NCBI GenBank assembly: GCA_019359615.1
Contig: JAHHHA010000002.1
Span: 248,001-312,000 of the forward strand
Direction: 5' to 3'
Origin: Cyanosarcina radialis HA8281-LM2
GTDB lineage: Bacteria; Cyanobacteriota; Cyanobacteriia; Cyanobacteriales; CCAP-1448
DNA: 64,000 nt
Below, piece by piece: positions 1 through 64,000 of this stretch (the first letter of the stretch is position 1; every line of letters starts with the position of its first letter). Under the pieces are notes generated by a model, which worked only from the letters and a program-made list of their open reading frames with translations, ran no database searches and was not told the DNA's origin. A program made the translations under genes and the position numbers.

Positions 1-1397
1 AGATTAAAAGTCAAGTTCTATTTTGGAGCTATGCTATTTATACATTTATCGATTATTTAAATCACGATCGCCAGATCGCCAACTTTCACCGTTGGTGGGA
101 AAATCTGATGGCTTCGTTCCGAGAGCGGAATTTCGATAACAAAGATCCTGTAAGTGCAATCGCTCAATTCAATTATCTGTGGGCAGAAGTAGGAGAAAAC
201 TGGGGAGTAACTCTAACCAATGATGCCTATCTGATTCCGCTTTACGGTTGGGTAGAAAAGCTATTTAAGAAATGGCATTTAAGCGATTATAACCCTAGTT
301 TGTTGAGCGATTTACTATGCGGTGACGAACGATTGCTGAGCGTGGAAATCCTGCTATCGATAGTTAATTTAGCTGAAGAAGTGCGAAATACTCCAGATTT
401 ATTAGAAAAGTTTTCTGCTCTCGATGAAGATACTCTCTGGCAGCACCACTGCGATCGCAAACTACCAAAATCTTTTAGTGAAGCTGTTGATAAGCATCTT
501 TATTTATTTGGCGATCGCGGCTTGCAAGAATTGAAGTTAGAAGTTCCTAGCACTCGCGATAATCCGCAGATGTTGATGCGATCGATTAAACAGTTTGCTC
601 AACAATCGACCACTGTATCTAGCTTGAGAAAACACGAAACCGAGGTAAGAATCGCAGCCGATCGAGAACTAGCAAAAGAATTGACAAATAAGCCGATTAA
701 ACATTTTATAGTCCGTTTCTTGCTGTCGCGTTTGCGGAAGTTAATTAGCTATCGAGAAAATTCTCGCTATTGTCGCAGCGAATTGTTTGGAATCGGCAAA
801 AAAATCTTTCGATCGCTAGCCGTTTACTTAGTGCAACAAGGGGTACTCGATCGACCCGACGATATTTACCATCTCACTAAAGAAGAAACATTTGGCTATA
901 TCGATGGTACTGGCGTTACTGAAAACTTAGCTGTTTTGGTTGCTTTGCGTCGTCAAGAATACGATCTAAATTGCCAGCGAGAACTGCGAGAAAACATTAC
1001 TACGATCGGGCCGGTACGCGCCAACGATCTGTTTGCTAATAAGAGCGAGTGTAGCGAAGATCGTCAATTGAAAGGACTCGGTTCTAGTGCTGGTAAAGTC
1101 CGGGGAATTGCCAAAGTAGTAATCGATCCTACAACTGTTTCCGAGATTGCCGATAATACAATTCTGATAGCTAGAGAAACCGATCCAGGTTGGCTGTTTT
1201 TGATGCTAGCAGCCAAAGGCATCGTCGTCGAAAGAGGCAGTATGCTTTCCCATACAGCAATTACCGGACGCAAGCTTGGTATTCCCACAGTAGTAGCCCT
1301 ACCTCATGCCACTACTAGAATTCCTGATGGATATTTAATCGAAATAGATGGTTCTACTGGTGAAGTAAAGTTACTTGAAACTATAGAGCAATTATAA
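1..1397 (+). CDS. PEP-utilising-enzyme mobile-domain protein, 5' end outside the window
   Basis: The frame is open from base 3 upstream of the first internal ATG at 108, so the true start lies outside the window. The last ~110 residues form a PEP-utilising-enzyme mobile (swivelling phosphohistidine) domain. It contains the motif GSMLSHTAITGRKLGIPTVV, and the candidate phospho-acceptor His codon is at 1251-1253. The preceding ~350 residues are helical and charged and I do not recognise them. In PEP synthases and rifampin phosphotransferases this domain carries phosphate between an ATP-grasp domain and the substrate; here any ATP-binding part would lie upstream. A UbiA-type gene follows 103 bp downstream on the same strand, so co-transcription is possible. 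The substrate is unknown. Confidence 0.75.
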   Translation, partial: IKSQVLFWSYAIYTFIDYLNHDRQIANFHRWWENLMASFRERNFDNKDPVSAIAQFNYLWAEVGENWGVTLTNDAYLIPLYGWVEKLFKKWHLSDYNPSLLSDLLCGDERLLSVEILLSIVNLAEEVRNTPDLLEKFSALDEDTLWQHHCDRKLPKSFSEAVDKHLYLFGDRGLQELKLEVPSTRDNPQMLMRSIKQFAQQSTTVSSLRKHETEVRIAADRELAKELTNKPIKHFIVRFLLSRLRKLISYRENSRYCRSELFGIGKKIFRSLAVYLVQQGVLDRPDDIYHLTKEETFGYIDGTGVTENLAVLVALRRQEYDLNCQRELRENITTIGPVRANDLFANKSECSEDRQLKGLGSSAGKVRGIAKVVIDPTTVSEIADNTILIARETDPGWLFLMLAAKGIVVERGSMLSHTAITGRKLGIPTVVALPHATTRIPDGYLIEIDGSTGEVKLLETIEQL

Positions 1398-1500
1398 ATG
1401 ACTTGTGGGATAGCCGTCCCGGCTGTCGCACAGCAGGCAAGATGCCTGCTCTACAAGAAATTTTATCCACACTCTAGGACTATTTAAAGGAAAACAAACT

Positions 1501-2445
1501 ATGTCTCAATCTCTTAGTAACCCAGCTAAACCCGATCGCTTTTTTTCCAAGCTGCGATCGTTTGCCACTGCGGTATACGAACCGAAACTGCATATTGCCT
1601 TTGCCCTCCTGTGGGCAATTTCTTTACAAGGCAACTTTTTTGCTATTAGCGATCGACAGCTTTCGTGGATGTCTCTAATTGATGGCATAGTAACAGGTTT
1701 CTGCTTCTTTTTAATCTTGTTTTTTCTGCGAATTATTGATGAAATTAAAGACTACGAATACGACAAACAATTTAAGCCCGATCGCCCTTTAGTCGTCGGC
1801 ACAGTTAGTTTTATCGATGCGAAACGCTTTGCCGTGCTAGTAGCTGCTTGCGTCATCATTATCAACTCAGTCATAGACTGGCGTTTAGCCTTATTAGCAT
1901 TGGTTAATATGCTCTATGGCGTATTTTTGCTCTACCTAGAACGATGGTCGCCGCTAGTGAAAAATAGTAGCGTAGTCAATTTAATAGTTACTTTCCCTGT
2001 CAGCGCTTTCCTCAACGTTTATGCTTTGTTCTTATTTATTTGGCAAGACCAACTTACATACACAAGTAGCATGAATTGGCTGATTTTTGCCTATATTTGT
2101 GCATTTTTACACTTTGATGTCGGACGTAAAACCATTTGGCCTCATCTGACCGAATCAGGCGAGCAGGTTTATTCTCAAGAAATTGGCGGTATCGGATCGG
2201 CTGTATTGGCTCTAATACTCGCTCTAGCTGCGTGTGGCGTACCTTGGTGGCTGTTTCATCCTTGGCAAAACAACGGTCTACCAGCAGTTATTGGTTGGTC
2301 GCTGTTAATGCCTTTAGTTATATCTATTGCAGGCTCGATAAAATTTATCTCCACTCGCGATCGACGCTATAATCCCCGACTATTCTATGTGACATTTCTC
2401 ATTCTTTACTACTTGACTCAGTTAGCAAGCTCTCAAATTGGCTAA
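1501..2445 (+). CDS. UbiA family prenyltransferase
   Basis: This 314-residue integral membrane protein has about eight hydrophobic segments. A DxxxDxxxD motif lies at residues 80-88 (DEIKDYEYD). It corresponds to the first Asp-rich, Mg-diphosphate-binding motif of UbiA prenyltransferases, with Asp replacing the usual leading Asn. A second acidic patch (HFDVGRK, about residue 203) could be a weak form of the second motif. The family transfers prenyl groups to aromatic or other acceptors in quinone, tocopherol, chlorophyll or haem pathways. The divergent motifs fit none of these cleanly, so the acceptor is not called. The ATG start follows an AAAGGA ribosome-binding site. The preceding PEP-utilising-domain gene may be its partner. 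Confidence 0.75.
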   Translation: MSQSLSNPAKPDRFFSKLRSFATAVYEPKLHIAFALLWAISLQGNFFAISDRQLSWMSLIDGIVTGFCFFLILFFLRIIDEIKDYEYDKQFKPDRPLVVGTVSFIDAKRFAVLVAACVIIINSVIDWRLALLALVNMLYGVFLLYLERWSPLVKNSSVVNLIVTFPVSAFLNVYALFLFIWQDQLTYTSSMNWLIFAYICAFLHFDVGRKTIWPHLTESGEQVYSQEIGGIGSAVLALILALAACGVPWWLFHPWQNNGLPAVIGWSLLMPLVISIAGSIKFISTRDRRYNPRLFYVTFLILYYLTQLASSQIG

Positions 2446-2452
2446 ATACCTG

Positions 2453-2575
2453 TTATACCAAATCCGGTTTACAAAACCCTCTTTCCCTCAAAGGAGCCTC
2501 CGGCTCCCCTCTCCCGTGGGAGAGGGGTTGGGGGTGAGGGCTGAATGGATAGTATGAAAATCGGATTTGGTATAA
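2453..2575. repeat. MITE-like dispersed repeat, full-length copy 1
   Basis: Terminal inverted repeats (TTATACCAAATCCG and CGGATTTGGTATAA) bracket an internal hairpin (CCCCTCTCCC, then GGGAGAGGGG) followed by GGTTGGGGGTGAGGGCTG. The same architecture recurs at 27688-27806 and 32513-32640, and in degenerate form at 22174-22313. No coding capacity is visible. It lies between the convergent UbiA and clpC genes. Confidence 0.8.
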
Positions 2576-2602
2576 GGCCAAAATCTACGATCGCACCCCA
2601 TA

Positions 2603-2641
2603 AAAAAATCGGTAGAAAAAGCTGCCCTTTCCTACCGACTA
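2603..2641 (-). terminator. Rho-independent terminator of clpC
   Basis: On the minus strand, TCGGTAGGAAA pairs with TTTCTACCGA (one bulge) around GGGCAGC and runs directly into TTTTTTTA. It starts about 20 bp after the clpC stop codon, as expected for an intrinsic terminator. Confidence 0.75.
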
Positions 2642-2659
2642 TCGATTGCATAACTAATC

Positions 2660-5131
2660 CTACTCAGCGGCTTGAGGTAAGAGTTCTCGTTTTTGAGATG
2701 CCTCTACCTTCACCTTCTTGTCTTCGCCGACATCGACAACAGCGGTGTCTCCATCTTTGATCCGACCGGAGAGGATTTCTTCGGCTAGCACGTCTTCTAG
2801 CAAGCGCATGATCGCTCGACGCAGCGGACGCGCCCCATAAGCAGGCTGATAGCCTTCTTCCACCAGTAGGTCTTTGAACCGTTCGGTGACTTCCAAGGTG
2901 ATGCCTTGTTCGGTCAACCGGCCGAAGACTTCCTTGAGCAAGATATCGGAGATTTCTTTGATCTCTTCGACCTTCAGTTGGCGGAAGACGATAATTTCAT
3001 CTAGACGGTTGAGGAACTCAGGACGGAAGTAGTTCTTCAGTTCTTCGTTCACCAGAGAGCGAATGCGGTTGTACTGCGATTCGCTTTGATTTTCGGCAAA
3101 GTCAAATCCTAGACCGCCGCCGCCTTTTTCGATCACCTTCGAGCCGATATTGGAGGTCATGATCAGCAAGGTGTTCTTGAAGTCTACCGTCCGACCCTTA
3201 GCATCGGTCAACCGTCCGTCTTCTAAGATTTGCAGCAGCATATTGAAGACATCGGGGTGAGCTTTTTCGATTTCGTCGAACAGCACTACCGTATAAGGAC
3301 GGCGACGCACGGCTTCGGTTAGCTGACCGCCTTCGTTGTAACCGACATATCCTGGAGGCGAACCGATCAGTTTAGAAACCGTATGGCGCTCCATGTATTC
3401 CGACATATCGAGGCGGATCATCGCGTCTTCCGAACCGAAGAAGTAAGCAGCTAGGGCTTTGGTCAGTTCGGTCTTCCCGACCCCAGTAGGACCTGAGAAG
3501 ATAAAGCTGGCGATCGGCCGGTTGGGATTCTTCAAACCGACGCGGGCGCGACGAATGGCGCGAGATACGGCGGTAACTGCATCTTCTTGGCCGATCAGCC
3601 GCTGGTGCAGCGTATCTTCCATGTGGAGCAGTTTTTCCGACTCGGATTCGGTGAGCTTGTTGACCGGAACTCCCGTCCAAGAAGCGACGATGTGGGCGAT
3701 GTCTTCTTCAGTTACCACTGGCGACTCATCTTCACCCTTAGAGTCAGTCTTCTTGTTAGAAGCTATAGCCCGAATTTCGGCTTTGATTTCCATTTCTCGA
3801 TCGCGCAATTGTCCGGCCCGATCGAAGTCTTGAGAGCGCACGGCATCGTCTTTGTCTTTCAGGACTTGCCGCAGTTCCTTATCGAGTTCCTTCGCCGCTG
3901 GAGGCAATTGCGAGTTAATCAAGCGCACCCTGGAACCAGCTTCGTCGATGAGGTCGATCGCTTTATCTGGCAGGTAGCGATCGGAGATATAGCGATCCGA
4001 AAGCTTGGCGGCGGCTTCTAGAGAGGCATCGGAGATCTTGAGCTTGTGGTGTTGCTCGTAGCGATCGCGCAACCCGTATAAGATCTCGATGGTTTCTTCG
4101 ACGCTGGGTTCGCCGACCATCACTGGTTGGAACCGTCTTTCTAAGGCAGCATCGCGTTCGATGTGCTTGCGGTACTCATCTAAGGTGGTAGCACCGATAC
4201 ACTGCAACTCGCCTCTAGCTAACGCTGGTTTGAGGATGTTGGCGGCATCGATCGCGCCTTCGGCTGCCCCAGCCCCGATTAGGGTATGAACTTCGTCAAT
4301 TACCAGAATCACGTTGGCGGCTTGACGGATTTCATCCATAATCTTCTTCAAGCGTTCTTCAAATTCACCTCTATACTTGGTTCCTGCTACCAGCAGACCG
4401 ATATCTAAGGTGACTACCCGCTTTTCTTCCAAGATGTCAGGAATATCGCCGTTGGCAATGCGTTGGGCCAATCCTTCGGCGATCGCGGTTTTACCGACAC
4501 CAGGTTCGCCGATTAGCACTGGATTGTTCTTCGTGCGGCGACCTAAGATTTGAATCACCCGCTCAATTTCTTTGGCGCGTCCCACCACTGGATCGAGCTT
4601 GCCTTCTTTGGCCATTTCCGTCAGGTTGGAGCCAAACTCATCCAAAGTAGGTGTCTTGGTGCGTCCAGAACCGCCACCTACTGTCGAAACCTCTGCCGTT
4701 TCTCCCAGCATCCGAATGACTTGGGTGCGTACTTTCGAGAGATCGACACCGAGGTTTTCTAGCACCCTAGCGGCTACTCCCTCACCTTCTCTAATCAGGC
4801 CCAGTAGCAGATGTTCTGTGCCTATATAGTTGTGTCCTAGCTGTCTGGCTTCTTCTAAAGAGAGTTCGAGAACGCGCTTGGCCCTTGGGGTGAAGGGAAT
4901 TTCCACCGCCACAAACCCAGAACCTCTGCCGATGATTTTCTCGACTTCAATCCTGGCATCTTTGAGGTTTACACCCATTGATTTCAGGACTTTAGCAGCT
5001 ACCCCCGTGCCTTCTCCAATCAAGCCAAGGAGGATTTGCTCGGTGCCGACAAAATTATGACCCAGGCGACGAGCTTCCTCCTGGGCAAGCATGATTACCT
5101 TAATAGCTTTTTCTGTAAAACGTTCAAACAT
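2660..5131 (-). CDS. clpC: ATP-dependent Clp protease ATP-binding subunit ClpC
   Basis: This is a full-length (823 aa) class I HSP100 ATPase. Order: two N-terminal Clp-N repeats (residues 1-145); AAA+ module 1 with Walker [10 protein letters not shown] near residue 210 and Walker [10 protein letters not shown]; a middle UVR-type coiled-coil segment; AAA+ module 2 with Walker [10 protein letters not shown]; and a C-terminal D2 domain. It unfolds proteins and feeds them to ClpP/ClpR in the cytosol. In cyanobacteria ClpC is essential and also handles phycobilisome-degradation adaptors. The ATG start is the family start ([11 protein letters not shown]). It is transcribed alone, with a terminator just downstream. 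Confidence 0.98.
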
Positions 5132-5479
5132 GGCGTTTTCAGTTCCCCTGCTGCGTGCCTGTGTGCTGATTCTAGCATAGTGAACTTTTCTACTCAGTAC
5201 GGTTACAACAACATTAATCTTTAGATCCTTTTCGGTTTTCTCGACCGCTAGAAGAAGAATTGAGGAGTTTTGGAAGTGTTAAGTGTTGAGTGTTGAGTGT
5301 TGAGTTAAAAATTCTCCCCTGCTTCCCCTGCTTCTTCTGCTTCCTCTGCTTCTCCTGCTTCGCCCTCTCCGCCCTCTTCGCTCTCCCCTCTCTTCCCATC
5401 CCTTGCATTAAAATCGGCGTTCGACGGGAAGAATAAATATATTAGAAGTCAGGTAACTAAATCGGTAGCTCTTTTTTCT
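5132..5479. repeat. clpC/kinase divergent intergenic region with two simple repeats
   Basis: This region holds the clpC promoter side, then tandem AGTGTTGAGTGTTGAG at about 5280-5304, and a C/T-rich TTCTGCTTCCTCTGCTTC-type tract at 5318-5402. The same two repeats occur together at 23210-23335. An ORF of 64 codons on the minus strand is just translation of the C/T tract and is not called. Confidence 0.7.
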
Positions 5480-6871
5480 ATGCTAGGTCGAGTCTTAGGC
5501 GATCGCTATCAAATCCAGCAGCGACTTGGCAAAAATGCCAACCGCCAAACTTTGCTGGCACTGGATTTGTCAACTCAAAACTGGGTAGTCATCAAGTTAT
5601 TGTCTTTAGGTCAAGATTCGCAATGGGAGCATCTGAAGCTGTTCGAGCGGGAAGCCCAAACTTTAAAGGCGCTATCTCATCCTTGCATTCCCCGCTATCT
5701 AGATTTTTTTGAGGTCGATTTACCCGACTGCAAGGGCTTTGCTTTGGTGCAAACTTACATTCAAGGGATATCTTTAGAAGCGCAGTTACAATCGGGGCGT
5801 ACCTTCAGCGCCGCCGATCTCAAGGAAATTGCCAGGTTGCTGTTAGACATCTTGACTTATTTGCACGATCGCCAGCCTCCCGTCATCCACCGAGATCTCA
5901 AGCCCAGTAATATCTTGTTAGCCGATCGCTCCGGGCATAGCGTCGGTAAACTCTATCTAGTCGATTTTGGCTCGGTACAAGGCGTAGCGGCTCAAACCAC
6001 GGGCACGATTACCGTGGTAGGCACTTATGGATATATGCCTTTGGAACAATTTGGCGGGCGGGCAGTTCCAGCTTCCGATCTTTATAGCTTGGGGGCAACA
6101 TTAATTTACTTGACAACTGGCACGCATCCAGCCGATTTACCTCAAAAGGATGGCAAAATTGATTTCGCGCCGTTAGTCAATCTTAGTGGGGGGTTCGTTC
6201 GTTGGTTGAGGCAGATGACAGAACCGACTTTAGATCGGCGCTTTGCTTCAGCCAAAGAGGCATTATCAGCCTTAGATAAATTACCGTCAAATAGCGGGTC
6301 TTTAGTATCAGTAAAACCTCCAGCTTATAGCAAACTTATTCTGAACAAAAGTGCAGATAGTTTAGAAATTATCATTCCACCTGTGGGGTTGAATATAGCA
6401 ACGTTGGGACTTTTGACGTTCGCGATCGCCTGGAATTCATTTATCGCTTTTTGGACGGCGGGCGCTCTGAGCGCACCTTTCCCCATAAATTTGCCCTTTC
6501 TCTTATTCTCCCTGCCCTTTTGGACCGTAGGATTGGGCATGGTGATGGCAATTCTCTTTGCTTGGTTTGGTAAAGTGAGGCTGAAAATTGATGGCCGACA
6601 AATTGCTTTAACTTACGAAATGTGGGGATTTAAACGTCATAGTTTGCGCCCTTCACTGAGAGAACACATTAACAAGATTGCCTACATTCCCAAATACTTT
6701 ACCAAAGACTCTGAGGGCGATCGGGTGCAAGTAAATGCAGAATTAAGCATCTGGGCAGGTATTAACAAATATCAAATTAGCGGCAATAGCGATACGCTAA
6801 GCGAACCAGAAATGGAATGGCTGTCACAGGAACTCAGTCAGTGGTTGGGGTTGCCAATATCAAAAAATTAG
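5480..6871 (+). CDS. Serine/threonine protein kinase with C-terminal membrane domain
   Basis: Residues 1-275 are a Hanks-type kinase: VIKLL (catalytic Lys), HRDLKPSN (catalytic loop), VDFGSV (DFG) and a GTYGYMPLEQ activation/P+1 segment. The glycine loop reads RLGKNANRQ instead of GxGxxG, so ATP binding may be weakened or altered. Two long hydrophobic segments follow (residues ~290-365, with a GALSAPFPINLP linker), then a cytosolic tail of about 95 residues. Kinases of this form are numerous in cyanobacteria and mostly have unknown substrates. It is divergent from clpC and the ATG start fits the family opening MLGRVLGDRYQI. Confidence 0.9.
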   Translation: MLGRVLGDRYQIQQRLGKNANRQTLLALDLSTQNWVVIKLLSLGQDSQWEHLKLFEREAQTLKALSHPCIPRYLDFFEVDLPDCKGFALVQTYIQGISLEAQLQSGRTFSAADLKEIARLLLDILTYLHDRQPPVIHRDLKPSNILLADRSGHSVGKLYLVDFGSVQGVAAQTTGTITVVGTYGYMPLEQFGGRAVPASDLYSLGATLIYLTTGTHPADLPQKDGKIDFAPLVNLSGGFVRWLRQMTEPTLDRRFASAKEALSALDKLPSNSGSLVSVKPPAYSKLILNKSADSLEIIIPPVGLNIATLGLLTFAIAWNSFIAFWTAGALSAPFPINLPFLLFSLPFWTVGLGMVMAILFAWFGKVRLKIDGRQIALTYEMWGFKRHSLRPSLREHINKIAYIPKYFTKDSEGDRVQVNAELSIWAGINKYQISGNSDTLSEPEMEWLSQELSQWLGLPISKN

Positions 6872-6910
6872 TCACACTGTATGATGATAGAATAAGATAA
6901 AAAATAGTAT

Positions 6911-7177
6911 ATGAACATCGTTCTTAAACCAAACCAGGAAGCTTTCATTCGCGCCAAGGTCGAAAGCGGTCGATACCAAACGGTAGATGAGGCGATTGAA
7001 GCAGCACTGCACCTGCTAGAGGAACGAGATAAAGCTGACGAACAATGGATAATTGAAACTCGCGAACAGATTAATGAGGGAGTTGCATCGCTCGCACGTG
7101 GGGAAGGAATTGATGGCGAAACGTTTGTTAACCAGCTTTTGGAAAAGTTAAAGCAGACAAAAGAGGCTCAGAAGTGA
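6911..7177 (+). CDS. ParD-like (ribbon-helix-helix) antitoxin
   Basis: This 88-residue protein begins with a ribbon-helix-helix pattern (MNIVLKPNQEAFIRAKVESGRYQTVDEAIEA, read in two parts around residue 20). An acidic helical tail follows, as in type II ParD antitoxins. The family binds operator DNA with the N-terminus and neutralises a ParE toxin with the tail. The stop codon overlaps a GTG by four bases (GTGA at 7174-7177), the usual coupling to parE. However, the downstream frame is repeat-derived sequence and ends after 61 codons. It therefore looks like an orphan antitoxin whose toxin has been lost. Confidence 0.7.
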   Translation: MNIVLKPNQEAFIRAKVESGRYQTVDEAIEAALHLLEERDKADEQWIIETREQINEGVASLARGEGIDGETFVNQLLEKLKQTKEAQK

Positions 7178-7330
7178 GTCAAGTCCAATTCGCAATTTTC
7201 AATTCGCAATTCACAATTAATACCAATTGCAAATTACCAATTGAAAAAGATCGGATGGTAGGTTGGGTTGAACGGAGTGAAACCCAACACCCCAGGAAGG
7301 TTGTGTTTCTCAACCCGATCGCTGTCTCAG
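7174..7330 (+). repeat. Repeat cluster where parE would be expected
   Basis: After the first few codons of a coupled GTG-start frame, the DNA is AATTCGCAATTTTCAATTCG-type repeats (about 7188-7245). A GGTTGGGTT...AAACCCAAC hairpin repeat follows (7260-7290), whose translation contains the peptide GWVERSETQHP. Related GTTGGGTT/AACCCAAC repeats occur at 44260-44312 and 51015-51059. Confidence 0.65.
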
Positions 7331-7383
7331 AAGTACGTAGATTCTGGTTAAAATTGTAGCAAACAGGATTTTTAAAATTTACT

Positions 7384-8658
7384 TTGGTGCATCCCAGACG
7401 AGTTGCGATCGCGATCGGTGGCGGTATTGCTGCCTATAAGGTTTGCGAGTTAATTTCTACCTTATTTCAATCTGGGGTGGAAGTTCGAGTTATTCTTACC
7501 CGTGCGGCCCAGGAATTTATTACTCCTCTAACGGTAGCTACCCTTTCGCGTCACCCAGCTTACACCGACGAAAATTTTTGGCAACCAGTCCATCACCGCC
7601 CGTTGCACATCGAATTGGGAGAATGGGCAGAAGTTTTGGTAATCGCACCTTTGACGGCGAATACTTTAGGAAAGTTAGCTTACGGCTTGGCTGATAACTT
7701 GCTAACTAATACGGTGTTGGCTTCTAAATGTCCGGTATTGCTAGCACCAGCAATGAATACCGAAATGTGGGAACAGTTAGCGGTGCAGCGCAATTGGCAG
7801 CAGTTGTTGTTAGATCCGCGCTATCACAGCGTCGGTCCGGGGACGGGCTTATTAGCGTGCGATCGCACGGGGGCTGGCAGAATGGCCGAACCATCAGAAA
7901 TCTTGGTAGCGATTCAGTCGTTGCTGCATAGTGGCGGGAAGCGAGATTTGGCTGGGAAACGAGTTTTAATCAGTGCGGGCGGGACGCGAGAACATCTAGA
8001 TCCGGTGCGATTTATCGGCAATCCCTCTACTGGCAAGATGGGTTTGGCATTGGCACAGGCGGCGGTGCAGCGGGGGGCGATGGTAACGCTGGTACATGGT
8101 GTTTTGCCTGGGGCAGACCTAACCCCCCTGCCCCCCTTCCCTGCAAGGGAAGGGGGAAAAGCCCCTCTCCTGCAAGGAGAGGGGTTGGGGGTGAGGTCGA
8201 TTCCAGTTGTTAGTGCCGACCAGATGCGACAAGCGATGCTGGAGAATTTCCCAGAAGCAGATTTAATCGTGATGGCGGCAGCGGTAGCTGATGTGAAACC
8301 AGCCTTTTATAGCGAGGAAAAATTGCCTAAAAAATCGCTACCTGCGGCTTTACCTTTAGCACCAGTTGCCGATATCTTGGCAGAGTTAGGTAACTGCAAG
8401 CAACCGCATCAAATATTAATTGGATTTGCGGCTCAAACTGGCGATATTGTGACTCCAGCTTTAGGGAAATTAGAGCAGAAAAAATTAGATGCGATCGTCG
8501 CTAATCCGATCGATAAACCCGATAGTGGATTTGGGAGCGATCGCAACACGGCCATTTGGATCGATCGTCAAGGTCGTCAGTTAGAAATTCCCCCTTGTTC
8601 TAAGTTAGAAATGGCTCATCATTTGTTCGATTTTGTCCTAACTTTAAACTCTTTCTGA
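7384..8658 (+). CDS. coaBC: Bifunctional phosphopantothenoylcysteine decarboxylase / phosphopantothenate-cysteine ligase (CoaBC)
   Basis: The N-terminal CoaC flavoprotein half has GGGIAAYK near the start, the PALNTEMW-type motif as [10 protein letters not shown], and the catalytic His in HIELGEWAE. The C-terminal CoaB half starts about residue 190 with [23 protein letters not shown] and has NPSTGKMG. Together they convert 4'-phosphopantothenate plus Cys to 4'-phosphopantetheine in CoA synthesis. The start is TTG 7384 or GTG 7387; no ATG or clear ribosome-binding site precedes the conserved [10 protein letters not shown]. Residues ~245-271 are an in-frame insertion of a palindromic repeat (see 8116-8196) absent from the usual family sequence. 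The frame stays open, so the enzyme is probably functional. Confidence 0.95.
8116..8196. repeat. Palindromic repeat inserted in frame in coaBC
   Basis: Two hairpins (CCCCCTTCCC / GGGAAGGGGG and CCCCTCTCCT / AGGAGAGGGG) are followed by TTGGGGGTGAGG, matching the core of the MITE-like repeats elsewhere in the window. It adds 27 codons with no stop or frameshift. Confidence 0.75.
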
Positions 8659-8771
8659 TACTTCCCTTCTAGCGATGCCAACTCACACAATCCAAACTGA
8701 CAAAATCTTCTCGCCGAACTCCATAGAAGTCCATCCAAAAACCTGGCGAATGAATTCGCATCTACACGATC

Positions 8772-8818
8772 GTAGACGCGCTAGCGGCTTCCCGCAGGGT
8801 AGTCCGACTGCGCGGACT
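8772..8818. repeat. Small dispersed palindromic repeat between coaBC and uvrB
   Basis: GTAGACGCGCTAGCGGCTTC followed by CCGCAGGGTAGTCCGACTGC resembles the GC-rich repeat segments at 20753-20800 and 27637-27675. It lies between convergent genes and no ORF is present. Confidence 0.5.
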
Positions 8819-8835
8819 AAACCACAACTTTCACC

Positions 8836-10833
8836 TTAATGCCCCAATAATTTATCTCGTAGATGCTTGATGCGATCGCGTAATTTAGCAGCTTCTTCAA
8901 ATTCCAATTTTTTCGCTGCTTCTTTCATTTGCGTTTCTAACTGACTAATTAATTCGGGGATGTCAGCTAAAGATAGTTCGTCGGCTTGTTCGTAGGCTGT
9001 TTCCAATTCTTGCGCGTTCAAGCGTCGAGAAACATCTAAGAAAGCCAATATTGAATTACTAGGCTTTCTAGTAACAGGTTGCGGTGTAATCCCATTAATT
9101 CGGTTATGAGCTAACTGAATCCCGCGACGGCGATCGGTTTCGTCGATCGCTTTTTTCATGCTATCAGTTAAGTTATCGGCATAAAGAATCGCTTGCCCTC
9201 TGACGTGACGCGCTGCCCGTCCGATAGTTTGCACTAGCGATCGCTCTGCCCGCAAAAATCCTTCTTTATCGGCATCTAAAATCGCTACCAAAGATACTTC
9301 TGGTAAGTCTAATCCTTCGCGCAATAAGTTGACTCCAATTAAAACATCAAAGTTACCTTGGCGTAAATCTTGGATGATTTCTATCCGTTCGATCGCTTGA
9401 ATCTCTGAGTGTAAATAGCGAACTTTTACTCCTCGATCTTCTAAATATTCAGTCAAATCTTCTGCCATCCGTTTAGTTAAAGTTGTCACTAATACTCGTT
9501 CGTGGCGATCGATCCGGTCTTGAATTTCTGCTAATAAATCGTCTACTTGTCCTTCTGTCGGTCGGACAAAAATCTCTGGATCGACTACTCCAGTAGGACG
9601 AATAACTTGTTCGACAATTCGATCTTGAGAAATTTCTAATTCCCAAGCTCCCGGAGTAGCTGAAACAAAAATGCACTGATTCATTTTTTCCCAAAATTCT
9701 TCAGATTTCAAAGGACGATTATCAGACGCACTAGGGAGGCGAAAGCCATATTCAATTAATACTTGTTTGCGAGCGCGATCGCCATTATACATCGCTCTAA
9801 TTTGAGGCACGGTAACGTGAGATTCATCGACTACTAACAACCAATCTTTGGGGAAGTAATCGATCAAACATTCCGGCGGTTCTCCAGGCTTGCGTCCAGC
9901 TAAATGTCGAGAATAGTTTTCCACTCCGTTGCAGTAACCCACCTCTCGCAGCATTTCTAAATCGTAGCGAGTGCGTCGATCTAATCTTTGCGCTTCTAAT
10001 AACTTTCCGTCGCTTTCTAAGGCGAGTAGTTGTTGTTTTAGTTCGAGTTCGATCGCTTGGCAAGCGGCTTCTAATTGCTCGTCGGGAGTGACAAAGTGGC
10101 GGGCTGGATAAATATTGAGTTCTTCTAAACTTTGCAGAATTTCTCCCGTTACCGGATCGACGTAGCGAATAGCATCGATTTCGTCGCCAAAAAATTCTAC
10201 GCGCACGATTCTATCTTCATAAGCTGGGACGATTTCTAACACGTCCCCTCTCACCCGAAATTTGCCCCGGCCGAGATCGATATCGTTACGGGAATACTGC
10301 ACGGATGCCAATTCTCGCAATAACCGACGTTGATTGGTTTCCTCGCTTACTCGCAAGGGAATCGCCGCTTTTAAATATTCGCTAGGAATCCCTAAACCGT
10401 AAATGCAACTGATAGAAGCCACTACGATCGCATCCCGTCTTTCAAACAGCGATCGCGTGGCTGAATGTCGCAGCATATCGATTTCGTCGTTAATGGCTGC
10501 GGTTTTTTCGATGTAAGTATCAGTCACCGGAATATAAGCTTCCGGCTGATAGTAATCGTAATAAGAGATGAAGTATTCCACCGCATTATTCGGAAAGAAT
10601 TCTCGCAACTCATTACACAATTGCGCGGCTAAAGTTTTATTGTGAGCTAAAACTAACGTGGGTTTACCAACTTTTTCGATAACGCTCGCTACCGTATAAG
10701 TTTTGCCAGTACCAGTAGCGCCTAGTAGAGTTTGATAACGACTGCCGCTTTCGATGTTAGAAATAAGTTTAGCGATCGCTTGGGGTTGATCGCCCGTCGG
10801 TTGAAAAGGTGCTCGAAGTTGAAATTTGGGCAT
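8836..10833 (-). CDS. uvrB: Excinuclease ABC subunit UvrB
   Basis: This is the damage-verification subunit of nucleotide excision repair and acts with UvrA and UvrC. Visible features: the N-terminal GDQPQAI motif; Walker A GATGTGKT; the [10 protein letters not shown] beta-hairpin region that clamps DNA; helicase motifs including LVVDESHVT and [12 protein letters not shown]; and a C-terminal UVR domain ([14 protein letters not shown]) that contacts UvrC. I place the start at ATG 10833 ([10 protein letters not shown]). The frame extends 17 codons further upstream, but that extension ([12 protein letters not shown]) does not resemble UvrB. From this start the protein is about 665 residues, normal for the family. 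Confidence 0.97.
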
Positions 10834-11007
10834 AGTGAGATAATTGCAGCAGACTGGATAGCGGGCGATTCGGGAGCGGAACAAACCTTATAAAAGCAGC
10901 GATAGGTTGTACCGCAACAGCTTATGCCAACGTGCCTTCAGTCTGTAGAATATGCTAGTTAATAGGTTAAGCATTTTTTCTGTCATTCCTATTTTAACAA
11001 GCTCAAG

Positions 11008-11622
11008 ATGGTACAGACACCTGCTAATCGCGATAATCAAACTCTGCCGCTGGAGTTGCCATCATCAATTGGGTTGTATGTCACCCAAGAACAGTTTGCC
11101 GCCTTAGCAGCAGTAAACCGAGACTTGAAACTGGAAAGAACCGCACGAGGAGAGTTAATAGTGAACCCACCAACTGGTTGGGAAACCGGGAAACGCAACC
11201 GCAGCCTTACCGGACAACTAGATCGCTGGTACGAAGAAAACGAAGATTTGGGTAAAGCCTTTGACTCTTCTACTGGCTTTATTTTACCCAACGGTGCTAC
11301 TCGCTCTCCCGATGCTTCCTGGGTTAGTAAACAGCGTTGGGACGCACTGACTCCAGAACAAAAAGGAACTTTTGCCAATATCTGTCCCGATTTTGTGGTT
11401 GAATTACGGTCTAGCTCCGATCGACTCGAATCGTTACAAGCGAAGATGAAAGAATACATCGATAATGGGACTCTTTTGGGTTGGTTGCTAGATCCCCAGC
11501 AGCGGCGAGTAGAAGTTTATCGACCAGGATTAGAGGTAGAGGTATTAGAGAATCCCAACTCGCTCTCAGGCGAAGATGTTTTACCAGGTTTGGTGTTGAA
11601 TTTGCGTCGGCTGTGGGGTTGA
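11008..11622 (+). CDS. Uma2 family (DUF820) endonuclease-like protein
   Basis: This 204-residue Uma2 protein has a PD-(D/E)XK-like fold. Visible motifs are RGELIVNPPTG, SPDASWVSKQRW, CPDFVVELRSSSD (core Asp and Glu-Leu-Arg) and LGWLLDPQQRRVEVYRPG. Uma2 genes are greatly expanded in cyanobacteria and their function is not established; a nuclease role is inferred from the fold only. A second, more divergent copy is at 26671-27261. It stands alone on the plus strand, divergent from uvrB. Confidence 0.88.
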   Translation: MVQTPANRDNQTLPLELPSSIGLYVTQEQFAALAAVNRDLKLERTARGELIVNPPTGWETGKRNRSLTGQLDRWYEENEDLGKAFDSSTGFILPNGATRSPDASWVSKQRWDALTPEQKGTFANICPDFVVELRSSSDRLESLQAKMKEYIDNGTLLGWLLDPQQRRVEVYRPGLEVEVLENPNSLSGEDVLPGLVLNLRRLWG

Positions 11623-11743
11623 TATTGCTTGCCCTCTGGGACAGGCTGGAAGCCTATCCCACAAGAATGTACTTCACTTAGTTGAGAAATGCTATACCAA
11701 TTCTCAACTCTTTCAAGAAAATTCTGAACTTCTGTATTCTTCT

Positions 11744-13294
11744 TTAAATATCTAACAATCGATATCTCTTTTGGAGGTCGAGTAATTTTATCCGTGCCTC
11801 TCCAGCGTTATCGGCGAGATCGGCAAATTCGACAAATCGTCTCAATTCTTTTCTTAGCAGATTGCGTTCTACTTCCCAAGTTTCTCGATCGAGTTCTGGT
11901 GGTAAAACGATAGTGTCAAATAAAGTCGCCCGTTCTTTGCCAGGATAAGGGCGTAAAATTCGCCCGCGCCGCTGAATAAACTGCCGAGGATTGCTACTGC
12001 TAGCTAAAATTACGGCATTCTGAATGGCGGGAATATCTATCCCTTCATCTAAACAGCGAATTGCTACTAAACCTTGTAATTCCCCACTTTCAAATTGCTG
12101 TCGCAATTTTTCTCTTACTTCTAAAGGCGTTTCGGCTGTATAGGTACTGACTCGATAGCCGAGTTCGGTTCCCAAAATTTTGGTGACGATTTGTAGCTGC
12201 CGCTGGCTTTCTACCGAACCGTCGCCGCAGTAAAATAAAGTATGACTGCTATTTAAACGCTCTTTCATCAGCGATCGCAAAGCATTTAATTTATTAGTAG
12301 CTGCACCAATCAGTCGGGAACGTTGTACTAATAAAGCAGTCAGATTTTGCCGCTCGGTTTCATCTTTGACTTGTAAATTATCTTGGCGATCGAACAATAG
12401 CAACCTGCCAATACTTTTGGTTAGTTTGAGATAGGCACGGCTTTCAGACTCCGTTAGTTCGATAAAAATTGGATGGTATAGATAATGGACTAATGCTCCC
12501 TGTTTAATAGCATCTTTAAGATTAAATTCCGGTTGTAAAACCGCTCCAAAGTAATCGAATAGAGATGAAGTTCCATCTTCATCAAAATATCGTTCTGGAG
12601 TTGCCGATAGAGCTAATCGCAACCCCAGATGACGCGGTAAACTCGATGCGCAACGTCGCGCCCCTAAATTATGGGCTTCATCGCCGACAATTAGAGTACG
12701 GGGTGGAAAATATTTGAGTTGAGATTGCAATCCTTCGCTAATTAAAGTGTCGTTGGTAGTGATAATGGTGAGAAAATGCTGGTTCCCAGAACGGAGATTG
12801 TAAAGTTGAGTAGAAAGCTGGGTTTGCCATTTACGCACGCTTTCAAAAGCTAAGATCGGCTGCAAACCAAATTTTTCGCACTCCCGTCCCCACTGAGTCA
12901 CTAAATGACGAAAAGGACAAACTACCAGCAAGACTTGCAAGCCGATTCTTTGATAAAGTTGGCAGGCGATCGCTAAAGCCACAATTGTTTTGCCGCTGCC
13001 AGTTGCCATCTTCAAAGTGCCTCTACCTTTGTTGGCAAACCAGTTATCTGCGGCGGCTTGCTGGTAGTCTCGCAACTGTAAAGATGATGGCATTCTGGGG
13101 CATCCTGGCAGCAGTTCCCTACCTGCGTCTGGATGGAGGTAATAACTTCCCTGAAGTTCTGCTACGGCTAAAAGCCGATTGATGGGCTGTAAGCGCGAGA
13201 CTAGATCGTAGTAATTCTCAGGTACAGGTGCGATCTCTGGGTTTTTCGGCTGACTCTCGACTCGATATGTTCCTTTCGGCGATCGCTTTACCAA
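11744..13294 (-). CDS. DEAD/DEAH-box superfamily 2 helicase (XPB/type III restriction-like)
   Basis: This 516-residue protein has helicase motif I MATGSGKT (residues 96-103), motif II DEAH in VGDEAHNLGA, motif III SATPER, and motif VI QFIQRRGRILRP. The core resembles the XPB/ResIII group used in DNA repair or restriction. The first ~70 residues, before the LRDYQQAA Q-like motif, are unassigned. No methylase, endonuclease or other defence gene is adjacent, so a stand-alone repair or remodelling helicase is more likely than a restriction subunit. The annotated start is a TTG with no ATG before residue 68, so the N-terminus is uncertain. Confidence 0.85.
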   Translation of the reverse strand: MVKRSPKGTYRVESQPKNPEIAPVPENYYDLVSRLQPINRLLAVAELQGSYYLHPDAGRELLPGCPRMPSSLQLRDYQQAAADNWFANKGRGTLKMATGSGKTIVALAIACQLYQRIGLQVLLVVCPFRHLVTQWGRECEKFGLQPILAFESVRKWQTQLSTQLYNLRSGNQHFLTIITTNDTLISEGLQSQLKYFPPRTLIVGDEAHNLGARRCASSLPRHLGLRLALSATPERYFDEDGTSSLFDYFGAVLQPEFNLKDAIKQGALVHYLYHPIFIELTESESRAYLKLTKSIGRLLLFDRQDNLQVKDETERQNLTALLVQRSRLIGAATNKLNALRSLMKERLNSSHTLFYCGDGSVESQRQLQIVTKILGTELGYRVSTYTAETPLEVREKLRQQFESGELQGLVAIRCLDEGIDIPAIQNAVILASSSNPRQFIQRRGRILRPYPGKERATLFDTIVLPPELDRETWEVERNLLRKELRRFVEFADLADNAGEARIKLLDLQKRYRLLDI

Positions 13295-13371
13295 CCCACT
13301 AGCCCTATGATTTCAAGTATTAAATTAATTGTAATCAAAGGGAAAGGGCAACGGTAGAACTCAATAAATAA

Positions 13372-13432
13372 GCCCCTCTCCCAAGCCTGGGAGAGGGGTT
13401 AGGGTGAGGGCTGAATCCCTCATCAAACTCGC
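13372..13432. repeat. Core of the MITE-like repeat (hairpin only)
   Basis: CCCCTCTCCCAAG and CTGGGAGAGGGG form a hairpin followed by TTAGGGTGAGGGCTGAAT, matching the core of the full-length copies but without recognisable ends. It lies just after the M48 protease stop codon (transcription is leftward) and could act as a transcript 3' hairpin for that gene or protect it. Confidence 0.6.
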
Positions 13433-13438
13433 GTCTGG

Positions 13439-14290
13439 TTATAGTAGCGAGCTAATCTTTTGTCTGTAGGCCCTGTTATCTAACCCAGAACCCCTGTTAC
13501 CATCGGAACCAATCTGTTCTTGCAAGGCTTCGACTCGATCGGCTGCACCGGGGTGAGTGCTTAAAAAGGTGGGAACCGAGCCGCCTTGATTTATCAATTT
13601 TTTCATGAAGCCTACTATCCCCGATGGAGCGTAACCAGTACGTTCCATCATTTTGAGTCCTCGGCGATCGGCATCGTATTCGTCGCGCCGACTGTGGGGC
13701 AATCTCAAAGCTAGTTGAACTCCTATTTGGGCCGCTTGGTTGCTGTCGAGTCCGGCTGCCGTACTCAATCCTTGAGCTAATGCCATTTCGCGGGTTTGTT
13801 TGATGGCATGACGGCCTTCAATATGACCGATTTCATGAGCGACAACGCTGGCTAGTTGAGCTTCATTATCAGCCGCCTTAATCGTGCCAGTATTGATATA
13901 GACAAAACCGCCCATAGTCGCAAAGGCATTAATCCTGTCGTCTTCTACTACTTGAAAAGTATAGGGAATGTTGCGGCGAGTGCTATTTCTGGCTAACCTC
14001 TCGCCCATTTGGTCGATGTAGCGATTAATTCCTCCATTGCGATTGAGGCGCACCTCGCCACTCACTATCCGCTGATTGACTTGTCGCCCGATTTGCACTT
14101 CCTGGCGATCGGATATATTCGATAGCTGAATGTACTGAATCGCACCAGGTAGCAGTCGCCACAACTCAATTCCTCGGCTCGCTTGGGGAGTTCCCACTAA
14201 AATCCCCAAAGCGACAACGACGGATATTAATGGATACACCCAACGATGCCGTCTGAAACTGGAAATCAAAGAAAAGGGATGCAACTTCAT
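13439..14290 (-). CDS. M48 family zinc metalloprotease
   Basis: This 283-residue protein has an N-terminal hydrophobic segment (residues 19-34) acting as signal peptide or anchor, so the catalytic part should face the periplasm or lumen. The zinc site HEIGH is at residues 152-156 in VVAHEIGHIEGRHA, and Glu204 in RRDEYDADRRGL is the third ligand. The layout resembles the BepA/LoiP (Oma1-like) periplasmic proteases involved in outer-membrane protein quality control. There is no TPR extension, so it is closer to the short LoiP type. It is a single gene on the minus strand. Confidence 0.9.
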   Translation of the reverse strand: MKLHPFSLISSFRRHRWVYPLISVVVALGILVGTPQASRGIELWRLLPGAIQYIQLSNISDRQEVQIGRQVNQRIVSGEVRLNRNGGINRYIDQMGERLARNSTRRNIPYTFQVVEDDRINAFATMGGFVYINTGTIKAADNEAQLASVVAHEIGHIEGRHAIKQTREMALAQGLSTAAGLDSNQAAQIGVQLALRLPHSRRDEYDADRRGLKMMERTGYAPSGIVGFMKKLINQGGSVPTFLSTHPGAADRVEALQEQIGSDGNRGSGLDNRAYRQKISSLL

Positions 14291-14431
14291 GGCTCCTACC
14301 CAGGAAAACTCCGCTAGACATCTGTACTAAACCACTTACAAACAGCAGACGCTATTTGCTGGTTTTATGTTGCCATTTTAGGCTAGCAGGCAAAAATTAA
14401 CCTTCCTTCTACTTTTAGAAGCAGTTCTGAG

Positions 14432-16543
14432 TTAAGGGTTAACATCGTGATGCAACCAAGCTTCTACGTCAGTAGCAGGCAATGGAGTCGAAAACAGATA
14501 TCCCTGTCCGCATTCGCACTCCAAGAGTTGCAAGGCCGCCAGTTGAGTTCGCGTTTCTATGCCTTCTGCTACCAACTTCATTCCTAAAGTTTTCCCTAAC
14601 ATCACGATCGCTCGCACGATTTCTAACTTGTCTTGTCGGGAGTCGATTTCGCTGATAAAAGCCCGATCGATTTTGATGGTATCTACTGGAAAACGGTGCA
14701 GATAGCTGAGAGAAGAATACCCCGTACCAAAGTCGTCTAGGGATAAACTAATTCCTCGATCTTTGAGTTTTCCTAAAGCGATCGAGGCTAATTCTGGGTT
14801 CTCGATCAGAATGCTTTCGGTAAGTTCTACAGTTAAACTACTAGCATTCAAGCCAGTCTGTTCTAAAATTCGATCGATTTGTTCCACTAGATTTTGCTGG
14901 ATAAACTCTCTTGGAGAAAGATTCACGCTCAGTTTTAGACTAGAACAATTTGAATGCCGATCTTGCCATCGCTTCACTTGGCGGCAAGCCTCCAGCCATA
15001 CCTGGTTATCGATTTGCAAAATTAATCCGGTTTCTTCTGCTAGGGGAATAAATTTTTGCGGAGAAATCCAGCCTTGGAGGGGATGATGCCAGCGCACCAA
15101 GGCTTCAAGACCTATAGTTTCTTGGGTAGCTAGGTCCACAATTGGTTGATAGTAAACCATTAGCTGACCTTCTTCGATCGTCAGTCGCAGATCGCTTTCC
15201 AGTTGCGAAGCGGCAACCACGCGATCGCGCATGGTGGTATCAAACACCTCGTAACACCCCCTGCCTTTGGCTTTGGCCTGATACATGGCGATGTCAGCAT
15301 CTTGAATGATTTCTTCAATATTTTCGTAACCGATCGAACTTAAGACCACTCCCATGCTGACGTTGGTGAAGACTTCATATCCATCCAGATTAAAAGATCT
15401 GCTAAATGCCTGCTGAATTCGTTGAGAAATCATCAATGCTTCCCGTTCGCTCTGGAGATTTTCTAACAAAATGGCAAATTCATCTCCTCCCAAACGCGCC
15501 ACTGTATCGATCGTGCGCACGCATTTCGTCAGTCTGACGGCCACAGAAATCAGCAGGTGGTCGCCAGTTGGATGTCCCATGCTGTCGTTAACCGTTTTAA
15601 AGCGGTCTAGATCTAAATAGAGAAAAGCAAATAAATAATTGGAACGCCGCCGAACTCGCTCGATCGCATCGGTCAATCGCTCTCTGAACCAAGCGCGATT
15701 TGGCAAGCCCGTGAGGTTATCATAAAATGCCTGACGGTGCAATCTTTGCGCTGTTAACCTGTGCTGGGTGACATCTCGAAAGACGATGACTGCACCTAAG
15801 ATCTGCCCTGTAGAGTTTTCTAGCGGAACAACACCTTTATCTCTAGCGATCGGGGCTACGCTATCTTCGATTTGAATTTCTCTGCCATCTTTGGCGATCA
15901 GTAAGGTTTGCTCTGGTAAGGTAACAATTTTACGGGTGTCTAGAGCTTGCCGAATCGGGTTACTAACTGTTTTTCTGCTGATTTCATTGACGATCTGAAA
16001 GACTTCGGTTGAATCTCGACCGATTGCCCGATTAGAGGACCATCCGGTCAATTTTTCCGCTACGGGATTGAGCAAAGTAATCCGACCTTGCGTATCCGTA
16101 GTAATCACCGCATCACCTATGCTGTAGAGAATCGAACTCAGCCATTGGGCATTTTCTTTTAATTGCCGTTCCATCTTATGCTTGTAAATAGCAATTTCAA
16201 TGACGGAACGTAATTCTCGTTCTTCAAAAGGTTTAATTAAATAACCGTAAGGTTCGGCTGTTTTCACCCGCGTTAAGGTAACATCGTCAGAGTGAGCCGT
16301 GAGAAAAACTACTGGCAGATCGAACTCGCGGGCAATAATTTGAGCGGTAGCAATACCGTCCATTTCACCTAAGAGCCGAATATCCATTAAGATTAAATCT
16401 GGTTTAACTTCAGCCACAGTTTTAATGGCTTGCTCTCCCGAATCAGTAATGGCGGGTACCCGATATCCTAAATCTTCTAGCGTTAGCTTCAAATCTCTAG
16501 CAACAATTCTTTCATCTTCTACAACTAGGATGTTGGCTGTCAT
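14432..16543 (-). CDS. Response regulator with PAS, GGDEF and EAL domains
   Basis: Order: CheY-like receiver (1-120, phospho-acceptor Asp54 in LILMDIRL, preceded by VVEDE); PAS (about 130-260); GGDEF diguanylate cyclase with intact LGGDEF and an inhibitory-site RxxD (RTID) five residues upstream; and EAL phosphodiesterase with GLEALVRW, ENPELAS and DDFGTGYSS. Both catalytic signatures are intact, so it could make or degrade cyclic di-GMP depending on phosphorylation and PAS state. It is the next gene downstream of the ethylene-receptor-type histidine kinase on the same strand (134 bp gap), which makes the two likely partners. Partnership is inferred from position. Confidence 0.93.
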   Translation of the reverse strand: MTANILVVEDERIVARDLKLTLEDLGYRVPAITDSGEQAIKTVAEVKPDLILMDIRLLGEMDGIATAQIIAREFDLPVVFLTAHSDDVTLTRVKTAEPYGYLIKPFEERELRSVIEIAIYKHKMERQLKENAQWLSSILYSIGDAVITTDTQGRITLLNPVAEKLTGWSSNRAIGRDSTEVFQIVNEISRKTVSNPIRQALDTRKIVTLPEQTLLIAKDGREIQIEDSVAPIARDKGVVPLENSTGQILGAVIVFRDVTQHRLTAQRLHRQAFYDNLTGLPNRAWFRERLTDAIERVRRRSNYLFAFLYLDLDRFKTVNDSMGHPTGDHLLISVAVRLTKCVRTIDTVARLGGDEFAILLENLQSEREALMISQRIQQAFSRSFNLDGYEVFTNVSMGVVLSSIGYENIEEIIQDADIAMYQAKAKGRGCYEVFDTTMRDRVVAASQLESDLRLTIEEGQLMVYYQPIVDLATQETIGLEALVRWHHPLQGWISPQKFIPLAEETGLILQIDNQVWLEACRQVKRWQDRHSNCSSLKLSVNLSPREFIQQNLVEQIDRILEQTGLNASSLTVELTESILIENPELASIALGKLKDRGISLSLDDFGTGYSSLSYLHRFPVDTIKIDRAFISEIDSRQDKLEIVRAIVMLGKTLGMKLVAEGIETRTQLAALQLLECECGQGYLFSTPLPATDVEAWLHHDVNP

Positions 16544-16677
16544 TTCGATTTTGGATGAGAGGATTTTAGATTTTGGATTAAGTTCGTCATTCGGGACGAA
16601 GCTTGTTGATGGAAGATTTTCCCTTGAAAGAGGGGATTTGAAGCCCCTTTTTTCGATTATAATAAACGATATTAGTC

Positions 16678-18558
16678 TTAGTTATTTGGGAAATATTCTA
16701 TTGACTTGATTCGGGATAGCGTGAGGGTAAACTGAGTTCCCCGCGAGCCACTTTCTATTTTAATTTGTCCTCGCAATTGCTCGGTCAAATCTTTAACTAA
16801 TTGTAAGCCCAAAGTCTGACTTTGCTCTAAATCGAAATTTAGGGGTAAGCCTCTACCGTTGTCTCTGAAGATGAGAACTAGATTGCCATCGCTATCGGTA
16901 GTAGATTCGATCGCAATTTCTCCCCGTTCTCCTGGTTCAAAAGCGTGTTCGAGCGCGTTAGAAACCAGTTCGTTAACGATCAATCCGCAGGATACTGCTG
17001 TATCGATATTGAGTAAAAAGCTGCGATCGATCTGAATTTTCAAGCTAATCGTTCCCGCCTGGGTTGCATAAGCCCGAAATAAGTTCTTAGCTAGATCTCG
17101 GATGTATTCAGCGATGTCAATTTGGGATAAGCTCTCTGACTGGTAGAGTTTTTCGTGAACGAGAGCGATCGATCTGACCCGATTTTGGCTATCTTGGAAA
17201 ACAGCCAGACTTTGTGGTTCTTTGAGCGAACGCGATTGCAGCTTTAAGAGGCTACAAATAACCTGTAAATTGTTTTTAACTCGGTGATGAACTTCTTTGA
17301 GCAGAACTTCTTTTTCTTGAAGAGAGGCAATAATTTCGGCTTCCGCTTGCTTGCGCTGGGTGATATCAAAAAAAACTCCATTAATGCGTATTGCTCGATC
17401 GTTCTCGTCGTAGAGGAACCGACCGAAAGCTGCGATCCACAAGATCTGTTTGTCGTCTGCCCGCACGATGCGATGTTCTGAACTATAAAGCGATCGCTCC
17501 TGCCTAGCTTTTTCTACTGCCTGCATGACCTGCTCTAAATCTTCTGGGTGAACGCAGTTTTGCCACATTTCTAACGTGGCCTCGCCACTTGGCACTGGTT
17601 CGTACCCTAAAAGTTTAAAGTGTTGTGCCGACCATAGAGCTTTTCCCGTTGGCAAATCGATCTCCCAGGTGGCCATCCCAACCCCTTCAATCGCTAGGTT
17701 CAAGCGTTGTTCGTTGAGCGATCGCAGTTTCTCCTCTGCCTGTTTGAGGGCCGTAATGTCGCGTCCTACCGACTGGAACTCGATCGGGTTTCCGTCCGGG
17801 TCAAAAATCATCCGGTTGTTCCATTGCGTCCAACGAACTTCTCGATCGACCACCACCCGATTTTCAATTGTCACCATCGGGCGATCTCGGTTCATCAAAG
17901 CCACCCGTTGAGTCACTAATTCGCGATCGTCCGCAAAGATGTCGGGTTCGTAGCTCTGCCCGATGGTTTCTTCTTTAGGCTTTTTGAAATAGCGGCAGTA
18001 GGCTTCATTGACGAAGAGGATAGTAGAGTCCGATCGAAATCGGCAGATCAATTCTGTCTGATCCTCGACGATGGCGCGATAGCGAGCTTCACTCACCATT
18101 AAAGCTGCCTCTACCTGTTTGCGATCGGTAATTTCTCTGGTCAGTTCTCGATTAGCCGCCTCCAATACAGTTGGACTCACCAAAGCCAGCGCCTGGGGAA
18201 CGATCGGCACCAATTCCATCGCCGTGTATACCGAGAGGATAGCGGTAATGACTTTAACCAACCCCGATACCCAGTAGGTTGGATGCCACAGCGTCCAGAT
18301 TTCCAGAACGTGGGTAGTGCCGCAAGCGATAATGAAAGCCCCGAACAGCAGAAATATGGAAGCATAGGGCAAATCTTGCCGCTTGCGAACGAAATAAATC
18401 AGGGCGATCGGAATTGAGTAGTAAGCGATCGCGATTAGCGTATCAGATATAACGTGGAGGGATACTAGTTCTGGTTTCCAGAGATAGCAGTGTCCGTGAG
18501 GAATAAAAGCTCTTACTGCTAAAAGATTGGGTAAAGTTTCTTGTCCAAGGCTATGCAC
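16678..18558 (-). CDS. Ethylene-receptor-type sensor histidine kinase (ETR1-like membrane domain, PAS, HisKA_2)
   Basis: Residues ~30-130 form three transmembrane helices matching the ethylene-binding domain of plant ETR1 and cyanobacterial SynEtr1. Asp39, Tyr46, Ile76, Cys79 and His83 reproduce the spacing of ETR1 Asp25, Tyr32, Ile62, Cys65 and His69; the Cys and His coordinate Cu(I). Two PAS/PAC modules follow (about 155-275 and 285-405), then a HisKA_2-type phospho-acceptor at EVHHRVKNN (His424/425) and an ATPase with NELVSNALEHAF and DNGRGLP. The domain order is complete (626 aa). The neighbouring receiver-GGDEF-EAL gene is the likely output. Ethylene binding is a strong prediction from the residues; the physiological response is inferred. 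Confidence 0.93.
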   Translation of the reverse strand: MHSLGQETLPNLLAVRAFIPHGHCYLWKPELVSLHVISDTLIAIAYYSIPIALIYFVRKRQDLPYASIFLLFGAFIIACGTTHVLEIWTLWHPTYWVSGLVKVITAILSVYTAMELVPIVPQALALVSPTVLEAANRELTREITDRKQVEAALMVSEARYRAIVEDQTELICRFRSDSTILFVNEAYCRYFKKPKEETIGQSYEPDIFADDRELVTQRVALMNRDRPMVTIENRVVVDREVRWTQWNNRMIFDPDGNPIEFQSVGRDITALKQAEEKLRSLNEQRLNLAIEGVGMATWEIDLPTGKALWSAQHFKLLGYEPVPSGEATLEMWQNCVHPEDLEQVMQAVEKARQERSLYSSEHRIVRADDKQILWIAAFGRFLYDENDRAIRINGVFFDITQRKQAEAEIIASLQEKEVLLKEVHHRVKNNLQVICSLLKLQSRSLKEPQSLAVFQDSQNRVRSIALVHEKLYQSESLSQIDIAEYIRDLAKNLFRAYATQAGTISLKIQIDRSFLLNIDTAVSCGLIVNELVSNALEHAFEPGERGEIAIESTTDSDGNLVLIFRDNGRGLPLNFDLEQSQTLGLQLVKDLTEQLRGQIKIESGSRGTQFTLTLSRIKSIEYFPNN

Positions 18559-18733
18559 TTCATCTTCTCCACCTCAGACTTTATATTAGTACACTTGATT
18601 AGAGTCGATATAACTTAGTTGTTATGTGTAATTTTCTTATAAGTACCTATCTCCTAAGAAAACGTAGCTTTCTTTCGCCCTTCTCGTTGGTGCGCCTTCG
18701 TTCGAGACTCACATAAAATAATGGCCAATAAAA

Positions 18734-18756
18734 TCCCCCGACAGGCGATCGGGGGA
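18734..18756 (-). terminator. Rho-independent terminator after the DUF4912 gene
   Basis: TCCCCCGA and TCGGGGGA form a perfect 8-bp stem with a 7-base loop, followed on the minus strand by TTTTATT. It lies about 105 bp past the DUF4912 stop codon. The rest of 18559-18861 shows the kinase promoter side and an ACTTCTGAAC-type tandem repeat near 18823-18855, but no gene. Confidence 0.75.
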
Positions 18757-18861
18757 AGTCTATATCAGGGAAGGAAGGTAAAACTAAACAAGTCAAAAGT
18801 CAAAAATCAATCGATCCTCAAAAATTCTGAACTTCTGAACTTGTGAACTCCTGTATTCTTC

Positions 18862-20085
18862 TTAAGCAAACCACTCTTGAACGGCTTCTTCTTTAGTGTT
18901 GGTATGCCGCGATGGAGTCTCGCGATTGAATTTCATGTGAATCGATCGAGTTTGTTCACCATCAGCCGCTACTGCCACAATCGGATAGTCGATTAAACCA
19001 TCTTGGAAGGACATCTGGAAGCGGAAAGTGCCATCGGGATTAAGCTTAATCGGACGACCGCCAATACTGACTGTCGCATCGGGTTCGGTAGCGCCGTAAA
19101 CGATCAATTCGGCATCTGCCACCAACCAGAACTGACGGGGACGGATGGGCGCAGCCGAGGCTGAGAAGCCAACGCCAGACATTCCTGCGCCTGACATCGT
19201 AGGTACGGCCCACATCCCCACGCCAGAAGGGAAGATATAAGAACTAATAGCTTGTTCGGCAATCATTTGAGCAGAACCGGGTACTTGCTGCATCGAGCCG
19301 AACAGGGAACCAGCGACTCTTTGCGCTTCGACACCTTGAGCCATGCCAAAAATTTCGTCGTAGATCGGGTTGGCAGTTACAGCCATCCGTCTGGCAGGTG
19401 GCACTAGTTCGGCAACTTGCTTGCCGCGCAAGTCTTCATCCCAGCTAACGGTAACGAACTGGTCTTCAATCCAGTCGGAAGGATACACGGGGGGAGCTTG
19501 TACTGGTGTCGAACGAGCTAGAACGAGCCAACGACCGTCAAAACAACGATAGCCGATGTCTACTACATAGTTGCGATCGCTCACTGGAATCGGCAAATAC
19601 CACTCTCTAGCTAGCTCGTCGCAAGGATATTCTTGAATGCTGTGAGGGCTTTGGTAATCGAGATTGATATCCGTCACGTCGTAGAGCCGCAAAGCAAGTT
19701 GCTGTCCTCCTTGGTGGCGCTTGTCTTGTTTGACTTCGTTGGGAATGTCCCAGTAGGCGTAACACCATTGAGGATCGCGAGGCATTAGCACGATCCGGCT
19801 TTCTCCATAGCCAGCGGGTAAATCGGGCAACCCCTCATCTACAGAGGCGAGGATACCGCCAAATCGATCTTCTTGTCCTAGTTCAAATTTTGTTGCTTCC
19901 ACGTCTTCTTGTGACTCCTGCGTGCGAGATGGATTAGTAGAAAATCTTGCTTGTTGGGCTTGTTCGATCGCAGCCAGTAATTGGTCTTTCCGCATCCGGC
20001 TGTAACGAGAAACGTTAAATTCGCTGGCAACTTTGCGCAGTTGCCGCAATGTCATTTCTTCTAATGGTGGGCGTTCTTTAGGCAT
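18862..20085 (-). CDS. DUF4912 domain-containing protein with N-terminal Rho-N/SAP-like domain
   Basis: Residues 1-45 (EEMTLRQLRKVASEFNVS...MRKDQLLAAI) look like a SAP/Rho-N helix-extended-loop-helix nucleic-acid-binding motif. The DUF4912 core follows (about 95-260), with RIVLMPRDPQWCYAYWDIP and RYCFDGRW-like segments. A Gly/Ala/Met-rich linker leads to an Ig-like C-terminal strand region (ELIVYGATEPDATVSIGG). The family is widespread in cyanobacteria and has no established function. The ATG start has a GGAGG ribosome-binding site. It is followed by a clear terminator and preceded by a long regulatory-looking region, so it is probably an individually regulated gene. Confidence 0.85.
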   Translation of the reverse strand: MPKERPPLEEMTLRQLRKVASEFNVSRYSRMRKDQLLAAIEQAQQARFSTNPSRTQESQEDVEATKFELGQEDRFGGILASVDEGLPDLPAGYGESRIVLMPRDPQWCYAYWDIPNEVKQDKRHQGGQQLALRLYDVTDINLDYQSPHSIQEYPCDELAREWYLPIPVSDRNYVVDIGYRCFDGRWLVLARSTPVQAPPVYPSDWIEDQFVTVSWDEDLRGKQVAELVPPARRMAVTANPIYDEIFGMAQGVEAQRVAGSLFGSMQQVPGSAQMIAEQAISSYIFPSGVGMWAVPTMSGAGMSGVGFSASAAPIRPRQFWLVADAELIVYGATEPDATVSIGGRPIKLNPDGTFRFQMSFQDGLIDYPIVAVAADGEQTRSIHMKFNRETPSRHTNTKEEAVQEWFA

Positions 20086-20230
20086 AAGTATGGCCTCCAG
20101 TGGTTATACGACGGGTAAATAGTCGGTAAGTTAAAAAATTCAGTCAAAAACACCATATGTCTGGTCGGGAAAAGTTTTGGTCGATCGAGAGGTTGGCTTT
20201 ATCTGGTTGTTAAAGGCCATTGATGGTAGG

Positions 20231-20261
20231 CGGGGATCGCTTTGTTAATATTATGTAACAA
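20231..20261. promoter_or_regulatory. Candidate operator 1 upstream of DUF4912
   Basis: CGGGGATCGCT is followed by the inverted repeat TTGTTA-8-TAACAA. The same leader plus a different inverted repeat recurs 99 bp away, suggesting a pair of regulator sites about 150-275 bp upstream of the minus-strand DUF4912 start. Confidence 0.4.
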
Positions 20262-20329
20262 ATTTGATGAATGTTGACAATACCTGAAAATATCGATTTC
20301 ACAAGGTTTGACGATTTTATAGGGTTGTC

Positions 20330-20360
20330 GGGGATCGCTATGTCATGATTTCTTGACATA
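20330..20360. promoter_or_regulatory. Candidate operator 2 upstream of DUF4912
   Basis: CGGGGATCGCT is followed by the inverted repeat TATGTCA-8-TGACATA. It has the same leader word and the same geometry as the copy at 20231. Confidence 0.4.
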
Positions 20361-21290
20361 ACGGCGATCGAAGGTGATTTCAAGTATAGGCATAGACAAG
20401 AGTTAGTAATGCCCCAAGATCTTTACCCAAAAAACTACGATCTCGATCGAGGTATTTTTTATACTTCAGTCGCTCGAAAACAAGGAAGATCGCCCAAACA
20501 TTTTTCTCATTTCCAGATCTGTCCTTTCTAGGCACAGTTAATCTCAATCTAAAATCAGTTTGCAGAGAATAAATGTGAGAGAAATAGATGCTTCTGTAGG
20601 CATTGAGTTGCGATTGGGATCGCAATGTAAAGTATTTAAAAAAACAGTATTTATACTTTTGACTATAGTGCGGGACTGTGATATGCTCTCGCTGGTTCAA
20701 TACTATCAACTCAGTCAAGAGGAAATTTTCTGTTAGCTCGATCGGTAGCGATCGCGTTGGCGTAGCCGCCCTGGAAGGGCTAGCGTCTAGAGCAGGAGAA
20801 GCGCTCTGCTGTCTATAGCTAAATGAAATAAAATGAAGAGGGAAAAACCAGTGCCTTATAGTTGAGCGCATCTGGCCGCGATCGGAACCATTGACCTAAA
20901 AATCTAGTCATAAATTCTGAATGCTAAGTTCCTCTTCAAAAATGCTAAAAGTAGGGGGAAAACAACATTATCAAAACTGTAAATAGAGAATTAAGAATAT
21001 TCGAGTCATAGGGAGAAATTTTTGTTAGAATGCCAAGGCAGTTTTTCCGATCTGTCAATTGCCTCTGGCATGACTTGAAAACGGATCGGAAATAGCAGTT
21101 AAGAAGGCAGCGAGCTAGAAAAAACTATGACTAGAAATAGTTTGATGTCGATTGACATCACTGGCAACTTAGTAGCATACAGTATTGGTAATTTGACTAT
21201 AAAACTAGGAAAAGAACCAAACACTCCTACTAAGATATCGCTCGCGATCGAGACTGCGATAAACAAGAAGGAATCTTGAGGAGATAAGTT

Positions 21291-22169
21291 ATGAAATCGT
21301 TGATTCGTTGGGGTGCAACTTTAGGTTTAGTTGCCAGCACAATTATCGGCTCGTCGTTTATAGAAAATCTGAGGGCATTCGGCTTAACAGACGACCAAAT
21401 AGCTCAAATATTGCGAAACGTGCCAGTATTCACTGTCGGTGATGCTAAAGGCGCGCCTCTAGTGGCTTCAGTCAGAAGCGGGCAAAACAATAACACCAAT
21501 ACTTCTGTTACGGGAGTATTTATGAGCCAACGCGACGCTCAAGCTTTTATCGATGGATTGAAGAAAAACAATCCCGAATTGGGCAAAACGGTGCGCATAA
21601 TTCCGGTATCTTTGGCAGAAGTTTATAAATTAGCGCAAGCCAATCGAGAGCAAAAAAAACCATTGGTTTTCGATTTGGTTCCCAAGCAGCAGCAAGTAGA
21701 TTCAGCCATGGCTATTTTGCGCCAGAATGGTAAAGAGGTAAAAGATTTTACTGGGGTTCCAGTATTCTTTGCTACTGTCGGCAAAGGTAAAGAAGAAGGA
21801 TATTTAACCATTCAACGGCAAAATCAACAAGTAATGCCTTTGTTCTTCGATAAAGAGCAATTACAAAGTATGGTAGAAGCCTTCAAAAAACAAAATCCCA
21901 AGCAGGCCGATACGGTGAGGATTCAGGTAGCTGAGTTGGAAGGGGTGATTCAAACCTTAAAAGACAAAAACGATCCGATGCTCAGCCAAGTCGTCCTCGT
22001 GCCCTCCCAAGAGTCGATCGAATTTTTGCGATCGCTCCCAGCCCCTTCTGGCAACAACCAAGCCGCCCCCCGGACTAACAAACCTCAACCCCGCACTAAT
22101 AATCAGCGTCCTCGTTCTAATACCAACCAACGTCGTCCAGCCCCGACTCAAAACCGTCGCCCTAAATAA
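21291..22169 (+). CDS. Tic22 family protein
   Basis: This 292-residue protein has an N-terminal hydrophobic stretch (IRWGATLGLVASTIIGSSF) that looks like a signal sequence. The two-part Tic22 fold follows: VPVFTVGDAKGAPL and GVFMSQRDAQAFIDGL in the first half, then GVPVFFATVGKG and MPLFFDKEQLQSMVEAF in the second. In cyanobacteria Tic22 homologues are periplasmic chaperone-like proteins linked to outer-membrane biogenesis; in plastids they belong to the import apparatus. The last ~50 residues are rich in Pro, Arg, Asn and Gln, probably disordered and beyond the domain. A GAGGAGA ribosome-binding site precedes the ATG. Confidence 0.88.
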   Translation: MKSLIRWGATLGLVASTIIGSSFIENLRAFGLTDDQIAQILRNVPVFTVGDAKGAPLVASVRSGQNNNTNTSVTGVFMSQRDAQAFIDGLKKNNPELGKTVRIIPVSLAEVYKLAQANREQKKPLVFDLVPKQQQVDSAMAILRQNGKEVKDFTGVPVFFATVGKGKEEGYLTIQRQNQQVMPLFFDKEQLQSMVEAFKKQNPKQADTVRIQVAELEGVIQTLKDKNDPMLSQVVLVPSQESIEFLRSLPAPSGNNQAAPRTNKPQPRTNNQRPRSNTNQRRPAPTQNRRPK

Positions 22170-22173
22170 CGAT

Positions 22174-22313
22174 CCTAAATCCGCTTAGCACTCGCCTGGT
22201 TTGCCCTCACTCCAACTGCGGCCCTTCACCTGTTTATATCCCCGTGTCAATCGTAGATATGGGTATTTAAGCGGAGATGATATAAGTGGGGTATAAGAGC
22301 CGGATTTGGTATG
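22174..22313. repeat. Degenerate MITE-like repeat reaching the prmC start codon
   Basis: The left end reads AAATCCGCTTAGCA and CTGGTTTGCCCTCACTCC as in the full copies, and the right end is CCGGATTTGGTATG. The terminal ATG of the repeat is the prmC start codon. The internal hairpin is decayed. Confidence 0.6.
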
Positions 22314-23222
22314 AACTCCTCGCGTCCTTTTGTAGTTTCTGGCTTGACATTGCATGAGTGGTATCAAACGGCAAAGGAATTTGCCAGTCAAGCTGAGGTT
22401 TCTCCAGCCGAATTAGAGTGGTTGCTGCAAGAAGTGGCTGGAATCGGAATTTTAGATCTGCGGTTGGGATCGGTTCGCGATCGACCGCAGATTTGGCTTT
22501 CGGTGTCTTTAGAAGATTTAACTAAGTTATGGCAACAACGGCTCGATCGCCGGATGCCGATTCAGTATCTAACTGGAGTGGCATACTGGCGAGATTTTTC
22601 GTTAGTGGTTTCCCCCGCTGTGTTGATTCCCCGACCGGAAACCGAGTGTCTGATAGACATTGCCGTGGCTACTAGCCAAGACTTTACCGACGATAATCAA
22701 CATTGGGCAGATTTAGGAACGGGCAGCGGGGCGATCGCTCTGGGACTGGCAACAGCTTTACCAACTGCTAAAATTCATGCAGTCGATCGCAGCCTGGAAG
22801 CTTTATCTATTGCCCGACGCAATGCCGAAAGACTGGGTTTGAGCGATCGTATTACCTTCGATCGAGGCGATTGGTGGGAACCCCTATCCGCCCTCAAAGG
22901 TCAATTTACGGGTATGGTATCGAATCCGCCTTATATTCCCAGCGAGATGTTACCCGATTTGCAACCGGAAGTTGCTTGGCACGAGCCTCCCCTAGCGCTC
23001 GACGGCGGTTCGGACGGATTAGATTGCCTTCGCCACTTAGTCAATACTGCTGCTGATTATTTGCGTCCTGGTGGCATCTGGCTGGTTGAAACTATGGCAG
23101 GACAACCACCAGCAGTAGCAGATTTACTGCAACAACAAGGTCAATACTCTCATGTTCAGATTTCCCCAGATCTAGCAGGGATCGATCGCTTTGTCCTGGC
23201 CTTGAGAAGTGTTGAGTGTTGA
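22311..23222 (+). CDS. prmC: Peptide chain release factor N5-glutamine methyltransferase PrmC/HemK
   Basis: PrmC methylates the Gln of the GGQ motif of release factors RF1/RF2. The 303-residue protein has the N-terminal helical domain (HEWYQTAKEF...ELEWLLQEV), then IPRPETECLID, the SAM-binding DLGTGSGAIALGLA, and the diagnostic catalytic NPPYIP. The start ATG 22311 lies at the end of a dispersed repeat and has no good ribosome-binding site, so translation initiation may be weak or another start may be used. Confidence 0.95.
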   Translation: MNSSRPFVVSGLTLHEWYQTAKEFASQAEVSPAELEWLLQEVAGIGILDLRLGSVRDRPQIWLSVSLEDLTKLWQQRLDRRMPIQYLTGVAYWRDFSLVVSPAVLIPRPETECLIDIAVATSQDFTDDNQHWADLGTGSGAIALGLATALPTAKIHAVDRSLEALSIARRNAERLGLSDRITFDRGDWWEPLSALKGQFTGMVSNPPYIPSEMLPDLQPEVAWHEPPLALDGGSDGLDCLRHLVNTAADYLRPGGIWLVETMAGQPPAVADLLQQQGQYSHVQISPDLAGIDRFVLALRSVEC

Positions 23223-23230
23223 GTGTTGAG

Positions 23231-23485
23231 TTAAGAATTCTCCTCTGCTCCTCTGCTCCTCTTGCCCTGAGCGTTGTCGAAGGGCTGCTCCTCCGCTCTC
23301 TTCGCTCTCTCGCCCTCTTCGCCCTCTTCCCTCACATCGTCTGCTTCAGAAGTATACAATTCCTTCTTGAAGCCGCGTAAGGTTTTTCCCAAGGCGCTAC
23401 CTAGTTCGGGAATTTTTTTAGGTCCCAAAACGATTAAAGCTGCTAAGCCGATTAAACCTAATTCAGGCCATCCTAAACCAAACAT
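23231..23485 (-). CDS. tatA: Twin-arginine translocase subunit TatA/TatE
   Basis: This 84-residue protein has a short N-terminal transmembrane helix ([18 protein letters not shown]), the hinge GPKKIPELG, and an amphipathic helix ([14 protein letters not shown]), the full TatA/E pattern. TatA forms the pore for folded proteins carrying RR signal peptides. The last ~35 residues are translated repeat DNA, including the CCCTGAGCGTTGTCGAAGGG palindrome read as FDNAQGK and a C/T-rich tract read as Glu/Arg. The tail is therefore probably not functional. It converges with prmC, whose stop is 9 bp away. Confidence 0.93.
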
Positions 23486-23610
23486 AATAAGATTAAAAAG
23501 TATTTCGGTTAGTTAAAAAGCTTTTCTATTATAGCATCGATACGCATCCAAACTGGATTTGGTACGATCGATAACTGCTCAAAAATCTCTCTATAAGGCT
23601 AGCTTAAGAA

Positions 23611-23705
23611 AGATAAATCTAGTCGATCGATCTCTGCAATTGCTCTTTGTTGTACCCCGATGTTTGCCCAAAATTCTCAACCATAAAGTATCAGGTATTT
23701 CCGAT
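23611..23705 (-). other. Remnant duplicate of part of the DUF4351-type gene
   Basis: This segment aligns with 24131-24223 over its whole length. Shared words include GAATTGCTCTTTGTTGTACC-like sequence, TTGCCCAAAA and CTCAACCATAA. It copies the LWLRVLGKHKVQQ coding region and overlaps the 3' end of the next gene, so it is a decayed second copy. Confidence 0.6.
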
Positions 23706-24682
23706 CGTTGATGAATTCTCCAACCAATCCGCCAAATCCTCTAAACTGGTAAAATCCAACAAAGCTTCACCCAGAGTCTCCAATTGCTTAACACTCAGAT
23801 TGCTTAACCGTGCTTGTAATTCAGGAGTGAGATTACCTAACTTCCGGGTAAGTTGCTTGCAGATTAAGGCTTGAGCTTCGGCTGTGCGTCCCTGTTCTCG
23901 CCCCTGTTCTCGCCCCTGTTCTAAACCTTGTTCTAAACCTTGTTCTAAAGCTTTCTGAGTAAGTCGATCGATCTGTTCTAAATATAAAGCAGAAGTTCTT
24001 AAACTCATGATTAACTCCGTATCTTGGCGATACGTGCTAACGCACAGGCTCCGCCAACGCGATTTTGTTTGGCCTCTAGCACCACTGCTAAATCTGCTAG
24101 TAGCTCTAGTGCATTTTGACGGTAGGGATGAGATAAATCGAGGCCATTAATCTCTTGAATTGCTCTTTGTTGTACCTTATGCTTGCCCAAAACTCTCAAC
24201 CATAAGGTATCAGGTGTTTCTGGTAGCTGGTGAATGACGACAATCCCCGTGCAGTATCCGGGTGGCAGCAGGTAAACACCTTTACTCCATTGCTCTTCAT
24301 CTGTTATAGCACCAAAACTCTTTAAAGTCGCTGCCGATAATGTGGGGGTAAGAATCCACAAGTGGGGTAATTCTGATTCATGGGGTTGACGTTGCGCTTG
24401 GCGTTCTAGTTCGGCGTGGAGATCGAACAATTTGGCCATACAACTGCGAATTTGAGTGGGAGTAACGGGATTGCGAAATGGCTCGAAGGCGGCTCTGGTT
24501 GACGCTAATCTTTGCAGCAGTCCTAAACTGGGGAGGTTGGCAACTTCAGGATGGGGGAAAAAGCAAACGTCAATTTCTCTAACTTCACCACTAATTTTGC
24601 GATCTGTTTCGACTTTGCCAAAGGGTGAGAGTAAACTTTCGAGTAAATCTTTGGCAAACTGGTCGTGAGGAAATTGGGACAT
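23691..24682 (-). pseudogene. DUF4351/Rpn-type protein gene split by a 38-bp repeat insertion
   Basis: Two frames abut on the minus strand. The N-terminal piece (24011-24682) starts MSQFPHDQFAKDLLESLLSP and covers the conserved LWILTPTLS and LWLRVLGKHKVQQRAI regions. The C-terminal piece (23691-24008) holds coiled repeats of EQGLEQGREQG and a DUF4351-like tail (LTRKLGNLTPELQARLSNLS). They join if 38 bases at 24024-24061 are removed: the reading then passes from EAKQN into DTELIMSLRTSALYLEQ, as in intact relatives. The inserted DNA (CGCGTTGGCGGAGCC...) is a dispersed palindromic repeat and its length shifts the frame. The family is related to Rpn/transposase-like PD-(D/E)XK proteins. The N-terminal piece may still be translated. 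Confidence 0.8.
24024..24061. repeat. 38-bp dispersed repeat that breaks the DUF4351-type gene
   Basis: On the minus strand it begins CGCGTTGGCGGAGCCTGTGC and ends CGTATCGCCAA. The first 15 bases match the repeat at 20755 (CGCGTTGGCGTAGCC). Its length, 3n+2, causes the frameshift. Confidence 0.7.
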
Positions 24683-24831
24683 GGTAAAGCGATATTCTTG
24701 TCAGCGAACCTGGCAGCGTTAGCTATACCTTATAGGAAATCTGGCTTTAAAATCCTCTTTGTTCTTGAGTTCGCGCAGGAGGACGAAAGGTTGTGTAGCC
24801 GCAAATTAATTCGCCATGGATAATACTTACC

Positions 24832-26544
24832 TTAACGCTCTGCCAATCGCCAAATCTTAATCGATGTGTCCTTTTTGATGAATAGGTTTCCGGCCCCACT
24901 AGCCAAAGTTCGCCCATCGGGGCTGATGGCAACGGAATTAACTTGCTCGGAATGTCCGGTGAGAGTTTGTCGCAGTTCCCCACTTCTTAGATCCCAGATT
25001 TTGATGGTTTTGTCCCAACCTCCAATAACTAAAGTTCGCCCGTCGGGGCTGATGGCAACAGAATTCACCCAGCCGGAATGTCCGGTGAGAGTTTGTCGCA
25101 GTTCCCCACTGCTGAGGTCCCAGATTTTGATAGTGTCGTCACCGCTACCACTAACTAAAGTTCGCCCATCGGGGCTGATGGCAACAGACCAAACCAAGTC
25201 GGAATGTCCGGTGAGAGTTTGTCGCAGTTTGCCGCTGCGGATGTCCCAGATTTTGATAGTTTTGTCCCAACTTCCACTAACTAAAGTTCGCCCATCGGGG
25301 CTAATGGTGACAGAAGTAACTACATTGGAATGTCCGGTGAGAGTTTGTCGCAGTTTGCCGCTGCGGATGTCCCAGATTTTGATAGTGTCGTCATCACTAC
25401 CACTAGCTAAAGTTTGCCCATCGGGGCTGATGGCAACAGACCAAACCGCGCCGGAATGTCCGGTGAGAGTTTGTCGTAGTTTTCCACTGCTGAGGTCCCA
25501 GATTTTGATGGTGTCTGCTTGCCCACTAACTAAAGTCTCTCCATCGGGGCTAATGGCAACAGAAGAAACCCTGCTGGAATGTCCGGTAATAGTGCGCCGC
25601 AATTTCCCGCTGCTGAGGTCCCAGATTTTGATAGTTTTGTCCCAACTTCCACTAACTAAAGTTTGCCCGTCAGGGCTGATGGCAACGGACTCAACAGACA
25701 AGGAATGTCCGGTAAGGGTTTTGAATAAAGAAAAGTTGCCACGAGAGTTGTAAGCAACACTGTCGGTAGAGGGTGTCGGAGTTGGCTGTGGAGACGGTGC
25801 AGGTGTTCTTCTTGGTGGTTCAGTTACACTAGCTGGCGGCGAACTAGGTAAAGTCGTTCTCGGCGGCGTAGGGGTTCTGGCGACGTTAGCAAGCTGGGCA
25901 TAGGTATCAATCGGGATGGCAAAAAAGTCAGTCTGCTGGGTGTTAATATCGGGGATCGCTAGTCCGTTAATCCCCACTAAGCGCCCCTCGTCATCCAGTA
26001 CCGGGCCGCCACTCATCCCCGGTTTGATGGGATTGGTATAAATCCAGGAATAACCATCTTTAGCCTTTGGCAAGCGTCCGATAAGCTGTCCTGAAGGATA
26101 GCGATCGCATCGTTCCAAGCAAGTTCTATCGGGGGCAATCCAACCAGCAGCATAAACGGTTGTGCCTTCGGGAATTTTATCTGAGTTTCCCAACTGCGCC
26201 ACCCGATAAGTGCGATCGCTAGTAAACTGCAATACGGCTAAATCGACGTTGCCCAAGCGTTGGATTTGGTTGGAGTTAATTTGGTAAGTTTTGCCATCAG
26301 CAGTTTGAATCGTATAAGTTCCCGCTTCCTTGACTACGTGCCAGTTAGTCAAGACGGTGTAATTATTGTTTTGGCGATCGACTATCACCCCAGTTCCGGT
26401 ATTCGCCCCATCAATGCGTACCATAATTTGTTTGGCGATCGCATTGACATCCGCAGGCGACAAGCTGACGGCGAGTTGAGGCGGAATTAGAGTAGCGATC
26501 GCTGTCCCCATTAAAACCGCTGGGAGTCTATACGAGAAGTTCAT
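24832..26544 (-). CDS. Secreted trypsin-like serine protease with seven WD40 repeats
   Basis: This 570-residue protein has a signal-type N-terminus (LPAVLMGTAIATLI). A chymotrypsin-like domain (residues ~30-235) has the triad His69 (LTNWHVV), Asp101 (VDLAVLQF) and Ser178 (PGMSGGPV). A Pro/Thr/Ser linker (about 240-270) leads to seven WD40 repeats built on GHSxxVxSVAISPDGxTLxSGSxDxTIKIWDL, enough for one propeller. The repeats are nearly identical, so recent duplication or gene conversion is likely. The first 235 residues are paralogous to the protease at 27829-29238, which carries TPRs instead. The propeller probably binds substrate or a partner. The target is unknown. Confidence 0.92.
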   Translation of the reverse strand: MNFSYRLPAVLMGTAIATLIPPQLAVSLSPADVNAIAKQIMVRIDGANTGTGVIVDRQNNNYTVLTNWHVVKEAGTYTIQTADGKTYQINSNQIQRLGNVDLAVLQFTSDRTYRVAQLGNSDKIPEGTTVYAAGWIAPDRTCLERCDRYPSGQLIGRLPKAKDGYSWIYTNPIKPGMSGGPVLDDEGRLVGINGLAIPDINTQQTDFFAIPIDTYAQLANVARTPTPPRTTLPSSPPASVTEPPRRTPAPSPQPTPTPSTDSVAYNSRGNFSLFKTLTGHSLSVESVAISPDGQTLVSGSWDKTIKIWDLSSGKLRRTITGHSSRVSSVAISPDGETLVSGQADTIKIWDLSSGKLRQTLTGHSGAVWSVAISPDGQTLASGSDDDTIKIWDIRSGKLRQTLTGHSNVVTSVTISPDGRTLVSGSWDKTIKIWDIRSGKLRQTLTGHSDLVWSVAISPDGRTLVSGSGDDTIKIWDLSSGELRQTLTGHSGWVNSVAISPDGRTLVIGGWDKTIKIWDLRSGELRQTLTGHSEQVNSVAISPDGRTLASGAGNLFIKKDTSIKIWRLAER

Positions 26545-26670
26545 AACTTCTGATTTAGCACTAAATTTAGTTCGATCCTCTTATTTTTAACATTCTCCAA
26601 GGCAAATGTCTCCTGTGGGGGGAAATCTGTGGCAGACTGGAAATGAAATCGTCTGAGCAAAGCGATCGCT

Positions 26671-27261
26671 ATGGTACAAACTCCTCTCAAACAACTTTCA
26701 TTTGCTGATTATTTAGCCTACGACGATGGCAATCGTTATGAGTTATTTCATGGAGAGTTAGTCGAAATGCCACCAGCCAGAGGGAAACACGCACTGATTA
26801 TTGACTTTCTACATGACACTTTTAGAGCCGAAATCAAGCGTCTAGATCTTAATTATGTTTCTGGACATAGTGCGATCGGGGTTCGCATTCCTCAAGTGGG
26901 GACAAGAGATACTTCGAGAATTCCTGATATTTGCGTGGCTACTAAAGAGCAATGGCAAGGACTTTTAGATCGATCGGCTGTTTTAGAAGATTCGCCGCCA
27001 TTGCTAGTAGTTGAAGTGGTTAGCGAAGGAACTCAAACTGTTGACCATAGACGCAAACGGGCAGAATACAATATTGCTGAAATTCTCGAATACTGGATTG
27101 TAGACTTTATCGAAGGCGATCGCAAATATCCACCTGGCATTACCGTACTAACTTTGGTTGAAGGCTTTTATGAAGAGGCGGTTTTTCGAGGTAGCGATCG
27201 CTTAATTTCAACTATTTTTCCCGAATTAAATCTGACAGCAGAACAGATATTGTTAGCCTAA
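26671..27261 (+). CDS. Uma2 family (DUF820) endonuclease-like protein
   Basis: This 196-residue protein has the Uma2 hallmarks FADYLAYDDGNRYELFHGELVEMPPARG, SRIPDICVATKEQW, PPLLVVEVVSEGTQTVDHRRKR (core Glu-Val-Val) and YNIAEILEYWIVD. It belongs to a different subgroup from the copy at 11008-11622. It lies between the two paralogous protease genes and on the opposite strand, so it may have been inserted after their duplication. Confidence 0.9.
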   Translation: MVQTPLKQLSFADYLAYDDGNRYELFHGELVEMPPARGKHALIIDFLHDTFRAEIKRLDLNYVSGHSAIGVRIPQVGTRDTSRIPDICVATKEQWQGLLDRSAVLEDSPPLLVVEVVSEGTQTVDHRRKRAEYNIAEILEYWIVDFIEGDRKYPPGITVLTLVEGFYEEAVFRGSDRLISTIFPELNLTAEQILLA

Positions 27262-27828
27262 AAGTCGCGCTCGAATTGTTTTTTTATAAGTGCGATCGCT
27301 TCTAATCTCAATTCCACTGAGAGATCGCTTTGCCGTATTATGCTGGGAAAAATCTCTGCTATTTGCTATTTGATTTTATTCGGTTTTAACCGACTTTAGC
27401 TATTAGCCAGGGAATTAATTCCCTGGCGGGTGGAATACTCAACTTTAGATCTGATAATACTTATATTTTGCCTTAGCAGCAACAACCGCCGGGGGTTCAA
27501 AACCCCCGTCTCATAGCGAAAGTCCTCTGAAGAGGACTAGGTAATAATTATGTTTTGTTGCTCTCTCGATCGCCTATTTATTAATTGTACGATCGCTAAA
27601 TTGCCCGATCGCTCCTTATCCTCCACTCTACAGATCGCGTAGCGCGTTCCATTGGTGCAGCCTACCCGCAGGGCATAAGAACAAATCATACGAAATCCGC
27701 TTAGCAAAAGTTGTTTCCCTCACCCCGCCTCCGGCACCCCTCTCCCACGGGAGAGGGGCAGGGGATGAGGGTGGGATTCAAGGTTTTAACAACCGGATTT
27801 GATATCACCACCAGTAGATGACAGCTTT
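27262..27828. repeat. Repeat-filled intergenic region with a full-length MITE-like copy
   Basis: At about 27490-27530 there is GGGGGTTCAAAACCCCC and an AGTCCTCTGAAGAGGACT palindrome, related to 56661-56701. At about 27637-27675 there is a GC-rich repeat (GCGTAGCGCG...CCGCAGGGCATAAG). At 27688-27806 lies a MITE-like repeat with ends AAATCCGCTTAGCA and CCGGATTTGATAT and the CCCCTCTCCC/GGGAGAGGGG hairpin. I see no gene. Confidence 0.7.
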
Positions 27829-29238
27829 CTATTCTAGCTCTCGAATTTGTTTCAAGGATTGTTGATAAAGCTCTTGGTCGCCTTGCTGCTGAAACAATCG
27901 AGCAGCTTTCCGAAAATCTGCTAGGGCTTTTTGTTTGTCTTTTCGTTGCTTAAAAACAAAACCTCGGCTGGAGTATGCAATAGCCAAGTTGGGGTCAAGG
28001 CGAATCGCTTGGTTCAAATCGGCGAGAGCTTCTTCGTACTGTTTGAGGAAATAGCGGACACCACCTCGGTTGGAGTAGGCACTAGCATTGTTAGGATCGA
28101 GGCGAATCGCTTGATTAAAATCGGCGAGAGCTTCTTCGTACTGTTTAAGGTTAATGCGGACAAAACCTCGATTGACATAGGCAGGAGCATTGTTGGGGTT
28201 AAGGCGAATCGCTCGCTCGAAAGCTGCGATCGCGCCCCGATAGTCTTTCGACGCATAAAGAGCAACGCCACGGCTTCTGTAGGCATCCCCTTGCTTTCCT
28301 TGTCGCTCGAAGAGTTCTGCGGCTTTCTCAAGGCTCTCAATTGCCTGTTGCGGCTTGTTAGTGTTGAGGAAAGCGCCCCCCCTCTGCTCGTAAGCACCAG
28401 CATGATTGGCATTGAGAGCAATTGCCCGATCGAAATCAGCGATCGCACCTTGAAAGTCATTTCGCTTCAACTTATCCTGACCCTGCTGAAAAAATTCCTC
28501 GGCTTGGGAGTTGTTGGAGGTTGCAGCTACCGAACGCGAACTTGGTGGCGAACTAGCAGGACGGGTAGCTACCTGGGTAGGCGATGGTTTCTTGTAAAAA
28601 TTAATCGGAATTCCAGCAAAGTCTGTGGCTTGAGTTCTAGCATCGGCTACGGCTTTGCCGTTAATTCCCACCAAGCGCCCTCGATCGTCTAACACCGGGC
28701 CGCCACTCATCCCAGGTTTGACGACATTGTTGTAGACCAAACCGTATCCATCTTTAGGCTTGGTCAGCAGCCGAGAAATACTGCCGTTGGCAAAGATATA
28801 TCCCCGTTCGGAATTGAGTCGATCGGGATCTGCCCAACCAGCCACGTAAACATTTGTGCCTTCAGTTAACTTGTCGGCATCGGCTAACTCGGCTACCTTA
28901 TAGGCTTGAGAACTAGTAAATTGCAATACGGCTAAATCTACCCCATCAATCCGTTTGGCTTGACTGGAGTTGACTTGGTAAGACTTGCCATCAGCCGTTT
29001 GAATCGTATAATTTCCCGCTACTTGGACTACGTGCCAGTTGGTGATGACGGTGTAATTATTGCCTTGGCGATCGACTATGACCCCAGTTCCGGTGTTCGC
29101 CCCATCGATCCGCACCGTAATTTGTTTAGCGATATCGTTGACTTCAGCCGAAGATAAAGCCAGGGCAATTTGAGGTTGAATTAGGGTAGCGATCGCCGTT
29201 CCGATTAATACCGCTGGCAGTCTGTAAGATAAATTCAT
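27829..29238 (-). CDS. Secreted trypsin-like serine protease with TPR repeats
   Basis: Residues 1-210 match the protease domain at 24832-26544 almost position for position: signal-type N-terminus, His69 (ITNWHVV), Asp101 (VDLAVLQF) and Ser178 (PGMSGGPV). After a Ser/Pro linker come about five TPR units (for example DFQGAIADFDRAIALNANHAGAY, read in two parts, and EEALADFNQAIRLDPNNASAY). TPRs usually mediate protein contacts. The protease-TPR gene is followed by a COP23-domain gene upstream in transcript terms, an arrangement consistent with an envelope or periplasmic role. The two paralogues differ mainly in the binding domain, suggesting different substrates or locations. Confidence 0.92.
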   Translation of the reverse strand: MNLSYRLPAVLIGTAIATLIQPQIALALSSAEVNDIAKQITVRIDGANTGTGVIVDRQGNNYTVITNWHVVQVAGNYTIQTADGKSYQVNSSQAKRIDGVDLAVLQFTSSQAYKVAELADADKLTEGTNVYVAGWADPDRLNSERGYIFANGSISRLLTKPKDGYGLVYNNVVKPGMSGGPVLDDRGRLVGINGKAVADARTQATDFAGIPINFYKKPSPTQVATRPASSPPSSRSVAATSNNSQAEEFFQQGQDKLKRNDFQGAIADFDRAIALNANHAGAYEQRGGAFLNTNKPQQAIESLEKAAELFERQGKQGDAYRSRGVALYASKDYRGAIAAFERAIRLNPNNAPAYVNRGFVRINLKQYEEALADFNQAIRLDPNNASAYSNRGGVRYFLKQYEEALADLNQAIRLDPNLAIAYSSRGFVFKQRKDKQKALADFRKAARLFQQQGDQELYQQSLKQIRELE

Positions 29239-29284
29239 GTTTCAACGCTGCGATCGCCAAAATTCTAAAGTCTCTTGAATCGCT

Positions 29285-29335
29285 TTCTCTCCTTCTCCCA
29301 AGCTTGGGAGAAGGGGTTGGGGGATGAGGGCAAGC
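29285..29335. repeat. Core of the MITE-like repeat
   Basis: CTTCTCCCAAGC and GCTTGGGAGAAG form a hairpin followed by GGGTTGGGGGATGAGGGC. It lacks the AAATCCG ends of full-length copies and lies between the TPR-protease start and the COP23 stop. Confidence 0.6.
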
Positions 29336-29388
29336 CACGTACAGCATTCCGAGCGCACAAACCACCAATTCACGGGTTCAATCGCTCT

Positions 29389-29946
29389 CTATTGACTGGC
29401 TGTATCGGGCGAATCGCCTTCTTCTACCGCCAATATTTCTAACAGCCGATCGACATCTACATAAGTTTCACTGTCAACGTAAGACAGGGGGTTGCTGCCG
29501 CTGAGATAAACTTCGTTGCGAGAACCCAGATCCCGAAGATTGAGTAACTGGACCAAAACTGGTTCGGGGTCTGTTCCTCGCGTCAGCGTCACTAGCACCT
29601 GATTTCTCCGACAAGCACCACCTTTACGATCGGCAATGCACAACACGGGGTATCCATTTACAGTTCCCGTGCGGACAAACTTCAACGTTCTGTTTTCGTA
29701 GTGCTTCTGAAATCTGGTAGCCACTATTCGACAGCGTTCTGCTGGAGAGCCAAGGCCGTTAGTTACCCAACTAATCATGCGGACGCTTCCCTGACCTGGA
29801 ATCTGCACGTAGGTGATAGGCACGCCATGCTTTTTAGCGCAGAAGAACCTACTGGGTTGAGCGTTAGCCTGCTGGCTGAAAATGGCACTGGTGCCAACGG
29901 TCAACGTCAATCCTGTCAAGACTTGGATAAGTAACCGCAGTTTCAT
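29389..29946 (-). CDS. COP23 domain-containing secreted protein
   Basis: A signal peptide (MKLRLLIQVLTGLTLTVGTS...QANA) precedes a COP23-type domain. Its features are FFCAKKHGVPITYV, MISWVTNGLGSPAERCRIVATRFQ, VNGYPVLCIADRKGGACRRNQVLVTL and LLNLRDLGSRN, with four conserved cysteines. COP23 was described as a circadian-oscillating membrane-associated protein in cyanobacteria; its function is unknown. I start at ATG 29946; the frame opens four codons earlier at a GTG, but GGAA precedes the ATG and the signal peptide is cleaner from there. It lies directly upstream of the TPR protease on the same strand (about 150 bp apart). Confidence 0.85.
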   Translation of the reverse strand: MKLRLLIQVLTGLTLTVGTSAIFSQQANAQPSRFFCAKKHGVPITYVQIPGQGSVRMISWVTNGLGSPAERCRIVATRFQKHYENRTLKFVRTGTVNGYPVLCIADRKGGACRRNQVLVTLTRGTDPEPVLVQLLNLRDLGSRNEVYLSGSNPLSYVDSETYVDVDRLLEILAVEEGDSPDTASQ

Positions 29947-30140
29947 AAGAAGTTCCACTCGCGCGATTAATCGATCGATTAGGCTCGATCTTAATGTTTC
30001 TCGTCAATACCCTGTCAGCTAAAATAGTTCAGATTGCTACCATCGACAATTATTATCTCCTTTTATTTTCTCAGCCACCACGTTTGTAACTAAATTTTTA
30101 CCTATTTTTTCGGTTTAACTTTCAATTTTGGGTAAATCTT

Positions 30141-31547
30141 ATGCTTGGGAAAACGCTGCGCGATCGCTACAGTCTCATCAAAATCATCGGTGGGGGCGGC
30201 TTTGGCGATACTTATCTAGCTAAAGATTTACATCTGCCGCGTCAACCTTTGTGCGTCGTCAAACACCTGAAACCGAAAAATCCCGATCCAGATACGCTAT
30301 CAATTGCTAGACGTTTGTTTGCAACTGAAGCCGATATTTTGTATCGATTAAAACACGATCGCATCCCGCAATTGTTAGCGCACTTTGAAGAAAATGGAGA
30401 ATTTTATTTAGTCCAAGAATACATTGATGGCGACGATTTAAGCAAAACCGAACTCTCTCCAGGAAATAAGTTAACTGAAAAGGAAGCGATCGCCCTCTTG
30501 CAAGATATTCTTGAAGTTTTAGCATTCGTTCACCACCAAAATGTCATCCATCGCGATCTAAAACCTTCAAATTTAATCCGTCGCCGAGCCGATAACAAAG
30601 TAGTTTTAATTGACTTTGGTGCCGTCAAAGAGATTCACACTTTATCAATTACAACTCAGGGACAAACCAGTTTAACAGTGGCAGTCGGGACGCTGGGCTA
30701 TATGCCTTCCGAGCAATCTAGCGGACAGCCGCAATTATGCAGCGACGTGTATGCAGTAGGAGCGATCGGAATTCAAGCTTTGACTGGGATTTCGCCTTTC
30801 CAATTACCCAAAGACCCCAAAACTTTAGAGATTCTCTGGCGCGATCGAGTCCAGGTTAGCAAAAAGCTAGCCGATATTTTAGACAAAATGTGTCGATACC
30901 ACTTCGATCGACGTTATCCTTCGGCAGTTGAAGCATTGCAGGCGATCGCTACTTTAAAACCTCAGCAGAACTATAAATTGATAATTGGTAGTGTAATCGG
31001 GATAGCGATCGTTAGCATCTTAGGAGTGTTTTTCCCAAAAATTCAACAACTTTGCTGTCAACCAACAATAGAATTTGGTGATTATAAAAACTCGACTCAT
31101 GGCATCGAAATTAAGTATCCTAAAAACTGGAACAAGCAAGCAGGTGCATTTCCTTTTACTCCTGATGTGACCATATTTCAGTCACCTTTAGAAAGCGATA
31201 ACGATAAATTTCAAGAACAGCTAATTGTCAATATCGTAGAATTAGATAATCCAGTTCTATTAGATGATTACGCTCAAAAGATAATTGCCGATCTGAAAAC
31301 GAGTTTGAATAATCTTGAAGTTGCCGATCGCTGCGATCGAGAAATTGTTTTAGCTAACGGTAAAACCAATACAGTTTGTTATACTGCGCGAGATGAAGGA
31401 CGTAAATTAAAATATTTATTAGCTCTAACTTTAAATGGCGATCGAGTCTATTATCTTACTTATATAGCCGAACCGGATAAATATGATAAGTTTTTAGGAA
31501 CAGTCAAAGAAATGATGAAATCGTTTCAAATTGTCGATTCTAAATAA
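30141..31547 (+). CDS. Serine/threonine protein kinase with C-terminal PsbP-like domain
   Basis: The kinase domain (1-270) is intact: IGGGGFGDTYLAKD glycine loop, VVKHLK lysine, HRDLKPSN, IDFGAVKE and GTLGYMPSEQ. A single transmembrane helix (LIIGSVIGIAIVSILGVFF, about 285-303) separates it from an extracytoplasmic region. That region (about 325-468) contains GIEIKYPKNW and ends in a VKEMMKSFQIV-like helix, the pattern of PsbP-like/DUF1795 sensor tails. It is divergent from COP23. The outer domain probably senses a ligand and controls the inner kinase. The ligand is unknown. Confidence 0.92.
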   Translation: MLGKTLRDRYSLIKIIGGGGFGDTYLAKDLHLPRQPLCVVKHLKPKNPDPDTLSIARRLFATEADILYRLKHDRIPQLLAHFEENGEFYLVQEYIDGDDLSKTELSPGNKLTEKEAIALLQDILEVLAFVHHQNVIHRDLKPSNLIRRRADNKVVLIDFGAVKEIHTLSITTQGQTSLTVAVGTLGYMPSEQSSGQPQLCSDVYAVGAIGIQALTGISPFQLPKDPKTLEILWRDRVQVSKKLADILDKMCRYHFDRRYPSAVEALQAIATLKPQQNYKLIIGSVIGIAIVSILGVFFPKIQQLCCQPTIEFGDYKNSTHGIEIKYPKNWNKQAGAFPFTPDVTIFQSPLESDNDKFQEQLIVNIVELDNPVLLDDYAQKIIADLKTSLNNLEVADRCDREIVLANGKTNTVCYTARDEGRKLKYLLALTLNGDRVYYLTYIAEPDKYDKFLGTVKEMMKSFQIVDSK

Positions 31548-31593
31548 TAATGTGAGATTTACCGAATCACATGAAAAGAGTTGTTGAAGATAT

Positions 31594-32520
31594 CTACTCT
31601 AAAAGCAGGCGATCGATCCGATCGCCCCACGATCGAGTGCTATCTTCTGAGGGATATCCGATCGCGCTCATAGGTATGACATTAGCAAGTTCGAGCCACT
31701 GCCGGAAATGGTTCTCGATCTGACCTAAGCCAGACAACATCTGAGTCATATAGGTAAATTGCCGCAGGGTATCCAGTTTGTCTTTACCCGTCAGAGGAGT
31801 AACTAGCTTTTCTTTGGTTCGATCCAAAACGAAAATGTGCCGCAACGGTTGGGGGCGATCGCAAAAACCCGACAGCGGCAGAAAATGTAGGTACTTAGGA
31901 TCGAAGGGTGCGGGATAACTGAGTTTTGAAGGAGCAATCTGCAATAGCTCTATGGTTTCTTTTGTCAGTCGGAGAAATCCCAGTCCGGGTTGGACGCAGA
32001 ATCGATCGCCATCGCTCTTCAAAGCGGCAATATTGTCGTCGAGAATCCGAAACCCCCGTTCTAGCATCAATGCCGTCAGGGTAGATTTGCCAGTCCCCGA
32101 ATGGCCGCAAACGATCGCCGCCCCCTTTGGAGTTGCGATCGAGCATCCGTGCAGAGCCAAAATGCCGCGCTGAATCAGCAGTCCGCCCGTAACTCCACCG
32201 AATAAAAGATTGCACAGTCTGAGATTTTCGACTTCTGGTTTGGGGGCAATAGAGATTCGCTCTCCTCCCTGAACCCAAAAATCGGCAATGGTTCGCGTCT
32301 TAAAAAGCAACTGTCCGGGTCGAGCTTCAAAGCGGGCGGTTTGACTGATTGGATGGCTGAGGCGATCTGGTACTGGTTCCAAGGCGATCGCAATATCATA
32401 ATCTGGAGAGTTGTCCGTTACTCCAGGAACGGGCAACCACCCCATCCGCGAGCGAAATCGCAACCCAAAAGCCTGATGAATGTAATAGTCTGGGGATTCT
32501 AAGGGCATAACTGATACCAA
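31594..32520 (-). CDS. HprK-like serine kinase (PEP carboxykinase-type P-loop)
   Basis: This 308-residue protein has Walker A GHSGTGKST at residues 139-147, preceded by LALHGCSIATPKGAAIVCGHSG, then a RILDDN acidic motif. This is the HPr-kinase/PckA-like fold. No PTS phosphocarrier HPr is expected in most cyanobacteria, so the substrate is not HPr. In several lasso-peptide gene clusters an HprK homologue phosphorylates the peptide's C-terminal Ser. The next gene upstream on the same strand is an asparagine-synthetase-like protein of the type used as lasso cyclase. No precursor, RRE/PqqD-like protein or transglutaminase-type protease is visible. An alternative is a stand-alone small-molecule kinase. 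Confidence 0.8.
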   Translation of the reverse strand: MVSVMPLESPDYYIHQAFGLRFRSRMGWLPVPGVTDNSPDYDIAIALEPVPDRLSHPISQTARFEARPGQLLFKTRTIADFWVQGGERISIAPKPEVENLRLCNLLFGGVTGGLLIQRGILALHGCSIATPKGAAIVCGHSGTGKSTLTALMLERGFRILDDNIAALKSDGDRFCVQPGLGFLRLTKETIELLQIAPSKLSYPAPFDPKYLHFLPLSGFCDRPQPLRHIFVLDRTKEKLVTPLTGKDKLDTLRQFTYMTQMLSGLGQIENHFRQWLELANVIPMSAIGYPSEDSTRSWGDRIDRLLLE

Positions 32521-32640
32521 ATCCGCTTAGCAACACTTGGTTAGCCCTCACCCCGCCCTAACGGGCACCCCTCTCCCAAGCTTGGGAGAGGGGAAGGGGG
32601 TGAGGGCTGGATTTCTGGTTTTAAACACCGAATTCGATAT
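32513..32640. repeat. MITE-like dispersed repeat between hprK-like and asparagine-synthetase-like genes
   Basis: The ends are GATACCAAATCCGCTTAGCA and CACCGAATTCGATATG, with the internal hairpin CCCCTCTCCCAAGC/GCTTGGGAGAGGGG and the GGGGGTGAGGGCTGG tail. It fills the gap between the two genes and overlaps the first bases of the kinase gene, leaving no room for a precursor peptide there. Confidence 0.75.
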
Positions 32641-32646
32641 GAAAGG

Positions 32647-34557
32647 CTAGAAGCGGGTCAGAAACAAACCAACCCCCAAGCCTCTTAACAGGATAGAACC
32701 GACCTGTCGAGTTTTTGTGGGCGTGACACCACTTTCTAGGGCGGCTAACACGGAACGCATTTTAGGAAGATCTAGCCATGCTTTGGCGAGGGAATGGGCT
32801 TCCAGGCGATCGAGTGCTGCCGATATCGCTTTCCGTTCTGCCCAAACTCGATCGCCTACGTCGGCAGCTTGAAGCCCTTTGCGCTGGCCGTACATTACAG
32901 CATCGGGCAAAACCCCAGCCATCCCTTGACGAATCAATCCGCGCTGAATGCCATTAGCCCAAAATACCCGATCGGGGACGCGCCAGCAAAACTCGATTAA
33001 TCGGCGATCGCGGGTGGGATCGCGCACGTCTAGTTGATGTGCCGCCCCATTTTCCATCCAAAGCTCTCCTACAGCGCCCAGTCTGCCCGATCGGAAACGC
33101 GCTAAATGAAGATGTTGCGAATTATAGCTTTCTCCAAAAAAAGGGTCGTGTCCGGCAGCCCGCATTTGCCCAGCCAGATCGATCTGCGCTGCCCACTGCG
33201 GGTTAATGGCTGAGTAATCCTCCCAAGCGACTCGACCTATTGTTTTCAGGCGTTGGAATGCGTTTAACGAGGGTTGCAGCATGGGTTTGAGGATCTGGCG
33301 TTTTAGAGTTACCCAAGCGCCGACCTTGCTGTTATGGAAGGCGGCAAACAAAGTTCTCCAATCTCCCCGAACAATCGCAGGACAAAGATTGCCAACTCCC
33401 GACCAGGAGACGGTGGCATTTCCCCCCTGTCCGGTCAGCATGACTCGAACTCCTCGCTCCCTGGCTAGGCTCAAAATCTCTAATATCCAATAGTAATTTG
33501 CCGCTGCGTGTCCCGGTCGATCGTGAATTTTCAATAAAGCTTCAATGGAACTAATGACGCTGCTGCCCTCAGATGAAACCGGGATGAAATCGATGTTACC
33601 GATCCGATCGGCAGTCGATCGCGCCAAGTTTGTTTCGTCTCCCAACCGCCGAGGTGGTGCGCCGTCGGGTGGAAAATGTGGCACTGAGATATATGCCTGG
33701 AGGCGATCGTGCAGGCGGGGTGCAGCTAAAGCCGCTACCGATCCAGAATCCAAACCCGAACTAAACATCAGACCGATCGATCCCTTGGCATTACGGAGGC
33801 GATCGCTAACTGCTGCGGCATACAAATCTCTAAAAGCTACATAATAATCTCGATCGTCTTTCCAGTCGAATTCTGGCAAAAGTTCCGGTTGCCACCAGGT
33901 ATAAGGCGGCTCGATCTCTGAGCGATCGCATCGCATTGCCTGACCGACAGGCAACCGCCAGATATCGGCGTAGACGGTGGCGCTTTCTTGGGTCGCATCC
34001 ATTAATACAGTCAGTTGTCCAGCAATGCGATCGGCATTGGGTCGTTTGGGGACGGCCGGATGGGCTAACAGCGCCTTCAAACAGTTAGAAAAAACCAATT
34101 GCTGGGAATCGTACCAGTAGTAGAGTCCGCTATTGCCAGCCGCATCCCGCCCCAACCAGAGGGATTGGCGATGCCGATCCCAGATAGCACACGCCCAGTC
34201 GCCGTAAAGATATGCCACGCAGCCCTGGCCCCAGCGCCGCCACGCCCGCAAGAGCAACTGACTGTCGGGCAATCGAGTTAAATCCGCGCGATCGATTTCC
34301 AGCAACCGGCCGAGGTTTTCGCGCTCGTCGAGCCGAATGCGTCCGACCAAAGCCAGATCCCCTTCTACTGACGGTTGCACGTCGAAGGCATCTTCCGGCG
34401 TAATTCGCAGCAAGTAGCTTCCCAGAGCGATCGGCCCCTCTTGCCAATAGCCTTTGGCATCCGGCCCCCAAGGACCGATCGCCCGCGCCATCGCTTCTAA
34501 GTTTTCAGTTTCCGTGCCGCTAGACGCTAAGGAAAACTCACCGTAAAATCCGCTCAT
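32647..34557 (-). CDS. Asparagine synthetase-like protein (lasso-peptide-cyclase-like)
   Basis: The N-terminal half resembles a class II glutamine amidotransferase domain, but the start reads MSGFYGEF where asparagine synthetase has MCGI. The nucleophile Cys2 is replaced by Ser, so ammonia production from Gln is doubtful. The C-terminal half has the PP-loop SSGLDSGS (residues ~266-273) of ATP-pyrophosphatases and the GQGGNATVSWSG and DPTRDRRLIEFCW segments. Loss of Cys2 is typical of the McjC/LasC family, which adenylates a carboxylate to close the lasso macrolactam. I start at ATG 34557; the frame opens at TTG 34581. The HprK-like neighbour supports a RiPP role. No precursor was found. Confidence 0.85.
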   Translation of the reverse strand: MSGFYGEFSLASSGTETENLEAMARAIGPWGPDAKGYWQEGPIALGSYLLRITPEDAFDVQPSVEGDLALVGRIRLDERENLGRLLEIDRADLTRLPDSQLLLRAWRRWGQGCVAYLYGDWACAIWDRHRQSLWLGRDAAGNSGLYYWYDSQQLVFSNCLKALLAHPAVPKRPNADRIAGQLTVLMDATQESATVYADIWRLPVGQAMRCDRSEIEPPYTWWQPELLPEFDWKDDRDYYVAFRDLYAAAVSDRLRNAKGSIGLMFSSGLDSGSVAALAAPRLHDRLQAYISVPHFPPDGAPPRRLGDETNLARSTADRIGNIDFIPVSSEGSSVISSIEALLKIHDRPGHAAANYYWILEILSLARERGVRVMLTGQGGNATVSWSGVGNLCPAIVRGDWRTLFAAFHNSKVGAWVTLKRQILKPMLQPSLNAFQRLKTIGRVAWEDYSAINPQWAAQIDLAGQMRAAGHDPFFGESYNSQHLHLARFRSGRLGAVGELWMENGAAHQLDVRDPTRDRRLIEFCWRVPDRVFWANGIQRGLIRQGMAGVLPDAVMYGQRKGLQAADVGDRVWAERKAISAALDRLEAHSLAKAWLDLPKMRSVLAALESGVTPTKTRQVGSILLRGLGVGLFLTRF

Positions 34558-34785
34558 AGTTCGCTCGAAAGAACTCATCAACTACCCTACCAGAACGCTA
34601 CGCCTACATCTGCGTTCATCTGTGGTTTTTATCAACTTGGCAATTCGGTCAGAGTCTAATACAGATCTTGCTGTCACCCCTGGAAAAACGAGAACTGATG
34701 TCAGGTCGATCGAATTGAGAACGCAGCGACGCGACCGATCGCCATTAAACTATGTTGTGGGTGAATAGTTAGTAGAGATTGACTT

Positions 34786-36375
34786 ATGGATGCCGCTGCA
34801 CTCTGGCAACGTTACCAAGACTGGCTTTATTACCATCCGGGGTTAGGATTTTACCTCGATGTCAGCCGGATGCGGTTTGACGATGCTTTTGTCGAGAAAA
34901 TGCAACCCCATTTCGATCGGGCTTTCCAAGAGATGAAAGCCTTAGAGGGAGGAGCGATCGCCAATCCTGACGAACAACGCATGGTCGGTCACTACTGGCT
35001 GCGAGATCCCGAATTAGCTCCTAACGCCGAGATCGAGCAAGAAATTGTCGAAACCATCGATCGCATTGAAGTTTTCGCTAGCAAAGTCCACAGCGGGGAA
35101 ATCAAGCCCCCCACCGCCCCCAAGTTTACTGACGTAATTTCGATCGGGATCGGTGGTTCTGCGCTCGGCCCTCAATTCGTGGCTGAAGCTTTAGCGCCAG
35201 ACTTTCCCCCCCTAGCCATTCACTTTATCGACAACTCCGACCCCGATGGGATCGATCGCATCGTCTCGAAGTTGAAAGATCGCCTTTCTAGTACCTTAGT
35301 GCTAGTCATCTCCAAATCCGGTGGCACTCCCGAACCTCGCAATGGGGCGATCGAAGTCAGAAAAGCCTTTAGCGATCGAAATTTAGACTTTGCTGCCCAC
35401 GCAGTTGCCATTACTGGAACTAACAGCCATTTAGACCAGCAAGCCAAATCTGAAGGCTGGCTAGCCACCTTCCCCATGGCTGACTGGGTGGGGGGAAGAA
35501 CCTCAGAAATGTCAGCAGTCGGGCTGCTCCCAGCCGCCTTGCAAGGAATCGACATTCGCCAAATGCTAGCTGGTGCCAAAGAAATGGATGTCGCTACCCG
35601 CACCGAAGGAATTAAAACCAATCCTGCGGCATTGCTGGCACTATCTTGGTACTTTGCTGGCAACGGCAAGGGTGAAAAAGACATGGTAGTGCTGCCCTAC
35701 AAAGATCGGTTGCTGCTGTTCAGCCGCTACTTGCAACAGCTAGTGATGGAATCTTTGGGGAAAGAAAAAGACTTGGATGGGAATACCGTCTATCAAGGAA
35801 TTGCCGTTTATGGGAATAAAGGCTCGACCGACCAACACGCTTACGTTCAGCAATTGCGAGAAGGCGTGCCGAATTTCTTCCTCACCTTTATTGAAGTGCT
35901 AAGCGACCGCCAAGGCACTTCAGTCGAAATCGATCCGGGAATTACCTCTGGAGATTATTTATCGGGCTTTTTGCAAGGAACTCGTCAGGCTCTGTATGAA
36001 AATCACCGAGACTCGATAACTGTCACCATTCCCCAAGTCGATCCTCGGATGGTGGGGGCGTTAATCGCTCTTTACGAGCGGGCTGTCGGGTTTTATGCTT
36101 CCTTAGTTCGGATCAACGCTTATCATCAGCCAGGGGTTGAAGCTGGGAAAAAGGCAGCGGCGGCAATTTTAGATTTACAAACGCGAGTGATGCAAGTTCT
36201 ACAGCAGGAAAAAGCACCGCTCTCTTTAGCCGAATTAGCTGAGAAGGCTGGCGCAACTGAGAAAATTGCAGCGATTTATCAACTGCTGCGCCATCTTGAT
36301 GCCAACCATCGAGGTGTGGTACTAGAAGGCGATCGAGGTCAACCTGGCAGTTTAAAGGTTAGTTTTAATGGTTGA
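34786..36375 (+). CDS. pgi: Glucose-6-phosphate isomerase
   Basis: This enzyme interconverts glucose-6-phosphate and fructose-6-phosphate in glycolysis and gluconeogenesis. The 529-residue sequence carries [37 protein letters not shown] (catalytic Glu), [12 protein letters not shown] and [12 protein letters not shown] (catalytic His). Length and motifs are complete. The ~230 bp upstream separates it from the divergent asparagine-synthetase-like gene and contains only an ATCTGCGTTCATCTGTGG-type dispersed repeat near 34610. Confidence 0.97.
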
Positions 36376-36397
36376 GTATAGAAAGCCATGAAGTCTT

Positions 36398-36443
36398 TGC
36401 TGGAGAAAAAAACAAAAGTTTTATCTCCTCTCCTTCTCCAGCA
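36398..36443 (+). terminator. Stem-loop after pgi
   Basis: TGCTGGAGAA and TTCTCCAGCA form a perfect 10-bp stem with a 26-base loop, 20 bp after the pgi stop codon. No T-tract follows, so it may stabilise the 3' end rather than terminate on its own. Confidence 0.5.
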
Positions 36444-36484
36444 GACATAATTGAGATCGATCCGAATGGAGATTGGAGGTTCGT

Positions 36485-36694
36485 ATGAGCGTGAAACCAG
36501 ACTTCGCTATAATAACAACCCAACAACTTCGAGCTTATGTTTTAGAGCATCGAGATGATGAGGAAGCCTTACAAACTTATCTCGATCGACGGCATTCTGA
36601 AAATCCAAATCCACGGGTTTATAAAGCTGAGGATGACGCGAGCGAAGCGATCGCAGAATACCTGAAGAGCAAGAGGCAGCAAGAGGCTTCCTAA
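36485..36694 (+). CDS. DUF6887-type small hypothetical protein
   Basis: This 69-residue protein matches a short cyanobacterial family with the conserved core LRAYVLEHRDDEEALQTYLDRRH. Its function is unknown; it often pairs with a second small gene, which is missing here. ATG 36485 follows a GGAGG ribosome-binding site (the frame opens earlier but would include that site). The last residues and the next ~50 bp are duplicated at 37666-37742, so a larger duplication or recombination has affected this locus. Confidence 0.65.
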   Translation: MSVKPDFAIITTQQLRAYVLEHRDDEEALQTYLDRRHSENPNPRVYKAEDDASEAIAEYLKSKRQQEAS

Positions 36695-36739
36695 ATCTCA
36701 CAAGAGCGAGTTTGATTTCGATCGTCTTTGCAGTTGGAA
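36663..36739 (+). repeat. 77-bp direct repeat, left copy
   Basis: It starts TGAAGAGCAAGAGGCAG and ends TCGTCTTTGCAGTTGGAA. It differs from 37666-37742 at three positions. Together they bracket a 926-bp segment containing the membrane-protein gene. Confidence 0.85.
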
Positions 36740-36889
36740 TATGCTTCGATCGCTACACCGATCGAGCTTGGCTCTCGATCTATTCGTTACCAACTTGCTG
36801 CTGGAGTTGCTGCATTTCCTCAACTGACAACCCGGTTAACGATGCAATCAGAACGAGAGTTTTCGCCATACTGCACTCTCATCAGTATC

Positions 36890-37483
36890 TCAATGGTTGT
36901 TGATTTCAGAAGACAAGAGCCATGCCATGGTGGTTGCTTGAATGAACCCGAATCCTACTGCACTAAAGAACCAAGCCAAATTGGAAAGTGTCCCAAATAT
37001 TGAAACTGCATTGTCGTGAGGGACTGCAACTTGCGCCAGTAATGCAAATCCCAATCCATTGATAATAATCCACAATCTCTTCCTTGAAAAACGCCAAAGA
37101 GCCAATTTAGCTTGAATGAATGCGAAAACAAACCCCGATATAGATGCCATTAATGATAAGGTGATTGTATAGTGTAGGGGGTTGTGGTTGCCATAGCAGC
37201 AGCTTAGTAATCCGAACATTGCCAAGCCGATAAAAATAGGCGTGCATACGAGTGGGGCCAAGATGGAAGCCAGTATCCATCGTATTGAAATATTATATTT
37301 CCTTAGTAGCAATGCTTGTAAAACCCCCATTGATATACTCCATATTTCGAATGGCACCACTAGAGTAGTAACAGCAACATTTCCCTGATATTGTAAGTAG
37401 TTGAGGGCAAGCGAACTAAGAAGAGACGTTAAGCACCACCAAATTAGCCAAAACCTAAATATTGGAGCATTTTTTATTGACAT
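36890..37483 (-). CDS. Hypothetical multi-pass membrane protein
   Basis: This 197-residue protein has five or six hydrophobic segments (for example FWLIWWCLTSLLSSLALNYL and WILASILAPLVCTPIFIGLA), short charged loops and no enzyme motif. I do not recognise the family. It lies between two 77-bp direct repeats and is transcribed opposite to the DUF6887 gene, suggesting a recently inserted or duplicated accessory gene. Confidence 0.6.
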   Translation of the reverse strand: MSIKNAPIFRFWLIWWCLTSLLSSLALNYLQYQGNVAVTTLVVPFEIWSISMGVLQALLLRKYNISIRWILASILAPLVCTPIFIGLAMFGLLSCCYGNHNPLHYTITLSLMASISGFVFAFIQAKLALWRFSRKRLWIIINGLGFALLAQVAVPHDNAVSIFGTLSNLAWFFSAVGFGFIQATTMAWLLSSEINNH

Positions 37484-37928
37484 TTTTCTTGATTATTCGT
37501 ATTGGTAACTTTTTAAGCCGACCTGCTGCAACATCTTCCTCAAACTGCCGATCCTATACCTTATTCTGCTCTTTTACCCTCGCCAAAAATTGTGCGTCTT
37601 GTCAACTACTTTTACTGGACTGGCTCTCTAGCGTCAACCCAGCCTACGACGATCGGCGATCGCACTGAAGAGCAAGAGGCAGTAAGAGGCTTCCTAAATC
37701 TCACAAGAACGAGTTTTATTTCGATCGTCTTTGCAGTTGGAAATTCGGATTGTAGGAGCGCGATCGCGCTTGTCATAATAACCGTGAAGTTGGGCGGCGG
37801 CAGACAACCTTGAACACCCACAGATAATCTGCATTCCGTCCGCACCAACGCAGTGTTAGCCCTCGTCAACTACCAGACAGTGTTCAAGGCGCAACGTCAA
37901 AGGGTTGGTTTCCCTTAAAACGGTATAT
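37484..37928. other. Gene-free stretch between membrane-protein and PIN genes
   Basis: It contains the right copy of the 77-bp direct repeat and a segment CACCCACAGATAATCTGCAT. Short overlapping frames on both strands have no family features. Nothing else is seen. Confidence 0.5.
37666..37742 (+). repeat. 77-bp direct repeat, right copy
   Basis: This copy has three mismatches to 36663-36739. It carries the degenerate 3' end of a DUF6887-like gene, so a second copy of that gene once lay here. Confidence 0.85.
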
Positions 37929-38291
37929 TTAAAAATCCCGATCGAGTGTAAAAATTCGTTTTAGATTAAGAGCTTCAGCCGCAGCAACCAGAGACGCATC
38001 TGCTAAATCCATCGGCAAATCTCGATACTGCTCCATCAATACTTGCATCCTTGCTTGCTCGTCCTCGCCATTAAAGTGAAGCACAAGGATCTGGTCAGAA
38101 GCGTAACCCCATAATTCCTGCTGCGCTGACCAACCGCCGTACCGACCTAGCAAGTACATGGCTTCCGTGAAACATGACCGCGTTGTAACTAAAGGCGCGG
38201 AAAGACCAGATAAAGCATTGACGCAACGAGTATGGTTGATGTCACTCTGGTTAATCAAAGCAATCAAAGGAGACGCATCACAAAGAGTCAC
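37929..38291 (-). CDS. PIN-domain ribonuclease toxin (VapC-like)
   Basis: This 120-residue protein has PIN acidic residues Asp5 (LCDASPLIAL), Glu43 (CFTEAMYLL), Asp98 (LADASLVAAAEAL) and Asp117/Asp119 (FTLDRDF) that coordinate metal for RNA cleavage. The start is a GTG whose GTGA overlaps the stop of the upstream gene by four bases, the usual arrangement of a toxin-antitoxin operon. VapC-type toxins usually cut tRNA or rRNA. The target here is unknown. Confidence 0.85.
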   Translation of the reverse strand: MTLCDASPLIALINQSDINHTRCVNALSGLSAPLVTTRSCFTEAMYLLGRYGGWSAQQELWGYASDQILVLHFNGEDEQARMQVLMEQYRDLPMDLADASLVAAAEALNLKRIFTLDRDF

Positions 38292-38542
38292 TGCCCCAAT
38301 CCTGGTAGCCTGTACTTCTCAACCAAAAGGTCAGTGAATGCTTCTTTTGTGCGTGTGGAAAGATTTGAGGGTTGAAACTGAACTCGACCTAACCTACCTT
38401 TCAAGACTCGATCCAGGGTAGACCCGTTTTGAGGTTTTGAACTCTCATTGGATAGCACTGTCAACCTTACACGCCGTCCAACCAGTTCAGGCGCGTAACG
38501 AAGAATTTCTTCCCAAGTTCCTTCAAAAGAACGCTGCTCCAT
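38288..38542 (-). CDS. Antitoxin partner of the PIN toxin
   Basis: This 84-residue protein is encoded directly upstream and overlaps the PIN gene by four bases. The sequence (SFEGTWEEILRYAPELVGRRVRLTVL) resembles short cyanobacterial antitoxin-type proteins paired with PIN toxins; the DNA-binding fold is not obvious by eye. I choose ATG 38542 with GAAGG upstream rather than TTG 38560. The call rests mostly on position. Confidence 0.65.
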   Translation of the reverse strand: MEQRSFEGTWEEILRYAPELVGRRVRLTVLSNESSKPQNGSTLDRVLKGRLGRVQFQPSNLSTRTKEAFTDLLVEKYRLPGLGQ

Positions 38543-38838
38543 AAGACAACCTTCAGACAATATCTTGAATTATGGCAGGATTTCTAGCCCCACGACTACT
38601 GGCATCAGGAAAAAAAGCGAGGATACCAGCAATAAGCTTGAAAGTAACGTCTCTATAGGGGCTAGAGGGCGAACGGCAAAGTTCATCCGCTGCAAATAAC
38701 CTCAAAATCAACACCAAGATCTTTTGGTAGTCCGCTTTACGCGAATTATTAGCCCTCGCAAGTAAAACTATAAAAAGATAACTACACCAGCATTCCGTGC
38801 TGTCCCTTGGGGGGATTCTGACCGCGGGATATCTATAT

Positions 38839-39143
38839 AACCTGAGTTCGGGTTAAGCCGAAGGCAGAAAAAACTCATTGAGATGGCGAGAAGGCTTCTT
38901 GGGCTGATGACAATAAGCAATCAGCCCATAAACCAAATTCACCAAAAAATTGACCGGAGAGCGGTGTCGGGAATGCTCAATCTGGGAAATATTCTTGAGT
39001 TGGTCAATAATCGTTTCGATAATTGAACGCTTGCGGGTCAGAAGCTTATCCATCAATGGCATCAGCTTGTTTTTCATATTTCGCTTCGGTTTGGTAAGCA
39101 GTTGAATCCCCATTTGTTTCAAGAGAGTTTCAAAGAGTTTTTA
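38839..39143 (-). mobile_element. IS982-family remnant (3' third of element)
   Basis: The minus-strand frame reads [14 protein letters not shown], then [34 protein letters not shown] and [14 protein letters not shown], the C-terminal signature of IS982 transposases. Translation has no stop back to 39143, which is the hrcA stop codon itself, where similarity ends. The right end AACCTGAGTTCGGGTT (38839-38854) has the look of an IS982 terminal repeat. The 5' two thirds and the other end are missing, so it is inactive. Confidence 0.8.
38853..39122 (-). pseudogene. IS982 family transposase, C-terminal fragment
   Basis: There are 89 codons from an internal ATG; the same frame extends upstream to 39141. 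The fragment carries the Glu-containing third part of the DDE catalytic core ([10 protein letters not shown]) but lacks the two Asp-containing parts. Confidence 0.8.
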
Positions 39144-40244
39144 GCTTAAGGCTTCAGAGAAATAATCGGCCGCTGCTTCGACTAAAGCGATCGCATTTTC
39201 ATAAAACATCCGCGTCGGTCCGATCACGCCGATGCTGCCTACTGGAACCTTTCCTTGGCAGTAATTGGCAGAAATTAAAGCGCAGGTTCGCATTGGCTCT
39301 AAGGGGTTTTCAGTCCCAATTCTGACGGTAACTCGCGAGCCTTCTGTTTTCGAGCAGAGATCTTGGGAGTAATGTTGAGGTAGTTCAAAGATTAACGGCC
39401 ACAACTGCTCTTGCTCTTCTTCCAACAAGTGTAGCAGCGCCTGAACTTGTTGTAATTCCGCGAATTCTGGTTGGCGCAACACTTCAGATACTCCCCGCAC
39501 CATTATCGGAGTTGAGAGCGGGGGATTGGCTCGTTTGCCCAATTCTGAGAATATTTGCTGGCAAAAGTCAGCATAGCGTTGAAATTCTCGATCGAGTTCC
39601 TTCCAGTCTAGGGCAGCTAGTTCGCTCAACGGTTTGCCCCGCAACTGGCTGTTCAAAAAGTTAGAGAGAATTTGCAACTCTCGTTCCATCATTTCGGCAT
39701 CTAACGATCGATCTGGTTCGGCAGTTGGGGGTAAATCCATCAACGCGCTGGTGGTTTCATAACTATCTGTCACCACGATCAGCATCACCCGTTGGTCATC
39801 GACTGGTAGAAGTTGCAAATGGCGCAAGCAAGCCGTCCGATTTTGCGGCAGGGTAATCAGAGTAATGTAACCGCTCAAAGTAGCCAGAATTTGCGCCGCC
39901 CCCCGCAACAGCGCCTCAAAGCTGGTATTTTGCTTCTTTAACTGTTCTACCAATAATTGCTCTACCTTGCTTCCCAGTTTATTGGCTGGTGTCATTAACC
40001 TATCGACATAAATCCGATAGCCAGAATCTGAGGGTATGCGTCCCGCCGATGTATGGGGTTGATATAGCAATCCAGCTTTTTCTAATAACCCAAAAACGTT
40101 GCGAATCGTCGCCGGACTGACGCTGAGGTTATACTCTTCTACCAAAGCTTTTGAACCTACTGGTTCGGCCGTAGCGATATAGTGACGCACGGTGGCTCGG
40201 AGGATGCGTTGTTGCCTGTCGGTCAAATTTACTTGGCTGGACAT
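39141..40244 (-). CDS. hrcA: Heat-inducible transcription repressor HrcA
   Basis: HrcA represses groE/dnaK operons by binding CIRCE elements. The 367-residue protein has the N-terminal winged helix ([26 protein letters not shown] and [18 protein letters not shown]) and the [18 protein letters not shown] motif. The GAF-like C-terminal region ends [30 protein letters not shown] (read in two parts). It lies four bases downstream of the radical SAM gene on the same strand, so they are probably co-transcribed. The stop codon coincides with the start of an IS982 remnant, but the C-terminus looks complete. Confidence 0.96.
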
Positions 40245-40248
40245 TTGA

Positions 40249-41817
40249 CTAAAAAGAGGATGGAACGAGCTTTTTGGAACTGGCTTCCGTCACCTGAGAC
40301 TCAGCTAACTGAGATTCAATTTGCTCCCGCACTATTTGACGATATTCCATGAAATGTTCGATGTGGGCGCAAACCGTAAGGTAGTGGGTAAATACTTGGG
40401 GATTTCGTTTGAGCATACTAAATAAATGATGCCAAAATTTCCAGCGAGTCGATCGCTTAAAACCCTGTCGCCAAAAAATAATTCCCAAGGCTCTCAACTC
40501 CGTCTTTGTCAATAATTTGAAAGGAGCTTTGTTGGGAGAGGGGCCTAGCGTCAAGAAGTGGCGATAGACTCGATCGAGAAAGCGTTCTGGCTCGTAAAGC
40601 GTGCAGAAAGCCAAGACATACTCTCTAGCAATTTCTTCAGCCGGACGAGTCGGAGTAAAATTCATCAGGGCAAACTGGTTGCCATCTCCTTTTTGTTTGT
40701 GGAGCCTACCCTCTTTTTCCAAACGATACCAGAGAGCCGTATGGGGAAGAGCTTGCAGCAGTCCGAACACCGCTGTCGGAATGCTCGTCTGTTCGACAAA
40801 TTCGATAATGCGATCGCCTGCCCCCTTTTTCTCGCCGTCGAAACCCATAATGAAACCAGCCATGATCCTCAGTCCGGCGCGGTTGATCGCTTGTACCGAC
40901 TCGACGAGAGAATTGCGCGTATTTTGAAACTTTTTGGTCAATTCCAGGCTGTCTGGATCTGGAGTTTCGATGCCTAAGAAGACCGAATTGAAGTTAGCTT
41001 GTACCATTAGCTCCATCAACTCTGGGTCTTGAGCTAGATCTACCGAGGCTTCGGTGTTAAACCTAAAGGGATATTGGCGTTCTGCCATCCAAACCTTTAA
41101 TTCTTTTAGCAACAGTTTGACGTTGCGCTTGTTACCGATGAAGTTATCGTCCACCATGAAAATAGAGCCTCTCCAGCCCAAGTCGTAAAGGAACTGGAGT
41201 TCTGCCAATAGCTGCTGTGGGGTTTTAGTCCGAGGTTTGCGGCCGTAAAGGATAATGATGTCGCAAAACTCGCACTCAAAGGGACATCCCCTAGAAAACT
41301 GGACGGACATAGAATCATAAGCCTGCAATTCCAGCAAGTCGTACCGAGGAATCGGAGTTGTCGTCACATCTGGTTTGGCACCATCGGCGCGGAAGGTTCC
41401 TTGAGACTCTCCTCGCTCCAAGGCTGCTACAAACATCGGTAGAGTGATTTCACCCTCATCTAAAATCAAATAATCTGCCCCAGCCGCTTCGGCTTCCTCC
41501 GGTAAGGAAGTCGGATAAGGTCCTCCCACTGCCACCTGTTTCCCTCGCCGTTTGGCTTCCTGAATCTGGTTGATGAAATCTTCCTTCTGCACGATCATGG
41601 CCGAGACGATTACTATCTCTGCCCATTCCCACTCGGCTTCAGTTATGGGGCGAATGTTGCGATCGACTAATTTAAATTCCCACTCTTGGGGTAGAATTCC
41701 TGCCACAGTTAACAATCCCAAGGGCGGTAATAATACCTGACGATTTATCAGTTCGAGGATTTTGTCAAACGACCAAAAGGTTTTCGGGAACAGAGGGTAT
41801 AAAAGTAGAATTCGCAT
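40249..41817 (-). CDS. B12-binding domain radical SAM protein (DUF4070 type), copy 1
   Basis: The N-terminal B12-binding-like domain (1-150) ends before the cluster motif [13 protein letters not shown] (CxxxCxxC, binds the [4Fe-4S] cluster). A TIM-barrel core follows with [15 protein letters not shown] and FLGIETPD, then a DUF4070-type C-terminal region. Family members carry out methylation, rearrangement or coupling on lipids or tetrapyrroles; the substrate is not evident. It is 522 residues. A close paralogue (42603-44201) is transcribed divergently. hrcA follows four bases downstream. No strong ribosome-binding site precedes ATG 41817. Confidence 0.9.
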
Positions 41818-42602
41818 GAAGTAGAGGGGGAGGGGGAGGGGGAGATGGGGAGATGGGGAGATGGGGAGCGCGATTAACGATCTGTGGCTCTTTTTGTATT
41901 AAGAGCGATCGCTATTTATGTCTGACTACTTATCTTTAATTGGATCGCCCACTTCAAATAAATACACCACAAATTATCAATCGAAGTACGTCGATGAACT
42001 TTTTGTCTGCGACTCGATCGAGGAAATTGTTTGCGAATTTATCGTGGCTTTTTGGAAAGCTCTACGAATCGGATTGGTTTGGGGATCGCGCTTAACATCT
42101 GTTTTAACTCTTGAGGGTAGCACTAAATTAGCAAAAAACAAAATCGACCAAAAAACTAGTTTAGATGCTCATTAGTTTGCTAATTAACTTCCAGCTATAT
42201 TAATAACATAAAAGCTTTCTCTACTTATCGATCGAGCTTCTAGTTGGCGCTCTACTTAGTTGCCCAAAATTAAAGTAAATTGTGGAAACTAGGGAACAGA
42301 AAATAGGTGCGTTCGTCTTTGGTAGTGGAGCTATACCGTAGCGACCTGGTTTGGCAAAGGAGCAAACAATGCTTCCTATAAATCTCTCCCACTGCCTCCT
42401 CAGCTTCCTCTGCCTCCTCTGCTCCCCCTGCTTGCCATCTGTAGCAACATCAACGGAAAACCGTATGATGGCTGGTACTCCTGGCTAGAAAAAATAGCTA
42501 GCGATCGCCTATACTGCTCAGATAAATTATCATAACCAGTTAAACTAGGGTCATTTAGTTAAAGAAAGTTAGATCGAACCCGAGCGTGAGGTTGAACGGC
42601 TG
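41818..42602. other. 785-bp region between the two radical SAM paralogues
   Basis: It holds GGGGAGATGGGGAGAT tandem repeats (about 41825-41868), a short possible ORF at 41918-42175, and a CCTCTGCCTCCTCTGCTCC-type tract (about 42391-42428). The promoters of both divergent genes must lie here. A HIP1-rich stretch GCGATCGCCTA lies about 100 bp before the copy-2 start. Confidence 0.6.
41918..42175 (+). CDS. Possible small protein, unknown
   Basis: There are 85 codons beginning MSDYLSLIGSPTSNK, with one hydrophobic stretch (IVCEFIVAFWKALRIGLVWG) that could be membrane-associated. I see no family match and no clear ribosome-binding site. It may be chance. Confidence 0.25.
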   Translation: MSDYLSLIGSPTSNKYTTNYQSKYVDELFVCDSIEEIVCEFIVAFWKALRIGLVWGSRLTSVLTLEGSTKLAKNKIDQKTSLDAH

Positions 42603-44201
42603 ATGAAAGTTTTACTGTTATATCCCCTGTTTCCCAAAAGTTTTTGGTCGTTTGAGAAAACTATAGCTTTGCTAGGGCGGAAAGCCATGCTGCCCCCTCT
42701 GGGTTTAATCACGGTGGCGGCTATTTTGCCTCAAACGTGGGAGTTTAAGCTAGTCGATCGCAACGTCCGTCAAGTCACCGAGGCTGAATGGGCGTGGGCT
42801 GATTTGGTGATTCTCTCTGGGATGATCGTCCAAAAAGAAGATATGTTAGCCCAGGTTCAAGAGGCCAAACGACGCGGCAAGCCAGTGGCCGTAGGAGGTC
42901 CGTATCCCACGGCTTTCTCCCAAGAAATGCAGTCGATGGGTGTAGACTTTCTGATTTTGGACGAAGGGGAAATTACCCTGCCGATGTTTGTCGAAGCGAT
43001 CGAAAGGGGCGATCGATCGGGCACTTTCCGTTCTAATGGCGAAAAGCCTGACGTGACTTCTACCCCGATTCCCCGCTTCGATTTATTGGAATTAGACGCT
43101 TATTCGGAGATGTCGGTGCAATTCTCTCGCGGTTGCCCCTTCCAGTGCGAATTCTGCGATATTATCGTGCTCTACGGTCGGAAACCTCGCACCAAAGACC
43201 CGACTCAACTGCTGGCCGAACTCCAACGCCTCTACGATTTAGGTTGGCGGCGCAGCATTTTTATGGTGGATGACAACTTTATCGGCAATAAGCGCAACGT
43301 CAAGTTATTGCTCAAAGAGTTGAAACCCTGGATGGAAGAGCGCGGTTATCCCTTCTCTTTCGACACTGAAGCTTCAGTGGATTTGGCTAAAGATGAAGAA
43401 CTGATGCAGATGATGGTAGAGTGCGGTTTCGGCGCGGTCTTTTTAGGGATTGAAACTCCAGATGAAGATAGTTTAGCCCTGACCAAGAAGTTTCAAAATA
43501 CTCGCGACTCGTTAAGCGATGCAGTAGAAGCCATTACCCGTTCTGGATTGCGGATCATGGCGGGCACAATTGTTGGCTTCGATGGCGAAAAACCGGGCGC
43601 GGGGCAAAGAATCGTCCAATTTGTGGAAAAAACGTCGATTCCTACGGCAATTGTCAGTATGTTGCAAGCCCTACCGGATACAGCTTTATGGCACCGACTG
43701 GAGAAAGAAGGCAGGTTGTTAAACGAATCGGGTAACATCAACCAGACGACGCTGATGAACTTCGAGCCTACCCGCCCGTTAGAAGAGATTACCCGCGAAT
43801 TTATCGATGCTTTTTGGACGTTGTACGAACCGAAAAATTTCTTAGGTCGTACCTACCGCCACTATCGGATCTTAGGCGAAGCCAAGATTCATAAAACTCC
43901 CAGAAAGAAAACCGCTAAGCAGCCAGTATCTTGGAAGGCTATTGAGGCGCTGCTGATAATTTGTTGGCGGCAAGGGGTGGTGCGCGACACCCGCTGGCAA
44001 TTCTGGCAATACCTGTGGGAAATGTACCGTCACAATCGCCGAGGAATTCCCAGCTATTTAGGCGTTTGCGCTCAGATCGAGCATTTCCTAGAGTATCGTC
44101 AGATCGTTAAAGAGCGGATTGAAACTCAATTGGCTGACTACTTAGCAAGTAAAGCTACAGAACCACCTGCAACCAAGAAAGAGGAAGCGGTAGCAGTTTA
44201 A
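42603..44201 (+). CDS. B12-binding domain radical SAM protein (DUF4070 type), copy 2
   Basis: This 532-residue paralogue of 40249-41817 keeps the same order: B12-binding-like N-terminus ([19 protein letters not shown]), SRGCPFQCEFCDI cluster motif, [26 protein letters not shown], and a DUF4070-type C-terminus ending in a Lys/Glu-rich tail. The main differences are at the C-terminal region and in the GTIVGFDGEKPGAGQR segment. Divergent orientation with a 785-bp gap suggests an inverted duplication followed by separate evolution. The two may act on related substrates. Confidence 0.9.
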   Translation: MKVLLLYPLFPKSFWSFEKTIALLGRKAMLPPLGLITVAAILPQTWEFKLVDRNVRQVTEAEWAWADLVILSGMIVQKEDMLAQVQEAKRRGKPVAVGGPYPTAFSQEMQSMGVDFLILDEGEITLPMFVEAIERGDRSGTFRSNGEKPDVTSTPIPRFDLLELDAYSEMSVQFSRGCPFQCEFCDIIVLYGRKPRTKDPTQLLAELQRLYDLGWRRSIFMVDDNFIGNKRNVKLLLKELKPWMEERGYPFSFDTEASVDLAKDEELMQMMVECGFGAVFLGIETPDEDSLALTKKFQNTRDSLSDAVEAITRSGLRIMAGTIVGFDGEKPGAGQRIVQFVEKTSIPTAIVSMLQALPDTALWHRLEKEGRLLNESGNINQTTLMNFEPTRPLEEITREFIDAFWTLYEPKNFLGRTYRHYRILGEAKIHKTPRKKTAKQPVSWKAIEALLIICWRQGVVRDTRWQFWQYLWEMYRHNRRGIPSYLGVCAQIEHFLEYRQIVKERIETQLADYLASKATEPPATKKEEAVAV

Positions 44202-44219
44202 TTCCTAATTGAGGGAACT

Positions 44220-44312
44220 ACTTTCTTGTGGGATAGCCCTCTGGGCTGTCCCGTAAGCAAAACCCAACATTCCTGGGGTGTTGGGTTTCGCTATCGCTCA
44301 ACCCAACCTACA
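44220..44312. terminator. Repeat hairpins between convergent radical SAM and ubiD genes
   Basis: AAACCCAACA (44260-44269) and TGTTGGGTTT (44279-44288) form a perfect 10-bp stem with a 9-base loop, preceded by a GGGATAGCCC/GGGCTGTCCC hairpin. Position between converging genes suggests a bidirectional 3'-end structure. Both belong to dispersed repeat families. Confidence 0.5.
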
Positions 44313-44314
44313 AT

Positions 44315-45823
44315 CTACTTAACGTCGTAGCCAAACAAATTGGGATCGACTTCTCCTAATTGCAAGTCTGATAAACCGTATTCTGCCCACCGCCGCTCTA
44401 CCATAGCGGCTACATCTGGATCTGATTCTAAGGGTGCGCCCCATTCGTGTTCGGTTTCTGGGGGAATTTTAGTAGTTGCATCAATCCCCATGCGACCCCC
44501 TAAACCAATTTTTTCGCTGGCAAAGTCTAAGCTATCAAACGGGGTATTGGGCAGGATAAATACATCTCTTACAGGATCGACTTTAGAACTAATTGCCCAC
44601 ACCACTTGACGCGGATCGCGAACGTTAATATCTTTGTCTACTACGATGACAAATTTGGTGTAGGTAAATTGAGGTAAGGCACTCCAAAAAGCTAAAGCGG
44701 CCCGTCGCGCTTGCCCTGGATATGCCTTATCGATCGAAATAATTGCGGCTTTATAACTGAGGGCTTCCATCGGCAAGAAAAAATCTGCAATTTCCGATAC
44801 TTGTTGCCGTAAAATTGGGGTGTAAATTCGGTTGAGAGCGATCGCCATCATCGCTTCTTCTTTAGGCGGCCGACCGCTGAACGTGGTTAAATAAATCGGG
44901 TCTTTTCTGTGGGTCAAACAGTGGAAGCGAATTAAGGGCGAATCTTCCACGCCGCCGTAGTAACCCATATGATCGCCAAACGGGCCGTCTGGCAGCACTT
45001 CTCCTGGGGTAATCGTGCCCTCTAAGACGAATTCTGAGTCGGCTGGGACTTCTAAATCTAAAGTCTTGCACTTCGCCAGTTGCACCCCAGAACCGCCGTA
45101 GAGTCCAGCAAACAGCCATTCGGATAAGTCTACGGGAATGGGGGTAGCCGCTGCCATGATAATTAAAGGATCGACACCGAGAGCGATCGCGATTTCTAAT
45201 TTTTGCCCTCGTTCGGCAGCCTTCCGCAAATGTCTGGCCCCACCCCGCACCGACAACCAATGTACCGTCATCGTCGTCGGCGATTGCAGTTGTAGGCGGT
45301 ACACTCCCACGTTAGGAGTTCCGGTTTCGCAATCTTTAGTAATTACCAACCCCAGCGTAATAATCTTGCCAGCATCGCCTGTATAGGGGCGAATTAAGGG
45401 CAATTGGTTTAAATCTAGTTCTGGTTCTTCGATGACAACTTGCTGGCAAGCAGGGAAAAAGCCTCTGCCTGGTTTGGCTTTGAGGACATCAAACAATACC
45501 TTGCCAAATTCCACCGCCTGAGAAATCTTTTTTGGCGGCTTCGGCTGTTGCAGCATGGCCAGCTTCTTACCCAATGCTTCTAAGTCTTGGGGTTGCTGCA
45601 TATTCATCGCCCAACAAATCCTCTCCACCGTCCCCATGAGGTTGATAGCGATGGAATAGGGCGAACCTTTGACTCGATCGAATAGCAGGGCTGGACCGCC
45701 TTGTTGTAGCATTCTGTTGGCAATCTCAGCTATTTCCAAATCTGGATCGACCAGGGCACTAACTCGCCGCAATTGCCCCTTATCTTCTAGCAGTTTCAAA
45801 AATCCCCGTAAATCTCTGGCCAT
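44315..45823 (-). CDS. ubiD: UbiD family decarboxylase
   Basis: This 502-residue protein has ARDLRGFLKLLEDKGQLRRV at the N-terminus, GKIITLGLVITKD, VPADSEFVLEGTITPGEVLPDGPFGDHMGYYG (catalytic Glu/Asp region, read in two parts) and TKIPPETEHEWGAP at the C-terminus. UbiD enzymes use prenylated FMN made by UbiX to decarboxylate aromatic acids. In cyanobacteria the likely role is plastoquinone-type quinone synthesis. It is one gene on the minus strand, with no ubiX beside it. Confidence 0.93.
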   Translation of the reverse strand: MARDLRGFLKLLEDKGQLRRVSALVDPDLEIAEIANRMLQQGGPALLFDRVKGSPYSIAINLMGTVERICWAMNMQQPQDLEALGKKLAMLQQPKPPKKISQAVEFGKVLFDVLKAKPGRGFFPACQQVVIEEPELDLNQLPLIRPYTGDAGKIITLGLVITKDCETGTPNVGVYRLQLQSPTTMTVHWLSVRGGARHLRKAAERGQKLEIAIALGVDPLIIMAAATPIPVDLSEWLFAGLYGGSGVQLAKCKTLDLEVPADSEFVLEGTITPGEVLPDGPFGDHMGYYGGVEDSPLIRFHCLTHRKDPIYLTTFSGRPPKEEAMMAIALNRIYTPILRQQVSEIADFFLPMEALSYKAAIISIDKAYPGQARRAALAFWSALPQFTYTKFVIVVDKDINVRDPRQVVWAISSKVDPVRDVFILPNTPFDSLDFASEKIGLGGRMGIDATTKIPPETEHEWGAPLESDPDVAAMVERRWAEYGLSDLQLGEVDPNLFGYDVK

Positions 45824-45982
45824 GATTAATAGTCGATTCAGTTCTGTCTTCCATTATTATGTGCTTAGTCTACCTAGTCTGGATCGGGGGGCAGGCTGGA
45901 AGCCTACCCCACAAGAATTACCCCATTAGGTTTTTAATTTCCCTCATGCCTCATGCCCTCTGCCTTAGAGATTTTCTGATTG

Positions 45983-47392
45983 ATGATGAATAATTCTGCT
46001 GCGATCGACTCAATTAGCGAGTATGTTTATCAAACTATTCTGACAACTTATCAGCAGCATCCCGATTGGTTGCGGGAGAAGTTGAGAAAATATCCGTGGG
46101 GCACTGCCGATCTACAAGTAAAATTTACCTCTAGGTTGACAGCAGAATTGAGCCAGTTTGCCGAGCGAGAGATTTGGCGACAAAAAGTATTGCAAGTTTT
46201 ACAAAATTCCTTACTGCCTAGTTTTTTTATCAGTTCGGATTTTGGCGATTTAATGGCACAAATTCAGCTTTTAACTCGACGAGAGAGCGAAATAGTAGCC
46301 GAGAAATCCGATCGCAGTTTAAATGTTTCCAAAGAGAGTGCGATCGCGATTCTACTTTTAGATGTGGAAAACTTGTACCTCAACGCGGAAGTCGAAAAAT
46401 TTCTTGTTAGTGTTTGTCGTCATCCTTTGCAGATTAAAATTGCTTTTGGCAATTGGCGAAACTTAGGTAAAAAAGATTTAGATTTACACGGCCGCAGTTA
46501 TGAGTTAATCCACGTTCCGATTGGCAAAGATAGTGCCGATGTCAAAATGGCAACAGTCGGCTCGTCTATTTTTATCCATTACCCTACAGCTAAAGAAGTT
46601 TTAGTTTGCTCGTCAGATTCGGTACTAACTCATCTTTGCAACACGCTTCAAACTCACGGCTTAACTGTTTACTCAGTGCGCCGACAAGCAGATAATATTA
46701 TTGTTTCTAATAATCGCACGGGTGAAACTCAAACTCATATTTGTAAGGTTGCTCCAGAAGTACCATCCCTAAAAGAGTTTATCGGTCAACTCAAAGATAC
46801 AATTCGATTAGAACAAGCGCGATCGGGGAGTATCTGGATTCCTTTAGCTAAAATACCTGAATTTTTCAATACCAAGTACGAAGTCACCATTAATCAACTA
46901 CTATCAATTCACTGCCCTGACAAGCAATTAATCGATCTTATTAGGGAACATTCAACGGATTTTGCCAGCCATCAACTTCCCAATAATCCCGAAACATATA
47001 TTACTGTATTTCAAACAAATCGTTCTCGATCGACAGCAAATAATTCCTCTAACCAACCCACGCAAGGCAAAGCTAAAGAAGCAACTTTATCGCCGATCGA
47101 CCCGAATGAAAAGATACCACAAGGAGTCGATTTAGCTGCGATCGACTCACCAGAAAAGTTACAAGCAGTATTAATCGCAATTGTAAAATATTTAACTGCT
47201 AAGTCTCCTGGCAGTTATATTAATATCAGCAATGTCGGAACTGAGTTTACCAAACAATACAAACAACCAATTACTAAAGTTACGAGCAATCTTGGTTTGG
47301 GAAAGAGGTTGCCAAAGGTTTTTGAATCTTATCAAGATTGCAAAATCAAAAAAGTAGGAGATGTTTATGAAGTAGCGATCGCCGATATGTAA
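45983..47392 (+). CDS. NYN-domain ribonuclease-like protein with OST-HTH/LOTUS domains
   Basis: After about 115 helical residues comes a NYN (PIN-like) nuclease domain: AIAILLLDVENLYLNAE with Asp near 127, GNWRNLGKKDLDLHG, GKDSADVKMATVG and VLVCSSDSVLTHLC. The acidic residues fit a metal-dependent RNase. Two OST-HTH (LOTUS-like) modules follow (IPLAKIPEFFNTKYEVTINQLL and a C-terminal ISNVGTEFTKQYKQPITKVTSNLG), known for RNA or protein binding. This pairing resembles LabA/DUF88 and MARF1-like proteins. I start at ATG 45983; the frame opens at TTG 45980. The RNA target is unknown. Confidence 0.85.
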   Translation: MMNNSAAIDSISEYVYQTILTTYQQHPDWLREKLRKYPWGTADLQVKFTSRLTAELSQFAEREIWRQKVLQVLQNSLLPSFFISSDFGDLMAQIQLLTRRESEIVAEKSDRSLNVSKESAIAILLLDVENLYLNAEVEKFLVSVCRHPLQIKIAFGNWRNLGKKDLDLHGRSYELIHVPIGKDSADVKMATVGSSIFIHYPTAKEVLVCSSDSVLTHLCNTLQTHGLTVYSVRRQADNIIVSNNRTGETQTHICKVAPEVPSLKEFIGQLKDTIRLEQARSGSIWIPLAKIPEFFNTKYEVTINQLLSIHCPDKQLIDLIREHSTDFASHQLPNNPETYITVFQTNRSRSTANNSSNQPTQGKAKEATLSPIDPNEKIPQGVDLAAIDSPEKLQAVLIAIVKYLTAKSPGSYINISNVGTEFTKQYKQPITKVTSNLGLGKRLPKVFESYQDCKIKKVGDVYEVAIADM

Positions 47393-47623
47393 TGCGATCG
47401 CCGATATGTCCGCACCACCACTAGTTGGCAAGATGATGACGACATCGATCGCCCATCAAAATTATCTGTGTTTATCTGTGTTTATCTGCGGTCAAAAAAG
47501 CATTTTAGAGCCGAATTTTTGGTATAACTGTCGATCGGCAGTGGTTTACTAATTTTTCCAGATAAAATATAAATATATTCTTCGCGATCGCGAGTGCTTG
47601 TCCCTCGCCAGAGGTAGATTTTG

Positions 47624-49090
47624 ATGGAAGAACGGGGAAAAACGATTAGAGTTGGCTGGTACAGTTCGATCGCCTTGCCCAAACTAGAAAACTTTCCCTA
47701 TAACTTCGAGTGGTTATCGGTCGATGCCCCTGTCGATCTGGAGAGGGCATTTGACGCGATCGTCCTGGATGCTGAAAAATTCAACAGCTTAGAAGATCTA
47801 AAGTCTACGTATACCAGCCTCAGCCTGCCGACAGCGATCTTGGCGAATACCGTTGAGGAAGAGACGATAATTTTGGGCTGGCTAGATCCAAGAGATGAGA
47901 TTTGCCAAAAATCGTTACTTTACCAACAGTTATGGTTGCGAGTGCGCCGCAGTTGGCAACACCGTCAGCCGCAGGAATCGGCCAACTTAGATCCGCTCAC
48001 GCAAGTAGCAAATCGTCGGGCGCTGATAAAGTATGCGATCGGGCTGCTATCGGCCAATGAAGCCCAAGAGCCTATTTGCCTGATATTTTTGGACATCGAT
48101 CGCTTCAAGGTCGTCAACGATAATTTGGGTCATACCGCAGGGGATTTGCTGTTGCGGGAAATCGGGCAGTTGTTGCGACAATACGCACTAGGAGCGGGAA
48201 TCGTGGCGCGACACGGTGGCGATGAGTTCGCCATTTTCGTGCGGGGCAATCTCGATCGAGGCAGAGCCTTTGCTGACTTTCTCAGAACCGAAATCGCCGC
48301 TCGCGAATTTAAGATTGGGGAAAATGCCATCTGGATCTCTGCCTCTTTTGGCGTAGCTTCTGCTACCGGACATTCGAGTTTTGAAACCCTATTTCAAGAG
48401 GTCGATGAGTGTCTTTACGCCGCTAAAGAGCAAGGGCGCAACCGAGTAGTGACGGCTGAAGAATTTGAAGCCATCGCCGATGCTACCGGACAGGACAAAC
48501 TGATTACCGATTTTGAAAATCGGATTCGAGTTATCGCCCAACGAATGAGCAGCGAATTGGTGTTGAAGGCTCGCCGACTAGCAAAACAGTATCGCACCGA
48601 AGCCGATCGCGACGGCTTGACAGGAGTATTCAATCGCCGCCATCTCGATCGCTTATTAGCCAGAGAGATGGACAAGTCCCGCAAGTACGATCGAGAACTC
48701 ACCGTGATGTTACTAGATCTCGATCGCTTCGGCGATGTCAACAGAACCTATGGTTTCCCTACAGGCGATCGTGCCCTCAAATCTGCTGCCGATGTCCTTG
48801 GGCGCAGCATCAGAGCCGGAGACTGGGTAGCCCGCTACGGGGGCGAGGAGTTCTGCGTCGTCATGCTCGATACCGAACTGCAAACTGGATGCCAAGTAGC
48901 CGAGAGAATTCGCCAAGCCATGAGCAGCGAAACTGTCACCGCTTACGACGGGCGACAATTTCAAGTCACCGCTAGCATCGGAGTTGTCCAATTCACGATC
49001 GACGATGCCGATGCCGTGGCGCTCTTTCAACGGGTTAGCGATAAAGTCAGGCAGGCCAAGAAAGAAGGACGCGATCGGATTCGGTTTTGA
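47624..49090 (+). CDS. Protein with two tandem GGDEF domains
   Basis: The N-terminal ~115 residues look like a degenerate receiver-like or unrecognised domain. GGDEF domain 1 (about 125-290) has an intact ARHGGDEFAIFV but no RxxD inhibitory site. Domain 2 (about 320-489) has ARYGGEEFCVVM and an RxxD site (RAGD) five residues upstream. Both catalytic signatures look active, so this may be a double diguanylate cyclase. ATG 47624 has GAGGTAG upstream; the frame opens one codon earlier at TTG. It is a single gene. Confidence 0.9.
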   Translation: MEERGKTIRVGWYSSIALPKLENFPYNFEWLSVDAPVDLERAFDAIVLDAEKFNSLEDLKSTYTSLSLPTAILANTVEEETIILGWLDPRDEICQKSLLYQQLWLRVRRSWQHRQPQESANLDPLTQVANRRALIKYAIGLLSANEAQEPICLIFLDIDRFKVVNDNLGHTAGDLLLREIGQLLRQYALGAGIVARHGGDEFAIFVRGNLDRGRAFADFLRTEIAAREFKIGENAIWISASFGVASATGHSSFETLFQEVDECLYAAKEQGRNRVVTAEEFEAIADATGQDKLITDFENRIRVIAQRMSSELVLKARRLAKQYRTEADRDGLTGVFNRRHLDRLLAREMDKSRKYDRELTVMLLDLDRFGDVNRTYGFPTGDRALKSAADVLGRSIRAGDWVARYGGEEFCVVMLDTELQTGCQVAERIRQAMSSETVTAYDGRQFQVTASIGVVQFTIDDADAVALFQRVSDKVRQAKKEGRDRIRF

Positions 49091-49290
49091 GGGAAGGGAG
49101 ATGGGGGGATGGGGAGATGGGGAGATGGGGAGATGGGGGGATGGGGAGATGGGGAGATGGGGAGATGGAGGGATGGGGAGATGGGGAGATGGGGAGATGG
49201 GGAGAAAACTGACTTCTGACTTCTGACTCCTGACTTCTGACTTCTGACTTCTGACTTCTGACTCCTGAACTTCTCACTTCTTAAACTTCT
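49091..49290. repeat. Two adjacent short tandem repeat arrays
   Basis: At about 49097-49204 the 8-base unit GGGGAGAT repeats many times with small variants. At 49208-49285 the 7-base unit GACTTCT (and GACTCCT) repeats. Both are typical cyanobacterial short tandem repeats. Frames across them (Gly/Trp/Asp/Met or Ser/Pro/His runs) are translations of the repeat and are not genes. Confidence 0.9.
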
Positions 49291-49707
49291 GCGATCGATT
49301 TATTTTTTAGTTTGAGCAAAATCTACTTTTAGGTAGAGTAGCAACTCGATCGCACGCTGTAGATTGATACCAAACTGATTGAGGTTGTAGGGGAAATGTC
49401 GTACCTGCCAGCGATTTTTAGGAGATAATCCCACCCAAATGGTGGACTTTGAAGATAACTCCCTGCTGGTCGATCGTTCTCCACAGCTTGTAGAGATTCC
49501 CCGATGGCAGAGAGAACAAGCCTTTGGCATCGGTCGATAACGCATCAAAAACATCTGCGTTTATCAGCGTTTATCAGCTGTTTATCTGCGTTAAACATCC
49601 AAAATTTGGATTTTCGCCACCAGTCTGATAAAGCCCATGGGATAAGCTTCCCAGCCGATCTGTCAGGTAACGATACCCACCCTTAACTAAAGCGAGAATT
49701 TTGTTTT
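49291..49707. other. No confident gene; possible degenerate coding remnant
   Basis: On the minus strand, two adjacent frames (LSTDAKGLFSLPSGNLYKLW and KNRWQVRHFPYNLNQFGINL) read like protein but are in different frames, which suggests a decayed gene. GTTTATCAGCGTTTATCAGC dispersed repeat lies near 49558-49590. I do not recognise a family. Confidence 0.35.
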
Positions 49708-50235
49708 ATGGAACCACAGCAACTCAGTCAAGAACTACGTCAAGGAAAAAGCCCAAATATGACCCGTCGGCGAGCGATCGTCGGGCTATCTTTGCTAGGG
49801 GCTTCGATGGGAGAAATAGTTACCCTCTATCAAACGGGAATCGTCTCTCATTTGCCCGATCCCCCAGGACAGGAACTTTTCAATGCCGACAAAGTTGATG
49901 CCTCTGACTATGCTTACAGCCGATTCAAATCGCCCGACGGGCCGATAATGATAGTTAATTACGCCCTAACGGCCTGGCTGGCTGCTGCTGGCGGCCTCGA
50001 TCGCGCCCGACGCAATCCGCTTTTGCCAATTGCAATGGGTGTCAAAGTGGCGATCGATTCTTTCATTAGCTTGAAGCTTGCTCGCGAGGAGTGGAACGAT
50101 AACAAAGCACTTTGCGAATATTGCCAAGTGGCAACGGTGTGTTCTCTGGCATCGTTAGTCTTAGCAGCACCGGAAATCGTCCTAGCTAGTCGCGTTCTGT
50201 TAGGACAGGGCGACGAGAAAGCTACTGAAGTATGA
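49708..50235 (+). CDS. Vitamin K epoxide reductase-like membrane protein
   Basis: This 175-residue protein has hydrophobic segments (AIVGLSLLGASMGEIVTLY, MIVNYALTAWLAAAGG, CSLASLVLAAPEIVLA) and a CEYC pair at Cys136/Cys139, just before the last helix. This fits the CxxC active site of VKOR-family quinone-linked disulphide-forming enzymes. The other cysteine pair of VKOR is not clear, so the call is tentative. The stop overlaps the next gene by four bases (ATGA), so translation is coupled to the glycosyltransferase. Confidence 0.6.
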   Translation: MEPQQLSQELRQGKSPNMTRRRAIVGLSLLGASMGEIVTLYQTGIVSHLPDPPGQELFNADKVDASDYAYSRFKSPDGPIMIVNYALTAWLAAAGGLDRARRNPLLPIAMGVKVAIDSFISLKLAREEWNDNKALCEYCQVATVCSLASLVLAAPEIVLASRVLLGQGDEKATEV

Positions 50236-51014
50236 GCGATCGATTCAGAAATTCTGCCAGCCCTCGCGTTTCGATCGTCATTCCGGCTTTAAATGAGGCA
50301 GCTTGTTTGGGGCGCACGTTGCGACAACTGACTTTGTTAGATCCGCCTGCCAAAGAAGTTTTAGTAGTAGATGGCGGTAGTGAAGATGAGACGGTAGCAA
50401 CTGCGAAGCGCCACTCAGAGTTATTCTCTTCCTTAACAGGGGTGCAAGTTATCTCGTCTCCAAAGCGCGGACGCTCCGTACAGATGAATTACGGATCATC
50501 CTTGGCAACTGGAGAAATTCTTTGCTTTCTCCATGCCGATACTTGGATACCTGATGACTTGGTAGCTGTAATTGAGTCTACTTTGGCAGATGGCACAGTT
50601 GCCTGTGGGGGCTTTATTTCGGTGATGACAGGCCCTCAAAGAACTCATTGGGGCTTGTCGTTAGTTAATTACCTCAAAACCTACTGCTTCCCCTTACTAT
50701 TGAAACCTCACTTGTTTTTTCGGGGCTGGCGACTCCTAGTAGGGGACCAGGTGATGTTCTGCCGTCGGAGCGACTTTTGGGACTGTGGGGGATTTAACGA
50801 TCGACTGCCAATTATGGAAGATGGCGATTTGTCCCTCAGACTGTTGCCCAAAGGACGAATTCGGTTGGTAAACCGGATCGTGCAAACTTCAGATCGGCGG
50901 GCGAGTCGTTGGGGTGCAGTCAAAGCGATCGCTATTTATGCTTACATCGGCATTTCCTGGGCAATAGGCGTAGATGCCAATTTTTTAAAGCGATTTTATC
51001 GAGATGTCCGTTAG
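50232..51014 (+). CDS. Glycosyltransferase family 2, TIGR04283-like
   Basis: This 260-residue protein has the GT-A start VSIVIPALNEAACLG, VVDGGSEDET, FLHADTWIPDD (DxD-like), VGDQVMFCRRSDFW and IMEDGDLSLRL. The pattern resembles the TIGR04283 family of glycosyltransferases, often linked with radical SAM and seleno/arseno-sugar genes. No such genes are adjacent here. A VKOR-like gene overlaps its start by four bases and probably shares its transcript. It converges with the HAD-HerA gene, with a GTTGGGT/ACCCAAC repeat (51015-51059) between them. Confidence 0.8.
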   Translation: MSDRFRNSASPRVSIVIPALNEAACLGRTLRQLTLLDPPAKEVLVVDGGSEDETVATAKRHSELFSSLTGVQVISSPKRGRSVQMNYGSSLATGEILCFLHADTWIPDDLVAVIESTLADGTVACGGFISVMTGPQRTHWGLSLVNYLKTYCFPLLLKPHLFFRGWRLLVGDQVMFCRRSDFWDCGGFNDRLPIMEDGDLSLRLLPKGRIRLVNRIVQTSDRRASRWGAVKAIAIYAYIGISWAIGVDANFLKRFYRDVR

Positions 51015-51059
51015 CCGTAGGTTGGGTATAGCTCTGCGAAACCCAACGAACCCAACCGT
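51015..51059. repeat. GTTGGGT/ACCCAAC hairpin repeat between convergent genes
   Basis: GTAGGTTGGGTATAGCTC and GCGAAACCCAACGAACCC form imperfect inverted repeats of the same family as 7260-7290 and 44260-44312. It may act as a 3'-end structure for both genes. Confidence 0.55.
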
Positions 51060-51065
51060 AACGCC

Positions 51066-52781
51066 CTAAGCAGGTAAAGTATAACGGCGATTAATCGCAG
51101 ATTTAATGCGATCGCGGCTTTCTGTGGCTGACAAGTCAGACATCCCTTCGATCTCAGCGGCTTCCTCGGCCAGCGTTTCGTCTTTAATCGCTTCTTGAAA
51201 CCACCGGGAGTAATCTTGCCGTTGCAGGTGGTAGAGCCACGTGTCTTCATCCACCCCCGCTGCCATTTGAGTAAAGGTAATCAAGTTTTGAGCGCGAAGA
51301 TTCAACTTCGCTTCCGGCCCGCGAAAGTAGAAGCTTTTATCTTCACCGAGTTCGCCTTCGGCGTAGTTCCGCATATGGCGGCGACGTTCGGTTTTCGGCG
51401 GCGCGACTTGGAAGCGAAAAGGCGGTTCTTCAGTTTGACGGAACCAAGCCAGCACTTCTCTTTCTTCCAGACGATCGGGCAGGGGATCTGGCGGGCAATG
51501 TCCGACAGCGTTGCAAAAGGCCGTAATGGTTTCATGCGGTGCTTGACCGACTGCGATCGCTACATTTGCCAACAACAGCGCCGGAACGGCTACTCGATCT
51601 GGATGCACCGTAATCAGCACCATGTTACTCAAAGCTTGAGGCATGGTTATAGAGGCAGGATTCCAAGAGGCTGGCAGTAAGTGATGGGCTTCATCGACGA
51701 TCAGCCAGTGAGGTCTGCCAGTGCGCGATCGCATTTCTAACAGCGATGGTAGCAATCCAGCAAAATAGGCAGGACGCTCTTCTAACTTGACCCCCAATAA
51801 ATTGATGATGACATTGCGATCGGGCTTATCCAACAAAGTCAAAATTTCGGTCGTGTTGGGAGGCTGACGGCTATCTCCCAATACTACTGCCCCTTCTAAG
51901 CTTTCGTAATCTCCTTCTGGATCGATCAGGGCAAACTGATAGCCCTCTTCCGCCAGTCGTTCCACGATCCCCGTGGCCAAAGTAGATTTGCCGCCCCCAG
52001 ACGTACCTGCCAGCAACAAACTAGAACCGTAAGCTGGCATATACACTTCACTCTTGTCCGCTTTCGTTCCCAGCAAAATCTGATGGCGGGTTTGCGAGAC
52101 GGCGAACTCTTCTAGATCGCTAGAGACTAACTTGTTTATCAGTTCGACAACGCCCGCCCCTCGGCTGCTGGGTGTTACCCAGTCTGCCCGTTCTTTCACC
52201 ATCGGCAAGGCATTAGCTACCGCCACTGAAAATTCGCAGGTTTCTAAAAAGGCGTGGTCGTTTTCGGCATCTCCGATCGCCACTGCATTATGAGGAGATA
52301 ATCCCAAATGAGTCAAGGCAGCGTTCAATCCAACGGCTTTATTAATTCCCGACGGCAGCACCATTACTGCCCCTTTATTAAAAATTACCTGTAGCTCCAA
52401 TCCCAAGTCGCGAATGGTTTCCAGCACCGCCGTTTCGTGCGGATGCCAGGTAGAAACGATGACTTTGCCAATGCCCAGGGATTCGACTTGACGATCTCGA
52501 AGAGCTTGGATAAAAGCTTCTGGCGGGCGATCGCCTAATAATAGTTCTTCTCGCGTCGCTGGAAAATATACTAAAGCACCATTTTCGGCTACCACGCCAT
52601 CAAACCAATCGACTTGGGGAAATACTTCTGTAACATCGTCTAAATGTCGCCCGGTAACGAGAAACAGTTTGCGTCCGGTTTCTCGCAGGCGTTTGAGAGC
52701 ATCAAGTGTTTGTTCGCCGACTCGGCCGTCGGTTGCCAGAGTGCCGTCGTAATCGGTAGCGAAAGCGAGATAGCGTGTCAT
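51066..52781 (-). CDS. HAD phosphatase fused to HerA/DUF87-like ATPase
   Basis: Residues 1-220 are a HAD-IIB hydrolase: TDYDGTLATDG (nucleophile Asp10, Asp12), LVTGRHLDDV and AIGDAENDHAFLE. Residues ~240-571 are a P-loop ATPase of the HerA/FtsK-like group with Walker A GTSGGGKST (259-267), LIDPEGDYESLEG and Walker B LIVDEAHHLLPASW. HAD-IIB enzymes dephosphorylate sugar phosphates. HerA ATPases pump DNA or act in defence and repair. A covalent union of the two is unusual. Both catalytic cores look intact. The frame is continuous, so this is not an assembly artefact. Confidence 0.88.
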   Translation of the reverse strand: MTRYLAFATDYDGTLATDGRVGEQTLDALKRLRETGRKLFLVTGRHLDDVTEVFPQVDWFDGVVAENGALVYFPATREELLLGDRPPEAFIQALRDRQVESLGIGKVIVSTWHPHETAVLETIRDLGLELQVIFNKGAVMVLPSGINKAVGLNAALTHLGLSPHNAVAIGDAENDHAFLETCEFSVAVANALPMVKERADWVTPSSRGAGVVELINKLVSSDLEEFAVSQTRHQILLGTKADKSEVYMPAYGSSLLLAGTSGGGKSTLATGIVERLAEEGYQFALIDPEGDYESLEGAVVLGDSRQPPNTTEILTLLDKPDRNVIINLLGVKLEERPAYFAGLLPSLLEMRSRTGRPHWLIVDEAHHLLPASWNPASITMPQALSNMVLITVHPDRVAVPALLLANVAIAVGQAPHETITAFCNAVGHCPPDPLPDRLEEREVLAWFRQTEEPPFRFQVAPPKTERRRHMRNYAEGELGEDKSFYFRGPEAKLNLRAQNLITFTQMAAGVDEDTWLYHLQRQDYSRWFQEAIKDETLAEEAAEIEGMSDLSATESRDRIKSAINRRYTLPA

Positions 52782-53199
52782 CTGAATTATGAATGATGAA
52801 TTATGAAAAGCCCGTCAATAAATCTCGTAGCTCTGAAAATGCGCCTTTTAATTGAGTGTCTGCTGCTAAGGGCGATCGCACACCTCCCTAAAGACAGGTT
52901 ATCTATCCCAGCCCAAGGCAGAATAAAAGTCAAATGGCTATTTTTATGCCCTATGCCCTATGTCCTATGCACTTTTCCTTAATTTTTTTCTCCCAATCGA
53001 TTACTAGCAGGGGGTTCTGAAGCCAGAATGAAGAAATGTCAAGGGATGCGAAGGATTTTGAAGAGAAGCCAAACAAACCTGTTTTCTACAATACAAAGTG
53101 CTACTGTGAAATTATCAACAATTAAGGTTGCAGCAGCAAAACTTTTAAACTGCTCTTGCAAGTTAAGTTTTGCCAAAATATCTAGCTGGAGACTCGCAT
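52782..53199 (+). other. Upstream region / leader of hpf (lrtA)
   Basis: This 418-bp gap lies between divergent genes. The first part has CTATGCCCTATGTCCTATGC tandem words near 52948-52970. The last ~180 bp have no good ORF and probably form a long untranslated leader, as reported for lrtA in other cyanobacteria. No riboswitch was recognised. The ribosome-binding site CTGGAGAC lies about 8 bases before the start. Confidence 0.5.
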
Positions 53200-53850
53200 A
53201 TGAAGCTCGTAATCCAGGGCAAAAATATAGAAATTACCGATGCAATTCGTGAATACGTGCATCAAAAAATTGAGAAGGCTGTCAGTCACTTTCAAAACCT
53301 CACAAATGAGGTCGATGTACGTCTATCAGTGGCCCGAAATCCTAGAATCACCTCCAAGCAGATAGCTGAAGTTACTCTTTACGCTAACGGTACTGTAATT
53401 AGGGCCCAAGAAGGCAGCGAAACTCTGTATGCCAGCATTGATATGGTGGCAGATAAGATCGCTCGCAAGTTACGCAAATACAAAGAAAAACGACTCGAAC
53501 AAAAAACTCAGTCTAAGGCAAAAACTAGCGAGTTAGTAGAACAGGAACCTGTAGAATCGACTTTGATTGGCGATCGCGCTCCGGAAATGCCCGATGAAGT
53601 GGTGCGAATGAAGTATTTCGCCATGCCGCCGATGACCATTCCAGAAGCTTTGGAGCAGCTACAATTAGTAGATCACGGCTTCTATATGTTCTGCAATGCT
53701 GAAACCAACGAAATTAACGTGATTTACGAGCGCAATCATGGCGGTTATGGAGTAATTCAACCCCGTAATACCAACGGTCATACTAACCAGAAAAATGGCC
53801 AAACTGCTCGTCACGAGACTTCGGAAAAGTCTAAAGCTGGATTCTCTTAA
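53200..53850 (+). CDS. hpf: Long-form ribosome hibernation promoting factor (LrtA)
   Basis: The protein binds 30S subunits and promotes 100S ribosome dimers when growth stops or in the dark. Residues 1-100 are the YfiA/RaiA domain ([20 protein letters not shown] and [16 protein letters not shown]). After a Gln/Ser/Glu linker the C-terminal dimerisation domain reads [40 protein letters not shown] and [14 protein letters not shown] start at ATG 53200 with GGAGA upstream; a frame extending ten codons earlier is not family-like. In cyanobacteria lrtA is light-repressed. A terminator follows. Confidence 0.96.
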
Positions 53851-53940
53851 AAAGGACTCTGGCATACTTAGTAACTAGGATATAAAAGTATTAAGCTTTC
53901 CCTAGTTGAGGCAGTTGAATTATCTTTAAATAGATCGAAC

Positions 53941-53966
53941 AAGGGCAGGTTAATCTTGCCCTTTTA
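53941..53966 (+). terminator. Rho-independent terminator of hpf
   Basis: AAGGGCA and TGCCCTT form a 7-bp stem with a 9-base loop, followed by TTATATA. It lies about 90 bp after the hpf stop. Confidence 0.75.
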
Positions 53967-54282
53967 TATAGCCTTTCTCTCATGACTTGCGATCTAGCCG
54001 TTCCGGCTGTCCCAGTTGGCTATCTTGGCAGCCATTGGTGTCAAGTTAACGGTCAAAACATTCATCCGTCAGGGGTTGAAAACTAGGCTGTTGACTTTGT
54101 GGGGTTTTCAGTCAAATTATCTCATCCAATAATCTTGTCGTCAAAATTCGCCAGGAGCTTTCGTCAGTGTCGGAATACAAAAGCCCAGTGAGTAGATTAG
54201 CGAGATTGTTTAAAAGAGGTCGAAACAACTGGAAAGAAAAAGCCTTATCAAAACAAAAGAAAGTAAGAGCCTTAGAAATTAA

Positions 54283-55579
54283 GGTTCTTTCGGACTTGAA
54301 GTGCTAAAATATTAGCATAAATCTTCATAATTTGGAGTTAAGTTAAGAATGAAAAGAATAATAACAAGACTCCTAAATTTGCCAGAAGTAATAGTAGAAG
54401 CTAGTCGGCAAGAGGGTAAAGTCTTAATTTTATCAGTAAGTCGAACTGGCAAAAGTGCGGTCTGTCCACGATGCGGTCGCCGCTCGGAACATTTACATCA
54501 AAACCAAAAACACTTGGTGAAAGATTTACCAATGGGAGAGCGAGAAGTAATTCTCAACGTAAATCGGCGAAGATTTAAATGTAAAAAATGTCAAAAAACC
54601 TTTAGCGAACAGCTAGATTTTGTAGGAGAAAGAAGAGGATATACGCATCGATACGCGGAGAATATCACTAAACAAGTGATTAATAGTGATGTGAGTAATG
54701 TCGCTAAAAACAATGGCTTAACCGATGAAGAAGTAAGTTCGATGGTTAAGGATGTAGCGAGTCGGGTGATGCCCATAAATGTGAAGAATTTGAAAAGATT
54801 AGGCATTGATGAAATTAGTTTGGTCAAAGGTCAAGGAAAATTTATTGTTGTCCTCGTAGACCTAGACCAAGGAAAGTTAGTAGGATTAGTCAAATCAAGA
54901 AAACAAGTGGTCATCGAAAAAGAATTGAAAAAGTGGGGAGAAGGTGTTCTCGAACAAATAGAAGAGGTCAGCATAGATATGACTGGCAACTATAAATCTT
55001 TAATCGAGAAGATGTGTCCAAACGCACAGGTGACAATAGATAGGTTTCATGTCACCAAGATAGTACATGAAGAGCTAAATCAAGCGAGAATCAATCAAAA
55101 GCAAATTGCTAAAGAGTTAAATATCGAAGCCAGAGAAAAAATTCTCGCTAGTTTAAAAGGCAATAAATATACACTGTTAAAAGCTGAGAGTAAACTAACA
55201 GAACTACAACAAGAGAAGTTGGAAAAAATTCGAGAAGCATCTCCTTTAATAGCAATAATGCACGATTTAAAAGAGAAATTTCATGACTTGTTGGAACAGA
55301 GTGAAGACTTAGGAACAGGAACTTTTGAACTTATTGACTGGTTAAAGAAAGCTGAACCGTACTACGAAAAAAGCGTCAAGACGATTAAACGATGGTTTGG
55401 CTTCATAGTGGGATATTTTGAGAAAAGAACAACCAGTGGGGTAGTAGAAGGAATTAACAATAAGTTGAAATTGATAAAACGAAGTGGATTTGGCTTCAGG
55501 AATTTCCATAATTTTGAAATTAGAGCTTTACTTTCTTGGTACTATCCTATTAGTTTAGCACTGTAGGTACGAAAGAACC
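54283..55579 (+). mobile_element. ISL3-family insertion sequence, apparently intact
   Basis: The terminal inverted repeats are GGTTCTTTCGGACTTGAAGTGC (54283-54304, quoted in part as GGTTCTTTCG) and the complement of GTACGAAAGAACC at 55567-55579. Both ends match well over the first ten bases and again at AGTGC. No 8-bp target duplication is seen (left flank GAAATTAA, right flank AAAAGCTT), consistent with an adjacent deletion during or after insertion. Confidence 0.8.
54349..55566 (+). CDS. ISL3 family transposase
   Basis: This 405-residue protein has the N-terminal zinc motif VCPRCGRRSEHLHQ, a second CKKCQKTFSEQ and an HTH region. The DDE core follows with LGIDEISLVKGQGKF, VSIDMTGNYKSL, TIDRFHVTKIVHEELNQAR (read in parts) and the C-terminal TSGVVEGINNKLKLIKRSGFGFRNF (read in parts), the ISL3 hallmark. 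The reading frame is uninterrupted, so the element may be active. Confidence 0.95.
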   Translation: MKRIITRLLNLPEVIVEASRQEGKVLILSVSRTGKSAVCPRCGRRSEHLHQNQKHLVKDLPMGEREVILNVNRRRFKCKKCQKTFSEQLDFVGERRGYTHRYAENITKQVINSDVSNVAKNNGLTDEEVSSMVKDVASRVMPINVKNLKRLGIDEISLVKGQGKFIVVLVDLDQGKLVGLVKSRKQVVIEKELKKWGEGVLEQIEEVSIDMTGNYKSLIEKMCPNAQVTIDRFHVTKIVHEELNQARINQKQIAKELNIEAREKILASLKGNKYTLLKAESKLTELQQEKLEKIREASPLIAIMHDLKEKFHDLLEQSEDLGTGTFELIDWLKKAEPYYEKSVKTIKRWFGFIVGYFEKRTTSGVVEGINNKLKLIKRSGFGFRNFHNFEIRALLSWYYPISLAL

Positions 55580-56618
55580 AAAAGCTTTAGTAGTTTTAGG
55601 AATTTCTCAAGCAGAGTTTGAAGCAAAAGTAAAAAATAAAGACGGGGAAATATCACATCAAGATGTCGAGATCTTAGGATTAGAGATTATGATTTCTCCC
55701 AAAGGAGAACTGATTAGAGAGCGGCTAGATAAAATCAGCAATCGAGTGGGAGTACCCGTGCAAATTGTGGCCGATAACAGTAGCGATCTGGCAAGCGGCA
55801 TCAAGCTCTATCAGCAAAAACATCCAGCCATAATTTATACTCATGATGTCACTCAGGCCATGGCTTTAATTTTGAAATATGAATTAGAGGCGAATGATAG
55901 ATATCAATCATTTCGGGAAAAATGTCACCGAAGCAAGCAACAACTCAAGCAAACAGAACTCGCTTTTTTATCACCGCCAGCCCAGCGAAGTCAATGCCGT
56001 TACTTGAATATTGAAAAGTTGATATCCTGGGGAAATAAGCTGCTAAACAGTTCGCCATCAACTCTAGCTAAATTAGTGCCAAATCTTACCTCTGTCGAAT
56101 TAGAGCGAAAAATTGCCGAGAAGTTGGGGTGGTTATTTGATTATCAAGTAGAGCTAGGTAAGTGGCAGCAAATGGTAAAATTGACTCGCCAGGTTGAAAC
56201 TCAATTAAAACCTTGGGGAATCGAGCGTCAAAGTCTGGAATATTGCCAGCAAACTGCCTTAGCAAATCTCCCGGATTCTCTGGGAAATTTTCCTCAACGA
56301 GTGGCTGATTAGGTGGCGATTCAGTCGGCGAAAATTCCTGACTCAAGAACTGGACTAGCAACTTCCGATGTCATTGAATCTTTGTTCGGGAAATATAAGA
56401 ACTTTTCTGCACGTTGCCCAGTTCAAGAAATGGGGCAGATGTTACTCACACTTGGCTTATCTACTATGGAACTCAGGGATACTGTAGTCAAAAATGCCCT
56501 GGAAACTACGACGTTTAAAGATGTTGAATCTTGGTTAGCTGAGGTGTTTGGTCAGTCTATGCTCTCAAAAAGGAAGAAATTGTTTGCTGCCGCTGACAGC
56601 AACACAAAAATTGTATGA

Positions 56619-57028
56619 GTTTTTATCGCCAAAAAAGGCACAAAGTCAACACCCTAGTTCAAAACCCCTGCCTCAAAGCTAAAGTCCTCGCTCAGAGGAC
56701 TAATACCAATTCTCATTAATCGCTGGAGACATGGCTGGGCTGGGAGACGCGATGTTAAGTTGACACCAATGCTTGGAAGCCTACCCCACAAGACTGTTCG
56801 CCATGATTTAGACTCGCTATATTAGGGTTAACGGAAATCTCATAACAGAACGGCACGATCGTATGACTGGCAATACTTTTGAGAAAATCATTGATGAGAA
56901 TAATGTTAACTTAAATTATGAGTCATATCCTGAATTTGGTAATTACACAAAAATAGGTGTTAAAGCAAGAGTCAAGAACGTTCAACAATCGCCGTAATAG
57001 CATTAAGTTAGAGCGATCGCTTCCTATA
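56619..57028. other. Repeat-containing gap with a possible small ORF
   Basis: It contains the right end of the older transposon, a CAAAACCCC...AGTCCTCGCTCAGAGGACT repeat (56661-56701), and GGAAGCCTACCCCACAAGA (56775-56793). At 56863-56997 a 44-codon frame reads MTGNTFEKIIDENNVNLNYE then SYPEFGNYTKIGVKARVKN. It has no ribosome-binding site or family match and is left as a low-confidence possibility. Confidence 0.35.
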
Positions 57029-57370
57029 TTAAAAATTAATTCGCCCAGTTGTCAGGAGTCTCAAACCAATGGCAAAAAAAGTAAAAGATAGAAAAAAGTA
57101 CCACAGACTAGTTGGCAGCAAAACTACTTTACCGCTAACAAAAATCAAGATTATACCAAGTCCTACTAATATCCAACCAAAGTTGCCAATCTGACGCGGA
57201 AAAAACCCTAGAGAGACGATGCCAGCGGTGAGAGCCAGAATCGATCCTGTAGCGGAAACATCGCTCCACCAATAGCGAGATACTGCCGTCGTAAACAGGA
57301 TATTTTGACCTAGAAAGTAGACTCCCGCTATTAATAAAGCCAAACCAATAAGTTGGGAGAAAAATCGCAT
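57029..57370 (-). CDS. Hypothetical small membrane protein
   Basis: This 113-residue protein has four hydrophobic helices (LIGLALLIAGVYFLG, ATGSILALTAGIVSLGFF, WILVGLGIILIFVSG, SLWYFFLSFTFFAIGLRLL). I do not recognise a family. ATG 57370 has a strong AGGAGG ribosome-binding site, which supports a real gene. Next to it lies the transposon-scarred region. Confidence 0.7.
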   Translation of the reverse strand: MRFFSQLIGLALLIAGVYFLGQNILFTTAVSRYWWSDVSATGSILALTAGIVSLGFFPRQIGNFGWILVGLGIILIFVSGKVVLLPTSLWYFFLSFTFFAIGLRLLTTGRINF

Positions 57371-57969
57371 TTTTACCTCCTGTTGTATGCGTTCCTCGCT
57401 ACACAGCGCTGTTTTTACTCTTGGGGTTATTCTTAGATCTCATATCTTAATATCCCAGCCTTAACTGAGAACATCGATCGAAGCTTACCATTGTCATCAA
57501 AATGTGACAAATTTACTGCTAGATCTTAATCAAAATATTGTAAACAGCAACCTACTAATTTTTCAATAGCTCAAATGACGCATTTTCGTGAGGTAAATGA
57601 AAACATTCTCAATAATATTGAGAATTTGACCGCAGTTAATGAAAATAAGTTACCGATCGACATTTTGAGAGCAAAAAATATTAAAATAAATTATGAGTGT
57701 AGTTAGCGATCGCGATCGGTAAGGTTGACTGAACCCGTTAGCTAACTGCAAATCGAACGAATTAAATCCAGCGAATTTGCCATTGGCAAATGGATTGGAA
57801 TGCGTTAGGAGGCTTGGCAATCTCGTACTTCCTATCGTTTGCCAGAAATTCAGTAAAGTGTGAGAGTTCAGAATTATTCTGAACTTCTGAACTTCTGAAC
57901 TCCTGTATTCTCTTCGTCAATGGTATGATTGGCAACAACAACCATCTCATTACAAAAGGGTAATAATGT
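57371..57969. other. Gap upstream of gpmI with a palindrome and tandem repeat
   Basis: At 57605-57625 there are arms ATTCTCAATA and TATTGAGAAT around one base, a near-perfect 21-bp palindrome inside a 43-codon frame (57575-57706, MTHFREVNENILNNIENLTA). At 57874-57904 there is tandem GAACTTCT. No RNA gene was recognised. The gpmI promoter must lie in the last part. Confidence 0.5.
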
Positions 57970-59568
57970 ATGGCGCAAGCACCTGTGTTTCCTGTGGTGC
58001 TAGTCATCCTAGACGGCTGGGGCGAGCGAAAAGAAACAGACGGAAACGCCATCGCTGCTGCTGATACACCTGTATTCGATAGTCTGCAAGCAGCTTATCC
58101 CCACACCTCAATCTACACTTCTGGGAAGGCTGTCGGTCTGCCAGAGGGGCAAATGGGGAACTCCGAAGTAGGCCATCTCAACATCGGTGCTGGTAGAGTT
58201 GTCCCCCAGGAACTAGTGCGGATTTCTGATGCTGTAGAAGACGGTTCGCTGCTATCGAATGCCGCCCTGCTGCAAGTATGTCAAGAGACGCGCGATCGTG
58301 GCGGCAAGTTGCACTTAGTCGGTTTGTGTTCGGAAGGGGGAGTGCATTCCCACCTCGATCACCTCTTGGGATTGGTCGATTTAGCTAAATCTAATGACAT
58401 CGGCGATGTCTGCATCCATGCGATTACTGACGGGCGAGATACCAATCCTAAAGATGGAGTAGAAGCAATTAGAAAAATTCAGGCTCATTGCGATCGCTTG
58501 GGCATCGGTAGAATTGTCACTCTTAGCGGTCGCTACTACGCGATGGATCGCGACCATAGATGGGATCGAGTCGAGCAAGCCTATCGAGTGATGACTCAAG
58601 ATGCAGTCGGCAAGCAGCAGCCAGCCGCAGAAGTATTGGAAGATTTTTATGCTGAGGGAGTAACCGACGAATTTATCGTCCCTACGCGGATCGCTCCAGG
58701 AGCGGTATCGCCAGGAGATGGAGTCATATTCTTTAACTTTCGCCCCGATCGAGCCAGAGAACTGAGCTATGCGTTTGTCGATCCCAACTTTCAAGGGTTC
58801 GATCGCCAATTAATTTCACCTCTGAGCTTTCTCACGTTTACGCAGTACGATCCTAGCCTGCCAGTCTTAGTCGCTTTTACCCCACAGAATTTGACTAATA
58901 TTCTGGGAGAAGTGATTTCGCGCCACGGTATGAAGCAGTTTCGCGCCGCCGAAACCGAAAAATATGCTCACGTCACTTACTTTTTCAACGGGGGGCTAGA
59001 AGAGCCATTTCCGGGAGAAGACCGCGAAATGGTTCCCAGTCCCATGGTGGCTACCTATGATAAAGCTCCAGCCATGTCAGCGGCCAAAGTGACAGACGTA
59101 GCGATCGCTGCCATCTCTAAGCAAATTTACTCGCTGGTGGTAATTAACTATGCCAATCCAGATATGGTAGGACATACGGGGATGATGGCCCCGACGATCG
59201 TAGCAATTGAAGAGGTCGATCGCTGTTTGGGCAGACTGTTAGAGAGCATCAACAAGGCTGGAGGAACGGCGATAATCATTGCCGATCATGGCAATGCTGA
59301 ATGTATGATTGATGAGGATGGCAGTCCTTGGACGGCTCACACCACCAATCCAGTACCGTTTATTCTAGTAGAAGGGGAAGGATTAAAAATACCCGGACAC
59401 GGCACCTCAGCAACTTTAAGAGATGACGGCCGCTTATCCGATATCGCACCGACGATTTTGGAAATTCTCAAGCTGCCACAACCAGCAGAAATGAAGGGTC
59501 GATCGATGTTGCTCCCAGTCGAGTTTGACGTGCGAGCCAATCGAACTCCGGTGCGGATTTCTCGATAG
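57970..59568 (+). CDS. gpmI: 2,3-bisphosphoglycerate-independent phosphoglycerate mutase
   Basis: This enzyme interconverts 3- and 2-phosphoglycerate in lower glycolysis using Mn. The 532-residue protein has VVLVILDGWGERKETDGNA (metal Asp), the phospho-acceptor Ser65 in MGNSEVGHLNIGAGR, ITDGRDTNP, FFNFRPDRARELS, NYANPDMVGHTG and IIADHGNAECM, all as in alkaline-phosphatase-superfamily mutases. It is complete in length. secG follows about 260 bp downstream on the same strand, a common cyanobacterial pairing. Confidence 0.98.
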   Translation: MAQAPVFPVVLVILDGWGERKETDGNAIAAADTPVFDSLQAAYPHTSIYTSGKAVGLPEGQMGNSEVGHLNIGAGRVVPQELVRISDAVEDGSLLSNAALLQVCQETRDRGGKLHLVGLCSEGGVHSHLDHLLGLVDLAKSNDIGDVCIHAITDGRDTNPKDGVEAIRKIQAHCDRLGIGRIVTLSGRYYAMDRDHRWDRVEQAYRVMTQDAVGKQQPAAEVLEDFYAEGVTDEFIVPTRIAPGAVSPGDGVIFFNFRPDRARELSYAFVDPNFQGFDRQLISPLSFLTFTQYDPSLPVLVAFTPQNLTNILGEVISRHGMKQFRAAETEKYAHVTYFFNGGLEEPFPGEDREMVPSPMVATYDKAPAMSAAKVTDVAIAAISKQIYSLVVINYANPDMVGHTGMMAPTIVAIEEVDRCLGRLLESINKAGGTAIIIADHGNAECMIDEDGSPWTAHTTNPVPFILVEGEGLKIPGHGTSATLRDDGRLSDIAPTILEILKLPQPAEMKGRSMLLPVEFDVRANRTPVRISR

Positions 59569-59827
59569 ATTGTCATTTGTTATTTGAAGGCAGGCTTTCG
59601 TGTCTACCTCACAAGAATTGTGGCAGATGTCTATTCTGAAATCCTGTTGGCGCAGCCTGCGCTCGGCGCATACTCCTTTGAGGTTAATGGTGTGGCAAGC
59701 CGGGTTTGATTCAATGTTAATGGTATGTGGCAAAGATTACTGGCAAAACCCGCCCCTACAACTGAACTTCTGAACTTCTGAACTTCTGAACTTCTGAACT
59801 CCTGAACTCCTGAACTCCTAACTCACT
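59569..59827. repeat. Repeat-filled gap between gpmI and secG
   Basis: It has GGCAGGCTTTCGTGTCTACC (59588-59607), GTTGGCGCAGCCTGCGCTCG followed by GCGCAT (59648-59673, also found at 61763-61788), and about seven copies of the 8-base unit GAACTTCT/GAACTCCT (59763-59819). Confidence 0.8.
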
Positions 59828-60061
59828 ATGAACGTTAATAGCATCGTGCAAATTATCTGGGCCTTGTCGGCTGTAATTTTAATTGTGGTGGTGTTGCTCC
59901 ACAGCCCCAAAGGTGATGGGATTGGCGGTATTGGCGGACAAGCTCAATTATTTACTAGCACTAAAAGTGCCGAAACCTCTCTCAATCGCTTTACCTGGAC
60001 TTTATGCATCGTTTTTTTGGGTTTAAGCGTAGTTTTAAGCGCAGGTTGGCTGGGGCGATAA
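59828..60061 (+). CDS. secG: Preprotein translocase subunit SecG
   Basis: This 77-residue protein has two transmembrane helices (IVQIIWALSAVILIVVVLL and FTWTLCIVFLGLSVVLSAGW) with the cytosolic loop SPKGDGIGGIGGQAQLFTST typical of SecG. It stabilises the SecYE channel. It belongs in a gpmI-secG unit. A TnpB element starts directly after the stop codon. Confidence 0.93.
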   Translation: MNVNSIVQIIWALSAVILIVVVLLHSPKGDGIGGIGGQAQLFTSTKSAETSLNRFTWTLCIVFLGLSVVLSAGWLGR

Positions 60062-60990
60062 GAGGAAGTCAACAGCATCACCCACGAGGGGATGAGGCTT
60101 GTTCCTAGCCGAAGTTATCGGCTGAAACAATAGGCTGATTGACCGCAGCCCTATGTCTTAGAAAATCATCACGAATATTCATTGAGGCATTGTAGTCAGC
60201 ATGGCACTCAAACCCACACTTATTGCACCGAAAGTCAGCTTGAGTAGGGCGATTTCCTCGTTCGACATGTCCACACTGACTACATTTTTGCGAGGTGTAA
60301 CGTGGGTCAACAAATCCAACTTTTACGCCGTTAGCTTCAGCTTTGTAGATGACAAATACCTGGAATTGAGCAAAGCTCCATCCATGCAGTCTGCGACGTT
60401 GAGCCTTTCTGATTTTGGCTCTGCCACGAATATTTGTCAGGTCTTCAAAAACCAATATTGCACCAGACTCGACAAATTGAACCAAGCACTTAGACAGCAC
60501 ATGGTCGCAATCTTTTCTGAAACGTTTCTGCCTGCCAGAGAGCTTTTTCAGGTGTCTCTTGGCAGACTTCGTGCCTTTAGATTGAAGTCTACGACGCAAC
60601 TCAAACGTTCTATCTTCTACCTGCTTCCAATGACCAGAGCCATATTTGTTCCCGTTGCTATCGACAGCAGGAGTAGCAATGCCCAAGTCAACTCCAACAA
60701 CTTGATTGATTGGCTCGCACTTGGGAGTATCTGTCTCCATGACCACGTGCAACCACCAACGGCCCTTGCGGTCACGCATCAGGTCAGCACTGGTATGCTT
60801 CCATCTCAGGTATTGACGGTAATATTCAGCTACCTCGAAAGACAGTTTAATCCGTCCATCGAGCGCGAGAGCAGATAGCATACTTCATAAATGAGTACCA
60901 ATATCTGCATTTAGTACAAAAGTTAACTCTGGAAGGCGTTATACCCTGCCTCGCCTTCCTCCCCACCCACAAGGGGACGGGGTTTCCAGG
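60062..60990 (-). mobile_element. TnpB-only IS200/IS605-type element
   Basis: Terminal hairpin-like sequences are CATCACCCACGAGGGGATG (60076-60094, right end) and CCCCACCCACAAGGGGACGG (60961-60980, left end), which share CCCAC.AGGGG. No TnpA gene lies inside. It sits between secG and the next gene without disrupting either. The right end after the tnpB stop would hold a guide (omega) RNA if functional. Confidence 0.7.
60105..60881 (-). CDS. tnpB: RNA-guided nuclease TnpB, N-terminally truncated
   Basis: This 258-residue protein keeps the RuvC-like triad Asp65 (VVGVDLGIATP), Glu146 (LVFEDLTNIRG) and Asp229 (HADYNASMNIRDD). The zinc finger has Cys200/203 (KCSQCG) and Cys219/222 (RCNKCG). Intact TnpB is usually about 370-430 residues; the ~130 N-terminal residues (wedge/REC) that bind guide RNA and recognise the target motif are missing. 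The catalytic half is preserved, so cleavage without normal targeting, or no activity, are both possible. Confidence 0.85.
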   Translation of the reverse strand: MLSALALDGRIKLSFEVAEYYRQYLRWKHTSADLMRDRKGRWWLHVVMETDTPKCEPINQVVGVDLGIATPAVDSNGNKYGSGHWKQVEDRTFELRRRLQSKGTKSAKRHLKKLSGRQKRFRKDCDHVLSKCLVQFVESGAILVFEDLTNIRGRAKIRKAQRRRLHGWSFAQFQVFVIYKAEANGVKVGFVDPRYTSQKCSQCGHVERGNRPTQADFRCNKCGFECHADYNASMNIRDDFLRHRAAVNQPIVSADNFG

Positions 60991-61001
60991 CGGAAGACCT
61001 T

Positions 61002-61736
61002 ATGAAGCGCCTGCTGGTAGCCTTTGGTTTAGCTATCTGTACGTTTTTATCGATCGTTTGGTTTCAAGTTCGGATTGCTAATGCCAGCTTGCCAGCGACC
61101 CAAGTTCATCCCCTACCGCCAACCTTAGAGCGATGGCAAGATCCTAGCGCCAGCGGCGATTATTTCTCAGAAATCAAACCTAGCAAAATCGGTTATTTAA
61201 TCTGGTCTGAGTTTCCGATCGCGGTTTACGTCCAACGCCCCGGAATGCCAGTATGGGCATCGGCCAGCGCCCGTCGATTCCAACAATGGGTCGATGCCGT
61301 TTTGCCCGCCATCCAAGAATGGAACCCTTATTTACCGATGGTGGTAGTCGATCGACCGGAGAAAGCCGATATTGCCATTTGGCGATCGCGTCCGCCTTTA
61401 CAAGTTACCCCTGCTGGACCTTATGCCCGCGCGGCTTTAGTCAGCTACGAAATCTATCAGAAGCGATCGAGCAAGCGCCCTGGGGGGATTTTGTCCCACA
61501 AGTATACGATGTTTATCAGTCCTGACTTAAGCTGGCCATACATTCAAGCTGCCGCCCGTCACGAACTAGGCCATGCCTTGGGGATTTGGGGGCACAGTCG
61601 CGTAGAAACAGATGCTTTATATTTTTCTCAAGTCCGCAATCCGCCCGCAATTTCCCCTAGAGACATCAACACGTTGAAGCGAATTTACCAACAGCCAACC
61701 CAGTTGGGATGGCCGATCGCATCAGGTAGTAGGTAA
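61002..61736 (+). CDS. Secreted matrixin-like zinc metalloprotease
   Basis: This 244-residue protein has a signal peptide (LLVAFGLAICTFLSIVWFQV...IANA). The catalytic motif HELGHALGIWGH fits HExxHxxGxxH of metzincins/matrixins (three His zinc ligands, catalytic Glu). A region of about 140 residues before it resembles the matrixin core (PIAVYVQRPG, FQQWVDAVLPAIQEWN, ADIAIWRSRPP). Short length suggests a minimal secreted protease. The substrate is unknown. The gene starts just beyond the left end of the TnpB element. Confidence 0.85.
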   Translation: MKRLLVAFGLAICTFLSIVWFQVRIANASLPATQVHPLPPTLERWQDPSASGDYFSEIKPSKIGYLIWSEFPIAVYVQRPGMPVWASASARRFQQWVDAVLPAIQEWNPYLPMVVVDRPEKADIAIWRSRPPLQVTPAGPYARAALVSYEIYQKRSSKRPGGILSHKYTMFISPDLSWPYIQAAARHELGHALGIWGHSRVETDALYFSQVRNPPAISPRDINTLKRIYQQPTQLGWPIASGSR

Positions 61737-61812
61737 CGTCAGTTTCCAAACTCCGAACTCCGTTGGCGCAGCCTGCGCTCGGCGCATAATCCGAATTCCA
61801 AACTCAGGTTGG

Positions 61813-62160
61813 TTATTCTCTTCTTTCAATTACCAGCGTCAGATGAGCGACTAATGCTCCTAGCGCTCCTACCGCAGCAATGACTGGAAATAGAGCCGCA
61901 CTGACGACACCACCGACTACCCCAACAGTCAGGGGAATTTCGATTAAGATCCGCCCTTCTTCGTTTTTGATGATAATGCGACGAATATTACCTTGATGAA
62001 TTAGTTCTTTGACCTTAGCTACTAGCGCCTCACCCGTGAGGGTAAATTCTTCTACACCCACCTGGGTTGAGGGCTGAGTTGATGGCTCCGATATAGCTCC
62101 TTCATCCCGCTCTCGATCGACGATCGCAGGAGATTCAACTGACTCGCTCTGTGAGTTCAT
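61813..62160 (-). CDS. DUF4342 domain-containing protein
   Basis: After an acidic N-terminal stretch, the DUF4342 domain (EEFTLTGEALVAKVKELIHQ, GNIRRIIIKNEEGRILIEIP) leads to a hydrophobic hairpin (VGVVGGVVSAALFPVIAAVG, ALGALVAHLTLVI). The family is of unknown function and probably membrane-associated. ATG 62160 has GGAGG upstream; a frame starting earlier at TTG would include that site and is rejected. Confidence 0.85.
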   Translation of the reverse strand: MNSQSESVESPAIVDRERDEGAISEPSTQPSTQVGVEEFTLTGEALVAKVKELIHQGNIRRIIIKNEEGRILIEIPLTVGVVGGVVSAALFPVIAAVGALGALVAHLTLVIERRE

Positions 62161-62248
62161 TTTCCTGACCTCCAAGGCTACTAACTCTAGATCCTAAAGG
62201 TCAATTGTGAGGAAATTGCGATCGGGTTGACGCTCAGAATGTTTGTCG

Positions 62249-62992
62249 TTAATCGCGATTGGGTAGCATCGCGGCCATCATCTTTTCGAGCGCTTTGGGA
62301 TCTTCGAGCAACTGGGCTGCCATCGCTTTCGCTTGCTCGCCAGGATAAACATCTTCTATACCATCAATTACGGCTTGTAATGCTTCTCGAGCCACTGTAG
62401 CTGGAGCAACTTTGGGTGGAGGGAAATTTTTGCTCGCTTGAGTATCGACTGTTCCAGGCATCACGCCTACAACTAAAGTCCCTTGTGCTGCCAATTCCGC
62501 CCGAATGCCTTGCGTCATAATTATGCTTGCTGCCTTAGACGCACTGTACGAACCATTCATGGGTAAATTAACTTTACCCAAAATACTCAACATATTGACG
62601 ATCGCGCCGCCTCCATTTTGCTGCAAAACTGGGGCAAAGGCGCGGCACATTGCCAGCGTACCGAAGTAATTTACTTCCATCTCAGAGCGAGCGCCAGACA
62701 AGTCAGCAGCAGAGATAAACCCTTTGAGCAAACCAATGCCAGCATTATTAATTAACAGGGTGACATCTTGACACTTAGCAGCCGCTGCCATCACCGATCG
62801 TTCGTCCGCAATGTCAAGCGAGATGGCCGTAATCCGCTGTGGATCGTTAGCAACGATCGCCGCCAAGGAATCTGGATTTCTGGCACCCGCATAAATCCGA
62901 GGAACTCCTGCGGACCGTAAGCCTTCAATGTAATACTGACCAATTCCACCATTTGCACCTGTCACCAAGGCCACCGCATTTTCTAGCTGCAT
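62249..62992 (-). CDS. Short-chain dehydrogenase/reductase
   Basis: This 247-residue protein has a Rossmann start VALVTGANGGIGQYYIEG (TGxxxGIG), NNAGIGLL, a catalytic Ser region (IVNMLSILGKV) and the YSASK motif. The cofactor is NAD(P). It is divergently transcribed from an HxlR regulator with an inverted repeat between them. The regulator probably controls it, possibly in response to reactive electrophiles or quinones. The substrate is unknown. Confidence 0.9.
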   Translation of the reverse strand: MQLENAVALVTGANGGIGQYYIEGLRSAGVPRIYAGARNPDSLAAIVANDPQRITAISLDIADERSVMAAAAKCQDVTLLINNAGIGLLKGFISAADLSGARSEMEVNYFGTLAMCRAFAPVLQQNGGGAIVNMLSILGKVNLPMNGSYSASKAASIIMTQGIRAELAAQGTLVVGVMPGTVDTQASKNFPPPKVAPATVAREALQAVIDGIEDVYPGEQAKAMAAQLLEDPKALEKMMAAMLPNRD

Positions 62993-63059
62993 TGCTAGCT
63001 CCTTTTGCTGGGATAACTCGTTTAAAGTAGGATAAGCTAACGCTTCTATTTTTGGAATA

Positions 63060-63077
63060 ACTTACTTTTTTGTAAGT
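63060..63077. promoter_or_regulatory. Candidate HxlR operator
   Basis: ACTTAC and GTAAGT, six bases apart, form a perfect inverted repeat in the divergent SDR/HxlR gap. Many HxlR/DUF24 regulators bind sites with similar TAC/GTA-type arms. It fits control of both genes. Confidence 0.65.
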
Positions 63078-63110
63078 GCAATCGATCGAGATCTAGGAGG
63101 AAAAAAGTTG

Positions 63111-63443
63111 ATGCCAATGGAACAGCCTGAAGGCACTATATTCGTGCAGACAACTCTGAAAATTTTAGGTGGCAAGTGGAAACTATTGATTTTGTGGCAT
63201 CTCAAAGATGGAGCCAGACGCTTTAGCGAACTGAAAAAGCTGATTCCTGGGATTGCTGAGAAGATGTTAATGCAACAGCTTCGGGAATTAGAAAAAGATG
63301 AAATCGTCAATAGAAGTGTTTATAAAGATGTAACCTCTAGAGTTGAATACTCGTTTACAGATTATGGGAAAAGCATTATCCCTGTATTGAAACCTCTGTG
63401 CGATTGGGGACAAGCGCATCTGAAACGAATAGAGCGACTGTGA
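63111..63443 (+). CDS. HxlR/DUF24 family transcriptional regulator
   Basis: This 110-residue winged helix protein reads LKILGGKWKLLILWHLKDGARRFSELKKLI (read in parts), GIAEKMLMQQLRELEKDEIV, VEYSFTDYGKSIIPVLKPLCDW, which is the HxlR signature. These regulators usually act with one sensing Cys. The usual N-terminal sensing Cys is not present before the helix; the only candidate is Cys in PLCDWG near the C-terminus. ATG 63111 has AGGAGG upstream. It is divergent from the SDR gene. Confidence 0.93.
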   Translation: MPMEQPEGTIFVQTTLKILGGKWKLLILWHLKDGARRFSELKKLIPGIAEKMLMQQLRELEKDEIVNRSVYKDVTSRVEYSFTDYGKSIIPVLKPLCDWGQAHLKRIERL

Positions 63444-63498
63444 TTTTCTCTTAGGGTGACTAACCATAGCCTTAATCTCGATCTCGATTTCATGGAGG

Positions 63499-63879
63499 CT
63501 ATTGGAAATGAACTTGCCTTTTATATAAAAAATAACGATTTAAATCTTTGTTGGTAGCCATATAAATTGCGATCGCGGCACTGAGAACGGCGAGGATCGC
63601 ACTGCCGACAATAAGGATAGTAGAGAGCTTTGAACCCAATGCGAAAATCATGGCGATTAGAGCGACAACCAGCAAGCTACAGAGACTCATCAGCAGCCAT
63701 TTTGCCCATTTTCGTCCTTGGATGACAAAGTACATTACTACAATTGTTAGCAAGATGCGACCAATGGCCCACTTATCCCGCGCTATGACGACTAACGCCA
63801 CATCTAGGATGCAGAGCAACACGAACATGGCTAGTAATATATTTCGAGCTTGCAGAGCAGATCGATCGAGTTGAGTCAT
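63499..63879 (-). CDS. Hypothetical membrane protein
   Basis: This 126-residue protein has four hydrophobic segments (ILLAMFVLLCILDVALVVI, ILLTIVVMYFVIQG, WLLMSLCSLLVVALIAMIFA, TILIVGSAILAVLSAAIAIY). I do not recognise the family. From its end to the window edge (63880-64000) I see no gene. Confidence 0.6.
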   Translation of the reverse strand: MTQLDRSALQARNILLAMFVLLCILDVALVVIARDKWAIGRILLTIVVMYFVIQGRKWAKWLLMSLCSLLVVALIAMIFALGSKLSTILIVGSAILAVLSAAIAIYMATNKDLNRYFLYKRQVHFQ

Positions 63880-64000
63880 TGGTTTAGCGATCGGGGCGTA
63901 GCTTTGATGTCGATCTTAGAAGAAGCTGTCAAGAAATTCTACAAATCTTTTTTTATCTGAATTCCTCAGCCCTCCCATCACATTAATTCTGCCTTTTCGG

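Follow-up and report, generated by a model that had tools for sequence, protein, structure and literature searches.

Introduction

For the two characterised bacterial ethylene receptors covered by the literature excerpts consulted, signalling is ascribed to a transcription-factor regulator (SynEtr1) and to a bare receiver (AzoEtr1). In Synechocystis PCC 6803, the SynEtr1/UirS-Slr1213 (UirR)-Slr1214 system combines a kinase carrying an N-terminal ethylene-binding domain (EBD) with a response regulator encoded in the same cluster. A phytochrome-like light domain is part of SynEtr1, which signals through Slr1213, a predicted transcription factor, and through csiR1, a small RNA (excerpts of PMC11819568, PMC6508509 and PMC5812497). 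In Azospirillum brasilense, AzoEtr1 is an EBD-PAS-histidine kinase whose adjacent gene encodes the receiver AzoRR(etr1), for which the excerpts consulted report no recognizable output domain.

PcrK, the kinase of the PcrK-PcrR system (Xanthomonas), senses cytokinin via a CHASE domain, not ethylene. It is likewise a plant-hormone-sensing kinase and its regulator degrades c-di-GMP, according to the excerpt of PMC7700396, which also notes broadly that output domains vary widely among prokaryotic homologs of ethylene receptors. As for ethylene, a gene with a diguanylate-cyclase domain beside GeiEtr2 of Geitlerinema PCC 7105 was mentioned in 2019 (excerpt of PMC6682694), and in 2025 ethylene was reported to lower c-di-GMP and biofilm in Azospirillum brasilense, by a path stated there as unknown (excerpt of PMC11819568). 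Given the reports of 2019 and 2025, a link between ethylene and c-di-GMP is not wholly new. A kinase-enzyme pair described as a module was not found in the literature listings and excerpts consulted; reviews of non-plant receptors may list GGDEF outputs.

Here, we analysed a stretch of 64,000 nucleotides from Cyanosarcina radialis HA8281-LM2 (the window), in which an ethylene-receptor-type kinase gene is followed by a gene for a GGDEF-EAL protein. This gene pair recurs in related cyanobacteria, suggesting that ethylene may steer c-di-GMP directly.

Results

The window kinase carries the ethylene-binding residues of ETR1

Both genes lie on the minus strand, at the coordinates that the sequence-only reading had given (Table 1). 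The kinase matched the Pfam families ETR1_N at 144.8 bits (cut-off 27), HisKA_2 at 104.8 bits and HATPase_c at 51.6 bits, while ETR1_N had no match in any of 14 control genomes. That reading had named five ETR1-type residues (Asp, Tyr, Ile, Cys and His); they were found as D39, Y46, I76, C79 and H83, the predicted Cu(I)-ligand positions included, and with the ETR1 spacing (D to Y, 7 positions; Y to C, 33 positions). Together with I49 and P50, all seven ethylene-binding residues of ETR1 are present, as is K102. We take Y32, I35, P36 and I62 to be the ETR1 counterparts, and the loop preceding K91 to be three residues longer in ETR1 than in the window kinase. The ETR1 numbering of D25, C65, H69 and K91 follows the excerpt of PMC11819568. 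An AlphaFold2 model of the EBD showed long helices at 29-59, 66-89 and 93-116 with moderate confidence (mean pLDDT 70.5, pTM 0.45). No sequence match to the EBD was found among solved structures, and the nine sequences at E ≤ 0.01 align with the PAS and kinase parts.

Table 1. Coordinates of the features at the kinase-enzyme locus, in positions of the window.
Feature	Position	Strand	Remarks
Ethylene-receptor-type histidine kinase	16678..18558	minus	GTG start, 626 aa
Kinase domains (Pfam)			ETR1_N aa 31-126, PAS 159-268, PAS_3 308-395, HisKA_2 422-497, HATPase_c 526-615
EBD (ETR1_N) inside kinase	18181..18468	minus	
Response regulator REC-PAS-GGDEF-EAL	14432..16543	minus	703 aa
Gap between kinase and partner	16544..16677	minus	134 nt
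6-pair hairpin in gap	16583-16600	plus	site count at chance level
Promoter-like match in gap	16590-16563	minus	9/12; site count at chance level
Terminator-like hairpin	18734..18756	minus	9 pairs, T-rich tail; consensus match; regional count at chance level

The kinase core has a HisKA_2 box with a phospho-acceptor histidine and an ATPase domain, as in HisKA_2 histidine kinases. His424 or His425 had been proposed as phospho-acceptor; since position 425 is invariant across eight aligned kinases and position 424 is H or Y, the acceptor should be His425 and not His424. Unlike SynEtr1, the window kinase matched no GAF or phytochrome family in Pfam at E ≤ 0.001, and its regulator is a GGDEF-EAL protein, so that neither the light domain nor the transcription-factor regulator of the SynEtr1/UirS-UirR type was found in the window pair.

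The next gene encodes a REC-PAS-GGDEF-EAL protein with intact catalytic residues

Pfam matches of the partner (Response_reg 82.3, GGDEF 162.3 and EAL 248.1 bits, and PAS_4/PAS) and a residue check bore out the earlier assignment of a REC-PAS-GGDEF-EAL protein with intact catalytic residues. Present are D54, T82 and K104 in the receiver, the GGDEF motif at 352-356 with an I-site R343xxD346, and the EAL motif at 480-482 with E480, N541, E573, D603, D604, K624, E660 and Q680. In both domains, the catalytic residues that we checked do not vary among three full-length aligned proteins (window, L058 and L187), and the partner strongly matches solved GGDEF-EAL proteins, e.g. 5m3c 'Diguanylate cyclase' and 4rnh 'Motility regulator'. 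From its sequence, the partner should be a maker or breaker of c-di-GMP, whereas the AzoRR(etr1) receiver is described in the excerpts consulted as bare.

The gap of 134 nt is longer than in L058 (4 nt), L187 (9 nt) and G634 (about 20 nt between matched ends), and no terminator-like site was listed on the minus strand within it. The terminator-like hairpin upstream sits between the kinase and a DUF4912 gene, so that transcription of the pair may begin separately; promoters and terminators of the region were scanned by consensus matching, with an overall count at chance level.

The pair is conserved across seven families of the order

The sequence-only reading had proposed a check of whether the two genes are conserved neighbours, and this check came out in its favour. 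A search of 388 genomes of the order yielded, besides the window's own enzyme, 16 close relatives (E ≤ 1e-180; the two best candidates per genome were scored, and weaker relatives fall outside this count). In every case the gene immediately upstream on the same strand encodes a HisKA_2 kinase, and the 16 pairs span seven families (f1, f5, f7, f9, f12, f14 and f58). Between the HisKA_2 domain and the enzyme match lie 371-758 nt, leaving space for little beyond the ATPase domain. Adjacency was judged by coordinates; the full pair sequence was covered for G401 (L058) only, partial sequence for G441, G634, G480, G549, G446, G638, G488, G424, G617 and G596, and coordinates alone for G386, G571, G553, G503 and G469.

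An EBD occurred in the same frame in 11 of the 16 kinases, but with none of the 28 remaining HisKA_2 domains in these 16 genomes (Fisher p 6e-7); the 28 HisKA_2 rows were compared with 60 of the 63 other EBD rows, and including all 63 together with the 11 rows of the pairs gave the same result. Pairs with an EBD were found in families f5, f7, f12, f14 and f58, besides f1 of the window, and outside the order in L187 of G170 (f27). No EBD was detected at E ≤ 0.001 in the other five linked kinases, among them that of G386, the sole other genome of the window's family in the set, whose enzyme is 65% identical. An obligatory unit of EBD and this enzyme is thus rejected. With five pairs lacking it, that of the nearest relative included, the EBD is exchangeable as a sensor; in our reading, the kinase-enzyme pair is the stable unit and the EBD its commonest sensor. 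In a scan of genome contigs that served as comparison, the best 80 of the matches, those listed, were mostly HisKA_2 kinases without an EBD.

Kinase and receiver show matching trees and correlated distances

In the kinase-core tree, the window kinase and seven others of the same pair type formed one group (SH-aLRT 95), the partner type of two cut loci (L296 and L299) being taken from the enzyme search. L187, with an EBD, and L255 (Leptolyngbya sp. ULC186bin1), without one, share this partner type and fell into a group of their own, supported by SH-aLRT values of 95 in the kinase tree and 100 in the receiver tree. The receiver tree was built on few columns, with support of only 80-87 around the window.

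Kinase and receiver distances were correlated over 80 pairs (r 0.73), 60 cyanobacterial pairs (0.80) and 28 pairs labelled as EBD (0.90), with none of 5000 permutations as high, although correlated distances of adjacent genes are expected also from linkage and shared species history alone. Before this test, 19 loci were left out (duplicates, cut off, or not of the HisKA_2 type). The cut locus L316, which has an EBD in the same frame, was labelled 'no EBD' in the kinase tree and the distance test, and as EBD in the receiver tree only. In the EBD tree, drawn without five named loci and without EBD matches below 60 bits, 3 changes are enough to account for the EBDs of 11 pair kinases, compared with 10.8 in shuffles. 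The conserved adjacency and co-inheritance by which a cognate two-component pair is recognised were thus both found. Taken together, the adjacency in 16 of 16 cases, the EBD in 11 of these and the correlated distances make the partnership of kinase and enzyme well supported.

GGDEF genes near EBD frames

Of 167 EBD frames, 15 are followed immediately by a GGDEF gene on the same strand and none by one on the opposite strand; for the upstream neighbour the counts were 2 and 1 of 166, respectively. Among genes more than three away, GGDEF occurred in 4 of 922, far below the 15 of 167 downstream (Fisher p 8e-10). Chance adjacency of kinase and enzyme is rejected by these counts and by the 16 conserved pairs. 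In the phylum sample (139 places examined among the matches listed, with the window genome not counted), no GGDEF gene was found within two genes upstream or three downstream of 119 of 145 EBD frames, which makes c-di-GMP a minority output. The domain models for the loci and the contig scan derive from the domains of the window itself, which leads to an undercount of distant PAS, GAF and HisKA domains.

Elsewhere in cyanobacteria, we observed EBD hybrid kinases followed by REC-GGDEF-EAL, and also direct EBD-GGDEF(-EAL) fusions, which indicate that the EBD is used with a c-di-GMP output elsewhere. A 623-aa GGDEF frame adjoins the published coordinates of GeiEtr2. GeiEtr2 is a hybrid kinase (EBD-PAS-GAF-kinase-receiver) and in its architecture resembles the type of L111, L116, L127, L130 and L191, not the HisKA_2 type of the window. 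Three arrangements can be told apart: a HisKA_2 kinase followed by REC-PAS-GGDEF-EAL, the type of the window; a hybrid kinase followed by REC-GGDEF-EAL; and an EBD fused directly to GGDEF(-EAL).

Discussion

We consider it probable, though well short of certain, that the gene pair is a cognate two-component system that would make the c-di-GMP level respond to ethylene. Judging from the conserved residues, ethylene would bind a Cu(I) ion coordinated in the membrane domain by Cys79 and His83. Binding would then change, and probably lower, autophosphorylation of His425 by the HisKA_2/HATPase core, the direction being suggested by published statements on ETR1 and, indirectly, on SynEtr1, as far as the excerpts go. 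The phosphate would pass to Asp54 of the neighbour's receiver, as the conserved adjacency and matching trees suggest, and the receiver would shift the balance between synthesis by GGDEF and breakdown by EAL, both domains having intact residues. Further inputs may come through the PAS domains of both proteins.

The alternative that carries most weight, which we nevertheless consider unlikely, is a generic HisKA_2 kinase/REC-PAS-GGDEF-EAL pair driven mainly by PAS, with the EBD as an accessory or as a sensor of something else (copper, another olefin, membrane state). The five pairs without an EBD, the nearest relative included, fit such a pair, as do the PAS domains in both proteins and the joining of ethylene and light sensing in SynEtr1 (excerpt of PMC5812497); however, EBDs are much more frequent in these pairs than with the remaining HisKA_2 domains of those genomes, and all seven binding residues are kept.

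It is considerably less probable that the pair works but the GGDEF-EAL protein serves mainly as a c-di-GMP receptor or scaffold, with an output other than turnover. One of the two domains is often silent in tandem GGDEF-EAL proteins, but here the checked catalytic residues of both domains are present and, in the three aligned proteins, invariant, and the matches to 5m3c and 4rnh are strong. Least probable of all, and very improbable in our view, is that chance or history alone put the genes side by side and that the kinase has a different receiver as its target: the hairpin-bearing gap of 134 nt is in its favour, whereas adjacency in all 16 cases over seven families, the excess of GGDEF in the next same-strand gene over farther genes, and the agreement of kinase and receiver in trees and distances argue against it.

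The two-component reading thus makes the window pair a well-supported predicted circuit of known parts. It had been suggested that a direct ethylene-to-c-di-GMP circuit would be new if the two proteins are partners; the partnership holds up well, and the novelty is narrowed by GeiEtr2 and the Azospirillum report. More broadly, we give slightly less than an even chance to the tentative idea that ethylene is a recurrent cyanobacterial input to c-di-GMP, with the EBD wired to c-di-GMP enzymes repeatedly via at least three routes, namely the three arrangements described above. Such a recurrent input, if true, would help to explain the effects of ethylene on biofilm and phototaxis. The conserved pair of EBD kinase and c-di-GMP enzyme lends itself readily to testing a gas-to-second-messenger circuit. 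The direct EBD-GGDEF fusions would be single-protein sensors that are even easier to assay.

An ethylene-receptor-type kinase lies beside a predicted c-di-GMP enzyme with intact motifs

The sequence-only reading had placed an ETR1-like kinase gene beside a c-di-GMP gene on the minus strand, and its coordinates and description agree with the window sequence. The five ethylene-binding residues of ETR1 that it named were all found, at ETR1 spacing, in the ethylene-binding domain (EBD; ETR1_N) of the 626-aa kinase. Alignment showed that the counterparts of ETR1 I35 and P36, two further residues needed in ETR1, are also kept at that spacing. The counterpart of K91 is kinase K102, with the intervening loop three residues shorter than in ETR1. 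Because Cys, His and Asp are kept in nearly all of the 168 EBDs aligned (165, 166 and 157, respectively), the window EBD is typical and intact. In the same alignment, the Asp equivalent to ETR1 D25 is replaced by Asn in eight EBDs and by His in one. His425 is the predicted phospho-acceptor of the kinase, and position 424 is H or Y across eight aligned kinases. In the 703-aa enzyme encoded next downstream, the receiver residues, GGDEF, I-site and EAL catalytic residues are all kept; since both the GGDEF and EAL residues are present, synthesis or breakdown of c-di-GMP is not readable from sequence alone.

The organism's own genome (6.5 Mb, 65 contigs) contains three EBD matches, including the window kinase. 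The second is an 864-aa kinase-type protein (EBD-HATP-REC-HATP, by domain models built from the window's domains), with no GGDEF gene within its 17-kb locus. The third is a truncated copy with 84% identity to residues 8-56 of the window kinase; it looks broken, and the adjoining gene resembles, by eye, a TnpB/OrfB transposon gene.

Features of the window and of compared genomes (G) and fetched loci (L)
Feature	Location	Strand	Content
Kinase gene	window 18558-16678	minus	ETR1_N, PAS, PAS_3, HisKA_2, HATPase_c (Pfam)
c-di-GMP enzyme gene	window 16543-14432	minus	Response_reg, PAS, GGDEF, EAL (Pfam)
Side gene	window 24832-26544	minus	trypsin-like N-terminal part, then WD40-type repeats (by eye from translation)
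Truncated EBD, own genome	L011 1333-1713 (G000:C58:108703-108849)		126-aa frame
Further HisKA_2 kinase domain	G634:C326:534-761	same as enzyme	behind c-di-GMP enzyme
Fusion with altered EBD	L066 7038-9347		EBD-GGDEF-EAL
Short EBD frame	L152 8312-8923		203 aa
Fusions with EAL	L054, L056, L063, L065, L066, L091, L129, L217, L300		EBD and PAS-GGDEF-EAL in one protein (models)
Fusions without EAL	L073, L115, L175, L193		EBD and GGDEF

The gene pair is conserved and co-inherited

Across the order, 388 genomes were sampled, and 17 of them, the window's own counted, carry a close relative of the enzyme (E<=1e-180, best two candidates per genome scored). The coordinates of the 16 non-self relatives were set against kinase matches, HisKA_2 domains and EBD matches. 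The neighbourhood on which the sequence-only reading had made its proposal depend was borne out, as all 16 lie directly behind a same-strand HisKA_2 kinase. The stretch separating HisKA_2 domain from enzyme match measures 371-758 nt (524 in the window) and leaves space for hardly anything beyond the ATPase domain. An EBD occurs in the same frame as the paired kinase in 11 genomes (G634, G549, G488, G571, G596, G446, G424, G480, G401, G441, G638) and was not found in the paired kinase of the other five (G386, G617, G553, G503, G469), of which G386 is the sole other same-family genome compared. None of the 28 other HisKA_2 domains of these 16 genomes (E<=1e-8) has an EBD in frame (Fisher p 6e-7), and thus the EBD is specifically associated with the pair, yet replaceable. 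The window arrangement also occurs in a genome of the same class and another order (G170, locus L187). In G634, the extra kinase domain might form a three-gene set with the pair.

Kinase and receiver have been inherited together. Trees were built from 80 HisKA_2 kinase-receiver pairs of fetched loci. In the kinase-core tree, seven other kinases that belong to REC-PAS-GGDEF-EAL pairs form one group with the window (SH-aLRT 95); in the receiver tree, the rows nearest to the window belong to this pair type as well, but the supports are weak. Distances between kinases track those between their receivers (r 0.80 over 60 cyanobacterial pairs; r 0.90 over 28 EBD-labelled pairs), matched by 0/5000 permutations; because linkage and shared species history contribute, this supports a common fate and is not proof of phosphotransfer. 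The EBDs of 11 pair kinases also cluster on the EBD tree (3 changes vs 10.8 in shuffles).

EBDs are linked to c-di-GMP by three architectures

EBD matches occur in 90 of 386 genomes of a phylum sample. Among the matches listed, 145 EBD frames were read from 139 places. In six of these frames EBD and GGDEF share one protein, and in 11 a same-strand GGDEF gene comes next; five more have a GGDEF gene among the three genes that follow and four elsewhere nearby, and for 119 none was found from two genes upstream to three downstream. Among all EBD frames that have a downstream neighbour, this neighbour carries GGDEF on the same strand in 15/167 and on the opposite strand in 0/167; upstream, the counts are 2/166 and 1/166, and the background is 4 of 922 genes lying more than three genes from an EBD.

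The three architectures are the HisKA_2 pair, a hybrid EBD kinase followed by REC-GGDEF-EAL (L111, L116, L127, L130, L148, L165, L168, L191) and direct EBD-PAS-GGDEF(-EAL) fusion. Models built from the window's domains gave 11 fusion frames, and Pfam confirmed both ETR1_N and GGDEF in all nine submitted, including L054, L056, L065, L066, L091 and L129 among those with EAL. L066 carries Ser at the position of the copper-ligand Cys and Met in place of the Ile three residues before it, and ethylene binding may therefore be lost. The short EBD frame of L152 precedes a GGDEF frame of 144 aa on the same strand; together they may represent an EBD-GGDEF protein that has been split or has decayed. The EBD tree, which is poorly resolved, suggests that fusion arose repeatedly: a minimum of 12 label changes is required by 16 fused rows, only 3 of them forced by well-supported branches.

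A proposed route from ethylene to c-di-GMP

Signalling by SynEtr1 and AzoEtr1 is held to run through other regulators (PMC11819568, PMC5812497, PMC6508509); the first of these papers gives the pathway by which ethylene lowers c-di-GMP in Azospirillum as unknown. One sentence in PMC6682694 groups GeiEtr2 with a gene whose product has a diguanylate-cyclase domain, and by sequence look-up a 623-aa GGDEF frame adjoins the published GeiEtr2 coordinates. PcrK-PcrR, as described in PMC7700396, is a precedent with cytokinin as the signal. In the part of the literature covered, we found no account of a circuit in which an ethylene receptor is joined to a c-di-GMP enzyme, either as its partner or within one fused protein.

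The window kinase and the 703-aa enzyme are very probably partners. In the circuit proposed, ethylene would be bound by the EBD through Cu(I) and would lower kinase activity; phosphate would pass from His425 to Asp54 of the enzyme's receiver, and this transfer would change c-di-GMP turnover. On balance, we lean towards the whole circuit operating in this way. EBD-HisKA_2 kinases of Nostoc type precede REC-PAS-HATPase proteins instead, and another group precedes regulators with only a receiver recognised by the window-derived models; c-di-GMP is therefore one of several outputs.
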